Shown here: positions 1-64,000 of the stretch, in pieces
How positions within the stretch are numbered: the stretch's first letter is position 1
How the letters are laid out: each line of letters opens with the position of its first letter
DNA from: Medicago truncatula
Lineage: Eukaryota > Streptophyta > Magnoliopsida > Fabales > Fabaceae
Assembly (NCBI RefSeq): GCF_003473485.1
Contig: NC_053045.1
Span: forward strand, 58,694,494-58,758,493
DNA length: 64,000 bases
Reading direction: 5' to 3'
Notes under the pieces: generated by a model
The model's database searches: none
Seen by the model: the letters and a program-made list of their open reading frames with translations, nothing else
Told to the model about the DNA's origin: nothing
Translations under genes and position numbers: made by a program

Positions 1-89
1 CAAACCAAACCGCATGCTTTTTTCTCTCGCGGTTTGGATGATTATTATGCTTGAAACCGAACCAAACCGCACCGCGAACACCCCTACTT
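1..89. mobile_element. Terminal fragment of a hAT-like MITE
   Basis: The first 89 bases are rich in CAAACCGC and ACCAAACCGC words and end in GCGAACACCCCTAC. This matches the sub-terminal and terminal pattern of common plant hAT-type MITEs whose ends read TAGGGGTGTTCGCGG. Only one end lies in the window, so neither target duplication nor length can be determined. The family assignment is from memory of plant repeats. Confidence 0.5.
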
Positions 90-510
90 GTTTCTAAAGA
101 AATTATTACTAATTTAATAAACAATTAACAATATTTAGAAAAGAAAAATATTCAATGAAAAAAGGCTAAATTAAATTTTTTTTTCCCCCTAATTTTAAAA
201 TTAGCACTTTTGGTCTACCAGGTCAATGCCGATGTTGAGAACTAAAATAGCTGATTTTTGTAAGTTGAAGGAACAAAAGTGCAATTTAGCAAAATAATAA
301 AATACACGTGTGAGACCGAGTCATTAAATTCGAGAAGCAAAACACAACTAAGTCAAACAAAAAGAAAAAAACTAATCAACAATAGTTAGGAGAGTTATAT
401 ATAAATACGAAAGAACCACGCATCACAATGTTTAAAATATTGGAAGAGGGTTAACCGTGATTAAATAGACTAATCAATCAATAGCGATTCAATCTTTCTC
501 GTTAGGGTTT
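90..510. other. AT-rich upstream region without a gene
   Basis: This stretch is AT-rich and has no open reading frame of note. It lies directly upstream of the TBP-like relic, so it probably holds the old promoter of that gene. I see no clear element in it. Confidence 0.4.
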
Positions 511-2525
511 ATGGCAGATCAATAAATGCAAGAGAGCCAACCTGCTGGAGTTGCAATTGCACCTACCCTGAAGAACGTTCAGTGAGTATCTGAATATGTT
601 TTCGTGAAATTATTCTGATGGATCTATGACACATTGATACGGGTATAATTGAATGTAACCGTAACGTCTTTGGGGTTAGAAATGTTTGAGTTTGAGACCT
701 GTGAATCTTGAAAGATGGAGTGAGATGATATATTGTCTTATTTTTTGGGTGTGTGTGAATTGGTGGGTGATACATTGATACCAGCAGTAGTTTGAGATTC
801 GATTAGAATTGTCGTAGCCATAGAGCACAAATTAACATAATAAAAGAAGAGGAATGTTAGCAACAGTCACTTTTCAACACTCTCTCTAGCACTTACTCTT
901 TTATTAGATGAAATCAATGTATGCCCCATCAATTTATGTGGCTTCAATTTTCAAAGTGTAGACCCGCAATGATGTGTTCAAAAAAGAGTGTTGCTAGCAT
1001 TACTCATAAAGAATGTCTTAGAGAGAAATTCATGTAAAGTCTTACGGTGTAAAAGATGGCATATTCTCATCTTAAGTAGTTTGCATTGCATGGAGAAGAT
1101 TGTTTGTACAAGTCTCTGTAAGAAGACTATAACAGAATAGACATAGTTTAGTATAGTCAAAGGTAATACTGATTGAGAAAAATTACGAGCCAAATTATTA
1201 TTAACAAGAATTCAGTTTTGAAGGAAAGATCTTTCTTCTTGTTTACAATGTGCATGTTTGGTATCACAACGAGTTTGTCAGAATTGTGGTGAGTCGTCAT
1301 GATTTTTAAAAGCTAAACCTTATAGCTTTTGCAAAATTATGGTGGTTCCATATGACTCCGGCAAAACCACCATGATGCAAATCATGCAGAATATCTAATA
1401 TAATAATGCTTTTAGTAATTCTTTACTGTGAATGTTGGAATATGTAATAAATTTCCTTCTCTACAGAATAAACTAATTACGGCTTGAGGTGTTTTTACTT
1501 GCAGAAATATTGTTTCAACAGTAAATTGGGGGCGTAAGTTAGATCTCAAAGCGATTGGTCTCCAAGCTCCTAACACTCGTATTGTGACGTACAAGCCCAA
1601 GGCAAGTTTCATCTGCTCAATCGTTGTGAATGTCATCCAAATACTATATGTGTTATGTATGCAAGTGTGTGCGTTGTGCGCTTGTGCTTGCTTTTCCTTT
1701 CAATTGGTAAATATGATTGTTTTAGAGGCACTGATGATCGTAATGCAAAATTCTTTGTAGCGTATACCTTTTCTCGTTATGAAGATCAGAGAACCAAAAA
1801 CAACTGCACTTATCTCTGCTTCTGGCATGATGGTATGCTCTTTGGTTGCACTTGCTCATTGAAGTGCTTTATGTTTTTTTAACATTGTATTCCAATATTG
1901 TATGTGTTGTTTAACATATAACCATATCCCTAATCAGTGTTCCTTTTGCAAAACCAAATAATTTGGCATAGTACTTTGAAGGAATTCTGTTTCTTATGCT
2001 GTTCTAATTTACCTAGATTTGTATTTGAGCTAAAAGTGAGCAACAATCTAAATTGGCAGCAAGAAAGGTGTGTTCTTGTTCTTTTTTTGGTTTATCACAT
2101 TCCTACTATGTATCTATATTATTGATGTCCTCCACTCGAAGTTAATTACACTGGAAAACTAAGCCATTTGTGTTAGATTGGAGCCTCTTTGTTTTTCAAA
2201 ATTTACGGTATTTTCTAATTTATTTTTTTCTACTTAGCAGACCGGTATCATGCAAAAGCTTGGTTTTCCGGCTAAATTTGAGGTACAACTTCTTCTCTTT
2301 CAGATTATCCACTTCACTGGAATTGTTTCATCAACAATTTGTGTTTTTTTCTCGTAATACTTGATTCCTTTGCCTTTATTTATGCTTTAGGATTTCAAGA
2401 TTCGCAGCCAGATGAATGTCAACTTCCGCAAATGGTTGGATGGTCTTGCGCGTTCCTATGGTGCTTCATCTAGTGTAAACTTGGTTGACGAAGTTTCAAA
2501 AAGTATTCAGCAACTCACTATTTAA
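511..2525 (+). pseudogene. Degenerate TATA-box-binding protein (TBP) gene
   Basis: TBP nucleates transcription pre-initiation complexes by binding the TATA box with a two-repeat saddle. Here six exon-like blocks match the plant TBP N-terminus and first repeat in order. They are 511-581 (MADQ, then stop TAA at 523-525, then a block ending TLKNVQ), 1505-1601 (NIVSTVNWGRKLDLKAIGLQ), 1748-1841 (IREPKTTALISASG after a frameshift), 2030-2067 (KSEQQSKLAARK), 2238-2282 (MQKLGFPAKFE) and 2391-2525. The last block keeps DFKI and a LARSYGASSS stretch resembling LAYSHGAFSS, then ends at TAA. The second saddle repeat, including the GLIYRM and FVSGKIV regions, is missing. The donor after block 2 is GC instead of GT. 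The intron positions show it derives from genomic DNA and is not a retrocopy. An early stop, a frameshift and loss of half the fold make a functional product very unlikely. Confidence 0.85.
853..1001. mobile_element. Short MITE inside TBP-relic intron 1
   Basis: The ends form imperfect terminal inverted repeats of about 28 bp. The left end begins AATGTTAGCAACAG, and the right end, read on the other strand, begins AATGCTAGCAACAC. Both arms continue to a TTTTCAACAC or TTTTGAACAC word. The element is about 150 bp long and non-coding. The arms resemble the ends of the foldback element at 16681-17122, so they may be one family. Confidence 0.6.
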
Positions 2526-3688
2526 CTTTGCTTGCAAGTCAGGCCATATTGAGTTTGTATTTGAAACTCACAAATACACATTCAATTTGTATTCAATGAC
2601 AGGAGAGAAAATGTACTTTTTATATCTTCAAGATAAATAAGTGTTAATAAGATATGTTTATGCATTTCAACTACCTCAAGCCTATTTATGAATATCTCCA
2701 TACTTGAACTGGAATATTAGTATCTTTTGCATTGTTATCAAGCACCCCATTATCGTTGCTCTTAGAAAACTACCCTATAAATCACTTAATAAAAAATTTC
2801 TTATTTACTTTTATTATGCTGTTAGTTATTCCATCCTATTTTCATGTTTCTTTTTGTATAAAAACAATTGGAAAAAGTAAATTATTAATAATTAAAGTGG
2901 ACTAATGGTCATTATACAATAACTATCGGAAATTTAAACTTCATCCTATAAAGTTATAATCTCAAACTCTTACCACCGAATTGACACTTCATTGACTTTT
3001 TCTTTGTAAATTTAGAAAAGAGAAAATTATCATTAACTAAACAAATGGAACTATTGACCATTGTACAAATGTCTTCAAAATAATTTGAATTGTGTCCCTT
3101 ATTAGACCAAACTCCTATCATTAAATTCCCATTCATGGACAATTGCATCATGTATATTAGAAATACTTTGGTTCGATTAAAGTTGAGTTCATCCTTTTCT
3201 TCTTTTTTTCCTCACACAACATTGTATGTTTGGTCTGTTAAAATGCAATGTAAAATATCTATAAAATAAAAAATAAAAATAATATTGTGTTTTTGAGCTA
3301 GACATAATTTATTTATTGAAAACAGCTTACAACCATATCATAAATTATTTTTATGATAACTTCGAAATACTTTTAACGAACATGCAGATCATGAGATAAG
3401 CTCAAATAAAGTTTAATTAACTTTTTCAAACACTTCCTAAGTTCAAAGAACGTAATCTTGCCAACAATTCAGTGGTATAGTAGATATGGTTAACTTCACT
3501 TTTGGACCGAGTCATATAGTAGTAGTAATTAAGCATCACTATCAGTATCACTGCTGCTTATGATATCAAAACGGAGCAGATGAAAGAATCTACAATGAAC
3601 CAAAAGGCACATGGCATTACGTGATCACAAACCACTTCTTATCCTTGACTCTGTCTTTTAACCATCTGATACGTATGTGATTAGGTTC
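2526..3688. other. Intergenic region
   Basis: AT-rich DNA lies between the TBP relic and the peroxidase gene. I see no coding sequence or clear repeat. The last 200 bases should contain the peroxidase promoter. Confidence 0.5.
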
Positions 3689-3689
3689 C

Positions 3690-3701
3690 TATATATATAA
3701 T
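3690..3701 (+). promoter_or_regulatory. TATA box of the peroxidase gene
   Basis: The run CTATATATATAA lies about 80 bases upstream of the peroxidase ATG. That is the right spacing for a TATA box with a transcript start near 3725 and a leader of roughly 50 bases. Confidence 0.6.
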
Positions 3702-3779
3702 ACAATAGTGCCCAACAATCCAATTCATAAACACTCGTTAACATTAATATCACTAGGAATAGTTACTGTCCCCTAAAAA

Positions 3780-5228
<1,449 letters not shown>

Positions 5229-6309
5229 ATAATTTAAGTCAAGTTGATAATGCCCTATGTAAACTCAGTATGATGGTCGTGTGCTATTCCATCGTTAGGA
5301 AAAATTATGTTAAGTGTGTGGGATGAAAACGTACTGATTAATTAATTAATGATTACTTGAATCGAGCTGAGTAGCTCTTTATAACCAAAGATGACAGCAA
5401 TTATTTCCTTAAGCGCATTATATGATTTCATTAGGTAAAATACCAAAACCACATGAAACTATATTGATTGTCTAAATTAATGGTGAAGTTTTATTAAAAT
5501 TTATAAATAAAGCGAAGCCTATGTTACATGACGATCTGGGTAGATCGTTTCCTTGCGAAGTGTATTGACCCCTCACAGCCCTTAGTGCTGAGCCAGACAG
5601 TGATAGTGAAATCTCAACAATTAGGACCGAAGTAACTCATGAATGCAAATATATGGATTACAAAGCCGTTTGAAAGCTGCAACATCTGTATGTGCCGCCT
5701 CGCCTTAAACTCAACGAAGTTCAGACTCCTGGGGTTGAAAAGATATGTCAGCATTGAAATTATAAACAAAAATATAGGAACAAGCATAGCTTGACCACCC
5801 ATCTTCCATAAACTATTTAAACCTAAATCCTCCTTGATGTTTTGACCTTATCATCTGTAGAGCTCATTTTATTTTGACCTTATCTTATTTTGAGTCCACC
5901 TATCCGTCATAAATCCTTTATTTATTTTTTATTACATAAATTCTTGTTTATACAATGTTGGAAGTTTTTTCTTGTTAGTATTTACCACCCAAATTCAATT
6001 TTATTCACATCAATAGTCTTATAACTGGGTCGGAAGATTTTCTCTGAGCATGAGCATTACTTTTCCATAATAAATGATACTTAAAGCACTCTTTTGATTC
6101 ATCCACCCCGCCTACATACTATTGATGTCCCTTATTCTCTCTATGGTCCCTACCGAACTCTTGGAAATGATAAAAATGCATACTCATGATCCTACAATCC
6201 TACTTAATGAATAATCATTGCCCCCTTTCAAAAGGCAACAAAAAGTTAGTAAGATGACGTCAAAAGACTACAGCTTGTTAGTTTGTGTTTTTTTTGTGTG
6301 TGCATGTGT
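5229..6309. other. Region between the convergent peroxidase and FCA genes
   Basis: This holds the 3' ends of two convergent genes. A 62-codon minus-strand frame at 5614-5802 has no recognisable domain, and I do not support it as a gene. Otherwise the region is featureless AT-rich DNA. Confidence 0.5.
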
Positions 6310-9300
6310 TCAAACTGGGGTAGATAAGTTGGTGCAAGGACTAAAACCTGTAGGCCTGTTTTTCCACATCAGCTCTTGTGTATTATTGATACCCTAAAAT
6401 GGATTAAGGAAACATGATTAGACGAAAAGACATCATCAAATAGAAAGAAGGTGAAAAGGATTAACGTTATACCTGTGAATAACGTCCAGGATCACCGGCA
6501 GAAACAAATGATGTCTGTGACTGTTTATAGCCAAGTTCCTAAAAATCCAAACAACTTTCAATTATACACCAAAAAGGAGCCATTTAAAATTAGCAAGTCA
6601 GAGAACAGTGGCTACATGTATAGGCTCTGAGTTATATCAGACATCCCTTCTATTGTTATCAAACAAATGTTGACAAGGGTATATCATATAGCATTACCTG
6701 AACATTTTGATGACCTGTAACTCCATATGCCTGGAACTAGAATTGGAAAAAAAAGTCATTAGCATAATCCTCGTTTTTCTATGCCAAATGAAGTATATCC
6801 TAGAGATGCTTACCGACGAAGGCTGCTGTATTTGTTGATGGTGAACTTGTCCTCGAAAATGACTTTGAGGCTGAACCTGTTGGTTTTGTGCAACTTGCTG
6901 GGTGGGTGGTATTGAAGGCTGTCCCTGAATTTGAGACTGCTGAACAGACTGATTGAGCAGTTGTTTTTGCTGTTCAGATGATGTCAACTCTTCGGGTTTC
7001 TCCCACTGTGGGTTCATTTCAGCAAAAATTAGTTCCACAATGTAAAATAACTCACAAAACCTAATGGCAAGTTGGCAACTCAAGTAAATTCTTACCCGAC
7101 TTTCCCCAGTTACACTATTATAGTAGTATTTGAAGCCCTCGGGAGATAGATGCTCTGTCCAATTACAATTTCCAAGAGTTGTGTTCTGGCTTATTGGTTG
7201 TACAGAAGAAGTAGCAGGTGTTGATGAAGGAACACCTGCAGCAGGTGCAGCTACATGAGTGCCGGTCGCTGCTTGCGATACAGTCCCACCCCATTGAGAC
7301 TACAAAAATAAAAGAATAAAAAGCATTAGCACATGATCGTTATATAAAAGACATCCTCTAATGCATCCTAGAAGGATAATAAATAATATGAACTAACAAC
7401 AATAGAAAGTAATCAATTACTCCAAGACTTCCAAGTCAAAAGTCAATTGAAAGAGTACAGCACATGTAAAGAATACAATTATCAGTTGGTAGCTACAAGG
7501 ACAATATTATGCAGGGGTCGGGATTCGAACCCCAGACTACCCACTTCTACACATTTAAAATGTGTGAACCCCAGCCACTAGGCTACTTGACCAAAAAAAA
7601 TACAATTATCAAGAAACTTTTAGTAGTATAACTGATTCAAACTAAACCAACCAAAGACGATTCATAGATCAGTCCAACCAAAGACGATTCATAGATCAGT
7701 CCAACCAAAGACGATCAAGCAATAAAACCAATGTTCAACTTGTGAAATCTCATACTGGGTGATATGATGAACAAATAAGATAATCCAAATTAAAAGGAAT
7801 TTAAGGAAGAGATTTTGACAATAAATACCTGTGTTTTAGTAGCTTCTGCATGATGCTGCAATGGCGATGCTTGACTGGATGGTTGCATCATCTGTAATTG
7901 TTGTTGAAGCTGGGAGAAGGCCTGCTGAGATGAATGAAAGCTTGCTTGTAACGTCTGTGTTTGTTGTGACAACAATTGAGCTAACTGAGAAGGGGATTGT
8001 GGAAGAGGTTGAAGTGGATGTTGCTGCTGCTGCATAGAAGGAGGAATTTGCTGTTGACTTGGAGTAGTCAATGCGGTATTAGATTGCATGCTGGTATCAA
8101 GAGAGGTCTGAGGAAATGTAGCAGACAAAACACCCTGCTGACTTTGAGGCTGAGAAACTGAAAACTGTGCATTTATGCCCAGTCCCTGTGGACCAGCAGG
8201 GAGAGGTTGTGGCTGACCATGCTGCCTGAAAGATGGACGTGTGGATGTTTGTGGATAGGGAATCGGAGCTTGAGGATATAACTGGTGTGAAGGTGGAAAC
8301 TCCTGAGATGATTGAATAGGTTTCTGTGATGGAGGTATTTGTTGATTGACCGGTGGAATTTGTGGTTGAGGCTGGTTGAAATTCTGAAAACAAAGTAAAT
8401 TTACTAATCTGAGTCAAGCTAACAAACAGGTGAAGCCTCATTACTCATTGATGCTTACTGATAATCTCAAAATACCTGTTGCGGCATTGCTGACGGAGAC
8501 TGAGTTTGAAAACGACCATCTATGGAGACTCCCATGCCAGTCATAGGACCACCCTATATTCATTTAAATAGTGTAAGCAACAGATTTGTGAAGATCAAAA
8601 TAATGGACGAATAAATAATTAGGGGTCAACATTTTGAAAATTATTATTAAACTCTTGAACCCTTCTCTGTCACTTGTCAGTGACAGATTATGCCATGTGA
8701 TTAATTAGAGAACCTTGCAGAAGCAGCTACTAAATGAGTTTATTCCATTCTTTTAACAAAAAAGAGTGATGAGACACTGCAGTTTCAGTCTTGCAGTAGT
8801 GCAGTTTGATATTTGATAAAAACAGGCGATCACTTAGCAACAAAACCCAGAAGGTAGCAAAAAGGTATTTAAAGGACTTTGCTCAGTAGTGTGTTCGCAG
8901 GCTCACACCTCTCGATCAACAGACAAGTTCAAACCTTTTTTATCATGATTAGAATTGACAAAGTGATTGATGGGGTAACTTCTGATGCAGTCAGTTATTT
9001 AGGGGTACTTAGCAGTTTGTGTAATATGCAGTTATTTGTGTTTCTTAGGAGCAGTTAGGCAGTTTGTTTTAGAGTGCAGTTATTAGTATTTGATTAGGAG
9101 CAGTTAGACAGTTTATTTCCTAGTATCACAAATAAGGCCATTCAGCCATAACTGTGGGGAGGATTCAGGAAAATAGACTTAAGAATTAGGAAGGCAGAGA
9201 TGTATTGTTAGCACTCTGAAGGAGCATTTGCTCTGGGATTACAGAGGGGTTAATCTTCTGTAATATTTCTTTTAATTAATTAATTAATTCAATAATACAG

Positions 9301-12300
9301 TTTCTTCTTCTTTTTAATACCGGGTTCCTATCAGTAATATTTCCCATGATTTACTCAGCCAAAGTTAAAGATAAGTCAGCTGAGAGTACTAATCACCATG
9401 CAGCAACAAATCCATAGTGAAGACAAAACCAACTAACCAAGGCAGCAATTAATATTGAAAAGTAAAACACTTGGCATAAAATAGGGAGAGGCATTTCAGT
9501 TGCGGTAGATTTTAAAGAAAAATATTATCAATGGACTTGGGGAAACATCTTTCAATATCATTGAATTTATACTTACTGCATTTATAGGCAATGCCATGTC
9601 CCCGGATCTTGGAATCAATGGAGGCCCCATGCCATGAAAACCAGCATTGAAGGATGTCCCAGTATTTGGTTGAGGGATTGGACGCCAAGCATTAGGGGGA
9701 GGAATATGATCACCCATAGGATCAGAATTATTTGATGGAAGTCTGCAAATAGTAATTGCCAAAATAAAGCATAGCATTGAGTAACATAACAAGAATACAA
9801 AAGATGAACCATTAAAAGATAGTAGTAAGGCTGGTCCTTTGCAAAAAGAAATAGTAGTAAAGCTGGTGGGAGGATACCTAGTGCCTGGTGAATCCAATCT
9901 TGGACCAAATCCTGCAGATCCAAATGCAGGACCCCTGGAAACCAAAGATAAGTTCAAAAACTACTCATTGATGCATGCATAACATCCATTTGAGTCATAT
10001 ATTGGAAGCCTAACACATGGGCTAACTAGTCATAATTAAGCTAATATGGTAGAGTGCTAAAATGGCAAAATAAAACTCTAGCTTAGCCATGATCTCATAT
10101 TCATAACACCAAGCACAAATCAATTTCTGGATCAAGTGAAAATAGTCCACGGCTCCATGCTTTGTGCAATTAATTAATTATATGATGGGCTTTTATGCTT
10201 AGGAATCATCCACTAATGCTAGAAAACAAACCTGGAATCTCCTTGACGAGGTCTCTTAGGATCAGCGAACCGGACAATCAGTGGTTGTTCACAACCCTAT
10301 GCAAAAACATACAAGATTATAAACATAAAGCTCTTATAAGGAGAACTGAAAAAAGAAGAAGAAAAATTCTTACTCTCATTGTATATATTCCATTAAGTGC
10401 ATTAATAGCTGCCAGTGCCATATCTCTATGAGAGTATTTGACAAAACCGCATCCTTCAGACAAAAATAAGGAAAAATATTATCTATTTGGTACTGCTGTC
10501 AAATGCCAAACGCGCATACAGGGACCAAGAATAAAAATTAAATGACCCCAAACATTGTAGGAAAAGGATTATGAAAACAATGTTGAATGCGTCAGTTGTT
10601 TCATACTTTACAGAAACCATTTGTAACCTGAGAATAAGAAACACCAATTCTCACTCTCCCAGTCCCACCCCACAACCAGGTTTCAGACTAATTTCACATA
10701 TATGAAGAAAACATACCACGACTCTGCTTCTGGTCATCACGCATAAGATAAACATCTTCAATCCGTCCATATTTTGAGAAAACCTGATGCAAGAGACACT
10801 ATCAATCACTACCGTGTTCACAACAACAGTAAGCATGACACATTATTCCTGGAAAACTAAACATTTTGGAGGGAGGGAAGTCAACAATTCACTAAATTAC
10901 AAGGACATCGTTTGTCTTGTTCCAAACATTCCCTTTTGCAAGAAAACAAACACATTTGTCCCACTGCAAATAGTTCAGTAACAATCTCTAATGTTTAAAG
11001 TTTGACTGGTAGCAACATACTTCCTCGACTTCCTTTACACTGGCCTGTTTGTTCAGAGAGCCCACGAATAGTTTGTACTCAACTGCACCTATCATATATA
11101 AATTTTACAAAACAGTCAGTCCAGGCAGTCGGATGATTTGGAACAATGATGCATTTAGAAAAGGAAAAAAAAAACGGGGGGGGGGGTGGGATGCCCAGGC
11201 GCAAATTCTTCCCAATTAAGGCTATAACTAACGACTTTCAACAATCATAAGCTTCAGAGCATGTTCAGACGAAGGTACGTACTACTGTTAACTTTTTTTT
11301 CCTTATCACTTAAAAGTTGTTATAACTAAAACGTGAATTTCACATGGCTTTAAATATATTTGGGTAAAATAATAAGTTGACTACTACAGCAGACAAAACG
11401 TTTAGACCATCCAAATAAATGTTCAGAAAGAGACAAGATACCCAATGATCAGCTGATAAAAATAATAGACAGGTTTTCTATGTCAAAAAGATGTCTCAAA
11501 CATTTCATCAGGTTCCATAAGGTCCCCTAATGCACAACATTGGCAGTTGTGCCAGATAAGTCGAGTTGCACTACAATTTATATATGTAAAAATTACAACT
11601 GTGATTTGGGAGACCTGAACAATATTTATTAATCCATGTATGTACACTATACTACACATGTTGCAATAAGAATTTTACAGACCAAACAATGTAAGGAGAA
11701 AAAAATATTTACCAAGGCGTTCTCGTTCGCCATCAGCATACCGCACTTGGATGGGACCAACACCCTAAATGATAATATTATACGTGTCAGAAAATTACTA
11801 ATCATATGTTGCCTTCCCTACTTACTATTCACTTAGGATTCAAAAGCACTGCACTCACTCCGGGAAGAGTATGTCGATTGTGCAATGCTCTAATTGCCTG
11901 ATCAGCTTCCTCTGAGGTAGCATATTTTATAAAACAACAACCTGCACAATAAAAGGTGTTTTATGCCAGTTCCACTAAATAACACCCTCGCCCCCAACAA
12001 CCACCAACAGAAAGCCACTGAGCAGGAAAACAATAAAGCAAGAAGTCTGACTTTAGAAACTTTTTTTTCTTAGAAATACTTAGCTGCTAACGAACACATA
12101 CAATAGGTCAAATTTGTAGAAATTTATGCATTGCATAGTCATTACCCCGTCAAACAAATTAGTTGATAATTTTCATGTACAGTATATTATATATTATATT
12201 ATACTAAAACTACAGAAGATCCCACAGGAATAATATATAGAAAATATATCAAAGTAATCTTATCACAAGTGAGGAAGCAAAATTCCAAACATCAAGAGAA

Positions 12301-15300
12301 GCACATGATAGATCAAATTAAAAAGATACAGTATGATCTTTTTATATGAAGAAGAATTCTGTAGTGTACAACTCATTAGCAAAAACCAAACAGCAATGGC
12401 ATGAAACACTTCAATATCAATAACCGAGATCACACTGATTTATCTGCACTAATGGTGAAGCTTACAAGCCACCACACAACTACAGTGCAATATAAATAAT
12501 TGACTAGTTCATAATCTTCGTCAAGAAAATAAACACCTTCTATTTCACATCTCATATCAGAGTTGACATTGTATCCTCTGTAGATTGATTACAGCAAAAC
12601 AGACTAACTCATAAGTAACAATAGGTTACTCATGCAAAAACTTCCCTTGGATAAAGGCATAACTAAAACCACTAAATTGCAACGTCTACAACACAGCACC
12701 AGAAATATTCACCAGTGTGCTAAAATATTCACAATCAATAGAATCTGAAGAGGAATTCTAGCATCGAAAAAGTAAAGGCTTAACTAATACCACCAAATTG
12801 CACAAGTTCACACAACTGCACCAGAAATATTCACCAGTGTGCTAAGATATTCACAATCAACAGAATCTGGGGATGAATTATGCTAGATGGCCTTTCTGAC
12901 TCAATAGCATATATAAAAGATTTCAACAAATTATTGTGATAAAGTACGACTGTGAGTCTAACTAATAAACAAAGGCAAAAGAATAGCACTTGACGAAATT
13001 TCAGTTCCATGGAGAATCCAACTTTCATGGTGGTCTTTTCGACAACTAAATGGCACTGGTACCTAAACGGACCAGTGGGTAGCAGATCCAGTCAAATATG
13101 CAAACACCTCTGGTATCTCAGATGGCTACGCATAGACATATAAACAACGTGATTGTCGTCATCCCAAACAGGTGGAATTAGAATTTCTAAACCGCCTGAC
13201 TTCTAAAATAATTTCTACATGTACTGCATCATTATATCTAATCACAGACCTATGATCAGGAAGAGGCAAAAACATTGTTCCAAGCAAGCACCACTCAGAA
13301 AGCATGTCGTACAGGAAATTATATACACCACGTACGCATAAAGTTTAAACTAAAAAACTATGTGCCAACATTTAACATACAGAACACAAACACAGAACCA
13401 TCAACCACATGAACAGGTCATCCATTCATAAGGTGCAATTAGAATTTCTAGACCACCTGACTTCTAAAATAATTTCTATATGTGCTGCATCATTATATCT
13501 AATCACAGACCTACGATCACGAAGAAGCAAAATCATTGTTCCAAGTGAGCACCATTCTGAAACCACACCCATACAGGAAATCATATTCATCACATACGCA
13601 TAATGTTCAAACTAAAATTAAACTAGGTGCCTACATTTAACATAAAGAATCACAAACACAACCATCAACCACGTCGCCAACAGGTCATCCATTCATAAGG
13701 TGCAAATAGAATTTCTAAATCACCAACTTCTAAAGTAATTTCTATATGTGCTGCATCATTATATCTGATAACCCACCTATGATCACGAAGAAGCAAAATC
13801 ATTGTTCCAAGTGAGCACCATTCTGAAACTATGCCCATACAGGAAATCATATCCATCACATACGCATAATGTTGAAACTAAAACTAAACTAGGTGCCTAC
13901 ATTTAACATAAAGAATCACTAACACACAACCATCAACCACGTCACCAACAGGTCATCGATTCATACGTTGCAAATAGAATTTCTACACCACCCTGACTTC
14001 TAAAGTAATTTCTATATGGACTGCATCGTTGTATCTTATCACAGACCTATGATCACGAAGTAGCAAAATAATTGTTCCACGCAAACACACCATTCTGAAA
14101 CCACGTCATAGAGGAAATTATATCCATCAAACACACATAAAACTTTAAAACTAAAACTAGTTGCCTACATTTAACTTAAAGAATCACAAAAACACAACCA
14201 TCAACCACATCGCCAACGGGTCATCCATTCATACACACATGCATAACGTTAAAACTAAAACTAGTTGCCTACATTTGACATAAAGAATCACAAACACGCA
14301 ACCATCAACCACATCGCCAACGGGTCAACCATTCATAATGTATCTAATGAAGTATGAATTCCAACAAACACATCAATCATTGATATCAATTAGCATCCGT
14401 ACTTTGTCAGCCGAACTTTAAGCCCCCCACCATTTTACTCAATCGAAACTGATACATGACATCCCAAGCCATTCAATAAATGCTAACATTCACCAAAGTA
14501 TGAGAAAAATTAAACCTTCTGAGATACATTGTGATTAACACCAGTCAAATGTAAAAACCCAAGATTTTGTCTGTTTCCTTTGTACAATTACTGACTTCTA
14601 AATTTTTGGCAAAACAATCTACACCTATAGCAACAAACACCCCCACTGCAACCAATTTTTGAGCAAAGCCCCCACTTCTGCAGCTACAATTGCAAGAGCA
14701 GGATCTTTTGGTCCTCGAAGATCCCATCTTCTATACAAAGAGCAGCTTACAGATTTACATCTCTCAGCCCCTTCAGGTATGACAGGTCGAGGAAAAAAGT
14801 GGAACCAAAACCAACAAGTCTGAACTTGTTTCAAAATCAAACTGAGATGAAGACGAGCGTATAGTCTTCCCTATCAGCCTCTCAGAGGACCTGAAAGAAA
14901 ATGTACATGAATCGCAACAGTCTTAGAATATAAGAATCACAAATACCTTGATGCTGTCCTGTTTTTCTATCTTTGATCAGGGCGACCTCAACCACATTCC
15001 CGTGTTCCTCAAACAAAGGACGGATCTAGCATCAAATGATTGTAACAAGAAAACAATTACTTATCAAATATTAGACTTATGTTAATATATTTTGATCAGA
15101 TGTAATGGAAAACATGAGATCATTAAGCAATCAAGAAAATAACATGTAAAAAGGTTAGACGACTTACATCTTCCTCAGTTGCTGTTCGGGGAACAGACCC
15201 AACAAAAAGTTTGGCAAAATTTCCACCATCAGAATGATCTGAAATGAACAAATGTGTCATTCAAGATTTCAAGTTATACCAAGTCATATTCTACTAGCTT

Positions 15301-16435
15301 CCACATCACAGCTCTCGGATTAACGCAAACGGATAAATACCAAGTATTTTGGTAAGTAAATTATAATGAAAACTCAACCGTTTGTTAGAGAATACTAATT
15401 ATCGTGTGTAGTTTAGTAGTTTAGCACTTCAGCTTCTGTTACCCAGTTTACTGAAAGCTGTAAATTATTATGTTACCAAACAGTTGCAACTAACCCAGTA
15501 TCATAGCTAGACTCAGTAAAACTAAATCTATATATATTCAATGTGACAGATAAACCAAACTTGTATGATTCATATTCCATAACGATTTAATCATATCAAT
15601 CGTAATCATTAGACCACTAAAAGTATTCGACTTTAATCATATCTACCTTAAAAACAACTTCGAATATCATACAAATGATGATTTGTGATTGGCTGACAGT
15701 ATCCATGCAAGGATCAACAACATCATATAATTCTAGCTAATATCAACGATGCAAAGATTCTAGGGTCAACAACATCCTACAACCCATGGAAACATAATCC
15801 CTAAAATAAACCTAGGTAGAATAAGATCATGCAAACATAACCCACCAACATTTCTGATTGAAGGCGTATCCGGTGTCAGACGCATGTGACTACATAATAC
15901 ATTCAATTGTCATTTACACGAATTATTACCGGTATCAGTGTTGTGTCCAGTATTTGTGCTTCATATTCAGCATGCAATTTCAAACAAACATAGATAACTA
16001 CACGATAGCATTGATAGCAATTGAACTACGTATAACAGCAAAACCTAATAGCTAATAATCGAAAACAGAATCAACAAACTCACCCGGTGAAGCACCACGA
16101 CCAGAGAACGGAAACCCACGTTTCTGACCAGACAACGGCGGTGGTGGCAGGTTGAATCCAAATTCATCACCGCCCACCGGTCTGAAGCCATCTCCGGCAG
16201 GTGGAGGACGGAGACCACCTCCAACCCTACCCGGAGACCACCGTGGGGGACTATCAAAGTTGCTACGGTGGAGAGGGGCGGGGCGGAAACCACCAGGACT
16301 TCGACGGTGGTTGTAGTTCATCGGAGAATCGGAGAAACGAGACGCCCTGGAAGGACGATTGTTGTTGTAAGGGTAATCATCGTCGTTGTTGTCGCCGTAG
16401 CGGTTTCCTCTGTGCCTATCCAGTTTGGCGAACAG
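6310..16435 (-). CDS. FCA: FCA, flowering-time RNA-binding protein with two RRMs and a WW domain
   Basis: FCA is a nuclear RNA-binding protein of the autonomous flowering pathway. It works with the 3'-end processing factor FY to promote proximal polyadenylation at antisense FLC transcripts and at its own pre-mRNA (known for Arabidopsis). I assembled 18 exons on the minus strand: 16435-16084, 15238-15168, 15025-14947, 11941-11859, 11764-11713, 11088-11021, 10783-10717, 10453-10374, 10296-10232, 9934-9878, 9742-9577, 8553-8476, 8383-7829, 7299-7096, 7005-6814, 6736-6698, 6538-6473 and 6393-6310. They sum to 785 codons plus stop with every phase consistent. RRM1 spans about 127-211 (KLFVGSVPRTATEED, CCFIKYA) and RRM2 about 218-300 (KLFVGSLNKQAS, CGFVKYS). 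A Gln/Pro-rich region holds the FCA signature AQLLSQQTQTLQASFHSSQQ. The WW domain runs from W638 through YYYN to W660 and P663 and is expected to bind PPLP motifs of FY. The C-terminus keeps the family motif QELMWKN. The gene looks fully functional. Confidence 0.95.
6394..6472 (-). other. Last FCA intron, which sets the C-terminal frame
   Basis: The acceptor is TTTTAG at 6394-6399, joining the frame that ends QELMWKN and about 17 further residues. An AG nearer the QELM codons would give an immediate stop, so the upstream acceptor is preferred. The donor is GTATAA at the 6472 end. Confidence 0.7.
7500..7595 (-). mobile_element. tRNA-derived SINE fragment in FCA intron 13
   Basis: Read on the minus strand this has a tRNA-like head: an A-box-like TAGCCTAGTGGCTGGGG and a B box GGGGTTCGAATCCC, followed by GACCCCTGCATAATATTG. 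The spacing of the two boxes fits an RNA polymerase III internal promoter. It does not fold as a complete functional tRNA that I can confirm, and it sits inside an intron. A decayed tRNA-derived SINE of the type common in legumes is the best reading. Confidence 0.5.
7659..7715. repeat. Short direct repeat in FCA intron 13
   Basis: The phrase CCAACCAAAGACGATTCATA and its flank ATAGATCAGT occur twice in succession, with a third partial copy. The unit is 26 bp. It is a small tandem duplication with no visible function. Confidence 0.7.
11176..11186. repeat. Homopolymer G run in FCA intron 5
   Basis: Eleven consecutive G bases follow a run of A. On the transcribed strand this is a C run in intron 5. 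It may simply be a mutable tract or a sequencing-sensitive spot. Confidence 0.8.
12660..12879. repeat. Two-copy tandem repeat of about 122 bp in FCA intron 3
   Basis: The blocks at 12660-12755 and 12782-12879 share CCAGAAATATTCACCAGTGT, then TATTCACAATCAA, AGAATCTG and a common end. They differ by scattered substitutions, so the duplication is not recent. Confidence 0.85.
13162..14336. repeat. Tandem array of about 265 bp units in FCA intron 3
   Basis: Four near-complete units start at about 13162, 13425, 13690 and 13960. A partial fifth runs from about 14226 to 14336. Each unit carries the ordered words TAGAATTTCTA, TGACTTCTAAA, CTGCATCATTATATCT, GATCACGAAG, ATTGTTCCA, TACGCATAA and CAACCATCAACCAC. 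Units differ by substitutions and small indels. The array accounts for over a third of the intron. Confidence 0.9.
16433..16435 (-). promoter_or_regulatory. FCA: Probable non-AUG (CUG) start codon of FCA
   Basis: The FCA frame stays open upstream of its first ATG (16319-16321) for 38 codons that read like coding sequence (LDRHRGNRYGDNN and onward). It is closed by an in-frame TAG at 16445-16447, and there is no ATG in between. A CTG at 16433-16435 with A at -3 is the first near-cognate codon; a second in-frame CTG follows at 16421-16423. Arabidopsis FCA is reported to start at an upstream CUG, so the same mechanism is inferred here. Starting at the ATG would give 747 residues instead of 785. 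Confidence 0.7.
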
Positions 16436-16460
16436 AGTGAAACCCTAAAACCCTAGAGAA

Positions 16461-16496
<36 letters not shown>

Positions 16497-16560
16497 GATG
16501 AAGAAGAATAGAGAAGAAAGAGTGTGAAGTGTTTATTTCTTTGCACCGGTGAACAAAGGA
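16436..16560 (-). promoter_or_regulatory. FCA 5' leader with CTT trinucleotide repeat
   Basis: The sequence upstream of the CUG holds a pure AAG repeat at 16463-16494, read as CTT on the FCA sense strand. This is followed toward the start by two AGGGTTTTAGGGTTT-type (telo-box-like) words. CT-rich leaders and telo-box motifs are common near plant transcription starts. The exact transcript start is not visible. Confidence 0.55.
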
Positions 16561-16680
16561 GTTTACAATTAACGACGATGCTACAAAATCATCAATTCCT
16601 AATCATCTCGTCAATTTAATAACTCTTTATTTATTTTTTCAATTTTGTTTTTTGTTTTTCACAATTTTTTTAATTATATG

Positions 16681-17122
16681 TTTGTTTTAAAGAAGAAAAA
16701 TGCTAAAACACATATTTTTAACACACTTTTTTGCCCTCTATTGAAATTCACATTTGCCTATCAAATTTATATGGATCTTACATAATAAAGGAATATGCAT
16801 CGTCGTAAAGAGCCTTATTCAATAAGCAGGCGAGCTCCGATTAACTGCCCGGTAAGACGCGCTCCTTAATATAATAGTCATAGAGTCAATACCCAGCGAA
16901 AGGCGGATCATAGAATCCGCTGTTTGATAGGAAGAATAGGCTGTATATGTTCTAAACTTCAAGGATGACGGACTTCTATGCGGAAACCGGAGAAGTAGGT
17001 ATCCGAAGTTACCGAACAAACTAGCCACTCGTTTTTATGGATTCATCTGAATTTTAACCAATCTATATTCAAAAATATGTGTGTTAAAATGTATGTTGTT
17101 AATATTCCTCTTTAAAACAAAA
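16681..17122. mobile_element. Foldback or MITE-like element with a non-nuclear-looking insert
   Basis: Imperfect inverted repeats of about 50 bp flank this segment. The left arm begins TTTGTTTTAAAGAAGAAAAA, and the right arm, read in reverse complement, begins TTTTGTTTTAAAGAGGAAT. Both reach TTTTTAACACAC or TTTTAACACAC. The interior at about 16800-17035 differs in base composition from all its surroundings. Confidence 0.55.
16800..17035 (-). other. Probable organelle-derived (mitochondrial-like) segment
   Basis: About 235 bp are close to half G+C in a region that is otherwise about 30 percent. The style (GCCCGGTAAGACGCG, CAGCGAAAGGCGGATC, CGGAAACCGGAGAAGTAGG) is reminiscent of plant mitochondrial DNA. 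A 69-codon minus-strand frame (16819-17028) is open through it, with no domain I recognise. The assignment rests only on composition and appearance. Confidence 0.4.
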
Positions 17123-18012
17123 GTCTCCTAGAATGAATTGCGCAAATATATACCCATTTGTTATAGTTTTTGTAAACAAAAAATAAAATCATTTATTTAA
17201 TTATGAGGGAAAACAATCACTTATTTAAGAAAAAATAATCATTATTTTTAAGTGTGTTGTGTTCATTTGTTTCGATTTTTTAAGATAATTATAATCTAGA
17301 AAAAAACTTCAAATGAATAGTCGTTAAAAGTAGTTTTTCAAAAAAAATAATAATTAAGCAGATAGAAAATAATTGTCAAAATATAAAGGTGATTTTGTGG
17401 AAAAAAAATCTTTTTTATATAATTGTATCCAAACAGAATAAACACGATGGTTGCAATAAACACGCAAAAGTGATTCTGATTTTTTTATAAATCATTTTTA
17501 TTTTAATCCGTAACAAGCGGGTCTTGTATCTCTACGTGTAATGGATTTGAATCATCTAAAGTGTAAAGTGTTTCTAACTAATTTATGATTTGTTATAATG
17601 TATTTATAATATCTACCTTTAATTTTTAAATTAACAATCGTAGAACTTGTTAAGGTCGTTCCACTTTCTTTCAAAAGAAAAAAAAAGGTCCTTCCACTTT
17701 CAAACCAATTGAATAGCTTGGAGGCATCACTTATTTCTCCTAACTCTATTACTGATGAGAGAGTAGACCGATTTAAGAGAGAGAAAATTGTTTTTATAGT
17801 TTGTTTCATTGATTAAAAGTGAAAAGGTTTTTTGTTGCATCAAAATGATTTTTTTTTCTAAATAAGTTGAATTAGTCAACATAAATTGGATTGAAATGAT
17901 TCTCTTAATTTGATCTTTGATTTCATTTAAAACATATTTTTACACGATTTTATTCTTCTGTGTCGAAAAAAAGTAAGCTATTATCTAGAAAAAAAATGAA
18001 AAAGACAAATAA
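17123..18012. other. AT-rich intergenic region
   Basis: This region has long A and T runs and no supported gene. A minus-strand frame at 17552-17809 has no recognisable similarity, so I do not call it. Confidence 0.5.
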
Positions 18013-18014
18013 TT

Positions 18015-19545
18015 GAATTTTTTTTTTTAAGAAACGAAAATGAAATTTATTAAAATCACAATGAGTCCTAACCAGCATAAGAAATGCTAGACTAGGATTC
18101 GTTAAGTAGCAACGTACAAGGAAAAATAAAATTTGTACCCAAAACCCTCACCCAACATACATAAAAGAAAAACCTCAACCAACATCACAAGCTGCCACAA
18201 AAAACAACTTCCACCACCCACAATCCGCTGCTCGCACACAACCCACAAACAGCAACGTCAAGCACCTACACAACAACCAACAACCTTTGAAAAACAACCG
18301 GTGACAATAACGATTGAAACAACAACCACCTTCACCACAACAACAATTGATGTCACCTTAACGAATCCACCTTTGCAATAACAACAACAACAACCAGCGC
18401 AACACTAAAATCCACCTTCACAAACAACAACACCATCAATCCACATCGACAAACTACCAGATAACAGAGCAGTCGAACCGGGTGGGAAGGTTTTGATCGA
18501 ACCCAACCATCGAAGACCCATCAGCACCTCCTCACACCACCAAAAAACATGACCTATATCACCACCTCACACAACCATCACCTCCTTCACATATATCTGG
18601 ATCAAAAGGAAACAACCACCACACATAAACACCAAACAACATGTGTATTTCTAACAGTCGCAAACTCAGCACCTGCATGGAAGAAAACAACATCGTCGCA
18701 ACTACAGTACCTAAACCACCACCATCACCTCCTCTTACCATCAAAACCGAGACTTACCTCACCACCGTCACCGCATCACACCACCATCGCTTCCTTCACA
18801 CAGATATGGGACATATCGAAACGATCACGAAACAGCCGCCACGAAATCAACGCCAACAAACAAAGCTTTTGTGAAATTCCAAGTCCTAACAACACCTTCT
18901 TCACCTCCGCAAACAATTCGATCAGCTCCTATACCTACAGAGAAAAATTACTCTTAAATCCATGCAACCTGTTAACTTCGTCCAAATGACTTGCTTTCAT
19001 AGCTCTCTTTCCAATGGCAGGCTTGCTCATGCGCAACTTCCTCACGTCAATTAGAGCCAATTTGTTGCCACTTGATGCAGAAACAAGCCAAGAAAACTCA
19101 AAGGCAACCAAACCGCCGCTACCTTGGAATTACACCAAAGGCCGCCGGCGGTCTACGACCACCCAAAACCAAACAAATACAGGGAAAATCCAAATCTGCA
19201 AAAGAAAATAGAACAGACTTAAACCAAGCAAACAGATACGAAATATAAACAAAAACCGTGAACAACAGCAACCACAGTCCACCGACGCGACAACCTCCGG
19301 GAGATCTGGAAAGTGTGGTGCGGATGGCTAAAGCCGACCGTCGCACCACCACCACCTGATGTCTACATGATGACGGTAAAAATTGGATGAAAAGAGAGAG
19401 GGGTGAGTGTTTGGCGGTGAGGAAATTAGAGAGAAGGGAGAGGAGATTTGTAATAATTGAGTTTCTTAAACGAGATGGTGATTGTTTCGTGAATTTCAAA
19501 GATAATTTAGAAGAAGAACTTTTCTGAGAATATAAAGATTAAAAT
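18015..19545 (-). mobile_element. Non-autonomous LINE-like element, G-poor on the plus strand
   Basis: On the minus strand it ends in ACTCATTGTGATTTTAATAA, then a short AT-rich stretch and poly-A (18018-18029 as T on plus). A related tail recurs at 55409-55505. Upstream come about 1.4 kb that are very poor in G on the plus strand, full of CAACAAC and CCACCACC words, and a 5' part at about 19200-19500 with a leader-like sequence. No reverse transcriptase motif is visible. Several frames stay open only because the strand bias removes stop codons. I interpret it as a non-autonomous retroposon that borrows a LINE tail. The 5' boundary is approximate. Confidence 0.5.
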
Positions 19546-19556
19546 ATCAAATTGTC

Positions 19557-19650
19557 CTTCATTTTTTTATCATTAGTTTGGGATTCGCAATGTAGTATGA
19601 ATCCTTTTTTTATCATTAGTTTGGGATTCTCGCACTGTAGTATGAATCAA
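19557..19650. repeat. Direct tandem repeat of about 47 bp
   Basis: The phrase TTTTTTATCATTAGTTTGGG followed by ATTC and TGTAGTATGAATC occurs twice in a row with a two-base indel. It flanks the 5' side of the LINE-like element. Confidence 0.8.
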
Positions 19651-21040
19651 TTTTGAGATAAAAAAATTATTATTTAATTCAAAATAAGAATTGTGTGTGG
19701 TTTGGTCCCGTACGCTTATATTGAATCAAGTTTGACATTGGATATTGATATCGCGAAACAAAACAAAAAATCAACATTTATTGATTAACTTAGCTTCATA
19801 ACTCTTACCGTTTACATGGAACATACTCATGTATTTTCATCCATTTATGAAAAATCAACTAGAATGTTAAGGTTATTTGTTTGTGGCAAGTTTCAGTTCA
19901 AATCTCAATAGGAATACCTTATACTTTTCCATTGAAGTTGTTTTGTTGGATTCCGAGGGTTGTAGAATTCATATCACAAGATCCTCATTCCACAAAACCA
20001 AAGGCAACACCATGCACCATATCTCTCTCATTCAACGATCTTAGGATCACTATTTGTGACCCATACATCATCCACCGATTGTTAAAGAAGAGATGATTCA
20101 TGATTGTGTATTTTATTATGTCATATCGTTGTGGCGATGAAGAAATATTAACATATATGTATCTTGTTGTGGGTAGCACTCACATTCATATTTTAATTTA
20201 AATAATAAAATATTAGAAGCAAAATAATCAACCGTATTGACGCTTAACACAATTGTTTGTTCTCTTTTTTCATGATAACAAAATCTTTTCTTTTCACCAG
20301 AGTCGTCGTGTATAAGTGTGCGCGTGTGTGGTGAATGTATGTATCAAGTGATAACTGATTGTTTGTGTGAGAAATTTATAAACAAGCCTTAGATTAAAAT
20401 TAATGACTGAGATTGAATTATCAATTAACCAGTTGCATGAGTCTCGCATCACGCAATCTCCATTCTCCTTCCAGCCTACAAATATCACTTGAACTTCTCT
20501 AACTTTAAAGATTACCTACCATTCTTCATGCGTTTATTTTTCATTCATCTGGTTGTTTTGTTTAATTTTCATAATTTAATCCTAATATTTTTTCAAAGTT
20601 TATTTGTCTGTTTTGAGATTTGCAAATCAGAGAACAATGATAAGTGTGCATGAAAAAGATAATATACTTTGTTGCAGCTCAAAATAACAAAAGACATACT
20701 CCTTTTCAATTAGCATGTTCTTTTACTCTTTACGAAACATAAAGTGGTGATCTCTAGAAGAAGAACGACGTGCTTGACAACTTTTACCAGAAATAAGAGA
20801 TATGAAATGGGAAATATTGTTTGAGTGGGTGAAGACTCACATTAGTTTTAATCCAATGATTGTGATTAAAAACATTTCATTTCTCACAATAACAACATAT
20901 TTTCACTTGATACGCTATCTATATACACACATATATATAAATATAAACTTGTGACCTTTTTTACCTCACCCCATCAGCGATTACAAGGGAAAGCGTCATA
21001 ATATTTTTTCTAAAAATGGTACAAAAATCATTGGTGTCAT
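19651..21040. other. Intergenic region upstream of an inhibitor-domain gene
   Basis: I find no coding sequence here. The last hundred bases are the probable promoter of the gene at 21083. Confidence 0.5.
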
Positions 21041-21047
21041 TCCACCC

Positions 21048-21056
21048 TATAAAACC
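21048..21056 (+). promoter_or_regulatory. TATA-box-like element
   Basis: TATAAAAC-type sequence (CTATAAAAC) lies 27-35 bases before the first ATG of the gene at 21083. If used, the leader would be almost absent, so translation might start at the second in-frame ATG (21092). Another promoter may lie further upstream. Confidence 0.4.
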
Positions 21057-21082
21057 CATCTCCAGATTCTTAAAAGAAACAT

Positions 21083-21649
21083 ATGAAGAAAATGAAGCTA
21101 ATAACGATTTTTCTTGAGATGGCCACATTCATCATATTGATCCCATCAGTTCAATCTACTCTATCACACACTAGCTTGCTAGAGCAAATATGTCGCCAAT
21201 CACCTCATTACCACCTTTGCACAATGACTTTACGATCATCAATTAACCATAGATCTAAAGAAGATATTGCTGGATTTGCTCGTCTTACCCTTGAGATTGT
21301 CAAAGCCAATGCCTCTTTAACATTGGAGCACGTACAAAAGGGTTATATACAACAAACAAATGGACTAGAACAAAAAAGGGCCATGAGGGATTGTATTGCT
21401 TTATACAACATGATAGTGAATGTACATCTGCGAGAGGCTTTAAATGCTATGGAAAAATATGATTATAAGATTGTTAAACAAAGGGTTTATGCTGCTAGCA
21501 TACAAGCTGAGATATGTGAGAATAAATTCAAAAATTCGTTGACAAAGCCTTTAAAGGATACAAACCGATATGTGCAAAACCTGTGTATTATTGCTGCGTC
21601 CATTGTTAACAAATTGCTTTTGCAAAACCACCTAACCTCTGCTTATTAA
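21083..21649 (+). CDS. Invertase/pectin methylesterase inhibitor-domain protein (divergent member)
   Basis: This is a single-exon gene of 188 codons. The family (PMEI/C-VIF, four-helix-bundle cell-wall proteins) inhibits either invertase or pectin methylesterase by 1:1 binding. A signal peptide covers about residues 1-25, ending PSVQS. Four conserved cysteines at 37, 46, 104 and 145 match the two family disulphides, with ICRQSPHYHLC in the N-terminal hairpin, MRDCIALYN, and a C-terminal helix before IAASIVNKLL. It is on the plus strand and only distantly similar to the minus-strand cluster at 42-61 kb, so it is not part of the recent tandem series. The overall style is closer to putative invertase inhibitors than to the PMEI domains fused to pectinesterases. 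The target enzyme cannot be told from sequence. Confidence 0.85.
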   Translation: MKKMKLITIFLEMATFIILIPSVQSTLSHTSLLEQICRQSPHYHLCTMTLRSSINHRSKEDIAGFARLTLEIVKANASLTLEHVQKGYIQQTNGLEQKRAMRDCIALYNMIVNVHLREALNAMEKYDYKIVKQRVYAASIQAEICENKFKNSLTKPLKDTNRYVQNLCIIAASIVNKLLLQNHLTSAY

Positions 21650-21669
21650 AATTACTAATTCAAAGGTTT

Positions 21670-21671
<2 letters not shown>

Positions 21672-21710
<39 letters not shown>
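21672..21710. repeat. TA dinucleotide microsatellite
   Basis: About 19 uninterrupted TA units lie in the 3' flank of the inhibitor gene. Confidence 0.95.
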
Positions 21711-21713
<3 letters not shown>

Positions 21714-23021
21714 TATTTTAGATTGTATAATCATAATTAAGCCATAGACCTCCAAATCAATGTGCTTTTGTGTTTTTTTCTCTCCCCCTACAATGTTGAT
21801 CAAGCCTTTTAGACAACGTTCTATATAATTGTAACAATGATGTACATAGTATTCTTAAATGTTTTTTTTTTTTTTGGAGTTATTGTTCAAGTTGTTGCGT
21901 AGATTGAAAAATTGCATACATATTGTCAATTTATTTTCTATTTGACATAATACTCCTATGATTACGATTTTCACTTTAAAACGATTTAATCAAGTCTTTA
22001 ATGCATGACATAATTTACAATTTTGCGATCCTCTTAATTTTAATCGATTCAATGCTTATCTGTTTTTATTTTTCTAACATGTAATCAATATTTTGCTAGA
22101 TAAAATTGCATAACACTCCATTACTCTTCTTCTATATTTTCCTTATCCTCCATCTTGAAATGTTTGGCAATGTATTACTCTTATGTCAATCTCATTTTCC
22201 CGTCTTCAAAGTCAATAACAACCTCTTAGTGAGAAGGGTGTGATGGTGCACATTACTCTTATGTCCAACTTGATGCATCTTATTTGTTCATTTTTAGATG
22301 AATGAAGGATAAAAGTGAATTTTAAATATAACCAGGTTCGTGTGTTTATAAGGAGGAAGAAATGATAACCGGGAAGAATAGGGGTTTATGCAATTAAAAT
22401 AAGGGGTTTATTGTATCTTAGTTTAATTATTGTCATTTGATCGGTTACTTATTTTTTGATCGATTTATGCACGATGAGCCGTGTGAGACGAAAATCTAAC
22501 GTGCAGTTTGTAATAGAGATAGAATTGATAAACAACCACTAACTATAACCCCCAAAGAACCAGATCCAATAAACAACATCAAGGAAAAATTAAAAGAAAA
22601 GCCTTTCAAGATAGTAAAACTAGCTTAAAAAATGAATTATAACTTATAAGTCACTAGTTGATGACATTAACGAAAGAGTGGGAGATATGAATGCGTTTTT
22701 TTAAGTGGATTTTTACCCTTAACTTTTAAAAAGTTGTTGTTCTGATCCCTTAAAAAAAAAAAATTAGTTCCACATGTAATCATTTACCGTTTTCAACTCA
22801 AGAACATTAAACTTCTACCTCTCTTTCGTTTCACATGTAATCGTCATCTTCTTCAATCCAAAATTAAATCATACTTGTCTTGAGAAATAAATTACCCATA
22901 ATTTATGAAGGGGTAACGTAGATCTCACCATTTTACTTCCATCATTATTGTCAATAAAATAAGTTTGTTTTTGTAAAAAAAAAAAAATCGATCAAATAAG
23001 AAACAAAAATAAAATAAAAGA
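21711..23021. other. Intergenic region
   Basis: AT-rich, with poly-A and poly-T tracts and no supported gene or boundary-defined repeat. Confidence 0.5.
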
Positions 23022-23224
23022 TTAATGATGTTTTACCCTCTGTAATATAGGTAATTTTTTGTTTTTCCCCTGTAAAATATTTTTTTTGATTTACCCCCTG
23101 TAAAAGTAATAAAAAACGACTTTATTTTTTATTTTTTTGCAGAATTTTTTCGTTTTTTAGACCTATTAGAGGGATATATTTACAATGGAAAAAAAACAAA
23201 TGATCTATATTACATAGCGTAAAA
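23022..23224. mobile_element. MITE-like repeat with TTTTACCC ends
   Basis: The left end reads TTAATGATGTTTTACCCTCT, then several TTTACCCCCTGTAA words. The right end ends GATCTATATTACATAGCGTA, approximating an inverted copy. The same word set occurs in the element at 32772-33148, so these are probably members of one family. Boundaries are approximate. Confidence 0.45.
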
Positions 23225-23542
23225 TAAAATGTAAAGATAGTGCAAAATTGGAGGTGAAAAAAGAAAGGGAGTAGTCACAATCACAATGATTAATTAATGA
23301 ACTGAATTCACGTGAGCAATGTCACTGCCACGTACTTAAAACATCTTCACTCTTCACCGTTTACATTGATTTCAATTCCAAACCAGCACCGCATCACTAT
23401 CCGAAATCCTAATTATCCATTCCTACAATTTTTCCGATAACTATTACTAATTTCCAATAATATTCAACGCTATAAATTAAATATATTTGTTTCACTCGCA
23501 CACACAGAAAAAGAGAAAGTGAAAACAGAGAAACCGACGATA
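23225..23542 (+). promoter_or_regulatory. Promoter and leader region of galactokinase
   Basis: This is non-coding sequence immediately before the galactokinase ATG. A TATAAATTAAATATA run at about 23471-23485 lies 60-70 bases upstream of the ATG and could be the TATA box. No other element is clear. Confidence 0.4.
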
Positions 23543-23977
23543 ATGGCGACGCACGACGAGCTTCCGATCCCGATTTACGATAACCTAGAGCATGTTTACG
23601 GCGCAGGTTCATCTCTGGAAGAAGCTCAGCTTCGTTTCGATATTCTCAAATCTAAATTCGTTGAAAATTTCGGTCACTCTCCTCAATTATTCGCTCGTTC
23701 ACCTGGTTCGAAATCATCTTCGATCATTCAAATTCGTTATGCAATTGATTTGTGGATTTTTTCTATATTAATTGTTGTTTTGTGATGTGTAGGAAGAGTG
23801 AATTTGATTGGGGAACATATTGATTATGAAGGATATTCCGTGTTGCCTATGGCTATTCGTCAAGATACGATTATCGCTATTAGGAAAAATGAATCTCAAA
23901 AAGTTCTTAGGATCACTAATGTTAATGATCAGAAATATTCCATTTGTACTTATCCTGCTGATCCTCTTCAGGTTCGC

Positions 23978-24062
<85 letters not shown>

Positions 24063-27000
24063 TGGTATAATAATTAGTACTAGTAGTAGTAGCAGTACTA
24101 GTAATAGTAGAATTGATTTTGACATGCTTCGATGTTTGTATAAAATTGATTCTAATTTTTGGAGCTTTTGACATTACAGTTTATATTTAGCCTTGTGTTT
24201 ATTGTTCAACCCAATTTTACGCGATTGTATCAAAACATCATTTTATATTCAACTTAATTTTAGTAGAATCAATTTTATAGAAACTATATATTATGGATAA
24301 ATTTTTGTCACTGTAGAATGAAACACATACTAAACATTCTAAGCATGTATTTTGTTGTTCTTTATGATTCAACTTGTTTAATAATTTTATTTTTTTTGTG
24401 TATAGGAATTGGATTTGAAGAATCACAAATGGGGCCATTATTTTATATGTGGGTGAGTTTTTTTTTCAAATTTTTATGTGATGTGATATATTTACTATTT
24501 ATTGAGTGAAAGGCAAAATGATATGTGGTGAATATGGATGAAGGAAGAACAATCAATTTAGTCTCTGATAAAAAAAAGATGGAGCATATTTTTTTTGTTG
24601 GATTCAGTATTAATTGATGATAGGATTTCTGTAGGTACAAAGGTTTTTATGACTATGCAAAATTGAAGGGTGTGGATGTTGGCGAACCTGTTGGACTTGA
24701 TGTTCTTGTTGATGGGACCGTGCCAACAGGTGAGTTGATTTGTTTTAAATTAAATTTTCTACCAAGGGTATTGAAATTTACTTAGTGAGTATTGACTTTC
24801 ATATTTGTTTAGTTAGAGGGACTCGTCTCTTTGGTTTGTTGGCGGGGTTATATTAAGAGGACAATATTTACGTTTTACAGGTTCGGGACTATCAAGCTCT
24901 GCGGCATTTGTTTGCTCTTCCACAATTGCTATTATGGCTGCTTTTGATGTGAACTTCCCAAAGGTCTGCTTTCTGGGCTGTATATGATATTTTCTGCTTT
25001 TAAGAGCAAATTTAGACAGCTCTTGCCGAAGCATGGATACATTATTTTATTTTTTTGCCAAATGCATGGATACATTATTTGTATATATATCTAGTTATAT
25101 TTTAATTTTTTTCTTATAAGTTATTGAGAATTCCAATAAGCAACATTACTGTAGTTTTTTGTAGTTCTGGTATCAGAAGAAAACAATATTTAGATTGTTT
25201 TAGATGTAAGATAATTTAGCAGTATATGAAAAATTTGATATCATTCCACAACTGACATGATAGCGTACAACTGGAATTTCATGTGTTCGCCCTTTGAAGA
25301 TCTGACCTGGTCCCTATTTCAAACTACTTGTAACAGTTGAAATGGATATTTTGTAAATCTTTATGCCTCCATGATTTATTTATTTATTTATTATTATGAT
25401 TTTTAGTTTTATCCTATTTACTTGAACAAGCTAAAGTTCTATATTGTGGTAGGATAACTGTTGTTTTTAGAAATCAGATATCACTACGAAGTTTTTATTG
25501 AAAGCTTGTCTTTGAAACTATCTCTTTTATTTTGTTTCTAACACAGATTATCGTACATTGTTGACAGAAAGAACTCGCACAAGTTACATGTGATTGTGAA
25601 CGACATATTGGGACACAATCTGGTGGGATGGATCAGGTTCGGCACATCTTTCAGTACAGAAATTTTATATTAATTTTAATTTGAATGTCTCCAAAATTCC
25701 ATGTTGTATAGTTTTTTCTTCTAAACCACCGTTCCATGGAAGCATTACAGCTTCCTGATAATTGGCACTGATTGGTTAATGATGTTCGTAACTAAAACTC
25801 AAATTATAGCATCTTATTTGACCTATGTGTCTGTTAAAAATATTCTACTATCTCTTATTTGGTTTCATTTACATTTCTATAAAATATGAATTTTGAAAAA
25901 CAAGCTCTGCAACACTATGTGTTCCAGATGGGCTGTTGTCTGGGTTGGAAGTGACTCAGATAGTTTTACTAATTTACAGAGTTTCAATCTATGTCGGTGA
26001 CCTCAAGTTTAAAGTGATAGTCAGTTCACTGCAGAAGTCTTTTGATTTAGGGAGCGGTTTGAAAAAAAATAGCATTTGATATGCCCTACGGTGATTTTCC
26101 ACCTTATTTTCATAAGTTGCTTGGTATACCTCATAAAAACAGCTTATACAGAACTTATTTAAAGTTTCCCATCACTCCCTCTTTGTTGCTACTGAATAAG
26201 TGCTTAATTGAACTATATACCCCAACGCCCCCTTATACCATCAGTGCATTGTGCATTACACTACTTTTTATACCAGGTCGTATTTTATGAAAATACTCTT
26301 GTTACATGGTATAAAGAACTTTATTCAGTATGCATAAATGCTATCTTTTGCTGTTCTTCTTGGGACCTTCTGACATTTTACCTGGTTTTACATTTTTTCC
26401 TTCTTTTTTTACTCGACAGGCAATCTCTGTTATGGCTAAGAATGGGTTTGCAGAACTGATTGATTTCAACCCAATTCGTGTGACGGATGTGCAACTGCCT
26501 GCTGGTGGGACTTTTGTGATAGCCAATTCTTTGGCAGAGTCTCAGAAGGCTGTTACTGCTGCCACAAATTATAATAACAGGGTTGTTGAATGTCGTTTAG
26601 CTGCTGTAAGTGCATTTTAAGCTGATTATGATTATAATTAGTTGTTGCACATACTCCTTAAATACTATTCTGGAACAGAGCATTTATATCAACCTACTCT
26701 TTAGCCTGTTAGTACAATATTATTTTCCTTCCTTGTGTTTTGGCACAATGTAATCACAGTGACTTAAACTCATGACTTGTTAATTACCAAAACCACTCAC
26801 CACTAGTCCACATTAAGTAACTTTGACCGATCAATTCAATTGAACTCATTCAAAATTGTTCATATTGTCAGATGACTAAAACCTAATAAGACATTTCTTT
26901 ACCTATTTCTGTATTGAACAAAGCAAAAACCTGTTCATTTCAGATACTCGTAGTCATTTCATGTTGTAGTTAATCGTTGTTCACATATGTATGCATGGAA

Positions 27001-29560
27001 ACATTGAAAGCTAGTTTGCTTAGATGGACCGGAAACTTGCTAATCCTTTCATTACTAATTTATATATATTAAGACACAAGGGCTGTTGTGAAATTTCCAG
27101 ATTGTGCTCGCTATAAAGCTAGGAATGGCACCAACTGAGGCAATTTCAAAAGTGAAAACACTATCCGATGTTGAAGGGTTATGTGTATCATTTGCTGGTA
27201 CTCGAAACTCATCTGATCCTGTACTCGCTGTGAAGGTAATTTAACCTGGTGTGATGCCATTCTTAAAATTAACTCTGTGAAACTTCCTTCTTTTACTATT
27301 TAAATTTTATATGGAGAATATTTCTGTTACAACTGATGTGGACATATATTTTTTACCTTCATAAAAATTTCAAATCTTTTTCTGTTTATAAAAACGTTCC
27401 TTCGCTATAGGAATATTTGAAAGAAGAACCATATACAGCTGAAGAAATCGAAGAAGTTACCAGGGAAAAGCTGACTACATTTTTGAATATTAATGCATCT
27501 TACTTGGAAGTCATAAAAGCTGCAAAGCAATACAAGTTGCATCAGGTTTGTTTTTTTTAATCCCATTAGTGAAGATTTCATGTATGGCGTACTACAGTTA
27601 GGAAATGGCTAAAAATTTATTGTGGTTTTTGAGTTTTACCATTGCCAACATACCATTACCATTGGTTTTAGCAGCTAATGTATTGTTTCACTTTATGCTT
27701 TATTCGTGTTTGTAGAGAGCTGCTCATGTGTATTCAGAAGCCAAGAGGGTATATGCTTTCAAGGACGTTGTATCATCAAATCTAAGGTATGTCTGTTGGA
27801 TCTATCATAGTATCATCATGTGTGCTCTGTTTAGTGTGATTTTTCTAAGCATTTCTGTATTGCTCAAAAGCTTGAAGTTTATAGCTTCTAGAACAATTGG
27901 TTTTGATAATTCGCTTGTAAAAGGATAAGAAGCAATTATTGAGAAGTAGTTGTAACCCTAGAAAATTCTGGTTACAGATGGTTTAAATTTGAAACAGGCG
28001 GATTGAACATTGTTTTGACCCTAACAAAACTAGCTTGTAAGGAGATGACTCCAAACCTTATTAAGGAAGGACCACATTGGCCATATCTCTTCTAGTCAAT
28101 GCGGGATCCCTAGTCAAACCGGCTTGATAGAAATTTTTGGCTTTTACTACTATGTGCCTTGAGATATATAGATAGGGTTAGATTTGTTTTTGGATCTCTA
28201 TACAATTGGCTACAACAAAGGAAGATCACTCCTAACCTTATAAAGGATGGACCACATTGGCCATATCTCTAGTCAATGTGGGATCCCTAGTCAAACCGGC
28301 TTGATAGCAATTTTTGGCTTTACTACTACGCGTCTTGAAATATATAGAAAGGATTATACTTGTTTTGCATCTCTATAAAATTGGCTACAATAAACAAGGA
28401 GCAAAATTTAGGGGAATTATTTTAGAAGAAACTAAAACCAAAAGTGACCAATTTTGTTTGAAACGAGAAACATATTTAGCTCATATATGTGCTTGGCTTT
28501 TCTACTTTTCATTAATAGGTGGATAATAAGACATCCAGGCAAACCTTGTGAAATGCTCCACATCTGCTACTACTCTACGTGCCTGATCTAAGCTTGTGGT
28601 TATTACTGATGTGTGCGTTTTTACTTCCAATATTAATTTAGTCTGTCTGGTATATAAATTGGATGAGGACTAATGTGAATTACTTCTAAATGATTCTTAG
28701 CTTATAATGGGGATGAAAGAACTAGTGGATATATTCTCTTCAATATTCATTTAGTATGTCTGGTATATAAATTGGATGAGGACTAGTGTGAATTTCTTCT
28801 AAACGAGTCTTAGCTTATAATGGGGATGAAAGAACTAGTGGATATATTCTCTCTAATCACATTAGTTTGCATAATTTGTTTTGATTTTGTAATTGGATCA
28901 TGTTTCTTGCATTTTGACAACCCAAAATTTTCAGCGACGAGGAGACGCTAAAGAAACTTGGTGACCTTATGAACGAGAGTCATTATAGCTGCAGTAATTT
29001 ATACGAATGCAGGTATTGACATACAATATAATTGTTTTTGGAAAGTTGTTTGCACTGTCAATTAGTGGATTTTCCTTAGAAGAATTCTCTTTACAAGACA
29101 TGGTTTGTGATGTGAACTTCACAATAAAAAATATGAAGAATAATCATTTAAAATTTAGTTTCTTTTTTCAGCACATAAAATTGATACTTTTTTCTCAATC
29201 ATAATTATGAAATCAGCTGTCCGGAGTTGGAAGAACTTACAAAGATTTCTCGTGACAATGGTGCTTTTGGAGCAAGGCTGACTGGAGCTGGATGGGGTGG
29301 TTGTGCTGTTGCTTTGGTGAAAGAGAGCATAGTCCCACAATTCATCCTTAATTTGAAGGTTTGTGATCAAATAATAGTACTTAGCAACCTTAAAACACTA
29401 AAAATTTGTATCTAACAAGTTGTCGTTTATTGATTCTACATCATTGCAGGAACATTACTACCAATCTAGGATAGACAAAGGTGTCATTAAGAAGAACGAT
29501 CTTGGTCTTTATGTATTTGCTTCCAAACCATCGAGTGGTTCTGCCATCTTCAAGTTTTAG
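23543..29560 (+). CDS. GAL1: Galactokinase (GHMP kinase family)
   Basis: Galactokinase phosphorylates D-galactose at C1 using ATP, the first step of cytosolic galactose salvage. I joined 13 exons: 23543-23705, 23793-23971, 24406-24452, 24635-24729, 24881-24963, 25568-25636, 26420-26605, 27101-27235, 27411-27545, 27716-27786, 28935-29012, 29217-29358 and 29450-29560. They give 497 residues plus stop with all phases consistent, the length expected for plant GAL1. The galactokinase signature [14 protein letters not shown] is at 55-68. The ATP-binding GHMP motif GSGLSSSAA is at 162-170. The catalytic Asp should be D211 in SGGMDQ, and the third motif LTGAGWGGC is at 435-443. All key residues are present. 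Introns 1-12 hold a microsatellite and two tandem duplications but no disrupting insertion in exons. Confidence 0.97.
23978..24061. repeat. Compound CT/AT microsatellite in galactokinase intron 2
   Basis: About 14 CT units are followed directly by about 28 AT units, six bases inside the donor site. Tyr-Ile and Glu-Arg repeat frames through it are artefacts. Confidence 0.95.
28031..28393. repeat. Two-copy tandem duplication of about 181 bp in galactokinase intron 10
   Basis: Units 28031-28211 and 28212-28393 share GGACCACATTGGCCATATCT, then GTCAATG, GGGATCCCTAGTCAAACCGG, and later AAATTGGCTACAA-type ends. The content (GGGATCC after ACATTGG) resembles LTR-type promoter blocks of small plant retroelements, so the duplicated unit may itself be a retroelement scrap. 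Confidence 0.8.
28629..28852. repeat. Two-copy tandem duplication of about 112 bp in galactokinase intron 10
   Basis: The units at 28629-28740 and 28741-28852 are about 93 percent alike by eye. Both hold TCTGGTATATAAATTGGATG and GGGGATGAAAGAACTAGTGG and end TATTCTCT. Confidence 0.9.
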
Positions 29561-30152
29561 AATATTTTCTTCACCCACTTCTTTGTTGATATTTATGTTT
29601 TTTTAATGATCTTAACGTAGTACCAAACACAATTTCTGGTGGATTAATAAGAAAAGGTACCCCATCGTAAAAAATAGACAAGAAAAGGTACCGTGTTTTT
29701 ATTGTGAAGTTGTTTTTCATATGTTAGTCAACACAACCAAAACGAATAATAGTATTGCAGTTATATTTCGTAACGGGAAAACACAGTATTTTTTAATGTT
29801 TTGAACTTTAGATTAGGAGTAATATGTAATAACAATCTTTGTACTATCTTTTAATAATGCGTTTAACGTCATGCATTATTTGAACTCTTCATTATTAAGT
29901 TTCTCTGGTTGGATAATACTTAAGAACACTTTAGTATTGCAATTTGTAATCAGATGATATAAAGTATTGCATAAATAAATTATTGAAATTTGAAAAATAA
30001 AATGCAGCGACGTGCCAATTGTATAGAACTATAGAAGTTTCACACCTTAAAAGAAAATTAAACTCTTTAAATCGAAGAGTAAATTTGGCATTGCATAACC
30101 TGGTTGGATTCATGGTAAATTTGGGATGAACGATTTCAACTATATCGAAATT
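29561..30152. other. Galactokinase 3' flank and intergenic DNA
   Basis: This includes the 3' untranslated region of galactokinase. There is no other supported feature. Confidence 0.5.
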
Positions 30153-30335
30153 TTCAGTTTGTGATGTGTTTTGCTGTACAAGTTACCAAATAAGCCTCCT
30201 GTTAATCGTACTTTGTATTTCTATTTCTATGAAATGTACTTTGTGATGCGTTTAACGAAATTTTCTAAGTTTGTGATGTGTTTTGCTGTACAAGTTACCA
30301 AAGAGATATCAAGCCTCCTGTTAAACGACTTTGTA
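30153..30335. repeat. Two-copy direct repeat of about 107 bp spacing
   Basis: The phrase GTTTGTGATGTGTTTTGCTG followed by TACAAGTTACCAAA and GCCTCCTGTTAA occurs at 30159 and again at 30269. The second copy has a small insertion (GAGATATCA). Confidence 0.9.
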
Positions 30336-30454
30336 TCGTACCATATAAATCTTTTTTTTTTCTTTTTTTTTTTGACAAAATAAATCTTTTTTTTTAGCTA
30401 AGTTGCATTGATCCCTTAAATTTATTTTGATTTTAAGTTGGTACATTTAATTTT

Positions 30455-30645
30455 ATTGAGTTTAATGGTGGTGGGTTGACAGTTCAAAATATTTTTGCAC
30501 ACACAACCATTCAAAACATTTTAAATTGTCATGTCAATTAAAAACATAGCAATAATTTAATTGACATGACAATTTAAAATGTTTTAATTGATCGTGTGTG
30601 TAAAATTGTTTTAGACTGTCAACCCACCACAATTAAACTCTTAAT
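30455..30645. mobile_element. Short foldback element
   Basis: Two arms of about 80 bp form an inverted repeat. The left arm reads GTGGGTTGACAGTTCAAAAT and later ATTGTCATGTCAATTAAA. The right arm starts TTTAATTGACATGACAAT and returns to TGTCAACCCACCA. It is non-coding and typical of a foldback MITE. Confidence 0.75.
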
Positions 30646-30824
30646 TATTTAAAAAAAAAACGTTGGTACATTTAAATTTTTTAAAGTTGATAAATTATGT
30701 TACTAATATTACAATAAGTTAATCTTTTTAGTCAAATTTTCGTCTAAACATCCACGACTCGACTCATCTAAGCTGATATTACGTAAAATCATTGAATAAG
30801 GTTGAACTTTTAAATGTATAATTA

Positions 30825-30903
30825 AACTCGGTTTAGATGACCTACTTAAACTGAGTTTAAGTATGTACACTTAAACTCAGTTTACATAACCTACTTAAAC
30901 TGA
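30825..30903. repeat. Clustered palindromes of TTAAACTCRGTTTA type
   Basis: Four or five copies of a palindromic word alternating between TTAAACTCGGTTTA, TTAAACTGAGTTTAAG and CTTAAACTCAGTTTA sit within 80 bases. They can form several alternative hairpins. The origin is unclear. Confidence 0.7.
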
Positions 30904-31742
30904 AGAGAGATTTTAGTGTAACAAAAATAAAAAGGAAGATGCTTTTCGAAAATTAAATTTTATAAAAGGATAATTTTGTTATTTTAAAATGCAACCAGGA
31001 TTAAACAGGGTGTAATTAAAAAAACTCAATAATATTTAATCAAAATTGTTTGTATGCAAAAATTAGATTACACCCGACTAGTTTGACTGTTGAGAGTCAA
31101 AAAGGAGAGAAGATAAAGTTTTTACCAATTGAAAATTGGTAATGTTAAAAATATGTTACATGTGGTGACTCTATTCGCCATAACCGACAAATCTTCGTTA
31201 ATGTTATAGTGAGGGGGACCTGGCAAATATTGTAATATCTGAAACCACGTGCTCTTGTATCGTAGTAGGTCCTTGAAAATAGTCTTTAACCAATATATTT
31301 TAATTTCGATTAAAATGGTTTCTATTATTTGTCACTCATGTATCGTCTAGGTGCAGGGACACATATGCAGCAATGTTAATGAACAAGAGGTCCCTGCTAT
31401 AATCTGTCATAATTGAGCCTTTAAAAAATGCATGGTTGCTTTATAAGTATTTAAAGCCTAATACAAGTGTTTATTTGAAACAAACCAACTATAATTTACA
31501 GCTACAACATCAATCAATCCTAAAACTTATAAAAGAAATAATATGAACGTGCAAAAATTCATAGGTAAGACCGAGCTAAAGTTACGTGATTTTTTTTTTT
31601 CATAGTGAAAAAAATATGAAAATTGAAATAAATATCATGTGTGTGTGCAAATTTTGTTGGTTTCTTATAGGTTCTCTTTGTTATAGATAATCTTATTAAT
31701 GATGTGTTGAACATTAACTTAAATGCGAGATAATTGATATTA
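30904..31742. other. Intergenic region
   Basis: I see no supported gene or bounded repeat. It is AT-rich throughout. Confidence 0.5.
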
Positions 31743-32033
31743 CCTCCGTCCCTAATTATATAACCTTTTTGAAAAAATAACGGGAATTAAGATAGTGGAT
31801 ATTTGTATTAAATATGTTTGTAATTACTATTGTTTTTACAATTTTATTCTTTAAGAGAGATAGTTGGATTATGTTTTCAACATGTTATTTATTGTTGATT
31901 GAAGAAAAAATGTATAATAAATAAGGGCATGTATGTAAAGAAATAATTAATGTAGTTGGAAATAGCAAAAAAGTCTTATAAAAAGAGACAAAAAAAATTC
32001 TCAAAAGGGTATTATAATTAGAGACGGATGTAG
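31743..32033. mobile_element. Stowaway-type MITE
   Basis: The element begins CCTCCGTCCCTAATTATATA and ends with an inverted counterpart (ATAATTAGAGACGGATGTAG). It is flanked by TA on both sides, the Tc1/mariner target duplication. It is about 290 bp and non-coding. Its interior (TTATTTATTGTTGATTGAAG and on) is shared with the interrupted element at 50373-51530. Confidence 0.85.
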
Positions 32034-32135
32034 TATATAAACATTAATTTGCTATGTTATGAGAGTTTAATTACTTCCGTTAGGTTCAATCTATACGTTA
32101 GTTAACTTCTTTAAATTTTATTAAGTATTAAAATT

Positions 32136-32316
32136 AGGGAAATGCTAACCGGTCCACTGGTTAAGGGTGTGGAAAAGGAAATTGTATAATAATTAATGCA
32201 TTGAAATTGTGTAATTAATTTATAATAATGTCAAAAACAGTTTTTTTTTTATGATAATAATTCTCTTTTATGGTATGCTTAACCAGTACCCCGAGAACAC
32301 CAGTTAGCAGGACCCT
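32136..32316. mobile_element. MITE, family with GTTAGC...GACCCT ends, copy 1
   Basis: The left end reads AGGGAAATGCTAACCGGTCC and the right end ACACCAGTTAGCAGGACCCT, an imperfect inverted repeat. The interior shares AATGCATTGAAATTGTGTA and TTATGGTATGCTTAACCAGT with the copy at 47982-48168. It is about 180 bp and non-coding. Confidence 0.8.
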
Positions 32317-32771
32317 TAAAATTAAAATGAAAGCGGGTCATAAAATTAATGAGTTTATGTAGATAAATGAATCTGAATATGGGATGGAATTGGGATTTGG
32401 GAGCCTAAAGAATGGCTTGTGTAACCTTTCCCAACCTGGGATTGTTCTGCATATTTTACATACTTTTGTGATGGTAAAAGCCATAAAGAATATGTATACA
32501 ACAAAATCACATCAAGGTTAAATGAAGGCCGATAACGAGGTACATAACTCATATTCTCAACTTACGAGGTTAAAGATAGGGGAAGATGATATACTCTCAC
32601 ACAAATTAATGCTTAAATTTTCTAGTGAAAAAGATATTCATATTTAATATCTGATAGATCTAAATAAAATAAATTTTAATGTAGAAACCTATGAAATAAA
32701 AAACTCATATTCTCAGTCTCATTATGCTTCCCATGCTTGTTGTCGTTTCCTTCTCATATATACTAGAAGAA
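32317..32771. other. Short intergenic stretch between MITEs
   Basis: No feature seen. Confidence 0.5.
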
Positions 32772-33148
32772 GGGTTAATAGTGTTTTACCCTCCTATAAA
32801 ATAGGTTATTTCTGGTTTTCCCTTTATAAAATAGTTTTTTTTGAATTTCATCCTTATAATTTAAAGATTTTTTGGTTTTAAACCTTCATGGAAAATTTCA
32901 CTCCCGGTAATTTGAGCAATTTTAGGTTTACCCCTTTGTAATTTGAGCAAATTTCGATTTACCCCCTGTTAATTTGAGCGAATTTCGGTTTACCCTCTTG
33001 ACTTATCTTCGATTTTGTATGGTCAAAATTCACAAAGGTCCAAAACCAAAAATCTTCAAATTACAAGGACGAAATTCAAAAAAAATATTTTACAGGGGAT
33101 AAAACCGAAAATGATCTATATTACAGGAAGGTAAAATACTATTAACCC
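32772..33148. mobile_element. MITE with GGGTTAATAGT inverted ends
   Basis: The left end reads GGGTTAATAGTGTTTTACCC and the right end GGTAAAATACTATTAACCCC. Between lie repeated words of the type TTTGAGCAAATTTCGGTTTACCC. About 377 bp long. It shares the TTTTACCC vocabulary with 23022-23224. Confidence 0.8.
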
Positions 33149-33342
33149 CAGAAGAAATTAGTCCTTTGAAGAGCTCTTTAGATCAATTAACACTGGTCAT
33201 TAATATTATGAGGAGAGGAATCATCTTTGAGATACTCAGCATATCTCTCACTTGGTTTGGTGAACTAGGCCTACCCACCTCTGCTTTTTTTCATGTGTGG
33301 TTTGGTTCATGAATTTTCTAAAGCTATTTTCGTAATAAAACA

Positions 33343-34222
33343 AAAGTAAATAGTCAATTTCCCTCATGAAATTATAAGTTTCATCAATTATCCTCCTGAA
33401 ATTAACAAAACTTCAATTACGCTCCTGAAATTTCACAATGTTAGTCAATTTACCCTCTCCATCAATTTTTTTTGTTAGTGAACATGACGTTTTGCAAATA
33501 CCCCCCTGAAGTTTTGCACTTATGTACAAAACGCTCCCCAAACTTAAAAATTTATATTATTTTTTTCTTAAAAACAAACAATTAATAGTTAAATATTAAA
33601 ACTAACTGTTAATTTTGGAATTTGGGAAAACTACATGCATATATACATCAAAATAGGCTCCAAAATGGGGAAAAATATATATTTTTTAAAGTGACAATAA
33701 TGGAATGATTTGTGGATTAATATTGGGGGTTGTGTAGTTTAAATGGTTTGAGCAAATTGTTGAAGGAGTTGGAGGAGTTAAAAGACTAAGATGGTGAAGG
33801 AGAAAATATAAATTTAAATCTGATTATTAATTTGTTTATAAACCTCTAAAAATAATAATTTGTCTATTAGAAATAACCATTATTGTCACTTTAAAAATAC
33901 ACATTTTTCCCTATTTTGATGTATATATGTATGTAGTTTTTCCAAACTCTAAAATTAATAGTTAGCTTTAATATCTAACTATTAATTGTTTGTTTTTAAG
34001 AAAAAAATAATATAAATTTTTAAATTTAGGGGGCATTTTGTACATAAGTGCAAAACTTCAGGGGGTATTTGCAAAACGTCATGTTCATTAACAGAAAAAT
34101 TTGACGGAGGGGGTAAATTGACTAACGTTGTGAAATTTCAGGGGGGTAATTGAAGTTTTGTTAATTTCAGGAGGGTAATTGATGAAACTTACAATTTCAG
34201 GGGGAAAATTGACTATTTACTC
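33343..34222. mobile_element. Long-armed foldback element, probably Mutator-like
   Basis: The two arms, about 33343-33705 and 33875-34222, are inverted copies of each other over some 350 bp, allowing mismatches. Shared words include CAATTACGCTCCTGAAATTT against its partner AAATTTCAGGGGGGTAATTG, and GACGTTTTGCAAATACCCCC against GGGGGTATTTGCAAAACGTC. The flanks carry AATAAAACA at 33334-33342 and at 34223-34231, a direct repeat of 9 (possibly 10) bases as expected for Mutator-type insertion. The loop of about 170 bp has no coding capacity. The transcript would form a long hairpin. Confidence 0.85.
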
Positions 34223-34355
34223 AATAAAACAATAATAAAGTATTTGAAAGAGTAGTTAATTACTTTTATCGTTTTTTTATATACACGGATTAATTGATTA
34301 CATTAAACTTTTCGACTACATGGGCGTGCTAAAACAACTTATATTACACCTAAGG

Positions 34356-35047
34356 TAGGGTCGGAAATGAGTCGAGTCGAACCGAACCTGTCTGAGCTCG
34401 GCTCGACTCGATAAGAATTGGTTCGGCTCGAAACTCGGCTCGAGTTCGACACGAACTATTTTTTCAGCTCGAGTTCGGCTTGTTTAAAGTTCACGAACAG
34501 TTCGGTTCGGCTCGTTAGGTTCAGTTCGGTTGCTCAACTCGTCCAAAAAAAATTATAAAAAAAAGAAGTTAATTTATAGATCTTTGATATTTTATATATA
34601 TATATATATATAAATTAAATATTGAATTAAAATAAAAGTTCCCACAAATATGCATATAATAGACATAAATTATATAAAGTTAAAATTGCATAAATACGAA
34701 GAAAAATATCTGATACAAGTAATAGAGACAAAAAAATCCAACAAAATTCACAATATTCTTTTACTTTTAAATTCCAATTGCTCTTCCATTCAAGACAAAA
34801 TTGTATTCAGCCACATTTGAATTTTAAAAACTAACTCAAATTGATTTATATATATAATCAATAATCGAGCCATCTCATAAACCTAACGAGTCGAACTATA
34901 TGTAGCTCAAGTTCAGCTCATTTAATTAACGAACTTAATTTTCAGCTCAAGTCCAGCTCGTTAGGTTCATGAACCAAGTTCAACGGATTAGATATCGAGT
35001 CGAATGTCGAACTATAATCGAATTGGTTCGGTTCATTGCCAGCCCTA
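34356..35047. mobile_element. hAT-like non-autonomous element rich in GGCTCGACTCG words
   Basis: The left end is TAGGGTCGGAAATG. The right end read in reverse is TAGGGCTGGCAATG, a 14 bp imperfect inverted repeat. Sub-terminal regions on both sides are filled with TCGGTTCGGCTCG and CTCGTTAGGTTC motifs. About 690 bp, with no transposase frame. I could not identify a clear 8 bp target duplication. Confidence 0.65.
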
Positions 35048-36588
35048 CCCGATTGTCCAACCAAAAGAGTAGAGACACATTATGCCATTTATTGCGGTTG
35101 CCGGAAACAATTATAAAAATAGATTAATATAAAATGTTTTAAGAATTTAATTTAATATATTTTTAGGTCAAATTGTCAAGGTTAAAGAGTCACCTCTTAA
35201 ATTAAATAAGTGAAAAATTTGAATTTCAAAATTCGACCACTACGTATATTTTTTAGACATGAAATCAATGATTCACAAGATCTATGTAACAGGAATAAAC
35301 CAGTTGTTAGTGGCTTCAATACAATGCAAATCCTCTCATTTTTAAACAAACATTTTTGTTGATACAACTTTGAATTCCATACAAAACATTCTATTTAAAT
35401 TCCACATTTAATTGGAGTGATCTGCTATCGCACTCTCTGCAAAATGTTTTCTAACTCACAACTTCCATCTTGACCGTTGCAGGTCAATAGTTCTTTTGAA
35501 AACTTCAACAACTCTGCCTCAAAACCTCTATTCAAGGTATCAAGTTCCTTCCTTCAAAAAAAAGGTATCAAGTTCCTTATCCAAATCGTTACTAGACTAG
35601 TTATATGTCTGCATTGGTGAAGCCAAGGTTTTAAAAAACGGGACGATACCACAAAAATAGTTGTTACCGTTTTTGCTCTTTTTAACGTCGATGATGAAAT
35701 TTAAAGAGAAAACGCCGTTACGAACGGCATTATGATCGCAAAGCGCCGTTACAAACAAAAAAAAAAAAACAGAATTTTTGTAGGGAATCTCGTTTTAAAA
35801 TTGAAAATTAGATGAAAAGGATACAATTGACACTCATTCCATATCCATGTCTATTAAGGTAATTTAAAATTGACACTCAATCTCTTAATTTGCGTGGCAA
35901 AGATTAGATGAGATTTTAAAAAAAAAATTGGGGCTTTGATTGTGTTGTGAGTGATGGTGATGAATTGTGACTGATAGTGATGAAAAAGGAAAATAGAGAA
36001 CGATGATAGAGACATAGAGTTAGAGTGAGTGACCATGTAGTTAGAGTGAGTGACCATGTTTGTGTTGTTTATTGCATTTTTTGCAAGTTCAGGTATGCTC
36101 CATTTAGGTCTTAGATGAAAGACAAATGGCAAAAAAAGATTCAAGAGTTGAGATTTAAAAATTTATAAAACATTTATTTTTTTTAATAAAAAAAAAGTCT
36201 GTCTTCTCCCTCTCGTATCCCACTTCCTCTTCCTCTCTTGTATCTCTCACCACCGCCAACGCCGCCATGGCTCCCGTTGCGCCGCCCATTGCTACCCTTT
36301 CAATCAATCACAACGTTTACTCTCTTCCTCTCATTGCCCCTCTCTCCTCTGTTGTATCTCTCGCAGCCGCCCATTACTCCATCGAAATTTTCATCATGAT
36401 GTTCAGAGGCGCAAAATTGTCATGGAGGCGCAAACATGTTATAATAACGGAAAATTGATTAATTTAAGTTATTATATAATCCTTCCTTAAAAAAAATGAT
36501 AAATATGACTAACAAAAGATAAATTAAATATAAATTTTTAAGCACCAAAAAATTAATTATTCATATATTGTAATTTTTTTAAGGCAAA
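35048..36588. other. Gene-free region with scattered repeat scraps
   Basis: Contains a short 24 bp tandem duplication near 36015-36060 (TTAGAGTGAGTGACCATGT, twice) and poly-A tracts. A plus-strand 63-codon frame at 36267-36458 in a CT-rich block has no recognisable domain and I do not call it. Nothing else is supportable. Confidence 0.5.
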
Positions 36589-36982
36589 TTTTATGGTACA
36601 CCCAATATATTTGAGTGTACCGGTACACGCACTCTTTAAATTAATGGTTAAATGAGTTGTTTTTTTGAAGAAAAATATTATTTTCTATCATTTATATTTA
36701 TAATAACTAAATCTTATTCGTCAAAAGTGTTAACGAAATAAAATTATTATTTTTTTAAATTTTTAGCGCTCATAATTGAGAATATTGATTATATTTTACG
36801 ATAATATGTAAAAAAATTACTATGATTCTTATAAACAATGAACTGATGTTTTTTCTTATGAAATGATGTCTATAAAATATAAATATTGATAAATAGTTAT
36901 TTATTTCATAAAAAATGATTGTTAATTTATAAAATTATGAAGAAAGAGTATTGGTACACCTCATTTTGTGAGTGTACCGTAG
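36589..36982. mobile_element. MITE with TATGGTACAC ends
   Basis: The left side reads TTTTATGGTACACCC and TTTGAGTGTACCGGTACAC. The right side reads TGGTACACCTCATTTTGTGA and GTGTACCGTAGAAG, an inverted counterpart. About 390 bp, AT-rich and non-coding. Confidence 0.7.
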
Positions 36983-37589
36983 AAGTTCTTTTTTTTTTTT
37001 TTTTTTTATTTTTTTTTTATACTTTTGCAATTTTTAGTTCTCTTAAATATGATATGCATCAATAGTAAAATAATTTTAATAATAAAATTAATTTATAAAA
37101 CCTTCAAAAGGAAATTAGTTTATAAAAGTGAATAAATTTTCTTACAAAAAAAGGTGACTAAAATATACAGTAAGTTTTTTTTTTCGAAAGGAAAATATAT
37201 TAAAGACTTGAAACTTGAATGTAAGATTTGATTTATATCACGTGTGTAAACTCATTTCTTTTGTTTTTTCTTATAATTATTACTACAATATTGACAACTC
37301 CACGAAAGTGCACCTCAAAACATAAGTGTCGGTGAAGAGGTACTCACAATTTTTTTTACAAGAATTATTCTTAACTAAAAATCCAGTGGTGTCTAAAGTA
37401 GCACTAGTATTTTAAAAAAATGAAAATATATCACTATATTAAACATCCGTGTGACAACTAAAATTTTACAAAGGAAATGAGATATTGACACAAAAATCAA
37501 AGTAATAGAGAGAGGAAGTAAAAAAATAATGTGAGTATGAAAGAGAAAGTTGTCAAAAATAATTGTTCAAATATAATTTCTCAAATAAC

Positions 37590-38470
37590 AATGGTTCACC
37601 CCGCACAAGGCGCGCAAAGGGAGAACCACCCAACAATATTTACAACATTCATGGTGCCAAAAAACTCAAGCACTAGCAAAACACATGCAACAACAAAACA
37701 ATAAAAAATTACAAGAGAACTCCCATGCAAGGAAGCATATTCTTACACCAACCATGATAATTATAGGTGAAAGTCGCTTGTCTAGCTTTAATCCACATAA
37801 AAGAATTTAATTTCACCTTTTCGAATAAAACAGAAGGAGTAGAGCCAACATGTTGAAAGACCTGGTTGTTCCTCTCCTTCAATATTACCTACACAGAAGC
37901 AAACCAAATAATTTTCAAAAACAAATGAGTAACTCTTGGTAACCCTGCCATATTGATAAATTGATGCAAATGATGTCTAATATCTCCAGGTCTAACAGAA
38001 GAGATACCCAACCAATGCCAAACCTGATACCATATAGAACTAAAAATCACACAATCAAGAAACAAATGCTTAGCCGTTTCTGGATGACCGCACCCTAATA
38101 GACATGCCACATCAGCTGATGTAAGAACACTCCGACGCACCAAATTATCTTTAATTGACAACCTATTACGAAGGAGCCACCATACAAACAAAGAGACCGT
38201 TGACGGGATATGCTGATGCCAAACATTGTCGTCATGATATCTGACTACCGGATCACCTGAGTCAGTATGAAAGCGGTATGCGCTCCTGACTGAGCAGTCA
38301 TGAGTAGGATCTAGATACCACCGTCAATTATCAGAAGCATTATCCTGCAAAACAATGTTATGAAATAAAACTGAACACTCCCTCACACTTTCCTCCTCCC
38401 AGGCCAACAAACGTCGTCGCCACACCCACGCTCCACCCCCTCCTCCCACCCTAGCCTACTCTTCTCCAAA
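37590..38470 (-). pseudogene. LINE relic: reverse-transcriptase zinc-binding C-terminus
   Basis: Minus-strand translation gives the zf-RVT domain found at the C-terminus of plant non-LTR reverse transcriptases. It contains SLFVWWLLRNRLSIKDNLV, a CLLGCGHPETAKHLFLDC zinc-binding block (C-x3-C...H-x4-C type) and HLFLKIIWFASV. The upstream part reads RWYLDPTHDCSVRSAYRF after an in-frame stop that replaces coding sequence. The catalytic reverse transcriptase is absent, so this is a 5'-truncated dead copy, the usual outcome of LINE insertion. Confidence 0.85.
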
Positions 38471-38700
38471 ATTGTTTAGTTTAATTTTTTAGTACCAAAC
38501 AATTGAGTTAAAGTGGTTTACGAGTTTCACCAAAAGATAAATTATTCAAAAGAACTTGAACTCAATTTATAAATAATAGTTATTGATAAGATTTTATATA
38601 CCTTTGGACTGAATTATGTATTTTTAGAGCACTTTTCCTGTAAAAATCGAAAGATTAGCATAATTTTTTTATTTTTTATTTTCGTGGTTAGTAATTAAAA

Positions 38701-38905
38701 AGGAAACCTAGTTAAGAGACTCATAAATAAATCAATAAAAGAGAGAACACTAGTTAATAAATTTGCATCAATGATGATTGATTCTAAAAAAGATTATTTT
38801 CCTGGTTTACAATAAAAAAGGAAACCTAGTTAAGAAAGTCATAAATAAATTAATAAAAGAAAGAACATTAATCAATAAATTTGCATCAATGATGATTGAT
38901 TCCGC
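38701..38905. repeat. Two-copy tandem duplication of about 119 bp
   Basis: Both units contain GGAAACCTAGTTAAGA, CATAAATAAAT, ATAAAAGA and AATTTGCATCAATGATGATT in order, at 38701-38797 and 38820-38905. They differ at about 10 percent of positions. Confidence 0.9.
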
Positions 38906-39410
38906 CAATAAAAAAGTCTATCTATATATATTGTTTTTTGACAGAAGTTGATTTATATTTGTAAAAGTCTAATTTAAGGTGTGTGAATTTGAAGTATTAT
39001 ATCAAAATTTTTTGATAATTGAATCCATTTGTAATATGAGCCGAATACATTTCTTTTTTAAAGTGAAATATAAATCTAAAATATTTATGAAATATTATTA
39101 TAATTGAGACAAAAAAGATGTAAAATTATGAGCATTGGATTAGTTTATTAAAAAAGTAAAAATAAAAAATAAAGATGGAGATGCATAATTGAAAAAGGCA
39201 TTGGATTAATGATGGAAACAAAAACACATGAGAAAAGATAGAAAAAAGAAAATGATCAATAAAGAATGAAAACAACAATAGAAAATGACAGAGACAGAGA
39301 GTGTGTGAAATGCAGCAGTGTTGCCAACTGTCGGTGGTAAGGCTTCCACTTCTCTTCTTCCTAGTATCTTCTCTCTCTCCAGCTATATAAATCCCATTTT
39401 TTGAAGAATT
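38906..39410. other. Intergenic region, promoter side of the gene at 40207
   Basis: AT-rich with no gene. The last part probably contains the promoter of the membrane-protein gene; TATATAAATCC at about 39382-39392 is a TATA-like word. Confidence 0.45.
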
Positions 39411-39429
39411 AGAGAGAGAGAGAGAGAGA
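39411..39429. repeat. GA dinucleotide repeat in the probable 5' leader
   Basis: Nine to ten GA units lie just downstream of the TATA-like word, a typical position for GA tracts in plant core promoters and leaders. Confidence 0.8.
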
Positions 39430-39536
39430 TTTGAATGCAACAGGTGAAATTGCAGCAGTTTCCTGTGAGTTAGTGTCCGTCTCTTATGCTCTTTGTCCCC
39501 TCATCGGATCTTGGGTTTCTTCTCTTTTCATCAAAG

Positions 39537-40051
39537 GTACCTACCTTCTTTCATTTTCAATAAATAAAACCCTCTTTTTTTCATTCATTCATATCACCCT
39601 TCAATGTCATTCATTTTTTTCTATCATGTGATTCAAGTGAGCTATTTTCTACTCACTTTTTAATTGATTCATTTTGCTATGTTTTAATTCATTGGTTTAC
39701 TTCGCCAATTCGCTGTGGTCGGACATTTACACCCCTGAAATTTGCGAATAGGCCAACGACAGACGCCAATTTTAAATGATATCAGGCAACTCGGTCCTTC
39801 TGTTAACTTGGCCAACTGTCAAACCAGTAACGGAAGGACTGAGTTGCCTAATGTCGTTCATAATTGGAGTCATTTTTCTTTTCATGTTCGTAAATTTCAG
39901 GGTGTAAATGTTTGACGGCTACAATTTCAGGGGGAATTGGCGATTTGCTAATTAACTTATGTTCCCTAGTTACCCCCTCAATTTGAAGAAAACCATTTTT
40001 TTGTCATGTACAATTGATTGACTTTGAATTCTGTGTTTTGTTTTGATGCAG
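39537..40051 (+). other. Probable 5' leader intron
   Basis: A donor-like CAAAGGTACC lies at about 39534-39543 and an acceptor TTTTGATGCAGGG at about 40040-40052. The stretch between holds a MITE and no coding sequence, and the ATG of the downstream gene comes 155 bases later. An intron in the leader is inferred only from these sites. Confidence 0.45.
39700..39945. mobile_element. MITE with CGCCAATT and CATTTACACCC arms
   Basis: The left arm reads CATTTACACCCCTGAAATTT. The right arm (AAATTTCAGGGTGTAAATG) is its inverted counterpart, and the outer words CGCCAATT and AATTGGCG also pair. Inner arms around CAACTCGGTCCTTCTGTTAAC also fold back. About 245 bp. The CTGAAATT vocabulary resembles the foldback at 33343-34222. 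Confidence 0.7.
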
Positions 40052-40206
40052 GGTGATTCAATTCCTAACCTAATTTTGTAGTTTAGGTTAACAATCAGGG
40101 TGAGGAAAAAAATTGCCTCTTTGTGAGAGGAACAGTTTAAAAAATTACTTATAATAGTGTATGTAAGTTTAGTCCAAAGTTTAATTATTAGTTTTGTGGG
40201 GTTGGG

Positions 40207-41605
40207 ATGGATGATAGAAATATGAAAGGGGAGGGTGGTGAAGTTGATATTGAAAGTGGGTTGGTAGTAACTAAAGATGATTCGGGTAATACTAAACAAG
40301 AAAGGACATTATTTGCTAAGATTTATTGTGGTATTGTTGGAGATTCTATAAAAGTTGAAGAAAGAAATAGTGTATTATACTTGAAAGATTCAAATTTGAG
40401 TGGAGATTCTGTGAACATGGTGAAAGAGACTAACAAGTTGTTGACGGGGCAGGACTTGGTGAAAAGTGTAGAGAATAGTCCGGTTAAGGAGAAACGGAAA
40501 AAATCTAGTAACAAAAAGGCTGCTAAACCTCCTAGAGCTCCACGAGGGCCGTCGTTGGATGCTGCTGACCAAAAGCTAATTAGGGAGATTACTCAACTTG
40601 CCATGCTGAAGCGTGCGAGGGTAGAGCGTATGAAAGCTTTGAAAAAGATGAAAGCTGCTAAAGCGTCATCGTCTCCCAGTAGCAGCATGTTTGCCATGGT
40701 TTGCACTGTTGTCTTCTGTATTGTGATCTTATTTCAAGGTAAAATATGTAATTAAAGTAGTATTTGTCATGGATATGTACTTTTTTAGCAGTATTCTGCA
40801 TTGTCACAAGATATGGGTTTAGGTTTGAGCTAACAATTGACAAATGATATAATGGTAACATAATGATATCACTGTTGCAAGTTGTTGAGTTGGGTATTGT
40901 TTTGTTTACCTATTGGTCCATTTCTACCTATTCCTATTGGTTCTGTTTTCAAAGTTTGGCCATTCCAAATTTCAGGATTATTACTTCTGCACTTTGTTTG
41001 GTGGTTCCATTAAAATTTATTATCATTTTGGTAGAGCTCACTCACATGTTACGGTGTTAAATTTCTGTTCATAAGCTGAATTTCATATTGATTGAGTATT
41101 TTCAGAAGGTTGAATTTCTGTTCATAAACTTATAGAGATAGTTATGGTCTATACTATCTATTAACCATACAATTTTTGCCTAGTAAAAGTATGCAAAATT
41201 GGAATCAAATTCATGAGAACAATGCACTCCTAGTGGTATTCATTTTTAAGGTGTTAAATTTGCAGGCATATCATCATCTGGAAAGAGTTCAGTGACAAGT
41301 TTCCAGGGGTCTCCTGTATCTGCAGGAGGAGCTGAAGGTGATCTGATTGCAGTTCAACTTCAACACCAATTGAATCAAATTTCAATTCAACAACATGCAC
41401 CTTCTTCAGAGTCTCACAAGTAAGTAGAGAGGCAGACACACCTTTCATTGAACCTCCTTTAGAAGCATATTTTCATTTTTTATCTACCTCAATTTCATAA
41501 AGAACAATACCTTGATGTGACAACCGGTAGTAATATTCTTATTGTTACTTGATTCTACCTTACAGAATTGTACGTGGTTCATATTTGTCGAGAAAACTGA
41601 GATGA
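40207..41605 (+). CDS. Plant protein of unknown function with a single membrane segment
   Basis: Three exons (40207-40738, 41266-41419, 41566-41605) give 241 residues plus stop with consistent phases. The N-terminal 95 residues are acidic and polar. Residues about 96-120 are a basic Lys/Pro-rich segment. A helical stretch follows at about 121-150, with SLDAADQKLIREITQLAM and then KRARVERMKALKKMK. Residues about 160-177 (MFAMVCTVVFCIVILFQ) form one hydrophobic membrane segment. The remaining 64 residues are Ser/Gln-rich and end KIVRGSYLSRKLR. The layout suggests a tail-side anchored membrane protein with the basic helical part facing the cytosol or nucleoplasm. I recognise the central block as a conserved plant family but know no function. 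A partial duplicate of this gene lies at 45567-45725. Confidence 0.85.
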
Positions 41606-42078
41606 GATGAAGGTTAGTGCAGATTTACTGACAATAAAGATGGTTTTACGGCCTTGTGCATCTCACACAAGCCCCTTTTTTTTTTTTTTTTTTTGTCTTC
41701 CAATGTATTTCTTTACATTGTGATTTAAGGTGTTGGGTAATTTATCCCCTGAAGTGTACGCATATTTACTCAATGATGAGGGTGAAGTTTAGACTTGTAG
41801 GAAATTTTGCTTTTGATGTTTCATGTGATTATCTGTAATCACCTAATTATTTTATATCAATGTCTTTCTATCTGCAATCATTTATTCGATTACTAGTCCG
41901 GTTTTAAAAGTGAACCAAATAAAGAGACAAGAAAGAAAGGTTAATTTGCAGGAATTACCGCTGCTACAAAGTATTATATAGAGAGGTAGAGCAGTAATTT
42001 GTATCCCCATACAAAATCAATTATTCATTTAATTTATTGAATAAGAATAAGAGTAAATAAATAAAGAAATGAGCCATT

Positions 42079-42600
42079 TTACAATTGTTTAACTATGGCT
42101 ACAGCAATATCTATGAACCTTTGTAGTTTTTTATTTAAAGCACTTAAAGATATTGAACCACGTCCAGTTGAGTTTTTGATTTGCCTGTTGCAACGGCCAA
42201 TTTCCCCTTTAATAAATATCAATTTTTCACCGACCAACTCATATCTTTTTTGGTTAGTAAAATCAATTATTGATCTAATATAGTAATCCACTAATGAACC
42301 GTAAGTCTTAGCACAACTAACGAATTTTTGGCGCAATTCAATATCTTTGGTTTCAATGGCAAAACGTTGAGCATAAATCAATCTTTTAGTGGCTCTTGCT
42401 AGAATATCATTGACCATTTTGGCAACTATATCATATTTGGTGGCTTGAGGATTGGAAAGTACGATTGCACGGCATTCACCCAAATTGGGAGACTTTTTGC
42501 ATATGTCATCCACCAAATCATTAGTCGAGGATTGAGTGAGTTGGAGAAAAGAACAACAAGAAAGAAGGAGAAAGGACACAAATGTTGAGGTTCTCTTCAT
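42079..42600 (-). CDS. Invertase/pectin methylesterase inhibitor-domain protein, cluster member 1
   Basis: Single exon, 173 residues, starting at the ATG at 42600. The signal peptide is about residues 1-25. Mature features are DLVDDICKKSPNLGEC (first cysteine pair), FVSCAKTYGSLVDY, and IGRCNRQI, so the four family cysteines are present. The C-terminal helix ends IAVAIVKQL. It is the most divergent of the minus-strand cluster: a region between the last Cys and the final helix is longer and Ser/Leu-rich. It lies downstream of and convergent with the membrane-protein gene at 40207. That pairing is repeated, in ruins, at 45567-47465. Target enzyme unknown. Confidence 0.85.
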   Translation of the reverse strand: MKRTSTFVSFLLLSCCSFLQLTQSSTNDLVDDICKKSPNLGECRAIVLSNPQATKYDIVAKMVNDILARATKRLIYAQRFAIETKDIELRQKFVSCAKTYGSLVDYYIRSIIDFTNQKRYELVGEKLIFIKGEIGRCNRQIKNSTGRGSISLSALNKKLQRFIDIAVAIVKQL

Positions 42601-43154
42601 TTTCTCTTTGAACTAGGTAGGTAGGAATCAAGGGTGTATTGTTTTTGTGGTTTCACGTGTTTTGTTTATTGCAATTATCATCAATCCTTAAATTAAGCTG
42701 CTCATAAAATAAAGAAACGGATACTAATGTAACTATTAGACAATTATGGCTATTTTAATATGCTCTCCTCAGTTATGGTAAATAGTAACAACTCAAAACC
42801 GATACACAATTATCGTGAGAGTGTAAAACTGGACAATTATGGCTAAAGTAATATGCTCCTAATTAATAGCATCTAATATCAAAATGGATGCACAATAAAA
42901 CTTTGTGATTATAATTTTGGCAATAACTTTGCTGATCTAATACATGTTCATACCGATAGAACAAACTCATTGAGATATTAATTAGAACGTTATGTATGGA
43001 TATCGGAATGATCTCCACACACTTACACCTTTGCAAACAATGAGTTTGACCAACTGATTTTATTGAAGTACTCTTCATTCCTCAACAGTTTGCTCCAATC
43101 CTTATTTTTGAAACTTTAGAATGTTCTAGACAATATTTGTAGTTTAGAATGTTC
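42601..43154. other. Intergenic region upstream of cluster member 1
   Basis: Contains the presumed promoter of the gene at 42079 and two related blocks around 42725 and 42830 (AATTATGGCTA, ATATGCTCC). The conserved promoter block of the other cluster members is not found here. Confidence 0.45.
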
Positions 43155-43436
43155 TCAATTCACTAGAATTGGTTTTTTCATGATGTCTGCAAGTTGATTG
43201 TTTGATATGCTAAGCTTTAGCTTTAATGTCTTCTCAATGCTATGACCATCACCAATATTTTGATATTCATTAACATTATGAACTTCACTCAGAATTTCCA
43301 TTAACCTTATGTAATGGGAAAAACCTGAATTTTCTGCTTCATTGTCATGTTTCCTCACTGGCAAAGACTGCATACGGACGTCATCGTCCACTCCATGACT
43401 TGTAACGATAACGTTGATTTTATCAATTAACGGCAC
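43155..43436 (-). pseudogene. Possible Ty1-copia RNase H end fragment
   Basis: The minus-strand frame ends HSIEKTLKLKLSISNNQLADI followed by MKKP. This resembles the C-terminus of copia polyproteins, where HFIR, KLxYV and QLADIxTKPL motifs occur in this order. The rest of the frame is not recognisable. A decayed copia 3' scrap is my best guess. Confidence 0.35.
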
Positions 43437-43785
43437 TAATCAATTTGATATAACTCTCTTTTTGGTGATAGAACCCCTCTTTTTTTGTATTCTTTAATCT
43501 CCTTCGCGCAAACATCACAACTAATACCAAATTTTCAAGTGAAAAACAATGAAACTTCATAACACAAATTCTTCGTTTAGGATCGCGACCCGATCACAAT
43601 ACTTCATAAAACTGAAAAAGATGAAAATTAAATATGAACAAGAATAACTACTAGAAACTTGTTCTTCATAATCGGTTTCTTGATCAATTTCTTGACTGTT
43701 ATTTTGTTTCCCCTCCATCTCTATGTTGCTCTCCCGATCACATCTTTCTTTGTCAACTCCTTGTTATGCTTTGTTCGAAACAACT

Positions 43786-44100
43786 TACTACAAGAAAATT
43801 TGTTATTACCCAGAGTCAAAAGCCGTCTGTAAGTGCAAAAAACTGTGGGTACCCACGACTTATCAAGGGCCTCAGGGCCGTGGGAAAAAGCCTCGTCGGT
43901 AACGTTACCCACTGTAATTACCCTCGGTTATGCAATGGATAATTTGTGGGTAATCATTGTTTTAACACCAAATTATTGGTCCTAGATTACCCATGGCTAA
44001 ACCGTCAATAAAGTTACCCACGGCCAAGCCCTGGGTAAGTTGTGGTGTTTATGGAGTAATGTTACCCACGGCTAAGCCCTTGAAAACATAACATTTAAAA
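43786..44100. mobile_element. CACTA (En/Spm) transposon terminus
   Basis: The segment starts with (T)ACTACAAGAAAATTTG, a match to the CACTA-type terminal repeat. It is followed by several sub-terminal copies of GTTACCCACGGCTAAGCCC in both orientations, plus CCGTGGG and GGGTAA words. Such dense short sub-terminal repeats are typical of this superfamily. No transposase is visible and the other end was not located. Confidence 0.65.
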
Positions 44101-45560
44101 AAAAATTAAAAATTTTGCATACGTTTATATTGGCCCATTTCATCCGTACTATAAAATTAAGAAAATTGTGTTGTGTTATATCTCTCAAAGCTTTAATGAC
44201 ACAAGAAATCAACTAAAACAAAATGTATTAAACTTTATTTATTATATATAATACATAAAATAGACATAGTATACTGAAGAAAAAAATTTACATAAGAATA
44301 GAAGCTAACATCTCTAGTACTTCTTTTGACAATTTCCACAAATGTGTAGATTAATATCTAGTTCGTTCTAATACAGAGTTGAATATTACTTGTACCACCT
44401 ACTCTGTCATACAAAGTCTATTCCCTTGAGCAACATTTTATCCAACTTTTATGCTTATTGCACCTTGAGTTGTGTCAACATTTGCCAAAACCTATTAGGC
44501 AACAATGATGTCAGTGCACTTACAAAACAAGACTTAAAATTTTTTGGTTTAGCTCAAATTTTGCAGGTAAAAAGAAAATATACAACAACAACTTCAAAAG
44601 GGTGGAAAATATACATGCTCTGGTATTTTAAATACCTTTTAAAGTATAGTTTCATGCAAGAATGCATAATACCCAATAAAAAACTTATATAGAGCAATTG
44701 AAAAGTTGCAGGCCTTCACACACTTTTGAATAATATTTGAAGACATGACATGGTAACTTTGTTTACATAATAATCAACTAATCAAACCCTAAATCATTAC
44801 CTCATCCTGTTTGGAAAATCATTAAGTAGACATTTGTTTCAAACTCCATAATAGAATCAAACCATAAAGAAAAATCCATTATAGACCTAATTGAATTCAG
44901 TGTTCAATCTCACCTTAGAGTGATTGCAGCAAAAAATATGAATCATAAAGAAGCTTGTCAATAAAGTAAACTGAAGAGTATCGTCACATGGAGGAGGAGC
45001 CCAAAGAAGCATGTCATTAAGTAAACTAAATATTATAGAGTAAGGGAAGCACTCACAACGCCATGCATCTATTAGGAATTATATAGTTCATTATCTATGT
45101 TATTAACTGAAAATAAATAGTGCAAACAAAACAACCACCAGATTATGTATGAGAGCCATTACATATATAACCTATAGTTTTCCAACTAATAATTAACATA
45201 ACATTACGTTGACAGAGTTTCTGTTTTATTCTTCTTAATTACTAGTTAAACAATGTTATGCATGTGAAGACAAATGAAAGAGTTACAAACTTTGATTCCT
45301 CTGAAATCTTTGCTACTAGCAACAATAAAATAATTGCTAAGAAATAATAATCAAGGATTGACTTTGACTTTGACTTTGAGGGATACTAACATGCAACAAA
45401 AACTAAACTTATAACGAACATGATTAAGCTTACATTTCATTTGCCACTCTTTCTTTCTCCTCAAGTTCCTCTACCTGATGCATTTTATGGGTGAGTTCTT
45501 CGGCTTGGGATTCTATGTGCTACTTAAGTAAATTGAACTCTTCCTTTGATGAAGTTAAGC
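44101..45560. other. AT-rich region, possibly CACTA interior
   Basis: No supported gene. A 100-codon plus frame at 44390-44692 has no recognisable domain. The stretch could be the decayed interior of the CACTA element that begins at 43786. Confidence 0.4.
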
Positions 45561-45566
45561 AATATT

Positions 45567-45725
45567 GTTAAGGAGAAACGGAAAAAATGGGGTAACAAAC
45601 CTCCTAGAGCTCCACGAGGACCGTCATTGGATGCTGCTGACCAAAAGCTAAATTAGGGATAGGGAGATCACTCAACTTGTATCTATCTTTAATCACCTAA
45701 TTATTTTGTAACAATGCCTTTCTTC
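45567..45725 (+). pseudogene. Duplicated fragment of the membrane-protein gene
   Basis: The sequence GTTAAGGAGAAACGGAAAAA followed by CCTCCTAGAGCTCCACGAGG and GGATGCTGCTGACCAAAAGC copies part of exon 1 of the gene at 40207. A deletion sits after AAAAAATGGGGTAAC. The copy breaks off after ATCACTCAACTTG and jumps directly to sequence matching the 3' region of the original (ATCACCTAATTATTTT, also at about 41837). It is a small remnant with most exons lost. It sits next to an inhibitor pseudogene exactly as the original sits next to the inhibitor gene at 42079. Confidence 0.9.
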
Positions 45726-46175
45726 CATTGTTATTACCTGTTTCTTTCTTTGTATTAAAATTCAACTTGACAACTAGCATTGATTTAACTGAGAAAGTGA
45801 TATTAGAAAATAAATAATTGAATCAAGAGTAGAATCACAACATGAATTGTTTTATGCGTGTAACTACAGAGACTTTGTTTAATAGTATATTAATTACCAA
45901 CTGAGAAACTAATTGCTAACTTGTCACATGTGGTAATTAATAGCATTAAAAAGGCATCCTAAATTTCCATTCATTGTTGTGTGACTCTTGCCAGTTTCAT
46001 GCTAATTGGACTGTATTGATACGTGTTAAGGAATTACTAGGAATGTGATTTCACGTGTTAACAACAAGATATAGGTTTTATGGCAATTTGATTGTCAATT
46101 TAGACATGGACACAAGATGGTTCGTAATAATTTGTATCCCATGCAATTAGCAAAATCAACGATTTATTTTGTTTA
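45726..46175. other. Duplicated intergenic DNA
   Basis: The block at 45957-46060 (GTGTGACTCTTGCCAGTTTC, then TTGGACTGTAT) recurs at 60121-60240 in front of the gene at 60670, showing that the downstream flank was duplicated with the inhibitor genes. Confidence 0.7.
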
Positions 46176-47465
46176 TTGAATCAGCCATTTAACAACTGTT
46201 TAAGTATGGCTAGAGCAATATCAATCAACTTTTGTATAATAATGATACTCCTTTCACCTAAATTAGGTATATTAGTTGAGCCTCATAAATTCTTGTTGCA
46301 AACGCCAATTTCCCTTCTATCAATAAACAAAACTCACTGCTCAACTTATATTTTTCTTGGTTTGTTTTTGTTAACGAGTGTCTAGATACTCTTTAAACAT
46401 TATAAATTAAGTAATTATTTTTTTAAAATGTCAAACTTTTCAATTTTTAATGCACTGATTGCACTAACTTTCATCAAAATTGATCATTTAAGGTTCTTAA
46501 CTTATACACTGGAACACTAGTTAATATTTCCCGTCAAATAAATTGCTTGTGGAATATAATATGCCACTAATGCATCGTAAAGCTGAGCGCAAATCAAATT
46601 CTTTTTTTTGGAAAGCTAAAAAATATATTAAACACAATATAAGTCCCTTTAGCACAAAGTGTATTAAAAAAGAAAACTTAAAAGTCTAAGAAATACATCA
46701 AACAATCCAAACTAATACAAGAAGCTAAAATAGAATTAAGAACCCGCCTTTAAACAATGCAAATGTGTCAACCTTCAAGTAGGGTAATCAAAATCAAACA
46801 CATGTAGTTTGATTTTAACCACCACGCTTGGATTTTTACATTTTCTAATAAAGCTAAAAGAGGAGATGTCCTGTTGTTAAAAATCATCCCATTGCGCTCA
46901 TTCTTAAATAATGAATAGGACTGAAATCCAAACAATATTAAAAGATGTATCATAATTTTTTAGAGAACCTCCCCTAAAACACCAAATTGAATAGAATGAG
47001 CATGTAATTCACCTTGCAACACAACCTAGTCATCCAAGTTAAGTATCAAAGTTGACCGTAGAAATTACTTTGAAAAAATAAGTGATTCCAATCTTCCACA
47101 AAATCACAACAAGTCGAACATAAAACATCTGTATTTGGCAAGATGTGACGCCTAAACAGGTTGTCATTAGTTGCAAGACGATTAAAAAACACAGCCTCCA
47201 CACAAAAATAATACTTTAAGGGGGACTGCTTTAAGCCACAAAACATGATTACGACCACCATTATCATCAAATTTAACGCTGACAAATAATTGTAAGCACT
47301 TTTAACCGTGTACTGTTGGGAGGAATGAAACTTCTAAACCCACCGGTCCACCATTTCATACTGCAAGATGACGCTCCAGTTCAATATCTTTGGTTTGATT
47401 CACAAGAACTTGAATATAATTCAACGTGTTAGTGTTTTTTTTAGAATGTCATTGACCATTTAAGG
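46176..47465 (-). pseudogene. Inhibitor-domain pseudogene interrupted by two insertions
   Basis: On the minus strand, 46176-46380 encodes the C-terminal end (QEKYKLSSEF and later IDIALAILKQLLNG then stop) with an internal stop. After an unrelated insertion of about 155 bp (46375-46530), the middle of the gene resumes at about 46535-46598. A LINE fragment of about 760 bp follows (46600-47360). The N-terminal half continues at 47370-47465 (AATATCTTTGGTTTGATTCA, CAAGAACTTGAATATAATTC) and stops at GTCATTGACCATT. The signal peptide and first cysteines are missing. Confidence 0.85.
46600..47360 (-). mobile_element. 5'-truncated LINE inserted in the inhibitor pseudogene
   Basis: The minus-strand 3' end has an A tract (T run at 46602-46609 on plus). 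The frame at 47046-47285 gives AVFFNRLATNDNLFRRHIL, then VLCSTCCDFVEDWNHLF, the zinc-binding block at the C-terminus of plant LINE reverse transcriptases. A tail word TAAAAAATATATTAAACAC resembles one at about 37190, near the other LINE relic. Confidence 0.8.
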
Positions 47466-47981
47466 TTAAATCCTTTGACAAATGGTTAAATCCTGTTTTT
47501 TCATGTTATTTTTTTTTTGGTCAATGTTTTTTCATGTTATATTCCCTTTAAAATATTTTTTGGACTTTTAGTCTACTAAATTTTTTTTCACTGCTTTTGA
47601 TCTTTATTTTTATGTCAACTCATGTGTATCATTTGAAATCTTGAATTTTTTCACAGTGATGTGTAGAATATTATAAGACACTTAACCAAAAAAAAATAGA
47701 TTTTTTTTTTACAAAACATGAATTAAATATGATTTTTTTATATTTTTAACGCTTAAAAATTAATATTTTGTTAAAACATTCTATATTTCTTAAAAATTCT
47801 TATGATATTCCTACAAAAACTCATTCAAAAATATGAAGGACAACATGATTTGACTAAAAAGTAGAGACAAAAAATTGGACTAAAACTTTTAGAACACTAA
47901 AGTTCGAAGAAAATTTTATGGGGACGAAAACGATTTTTTCTATAGAAACTTAAACAAAAAGTTGGATTATTATTAAAAAAA
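47466..47981. other. Duplicated intergenic DNA, unit A
   Basis: Blocks here (GTCAACTCATGTGTATCATT, AATATTATAAGACACTTAAC, ATATGAAGGACAACATGAT) recur in order at 52975-53520. This marks the first of two large tandem segments that each carry an inhibitor gene. Confidence 0.85.
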
Positions 47982-48168
47982 GCAAAATGCTAACTGGTGC
48001 TCCCGGGGCACTGATTAAGAATATGAAAAAGAAAATTATATAGTAGTTAATGCATTGAAATTGTGTACTTAATTTATAATAAAGTAAAAAACAGTTTCCT
48101 TTTATGGTAATAATTCCCTTTTATGGTATGCTTAACCAGTGCCCAGGGGCACCGGTTAGCGGGACCCT
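47982..48168. mobile_element. MITE, GTTAGC...GACCCT family, copy 2
   Basis: The left end reads AAAATGCTAACTGGTGCTCC, the right end GGGGCACCGGTTAGCGGGACCCT in shortened form. The interior shares TTAATGCATTGAAATTGTGT and TTATGGTATGCTTAACCAGT with copy 1 at 32136. It is absent from the paralogous position near 53520, so it inserted after the segmental duplication. Confidence 0.85.
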
Positions 48169-48491
48169 TAAAAAAAATGGAAATGATTTTTTATGATTTG
48201 GTGGGTTAATTTATATATTTTGATACATGTTTATGAACATTTTTTGAGATGAAGTATACGAGCATGACACATTATTGCCGTGATTTGATGTGTTGACTTT
48301 ATATCTAAGTTTGTCTCTTTTATTATAGTGATTTGATATATTTTGACTTTATAATTAAGTTAATATTTTGAATAAAGATATTTTGATATATGTTGACATA
48401 GGGATAAAAACATATTTAACCCTATTAATAATATTTAACAAAAATAAACTATTTATTTATTATTTAATAAGAATAAGGATAAATAAACAAA

Positions 48492-49046
48492 TTAGCCACT
48501 TATTAATTGCTTAAGTATGGCTGCAGCAATATCAAGCAACTTATGTAGAAAGCTAGTCCTATCACCTAAAGGAGAACTAGAGAATTGCTTGTTGCAAGAG
48601 TCAATTTCCTTTCCAATATAAACCATAGAGTAAGCAGCCAAACCATATTTTTTTTGGTTTATAGAATCAATTGCTTGTGGAAGTACGGTTTTCACTAATG
48701 GAATGTATGTCTCAGCACAAATAGATAATTTTCTTTGCAATTGAAGATCTTTGGTTTGGCTGACAAGAACTTGAATATAGTTTAATGTGTTAGTGGCATT
48801 TTGTAGAATGTCACTAACCATTATGGTGGCTATACCCTTGGCATCAGTTGTTTTGGCTTGAGGACTGGAATGTAGGATTGAACTGCATAGATCAGAATTT
48901 GGTGTCTTTTTGCATATATCATCCACCAAATCATCAACTTCAGCGTTTGGTATAGTAAAAGATTGAGTGTGTTGGAGAAAAAAACAAGAAAGAAGAAGAG
49001 TATAAAGAGGGAAAAAGGACATAAAATTAGTTGAGGCTCTCTTCAT
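48492..49046 (-). CDS. Invertase/pectin methylesterase inhibitor-domain protein, cluster member 2
   Basis: Single exon, 184 residues, ATG at 49046. The signal peptide is about residues 1-28. Four cysteines are conserved: DDICKKTPNSDLCSSIL, KLSICAETY and EIDSCNKQF. The C-terminal helix ends AAAILKQLISG. It is nearly the same protein as cluster member 3 at 53785 (most residues identical), and the downstream flank of both is shared, so the pair is a recent tandem duplicate. The promoter block seen upstream of three other copies is not found here, so expression may differ. Target enzyme unknown. Confidence 0.9.
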   Translation of the reverse strand: MKRASTNFMSFFPLYTLLLSCFFLQHTQSFTIPNAEVDDLVDDICKKTPNSDLCSSILHSSPQAKTTDAKGIATIMVSDILQNATNTLNYIQVLVSQTKDLQLQRKLSICAETYIPLVKTVLPQAIDSINQKKYGLAAYSMVYIGKEIDSCNKQFSSSPLGDRTSFLHKLLDIAAAILKQLISG

Positions 49047-49382
49047 TTTTTTCCCTCTTGTTACTAGAAATCAAGTATAAAGGAAGGGATATAATAATAT
49101 TTGTTTTTGATATATTACTGTGTGACAGATACATGTATATATACATAAGAAAGAAAGTGTAACAAAAAAAATACATAAGAAAGAAAGTAACGTGTGATTA
49201 CATCATTGATGCAGTATCAACACAATAATGAGGGAATAATTACATGACGGTAATAAAGCTATGACTAAAAACTATAATTAAGGGAAGCTAATTATTGTAC
49301 ATTTCAAATTCAACTTTGCTGAGTGTTGACTTGTGTATCTCCAATATATTGTGTCTATTCTATCATGATCTTACGGTGACTA

Positions 49383-49838
49383 ATTCCTCCGTTTTAAAAT
49401 AGATGTCTAAGTCAACCACTTCACATATGTCAATGCACAATTTTAACCGTTAATATTTTTAAGGAAATATTAACGAGTGCCAGTGTCCTAAGGGCACTTG
49501 ATAAGAAACTTAAATAGTAAATTTATCTTGGAAATTGTGCATTCAACTTATTGAAATAGTAAAAAGCAACTTTTTCTATATAAAATTTCATAATTATTTC
49601 CTTTTTTGATTCCTTAACCATTGCCCTAAGGGCATTGGTTAGCAAGACCCTATTTTTAATTATCTAAAGTAAAAAATTATAAAAATTTAATATTTTGAAA
49701 ATATTTGCCGAGACAAATCAAAAAACATCTTACATGCTAATATTAGTATTTATACATTAGTTAAAATGTATGGTCAAAGTAAGTTAAGTGAATAGTGCAT
49801 ATTGCTAAAATTGGACATATATTTTAAAACGGACGAAG
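49383..49838. mobile_element. Stowaway-type element containing a second MITE
   Basis: Begins ATTCCTCCGTTTTAAAATAG and ends with the inverse ATATTTTAAAACGGACGAAG, flanked by TA at 49381-49382 and 49839-49840. The paralogous segment at about 55240 reads GGTGACTATAGTGTAG across the same point and has no element, so it represents the empty site with a single TA. A separate MITE sits inside at 49463-49651. Confidence 0.9.
49463..49651. mobile_element. MITE, GTTAGC...GACCCT family, copy 3, nested in Stowaway
   Basis: The left end is AAATATTAACGAGTGCCAGT and the right end GGGCATTGGTTAGCAAGACCCT in shortened form. CCTAAGGGCAC and GCCCTAAGGGC words mark the two arms. About 190 bp. Confidence 0.8.
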
Positions 49839-50282
49839 TATAATGTAATTTATGGTGTTTTATGAGAGAGAAATGATAGTTAAGATAAGAGAGCGTAGTA
49901 TATGATATAGAGAAAAAGTTATGGTGACTTTTCCTCCAAAGTCATCCAACCCTAATCCGTCAGAACTCTTTGACCCAATATAAAATACTTGGAGCTAGTG
50001 GCTTCGATAATGAACCATCAGAACACTGCAGCTATTGGTAAAATTCCACGTCCTTTTTCACGCAAATGACACTATTGTGTTGAAGGCATCACCAAATGGC
50101 TCCTATATATATATATTTAGAAGTAGTGCATATAGTATTAATTGAATGATATAATTGAAAAGAAAAAGTTATTAGTTATCAAAAAGAAAAGAAAAAGTTA
50201 TTATTGCATTGAAAACTTAAAGTGACATTTATTTTGATTTTTTTTGTTGACTAAAACGACACTCATTTTAAAACGGAGGAAG
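49839..50282. other. Duplicated flank and the right part of a Stowaway element
   Basis: 49839-49890 (TTTATGGTGTTTTATGAGAG) matches 55255-55290. The end at 50262-50282 (ACTCATTTTAAAACGGAGGA) is the right end of a Stowaway element whose left end I could not place. It abuts the pseudogene directly and presumably removed its 3' end. Confidence 0.6.
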
Positions 50283-50528
50283 TATGACACTAATTGATCG
50301 TAAAGTTGAGCGGAAATCGAGAAATTTCGCTCCAATTCAATATCTTTGGTTTGATTTACAAGAACTTGAATACTACCTTCGTCCGTCCCTAAATATAGGA
50401 ACCTTTTGCCAAAATTACGGAGATTAATAAAGTTGGTTGTAGTATTAAATTTGTACTATAATTATTATTGTTTTTACAATTTTATCCTTAAAAAAGAGAG
50501 TTAATTTATGTTTTGAACATAATATTTA

Positions 50529-51373
50529 GACTGGTGCTAGTCACACCCCAAAAAAAACAAATTACACCCAAATTTATTTAAAATTTTACAATAATACCAA
50601 AATTGTCCTCTTCATGTAAATTTTTAAAAACCCATCTTTTATGATCATTCTGAACCCTTACCCCCTTTCATCCACAAATCACCATAGATGTGCAACCAAT
50701 ATCTGAATCAAAATCTTTGTTATTGATCTGTACTATATTCATAAAGGTTAGTGAATTTCATGAATTTCATTTTCGATGAGTTTCTATTTGTTTATTGTTT
50801 GTTTTGGTATGAGATATGTCTGTCAATTTGATTTTAAGTGAGAGGTTAGTGTAAATTAAGTTTACGTGTATGTATATAAAACGGGTTAGTGTAGTTTACG
50901 TATGTAGGTTAATGTAAATTCAAGTTTACGTATGTTCAATTTAGATTAGTGTAAAATTCAGTTTACTTACATTCAATCTAGGTTAATGTAAATTAAGTTT
51001 ACTTATGTTCAATTTAGGTTAATGTAAATTTAATTTACGTATGTATATAAGAGGTTAGTGTAAATTCAGTTTACTTACGTTCAATCTAGGTTAATGTAAA
51101 TTGAGTTTACTTATGTTCAATCTAGGTTAATGTAAATTAAGTTTACTTAGGTTCAATCTAGGTTAATGTAGATTCAGTTTACTTACGTTCAATCTAGGTT
51201 AATGTAAATTAAGTTTACTTATGTTCAATTTAGGTTAATGTAAATTAAGTTTACTTATGTTCAATTTACGTTAATGTAAATTTAGTTGATTTGAAATTTT
51301 TATTTTAGTTAAAGGGTATATTAGTCATTCTGGGGTGTAACTTATTTTTTTTGGGGTGTGACTAGCACCAGTC
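50529..51373. mobile_element. Mutator-like MITE with 9-bp target duplication
   Basis: It starts GACTGGTGCTAGTCACACCC and ends with the exact inverse. The first 29 bases of the two ends are identical and the pairing continues to about 42 bases with a few mismatches. The 9-base word TAATATTTA flanks both sides (50520-50528 and 51374-51382), the hallmark of Mutator-superfamily insertion. The 845 bp interior has no transposase and is largely a tandem array. Confidence 0.93.
50842..51290. repeat. 36-bp tandem array inside the Mutator-like MITE
   Basis: About 12-13 units of the form GGTTAATGTAAATTAAGTTT followed by ACTTATGTTCAAT(C/T)TA. Early units are variable in length (some carry GTATATA insertions) and later ones are nearly uniform, with alternating types (AAGTTTACTTATG and CAGTTTACTTACG). 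There are no unique spacers, so it is not a CRISPR. Confidence 0.93.
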
Positions 51374-51884
51374 TAATATTTATTGTTGATTGAAGAAAAG
51401 GATGTAAAATAAATAATGGTATCTTGGTAAAGAAATAATTAATATATTTAGAAATACCAAAGATGTCTTATACTAAGAAGAAATAAATTATTTTTTTAAA
51501 ATGATCTTATAATTAATGACAGAGAGGTAGTATAATTCAACGTGTCAGTGGCATATGGTGGAATGTCATTGACCATTATCCTTTGCATTAGTTTTTTTTT
51601 TTTTCCAGGAGTCTTTGCATTAGTTGTGTTGGCTTGACGATTGGAATGTAGGACTGAACTGCATAAGTCAAAGTCAAAGTTTGGGGTCTTTTGCATATGT
51701 CATCCACCAAATCATCAACTTCAGCGTTCATTTGAGTAAAGGATTGATTGAGTTGGAGAAAAAAAACAAGAAAGAGAGAGAAAGGACACAAAACTTGAGG
51801 TTCTCTTCATACTCTCTTTAGACTAGGAATCAAGAGTGTGATGTTTTTGCGGAATGAACGACAAATGTTCATACTTGGGGTGCA

Positions 51885-51907
51885 ATTTAAGGTTAGTTTG
51901 GTCGGTG
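51885..51907 (-). promoter_or_regulatory. Conserved promoter block, pseudogene copy
   Basis: ATTTAAGG, TTAGTTTGG and TCGGTG occur as one continuous block of 23 bases, about 75-97 bases upstream of the ATG at 51810. Read on the sense strand it is CACCGACCAAACTAAC then CTTAAAT. The same block precedes the genes at 53785 and 60670. Confidence 0.7.
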
Positions 51908-51934
51908 GATAGTTCAAAATTGTTGATTTCTTTG

Positions 51935-52222
51935 GTTCTTTGGTAATACAAAATGAGTGTGCTTTAGCGGAAAAAAATTGTTTTAAAATGTATGTTATTT
52001 TTAGTTTTCAATGCAATAATAACTTTTTCTTTTCAATTATACCCTTCAATTAATATAATGTTACACTACTTCTAAAGTATTATTTTTTTCTTTAATGAAA
52101 AACAAACCAATAGTTGATTAGGATAATTTGATAAAATTGATATGACATTTGACTACTCTATTTCATTCCTTAATATGTGTGTAATTGACTAAAACGACAC
52201 TCATTTTAAAACGGAGGGAGTA
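51935..52222. mobile_element. Stowaway-type element
   Basis: The right end is ACTCATTTTAAAACGGAGGG followed by AGTAG. The left end carries the diverged inverse AAAATGAGTGTGCTTTAG. It interrupts a flank that continues unbroken at 54450-54480 in the paralogous segment (TAGTTCAAAATTTGTGA). The left boundary is approximate. Confidence 0.65.
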
Positions 52223-52295
52223 GTATTCAAAATTTGTGATTATTTTCCTTATGTATTCAAAATTTCAAAAAGGAAAATACATTCGACCCTTTATA

Positions 52296-52568
52296 CTCCC
52301 TCCGTTCCTTTTTAAGTGTCACTTTAGGAGAAAAAATTTGTTTCTATTTAATTGTCACTTTCAAAGTTCAATGCAACATTAAATGTTGTTTTACCAATAT
52401 TATCCTTAATTATTTATTGCGGAGAGATAAATATATGAAATGAGATATAAATGAATAAGGTCATTATAGTAAAAGTATAGCTTATTGTATCAAAAGTAGT
52501 ATCAATTTTTGATTGTCTTGGTTTGTGTAAAATGTTAAAATGTGACAATTAAAAAAAAACGGATGTAG
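52296..52568. mobile_element. Stowaway-type MITE
   Basis: Begins CTCCCTCCGTTCCTTTTTAA, ends AAACGGATGTAG, with TA on both sides. About 270 bp, non-coding. It sits within the duplicated upstream flank. Confidence 0.85.
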
Positions 52569-52714
52569 TATTACTTTTTTTTTTCTTTTTGAGGAAACCC
52601 TTTATATTACTTGTTCTTTTCCAATCCATTTTTTTAATGTAAATTTTGTAGCCATTTTTTAGGAATGCAAATTTTGTAGCCTTTTTCATTTATAAATTAC
52701 TATAGTTTTTTTTC

Positions 52715-52899
52715 AGGGTAATGTTAACTAGTGCCCCCAGAACATTAGTTAAGAGACTAATATGAAAATTTTACATTGAAAATTGTTAAAAAATGATATG
52801 TTCAATTTTTTAAAAGTCAAAACTTTATTGTTTTCAAATAAAAATTTCTATTTTTTACTTTCTTAACTAGTGCCACAGGGCACTAGTTAGCATGACCCT
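52715..52899. mobile_element. MITE, GTTAGC...GACCCT family, copy 4
   Basis: The left end is AGGGTAATGTTAACTAGTGC, the right end AGGGCACTAGTTAGCATGAC followed by CCT. This copy has the best matching arms of the four and is about 185 bp. Confidence 0.85.
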
Positions 52900-53784
52900 T
52901 ATTATAATGGTCCCATGTAAGTTGCTTACCTGCATTTTGAAAAGATGGGTTTGTATCTGCATGTTGATTTTAATTAAGGTTGAATCTTTTGACAATCGAT
53001 TAAATCCTGTTTTATCATGTATATTCCCTCTAAAACATTTCTTAACACACCTTGTGTGGGGTCACTTTCGATTGTGTTAATATATATTTTATTCTGATTT
53101 GTTAAAAAAAAAAACATTTCTTTGACTTTTATAGTCTATTAAAAAAATTTCATGACTATTTTCAGTCTCTGTTTTCAAGTCAACTCATATGTATCATTCG
53201 AAATCTTGAATTTTTTTATATTAATGTGTAGAATATTATAAGACTCTTAACCAAAAAATAGTTTTTGTTTTTGACAAAACATGAATTTTATATATTTTTA
53301 ACGTTTAAAAATTCATATTAAATTCATGTTTTGTTAAAACATTCTATTTTTTTTTTTTGTAGAGATTCTTACAATAATTCAAACATTCCTACAAAAATAT
53401 GAAGGACAACATGATATAACTTAAAAACAATGACCAAAAGTGTGAACGAAAAACTTTTGGGGGACAAAAATTTGAAATTTTTTTTTAAAGGGAACTCTAA
53501 CGAAAAGTTGGACTATAAAAAAAATTGTAAATTATTTTTTATGATTTGGTGGGATAATTTATATATTTTGATAAAAGTTTATGAACATTTTTTAAGGTGA
53601 AGTTTATGAGCATGACAATTTATTACGGTGATTTGATATATTTTGATTTTATAATTACGTTAATATTTCGAATAAGGATATTTTGACTTTATAGAGACAA
53701 AAATATATTCAACCCTATTAATAATTCTTAACCAAAATCAACTTTTTATTTATTATTTAATAAGAGTAAGGATAAATAAAGAAA
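52900..53784. other. Duplicated intergenic DNA, unit B
   Basis: Parallel to 47466-48490 over most of its length; it is the downstream flank of cluster member 3. No gene of its own. Confidence 0.8.
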
Positions 53785-54348
53785 TCAGCCACTTATTAAT
53801 TGCTTAAGTATGGCTGCAGCAATATCAAGCAACTTATGTAGAATGTCAGTCCTATCACCTAAAGGTGAAGTAGTTGAGCCTGAGAATTTCTTGTTACAAG
53901 AGTCAATTTCCTTTCCAACATAAACCATTGAGTAAGCAGCCAAACCATATTTATTTTGGTTTATAGAATCAATTGCTTGTGGAAGTACGGTTTTCACTAA
54001 TGGAATATATGTCTCAGCACAAATAGAAAATTTTCTTTGCAATTCAATATCTTTGGTTTGGTTGACAAGAACTTGAATATAATTCAATGTGTTGGTGGCA
54101 TTTTCTAGAATGTCATTGACCATTATTGCGGCTATACCCTTTGCATCAGTTGTGTTGGCTTGAGGATTGGAATGTAGGATTGAACTGCATAGATCAGAAT
54201 TTGGTGTCTTTTTGCATATATCATCCACCAAATCATCAACTTCAACGTTCATTTGAGTAAAGGATTGAGTGAGTTTGAGAAAAAAACATGAAAGAAGAAG
54301 AGTATAAAGAGGGAAAAAGGACATAAAGTTAGTTGAGGCTCTCTTCAT
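53785..54348 (-). CDS. Invertase/pectin methylesterase inhibitor-domain protein, cluster member 3
   Basis: Single exon, 187 residues from the ATG at 54348. An upstream in-frame TTG at 54375 is not used, because paralogues all start MKRAST or similar. The signal peptide is about residues 1-30. The four cysteines are C45 and C54 in DICKKTPNSDLC, C110 in FSICAETY, and C151 in EIDSCNKKF. The predicted four-helix bundle ends AAAILKQLISG. It differs from member 2 mainly by a short SGSTTS insertion before the last helix and a few substitutions. The conserved promoter block lies 79-101 bases upstream. Target enzyme unknown. Confidence 0.92.
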   Translation of the reverse strand: MKRASTNFMSFFPLYTLLLSCFFLKLTQSFTQMNVEVDDLVDDICKKTPNSDLCSSILHSNPQANTTDAKGIAAIMVNDILENATNTLNYIQVLVNQTKDIELQRKFSICAETYIPLVKTVLPQAIDSINQNKYGLAAYSMVYVGKEIDSCNKKFSGSTTSPLGDRTDILHKLLDIAAAILKQLISG

Positions 54349-54426
54349 TTTTTCTCTCTTGTTACTAGAAATCAAGAGTGTGTTGTTTTTGTGGAATTTA
54401 TGAACAATGTTCTTACTTTCGGTGTT

Positions 54427-54449
54427 ATTTAAGGTTAGTTTGGTCGGTG
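54427..54449 (-). promoter_or_regulatory. Conserved promoter block, cluster member 3
   Basis: Same 23-base block as at 51885. On the sense strand CCTTAAAT could serve as a TATA variant (about 80 bases before the ATG), and ACCAAAC resembles MYB-binding AC elements. The role is inferred only from conservation among paralogues. Confidence 0.6.
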
Positions 54450-56013
54450 TTCTAGTTCAAAATTTGTGAATTTTTTGCTAATGTATTCAAAATTTCGTAA
54501 TGTATTCAAACATTTCAAAAAGGAAAATTTATTTGGCCCTTTTACTTTGGTCTTTTCCAATCCATTTTTTAAAGTTAATATTACAGTATATGTAGTTTTT
54601 TCACATAAAATTACTATAATAATTTCTAGTCTTTCGTATATTATAATTGTTTGTAGCATGTAAGTTGTTTATTTGCTTTTTGTAACATTGGTTTTTTTTT
54701 TTGTCTACATGTTGATTTTAAGGTTAAATATCCTCTTCAGTTATGTTATGTTCTGTTCCTACTTCCATATGGTTGTTATAAGATGCCAAAATATAGATTC
54801 TTCCAGATGATGTTTTGTCTGTTCAATTAACCGTCACTAAAGAAATACACAGAAAGAACAGCTATCAATTATTTGTAAAAAAAAAATTCTCTATTAAAAA
54901 AAAGCATTATATAACAATCTAACTATTCCGCAAAAATAATTGTTAAATTTTATTTTTGGTTACTTAAAAAGGGTCGGAACTTCGCAGGAGGTCACCCATC
55001 TTAATAATATACTCTCGTCCAAACACACTTAACTACAAAATTGTGATGGAATCTAATGCATTAGTACTAGAATGATCACACCTATAATATCTTAAAAGAT
55101 AGATATCTTATGTCATATTTAAAAACAAAAATGTTATATATTTAAATCTAAAAAAGTAGTAAACAATGTTATTATGTTTCTTATCATATATGTGCAACAA
55201 ATACATAATATATAAGTGTCTATTCTATCCCTATCTTATGGTGACTATAGTGTAGTTTATGGTGTTTTATGAGAGAAAAATGATAGTTAAGAAACCGTGC
55301 TCTTGAAGGACCTCCTGAACCCCCGAATATTTTATCTTGGAAGAACCCATGTAATGGATGGTTGTAGAGCTTATGTATTTTGGTCTAACTCCAACATCTT
55401 TTTATTTTTTAAGAAGTCAAAATGAAATTTATTAAAATCACAATGAGTCATGACCAACACAAAAAGTTTAGGCTAGGAGTCGTAAAGTAGCAACATACAA
55501 AGAATATCCAACATCTTTTATTCTCCTCTCATTATTAATACTATTATCTTGGATGAAAAATGAGTTACCTTAGATAAAAAAATAAACAAAAGGAAGAGTT
55601 GAATATATTTTTCATCTCTACTTTTTTTCGTTATCGTAGAAAAGTGTCATGTTCGTGACCCTATAATGTAGTTGCATTTTGATTTCTCTCTTACCTCAAT
55701 CATATAAGATATAAGAAGTCGAATATTTTGGTTCAGAAAAAAAGAAAGAAAAAAAAAAAGTCGAATATATATATATTTTTTTTGAAGGAAGAAGTCGAAT
55801 ATTTAAAAGTTACGGTTTTGTTCATTTTTTATGAGCAGGGTACAAGTACAACACTTCTCGGAGCATATGAAGGTTTATTTTTCTTAGATTCAATTCAAAT
55901 CCTCCAATTTAGGATAACTCCAAAAATAAATCGGGGGATGACTTTTGAGGCTTTTGAAAAATTCTCCGAATTCTTTACCGATGCTATTTTATATACTTTC
56001 AAAAAAATAGTAA
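54450..56013. other. Upstream flank of member 3 and gene-free DNA
   Basis: 54640-54840 matches 61440-61650 upstream of the gene at 60670 (TGTTCTGTTCCTACTTCCA, then AGATTCTTCCAGAT). The empty site for the Stowaway at 49383 lies near 55240. A plus-strand frame at 55728-56141 spans poly-A DNA and a MITE end and is not a gene. Confidence 0.6.
55409..55505 (-). mobile_element. LINE 3' tail fragment
   Basis: AAATGAAATTTATTAAAATC then ACAATGAGTC, AGGCTAGGAGTCGTAAAGTAGC matches the tail of the element at 18015-18120. Only the 3' end is present. Confidence 0.7.
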
Positions 56014-56404
56014 GGGTCTGTTTGATTCTGTTTTTGAAAACTGTTTTCTCTTCTCTAAAATTTGAAAATTCTAAAACTTGTTTGATTGACTACTTTTTAA
56101 AAATTGTTTCCCAAAACTGTTTTATATTTTGCTGTTTTTAAAACTAAAAAAATGAGAACGGCTAAATAGTATTTTGATTTTCAGTTTTCAGTTTCCAAAA
56201 CTAAAAACACGAAAATGTGGTATATTTTCATTAATGGTATTTTGATAAATAAGTGATAGAATTTTCTTATCTATAAAACACTTTTTAAAAATAAGATTAC
56301 CAAGCAGGTATTTATTTTATTTTCTTCTTAAAAATAGTTTCTAAAAACTGATTTATAAATGCTTTTAAAAAAACAAAAACTGAAAACACAATCAAACAGG
56401 CTCC
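56014..56404. mobile_element. MITE with GTCTGTTTGATT ends
   Basis: The left end is GGGTCTGTTTGATTCTGTTT. The right end in reverse reads GGAGCCTGTTTGATTGTGTT. The arms continue into TTTTGAAAAC and GTTTTCAG words that pair imperfectly. About 390 bp and AT-rich. Confidence 0.75.
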
Positions 56405-56469
56405 AAGTCTTTCGTCCCTATATTTGATTATGTTTTGTACATCTTTCGTTATACTTCAGATTATTAAGA

Positions 56470-56649
56470 CCCTTTCTCTTAAAAATTAGAGAATTAAGAA
56501 GATTTTTTTTTTTTGAATATGACATGCATTTAATGTATGAATAAAACTTTTTACAACAATGTGTATGTACCGCCGCTGCTGCTTTCTGTGCAAACGAACC
56601 GGCTGCCTCGATCGTACCCTTTGTCGAACGGGGCTCTGATACCACTTTA
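56470..56649 (-). mobile_element. Copia leader and primer-binding site downstream of the LTR
   Basis: On the minus strand, TGGTATCAGAGCC (56644-56632) directly follows the LTR. It is the initiator-methionine tRNA primer-binding site of Ty1-copia elements. About 80 bases of GC-rich leader-like sequence follow, then AT-rich DNA. A primer site after this LTR, with coding sequence before it, means the LTR is shared by two tandem copies. Confidence 0.75.
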
Positions 56650-56985
56650 TTAGCGCAACACTAAAGCTTGTTCAACAAGCAATGAAAACCAGAAGCAATT
56701 TTGTAGTTTCTAGGGTTTGTAGATTTATGAATTATAGAGAGAATGAGAGAAGAGAGAGATTAAGAGAATGAAGAAAATAGTTGTTATTATTGATTCTGAT
56801 GAAAATATATAAAGGAGGTAGCTTATATACAATGTCTAGCTAAGTTGCTTGAAGTACAAGCAATGTAACAAACTCTAGATCTTATTTGCTAACCTCTAAC
56901 AAACTTGTAACAAACTAAAAAAAAAAGTGATTAATCACTGATTGTGATTACACTAAAACTAATCTTGAATTAAAACAAACTAACA
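56650..56985 (-). mobile_element. Ty1-copia LTR
   Basis: On the minus strand it begins TGTTAG right after the polypurine tract AAGGGAGGA (56994-56986), and ends just before the primer-binding site. A TATATAAGC word at about 56822-56830 could be the LTR promoter. About 335 bp; the 3' end is approximate. Confidence 0.75.
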
Positions 56986-57099
56986 TCCTCCCTTAATTCA
57001 AGTTTCCACTGCCTTCATTCCAATCAAGCTTCTGAGCTTGATGAACCTGTCAACCTTCAATGCCTTAGTGAATATGTCTGCAAGCTGCAGCTCAGTAGA

Positions 57100-59470
57100 G
57101 CAATGAACAATCTACAGTGCTCCCTTGTTCACTTGCTCCCTCAGAAAATGAAACTTGGCTTCTATATGCTTGCTTCTTCCATGCGGAACTGAATTTCTTG
57201 CTAAGCTTATAGCAGATTTGTTGTCTATGAACAATTCTATAGGTCTGCTAACTTCTATCTCCATCTCCTTGAGTATATTTTCAAGCCATATTGCCTGACA
57301 TGCTGCCATACACCCTGCAATATACTCAGATTCACAGGTTGACAATGCCACAACTGGTTGCTTCTTAGCACACCATGAAATTGGAGCATTCATAAACTTG
57401 AATAGGTACCCTGAAGTGCTCTTTCTATCTTGTTTGTCTCCACACCAATCAGCATCAAAAATATGTTATCAGCTCAATAGAATTTTCATTTAACCACTTA
57501 GGAAATAAAATGTCATACTGCAGTGTTCCTTTGATGTATCTCATCACTCTTTTGGCTGCTAGTAGGTGAGATACTTTTGGTTCACTCATGAATCTACTGA
57601 TTATGCCAATTGCATATACAATATCAGGTCAACTACTACATAGATACTTCAGTGAACCAACTATTTGCTTGAAAAGTGTAGGATTCACAGGTTCTTCATC
57701 TTCATTCATCACCAGTTTTACATTTGTATAAGCTGGTGATGATGATGGATTGCAGCTCATCATATTGAACCTCTTCAATATGTCAGATGCATACTTCATT
57801 TGGTGCATCACGAATCCCTCTGCAACTTCAGTAAATTCCATGCCTAGAAAGTATGTCAATTTTCCTAAATCTAACATTTCAAACTCACTCATCATTTGTG
57901 ATTTGAATGCTTTTATCTCATTCATATCACTACCAGTCACTATCAAATTATCAACATAAAGACAGATGAGTAGTTGATTACCTTTACTTCCTCTCTTCAC
58001 ATATACACCATACTCAGACTTGCATTTGACAAATTCTTGCTGCACAAGAAAACTGTCAATTCTCTTGTTCCAAGCTCTTGGTGCCTGTTTCAATCCATAG
58101 AGGACTTTGTGTAATCTATACACCATATCCTCTTTCCCTTTGATTTCGAAACCTGGTGGTTGTGTCACATACACTTCTTCATCTAAAGGACCATTTAGAA
58201 AAGCAGATTTTACATCCAAATGATGCATTGACCAATTCCTTCCACAAGCTATAGCAACTATCAATCTCACAGTTTCCAATCTAGCAACTGGAGCATATAC
58301 TTCAAAGTAATCCATATCAGCCTTCTGCATGAATCCCCTAGCCATGAATCTTGCTTTGTGCTTGGCTACTTCACCATTTGGCTTCAGTTTCAACTTGAAA
58401 ATCCACTTCACATCTATTTGTTTCTTACTAGCAGGCAGTTCAGTCAATTTCCATGTGTTGTTAATGTTGATTGAATTCAACTCCTCAATCATAGCATTCT
58501 TCCACACATCTTCACTCAATGCTACTTCATAATTGATTGGTTCTACATCTGCTAATAGTGCAAAATGAACAAATTCCCCTTCTTCATTAACTACATTATC
58601 TGGAATGACTTCATGTCCAGCTAATCTAGTTGAAGCAAATCTCTGTCTAACTGAATTTCTAGTGACTTGATTCTCTTCAACATGCACTTCAGGTTGAACT
58701 TCAGTATCAATTTGAACTTGTTCAACTTGATCATCATCTTCAATTATTGTGGGAATTGTATGACTGGAACTCTTCTCTTTCTTGGTCCAATCCCATGCTT
58801 CATTTTCACAGATTTTTACATCTCTACTAATCACTATAGAGTGATTTAGAGGATGATATAACCTGTATGCACATGTTTCATGATAGCCAACCAGTATCTT
58901 AGACTCAATCTTATCCCCCAACTTTCTTCTCTTTGCATCAGGGATATGCATATAGCACAATGAACCAAAAACTCTCAAGTTTTTGCTGACTGCTTGCATC
59001 CTAACCAAATTTCTTCAGGAATTTGATTAAATTTTTTAGTGGGGCATCTGTTTAAGATGTATGGTGCAATTCTTACTACTTCTCCCCCAAAATGTATTAG
59101 GCATCTTCTTCATCTTTAGCATACTTCTGGTCATGTCAAGCTGACTTCTATTCCTCCTTTCAGCCAAACCATTGTGTTGTGGAGTATAAGGAGCAGTGAC
59201 TTCATGCACAATGCCATTGTCTTCACGAAACTTCTCAAACACCTTTGAGGTATACTCACCACCACTATCAGTTCTTAAAATCTTAATGGATTTACCACTT
59301 TGTTTTTCCACTAAGATTTTAAACTTCTGGAACATATCAAATGCTTCACTTTTGGTCTTAATCAAATATAACCAGAGTTTTCTGCTAAACTCATCAACAA
59401 AACTGATGAAATATTTGTTGCCCCTTAATGAAGGAACCTCTAAAGGACCACACACATGCAGATAAATAGT
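57100..59470 (-). pseudogene. Defective Ty1-copia polyprotein (integrase, reverse transcriptase, RNase H)
   Basis: Reading on the minus strand: the integrase core at 59455-59036 ([47 protein letters not shown]). Then after a frame break come the integrase C-terminal part and the reverse transcriptase at 59008-57629, with WIFKLKLKPNGEVAKHKAR, LDVKSAFLNGPLDEEVYV, VLYGLKQAPRAW and a YVDNL active site. After a further break comes RNase H at 57393-57112 (ALSTCESEYIAG, ELFIDNKSAISLARN). Gag and protease are missing at the 5' side. The second catalytic aspartate of the YVDD box is Asn (codon at 57947-57949), so the enzyme would be inactive even if the breaks were absent. Confidence 0.92.
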
Positions 59471-59627
59471 TCAACTCTACAGCTTTCATATTGGTCTGAT
59501 GATTATCAAACAACTTAAAGGTATGAACCAACTTTCTGAATTACAGCTCTCAGTGTTGTTTGTTGTAACCATCATCAATAATGAAATCAAACCTTGAAAG
59601 AACGAAACCACAGGCTCTTGATGCCAA

Positions 59628-59860
59628 TTTGGGTCAGTGAGGGGAGCTAGGCGGACCGCCCACATCGAGGCTAAAACAACCGCACAAGCAAGAGAGACAC
59701 CACACTCTTACCCAAAACCTTAAGGCAATGGGTTTATGGGTCCTCTTACTTATAATGTGTTCAACCTTTACTATTTTATCCGATGTAGGACATATAACTC
59801 ACGCTTGCAAACCAACACTTAGGGGTAGGAGTTATAACCCACAACGGGCGAATCAAGGTT
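59628..59860 (-). mobile_element. TRIM-like or small LTR retroelement fragment
   Basis: On the minus strand a variant primer-binding site, TTGGCATCAAGAGCC, follows a block with CCTACATCGGATAAAATA, TTAAGGTTTTGGGTAAGAG and TGGGCGGTCCGCCTAGC. Blocks of this kind (a CCGATGTGGGAC word ahead of a TTGGTATCAAGAGCC primer site) are familiar from short terminal-repeat elements in dicots. Only one LTR is recognisable. Confidence 0.5.
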
Positions 59861-60440
59861 CTCATGATCGAGCAATTGATCGTTAACTATAATGAAATAT
59901 GACCATTATATGAGATATGAATATCTGTATTTACAATTGAAGTATGTAATTTTTAAACTCAAAATGAAGAAATTTTTAAATAAAATGCACATTGTTGTGT
60001 TTCATTTCATTCCTTCCATTTAAAAATATTCAATGAATATTATCTGATGGCATGTTATTCCTGATCTCCCAGTTCCATCCCTTTCCATCCATCCATCCAT
60101 CCATCAAAAGACATCCTAAATTCCCACTTCAATGTTGGTGTGACTCTTGCCAGTTTCAGTTGAGATACAATCATGCCAATTTGGACTGTATATATAGATA
60201 AGTGCTATGGAATAGCTATAGACATGTGATTCTTCATCTCACTATCCCTGACCCGACAAAGAAATTTAATTGAAGTTGACAAAACAATCACTTTCAATTA
60301 GGAAATGGACACCAACAACAGTTTCCATTCTGCATCAAAAGAGAAAAAAAAAGTTGGTCTAGTGAAAACTAAGTTTAATGTCTGCAGGTCCAAATCCAAT
60401 TTTCAACTTCCTCACTCCTTTTGCTGATACAATTTTGAGA

Positions 60441-60484
<44 letters not shown>

Positions 60485-60669
60485 TTCACGAGTTCAAACA
60501 CTGTTCTAGTTTTTAAGGTTGTAAAGAGATAAAGAAAGAATAGTGGTTAGAAACTAGTGGTGTACATACAAACAGCTGCTACAATTATCTATAGAGTTAT
60601 AATAATTTGTATAAACTCAACTGAATCATCCAAAATCAACTATTTATTTATTGAATAAGAAAAAAAAAT
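59861..60669. other. Duplicated flank downstream of cluster member 4
   Basis: Includes a CCAT repeat at about 60080-60104, the 60121-60240 block shared with 45957-46060, and a TA microsatellite at 60444-60481. No gene. Confidence 0.6.
60444..60481. repeat. TA dinucleotide microsatellite
   Basis: About 19 TA units. Confidence 0.95.
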
Positions 60670-61209
60670 TCATCCATTTAATAATAGTTTTACAATGGCT
60701 GCAGCCACATCCACCAATTTTTGCATAATGCTATTCCTATCACCTAAGAGTGAACTTGAGCCTGGAAATTTCTTGTTGCAAGCACCAATTTCCTTCTCAG
60801 CATCAACTATGGAGTAACTAGCAAATCCATATCTACCTTGGCTTATAGCATCAGCTGCTTGTGGAAGAATGTATTTCACAACAGGTATGTATGACTCAGC
60901 ACAAAAAGCCAATTGTTGCTCCAAGTCTTTGTCTGTTGTTTGTTTGATAAGCTCTTCAATGTAACTTAGTGTGTCAGTAGCATTTGCTAAAATGTCATTG
61001 ACCATTATGAGGGCCATACCTTTAGGATCAGATTTTGGAGCTAGAGGATTGGCATGTAAGATGGAGCTACATAGGTCATAAAAGGGTGTCTGTTTGCATA
61101 TTTGGTCCACCAAATCATCCTTCATTAGAGAAAAGGATTGGAAAAGAATACAAGATAGAAGAAGAATATGAAGAGGGAAAAAGGACACACAAGTTGATGT
61201 TTTCTTCAT
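60670..61209 (-). CDS. Invertase/pectin methylesterase inhibitor-domain protein, cluster member 4
   Basis: Single exon, 179 residues from the ATG at 61209 (an in-frame TTG at 61221 upstream is not taken). The signal peptide is about residues 1-27, followed by KDDLVDQICKQTPFYDLC, LAFCAESYIPVV and EIGACNKKFPGS, so all four cysteines are kept. The last helix ends AAAIVKLLLNG. It shares architecture and flanks with members 2 and 3 but is more diverged in the body. The conserved promoter block lies 82-103 bases upstream. It is the rightmost member of the cluster and looks functional. Target enzyme unknown. Confidence 0.92.
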   Translation of the reverse strand: MKKTSTCVSFFPLHILLLSCILFQSFSLMKDDLVDQICKQTPFYDLCSSILHANPLAPKSDPKGMALIMVNDILANATDTLSYIEELIKQTTDKDLEQQLAFCAESYIPVVKYILPQAADAISQGRYGFASYSIVDAEKEIGACNKKFPGSSSLLGDRNSIMQKLVDVAAAIVKLLLNG

Positions 61210-61290
61210 TTTCTCTTTCAACTACAATTCAAGAGTAGTGTGTTTGTTTTTGTGGAATGAATGAATGACCAATGTTTTCACTTGGCTGCT

Positions 61291-61312
61291 ATTTAAGGTA
61301 GTTTGGTCGGTG
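61291..61312 (-). promoter_or_regulatory. Conserved promoter block, cluster member 4
   Basis: ATTTAAGGTAGTTTGGTCGG and TG, one base shorter than the blocks at 51885 and 54427. It is retained although the surrounding sequence has diverged, which argues for function. Confidence 0.65.
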
Positions 61313-62199
61313 AGCTAGTTCAAATTTCTTTGGGCCCTTTATTACTTAATTTGTTGTTCTTTTTTTATGTAAATTTTTTGTCTTTTCATATATTATTAGT
61401 ACTTAATAATTTTTTCATATATAATTATTGTTGTCACATGTAAGTTGTTTGTTGCTTTTTGTAACCATGGGCTTTGAGTCGACATAGTGATTTTAAGGTT
61501 AAACCCCCTTTCATGTCACGGATAGCTTGTTTATTGTTGACCACACAGTTTCTGTTCTGTTCTGTTCCTACTTCCACGTAGCTGTAAGATTTCAAACTAT
61601 AGATCCTTCTAGATAATGTTTTTTTGTGTTCAATTAACTGTTCTCTTACTGAGATTCATACTGCTGCTTATTTACAAGGAGATTTCATACTTCAATAAAT
61701 ACCAAAATATGCATGATTGTATGTAGTTTTCAAAGATCAAAACATATTCAGCAAATCTTGAACAAAGACACTACTATCATGTAATGGCGGAGCCAGGAAA
61801 TTTATAGAGCCTGGACAAAATAAAATAATGATAAGTTTTACCTGCGGAAAAAACCGTAGGTAAAGGTGGAAAACATGTCGTGACAGCTATTTGGCACTGA
61901 CAGACGAATTTAGCTACATAAATTTTTCCTATATTGACGGATTTTGGCCGTCACAAAAATTCAAATTTGTTGTAAACTTCTTGTAACGATACAAAGAAAG
62001 TATGCGCAGTGGCGAATCCTGATTATATTTGATAGGGGTGCCAAAATTGTATATAATATATACAAAACCGTTTCAATGTGTAACAAGAAGTGGTAAGTAG
62101 ATTTAATGGTTAGCTTGTTTTGATTTTAGTGGTAAGCAGGGGCAGTACAGTGAAAGCACGCTTGCCATTCCACTTAAACCGAGTAAACTTTTTTATTAT
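61313..62199. other. Intergenic region with a CACTA-like scrap
   Basis: 61440-61650 is shared with 54640-54840. At 61838-61866 the near-palindrome TTTACCTGCGG, six A, CCGTAGGTAAA, together with GACGGATTTTGGCCGTCA at about 61934-61953, resembles sub-terminal DNA of CACTA elements. No complete terminus was found. Confidence 0.45.
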
Positions 62200-62929
62200 T
62201 TATGCCCAATATAATATATATATATATATATATATAACAAGCTTGAGGAATGGTATGGCTCCCATAGATCCCCAAAGAGATCCGTCCTGAGTACCGGTTG
62301 AGCCCGGGCGCGTGCCCAGGCTAGCTGGGTGGTGAAACTGCCCTGCTATCATGTTATATTTGGAATGAAATGGTAGGTGCTCTAATAGTTTTGTTTTTTT
62401 GAAAGCTGCTTTTAGGTTAATCACACTTTATTCTTTAGATAATATTTTGAGTTTTATCTAATATATAGTAGATAAATGATATCTGTATAACCATTTTCTA
62501 ACGATTTTTGTAACATTTTTCTCACTTATAATTTTTCTTTCTCTCTCTATTACTTTGGTTTTCGTGTCAATACATATTTTTTTTTGTAAAAATATAGTTA
62601 TCCATATTTGATTGTCAAACAAATTGATGTTTAAATAACACAACTCTTTATAGTATGATGGTTGATTTGATATTCATGCAGAATATTTTAGACTATTTTA
62701 ATATAATTTTTGAAAGAAAATAGCATTTGAACTAAAATGAGAAGTTAGTTATAATGTTAGCGATGTTTTTGTTCATTTCTTAATTTTGAGACCAACTTGT
62801 TTAGGGGCTGAGTCGGCCGAATTCGTAGCCTATAAGGGCCAAACTTTAAACATATTTTTATACAATTAAATTATACCACTTTTAACGTGACAATGTTATG
62901 TTAGGTAAGAAAGGTTGTAAGCTTCAAAC
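62200..62929. other. Gene-free region with a small GC-rich island
   Basis: A TA repeat lies at 62213-62236. About 100 bases at 62240-62345 are much richer in G+C than the surroundings (GAGCCCGGGCGCGTGCCCAG). I do not recognise their origin. The rest is AT-rich with no feature. Confidence 0.45.
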
Positions 62930-63570
62930 TGATCTCTTTGGTCTTGTTTCTCGCTTGTTTAATGCACAATATTTTCTTAAAACTGATTTTATTGGGTATA
63001 GAATTGTGCATAATCTAAGCTATGTTTGACGGAGTATATTTAGTACAAAAACTGAGGTGAAACAGGGTGCACGGTAGCCTATAGGCTCATGAGCTAACTT
63101 ACCTCTTTTAGGGGCTTCCGTGGCTTAAAGGTGGTCTTTTATTGTCAACGGATAACCCAATATTTGCGCCTTTGGTGCAGGTGAAGTTATGTGATTTCAC
63201 TGATCAATCATCGAAGGCTTGGAAAACTCCCTTAATTTATAATCTCTTTGATGCAAACACCACCTATCTAATTCTTAATGCACCGCTCCAGCCTTTTGTT
63301 ACATATGATAAATGATAAATTGATTTGGAAAGGGGACAAGAGTGGTAAGCATTCTATATATATTGTCTATAAAATATGAGTGATTGAAATTGCAGATAAT
63401 TCTCATATGCATATAGCTGGTCGATGAAATTCGATATGCAAGTTAAAAATATCTCCCAAAGTTAAGAACTTTCTATGACATGTGTATCGTGGTTGTTTTC
63501 CGACATGTGCTCACTTTAATAGCAGAGGTGTATCTTGCCCCGTCCTCAACTTTTGTCCTTTTTCAGGTTG
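62930..63570 (+). pseudogene. LINE relic: C-terminal reverse-transcriptase and zinc-binding region
   Basis: Plus-strand frames, read piecewise, show the conserved C-terminal order of plant LINE reverse transcriptases. GLVSRLFNAQYFLKTDF and NLSYV come first (62935-63030). Next are KAWKTPLIYNLFDANTTY and LILNAPLQP (about 63209-63291), DKLIWKGDKSGKHSIY (about 63318-63362), and KLKISPKVKNFL then HVYRGCFPT and GVSCPVLNFCPFSGC (63438-63568). Stops and frameshifts lie between the pieces, including a TGA in place of the conserved Trp after KNFL. No catalytic domain is present. Confidence 0.85.
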
Positions 63571-64000
63571 TATGCTTTTTTTCACTCCCCCTTGCATAAA
63601 AACGGAGTGATAATATTTAAATATGAGTTTAATTTCTATCACGTTGGGAGTATTAAGTTTTACGCTATCGTCAAAAAAGAGTGATAGTATTTAATAGATT
63701 AAAGTTCAACTCGTCTAATTACCATATGCCTCAAGGTTGATCGAATACTTACTTAGTCATTGAATAGTACAAGTATTACTTATTTAGCTTATAAACTATA
63801 ATTTATTTATGACTTCACATTCATCACTCAACCCTCGAGAACCAAGCAATTTTTTAGTTGAGTGTTTTACTTCTTGTGGTTGGAATCAGAAGAAGCCAAA
63901 GGAAAGAAAGGTTCTTTCTGGAGGCAGGGAGGGGTCCCCTATTCTTAAATAGAAACAGAACCAGACATCTTTAAACTCAATAAGGTAACTCCAAACCGAA
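63571..64000. other. Terminal intergenic region
   Basis: AT-rich DNA with no supported gene. Two ACTCCC/GGGAGT-type words near 63590 and 63645 could be a decayed MITE, but I cannot define it. Confidence 0.4.

Follow-up and report, generated by a model that had tools for sequence, protein, structure and literature searches.

A probable CUG start for the FCA homologue of Medicago truncatula, with a predicted RNA hairpin around the codon

The gene that occupies the minus strand of the 64,000-nucleotide stretch of Medicago truncatula DNA analysed here (the window) raises the question of where its translation begins. Its reading frame remains open above the first in-frame ATG, and this open part contains CTG codons and no in-frame ATG. 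Before the start can be discussed the gene has to be identified, and for this we built an exon model on splice signals and the open frame, with GT-AG introns. The model has the following parts:

6310..16423, minus strand: FCA homologue of 781 residues, with 18 coding exons between CTG 16423 and the end of the stop codon
16084..16423, minus strand: coding part of exon 1 in the exon model
11942..14946, minus strand: intron 3, 3005 nt, the longest of 17 introns (the numbering assumes that the exon with the CTG is exon 1)

The first 732 of the 781 residues of the model product were compared with Pfam. RRM_1 was recovered in two stretches (E 1.8e-36, best at 124-186) and one WW domain was found at 632-659 (E 4e-10). 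A pair of RRM domains with a single WW domain after it is the mark of FCA, a plant RNA-binding regulator of flowering, and judged by its exon model and its RRM and WW content the gene appears to be the FCA of Medicago truncatula. Among solved structures compared by sequence, the closest to the RRM region is CUGBP Elav-like family member 1 (3nmr, 2.8e-41; among the best 60 of 223 matches). Exon 1 gave no match to solved structures in a sequence search at E values up to 1, and no second copy of it was found in the plant's own genome at the sensitivity of the search used, where the 10 other matches listed all fall inside intron 1. That intron carries a dispersed repeat (15843-15969) with at least 10 further genome matches of 72-87% identity. 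Intron 3 is known to be large in Arabidopsis FCA. The longest intron described here shares its number with the intron in which the proximal poly(A) sites of Arabidopsis FCA are located, according to the accessible parts of PMC11962161 and PMC7457121. Tandem repeats at 13170-14337 sit in this intron, by number the counterpart of the one in which Arabidopsis has its proximal poly(A) site: an array at 13170-14233 (85% matches) is built of 4.0 copies of a 266-bp unit, and 2.1 copies of a 104-bp unit lie at 14122-14337. A literature search for FCA together with intron 3 and promoter-proximal polyadenylation returned no report. Downstream of FCA a peroxidase gene is found on the plus strand at about 3777-5228; its ORF at 4749-5228 matches PF00141 (E 2.6e-25), and plausible earlier exons were recognized by eye at 3777-4079 and 4230-4526.

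The region in which translation must start is small, and the elements that matter for the argument are these:

16445..16447, minus strand: in-frame TAG, the upstream bound of the FCA frame as read in the sequence
16433..16435, minus strand: CTG proposed originally as the start, with A at -3 and T at +4; base-paired within the stem of the predicted hairpin
16421..16423, minus strand: CTG judged the likelier start, with A at -3 and G at +4; placed in the predicted apical loop, where it is unpaired
16322..16423, minus strand: putative N-terminal extension of 34 codons, LDRHRGNRYGDNNDDDYPYNNNRPSRASRFSDSP; open frame with the best coding score of the six frames
16319..16321, minus strand: first in-frame ATG, Met35 counted from CTG 16423
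16318..16380, minus strand: ORF of the out-of-frame AUG, 20 codons and a stop; its TGA (16320-16318) overlaps the in-frame ATG as ATGA
16402..16444, minus strand: predicted 15-bp RNA hairpin enclosing both CTGs, with the loop AAACUGGAUA at 16426-16417

The original prediction had described a frame that is open above the first ATG and bounded by the TAG, and re-reading of the minus strand agrees with it. We likewise count 38 open codons before the ATG when CTG 16435 is included, and this CTG (16435-16433) does carry an A at -3, as had been said. The claim that the stretch is free of ATG codons is correct for the FCA frame, in which two CTGs, 16435 and 16423, are found between the TAG and the ATG, but there is an out-of-frame ATG at 16380. 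An open frame above the first in-frame AUG that contains a CUG and lacks an in-frame AUG is what a CUG-initiated FCA should have, and this is what we find. Since the sole Met within the first 140 residues from CTG 16423 is number 35, the start is in effect either a CUG or the poorly placed AUG 16321. The length of the open frame was considered as evidence for coding and rejected. The 41-codon stretch below the TAG was without an in-frame stop in 1952 of 5000 dinucleotide shuffles, and the last 34 codons in 2057 of 5000. With about 40% of shuffles open, the case for the CUG has to rest on evidence other than openness.

Codon scores obtained from this single sequence give moderate support to a coding function of the extension. 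The codon usage model was trained on 41 long ORFs in 264 kb (8940 codons, unannotated), with exon 1 excluded and the other FCA exons included. The 34 codons reach 0.26 bits per codon in frame. The two remaining sense frames give 0.06 and 0.01, and the frames of the opposite strand lie between 0.07 and 0.11. In frame, the remainder of exon 1 reaches 0.35 and the 34 codons of the leader above the TAG 0.02. The value of the extension exceeds that of 88% of the 217 left-out 34-codon pieces of the training ORFs, and it is reached by 1.8% of 40,903 sampled stop-free pieces outside these ORFs. Among the 3910 stop-free pieces with a G+C content of at least 0.47, 11% score as high, and some of these may be real exons. 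An earlier model had been trained on 8 ORFs; with it the score of the extension was reached by 0 of 5000 shuffles and by 3.2% of 651 stop-free pieces. Both training sets, with 8 and 41 ORFs, are small and unannotated.

We therefore consider a protein start at a CUG, at either of the two codons, the best reading of this locus and assign it a probability of about 0.75; in this the original prediction holds, whereas the codon it had selected, 16435, is probably not used. Within this reading we lean towards CTG 16423 as the start codon, the sequence context of which is GCCAAACTGGAT. An A at -3 combined with a G at +4 makes the better start context by the usual rule, and CTG 16423 appears likelier than CTG 16435 because of this stronger context and because it is unpaired in the predicted structure. 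If translation began at CTG 16435, the first CTG that a scanning ribosome reaches and one that also has an A at -3, 38 codons would precede the Met and the protein would have 785 residues. We regard this as unlikely, given the T at +4, the complete pairing of the codon in the predicted stem, and a coding score of 0.13 for the seven codons from the TAG to CTG 16423 against 0.26 for the extension, although seven codons are too few to weigh much.

A start at AUG 16321 would yield 747 residues and turn everything above it into leader, with AUG 16380 opening an ordinary repressive uORF and re-initiation taking place at the ATGA. Such a start has the appeal of needing canonical AUGs only, open frames of the length seen here are common in shuffles, and the ATGA overlap is a known arrangement for re-initiation, which counts in its favour. 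The coding signal in the 34 codons speaks against it, and so does AUG 16380, which comes first and has an A at -3 (ACGACG ATG A). Because this out-of-frame AUG precedes AUG 16321, the latter can be reached only by leaky scanning or re-initiation, and under plain scanning it would be poorly served, given AUG 16380 and the overlap of its ORF. The intervening out-of-frame ATG thus adds support to a CUG start. An in-frame AUG could also be supplied by an upstream exon joined through an acceptor at 16444, in which case the TAG would be spliced out. To score such sites we used an acceptor matrix derived from the 16 modelled acceptors of the FCA gene itself, which were scored leave-one-out. The acceptor-like site at 16444 scores 7.5, above 14 of the 16, it has a pyrimidine tract, and beside it the stronger site at 16452 scores 13.1, above all 16 (highest 10.3); eight donor-like sites scoring above 3 are present between 16470 and 17300. 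A leader intron is possible in view of these strong sites. Pyrimidine-rich leaders are common in plant genes, and the acceptor scores therefore do not show an intron. Moreover, use of the stronger site, 16452, would leave the in-frame TAG in the transcript, and no upstream AUG could then be joined to the frame. With one more coding exon the large intron would become number 4; its present number, 3 as in Arabidopsis, argues against such an exon. The upstream sequence is AT-rich DNA with a 253-bp copy of probably mitochondrial origin, which also speaks against such an exon. An upstream in-frame AUG is in our view very unlikely. AUG 16321 is quite improbable, also because the Arabidopsis CUG is reported to be used in the accessible parts of PMC11962161 and PMC12973399.

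The leader and the DNA above it have features of their own. A CTT microsatellite (16457-16518) is followed by two AGGGTTT motifs, found by eye, just above the CUG (16444-16518 for the whole), and we take these motifs to be telobox-like. Within the FCA promoter region, some 360 bp above CTG 16423, lies the 253-bp stretch (16781-17033), which is 97% identical to contig C41 (271,618 bases), presumably the mitochondrial genome, and to contig C13; a further copy on C7 is 92% identical. A tRNA scan of this organelle-like locus returned 0 genes. Imperfect inverted repeats (16690-16719 and 17071-17100, 77% complementary) border the stretch on its two sides, and both flanks match other chromosomal places, as if the organelle-like DNA were sitting inside a small inverted-repeat element that spans 16690-17100.

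How might a ribosome be led to a CUG? Both CTGs lie within the predicted hairpin, in which GGUUUC-a-CUCUGU-uc-GCC is paired with GGC-ACAGAG-GAAACC (15 pairs, from 16444 to 16402). The 47-nt piece that contains it, selected after the fold had been seen, has a predicted energy of -20.2 kcal/mol compared to a shuffle mean of -9.1 (z -4.5), and 0 of 2000 shuffles were as stable. We ranked it among 47-nt windows sampled in steps of 4 bases from the two strands of the window and of a further 200 kb, the hairpin's own window counted: 153 of 131,956 were as stable, and 34 of 10,640 when the G+C content was held within 0.05. This ranking replaces that of a 46-nt piece without the outermost pair, which folded at -16.0 kcal/mol and was matched in stability by 144 of 25,582 windows. 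Across five assumed leader ends the mean pair probability ranges from 0.91 to 0.98, with 0.80 for the lowest single pair, and for the same ends each base of CTG 16423 is unpaired with a probability of at least 0.89 and CTG 16435 is paired. When the 3' arm was recoded synonymously, 16 of 5000 versions were as stable, and when the 5' arm was shuffled, 2 of 5000 were. Several points weigh against the hairpin: the choice of the piece after folding, a weaker z of -2.9 in a 71-nt piece (16 of 2000 shuffles equally stable) and of -0.76 in a 181-nt region, and a structure elsewhere in exon 1, at 16236-16191, that is predicted to be more stable (-27.6 kcal/mol in 46-nt windows). A second, less certain structure at 16397-16330 is part of the minimum-energy fold of the 181-nt region and largely absent from the centroid. 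Stalling of ribosomes by a downstream hairpin is not favoured as an explanation, since the 181-nt region as a whole has a z of -0.76, the clearest hairpin encloses the codon, and the structure at 16397-16330 begins about 26 nt below CTG 16423. The folding predictions rather allow the idea that RNA shape directs initiation at FCA, in that the leader GGTTTCACTCTGTTCGCC would pair with the first codons GGCACAGAGGAAACC and display CUG 16423 in a 10-nt loop. We hold this idea to be doubtful. If true, it would explain why sequences above the CUG are reported to be needed in Arabidopsis, and it would couple the dose of FCA to whatever melts or binds the hairpin, be it temperature, a helicase or FCA itself. 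The predicted hairpin is new here and offers a concrete and cheap hypothesis for the choice of the CUG.

With CUG 16423 as the start, the following course of events can be proposed. Ribosomes would initiate at this codon, and those that miss it would be caught by AUG 16380 and for the most part be released after its 20 codons. Alternatively, they may re-initiate weakly at AUG 16321 after the short ORF. In that case recognition of the CUG would determine how much FCA is made, in addition to the feedback through intron-3 polyadenylation that has been reported in Arabidopsis. It seems plausible that inefficient initiation has been selected as a dosage control, an idea put forward with the original prediction. 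FCA is a regulator reported to control its own amount. For annotation, a CUG start, if true, would mean that gene models beginning at the AUG miss 34 residues.

In Arabidopsis, initiation of FCA is reported to occur exclusively at a CUG (attributed to Simpson et al. 2010, Plant Cell 22:3764). The accessible parts of PMC11962161 and PMC12973399 likewise have Arabidopsis FCA start at a CTG, in agreement with the non-AUG start on which the original prediction had drawn, and CUG is given as the commonest near-cognate start codon found in plants in the part of a review that was available (PMC11062462). The gene analysed here is probably a further CUG-start FCA, of a start type already reported in Arabidopsis. 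We found no report of a CTG start for a legume FCA in the open-licence literature, and in the available portions of PMC4197245, PMC5853252, PMC9845219 and PMC11062462 FCA is confined to reference lists or absent. If the CUG start is common to a legume and Arabidopsis, such a non-AUG codon has been kept over a large part of the history of the eudicots. The CUG start is the feature that both genes would share, read in Medicago from the sequence alone, whereas the hairpin and the ORF that overlaps the in-frame ATG as ATGA go unmentioned in the accessible parts of PMC11962161 and PMC12973399. Selection of start codons by downstream hairpins, as described in the available part of PMC10499604, is a related case in which RNA structure likewise lies near the start codon of plant mRNAs. 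In that system, as far as this part describes it, the structure is located downstream of an AUG, while in the FCA of Medicago truncatula the clearest predicted hairpin holds the CUG inside its loop.
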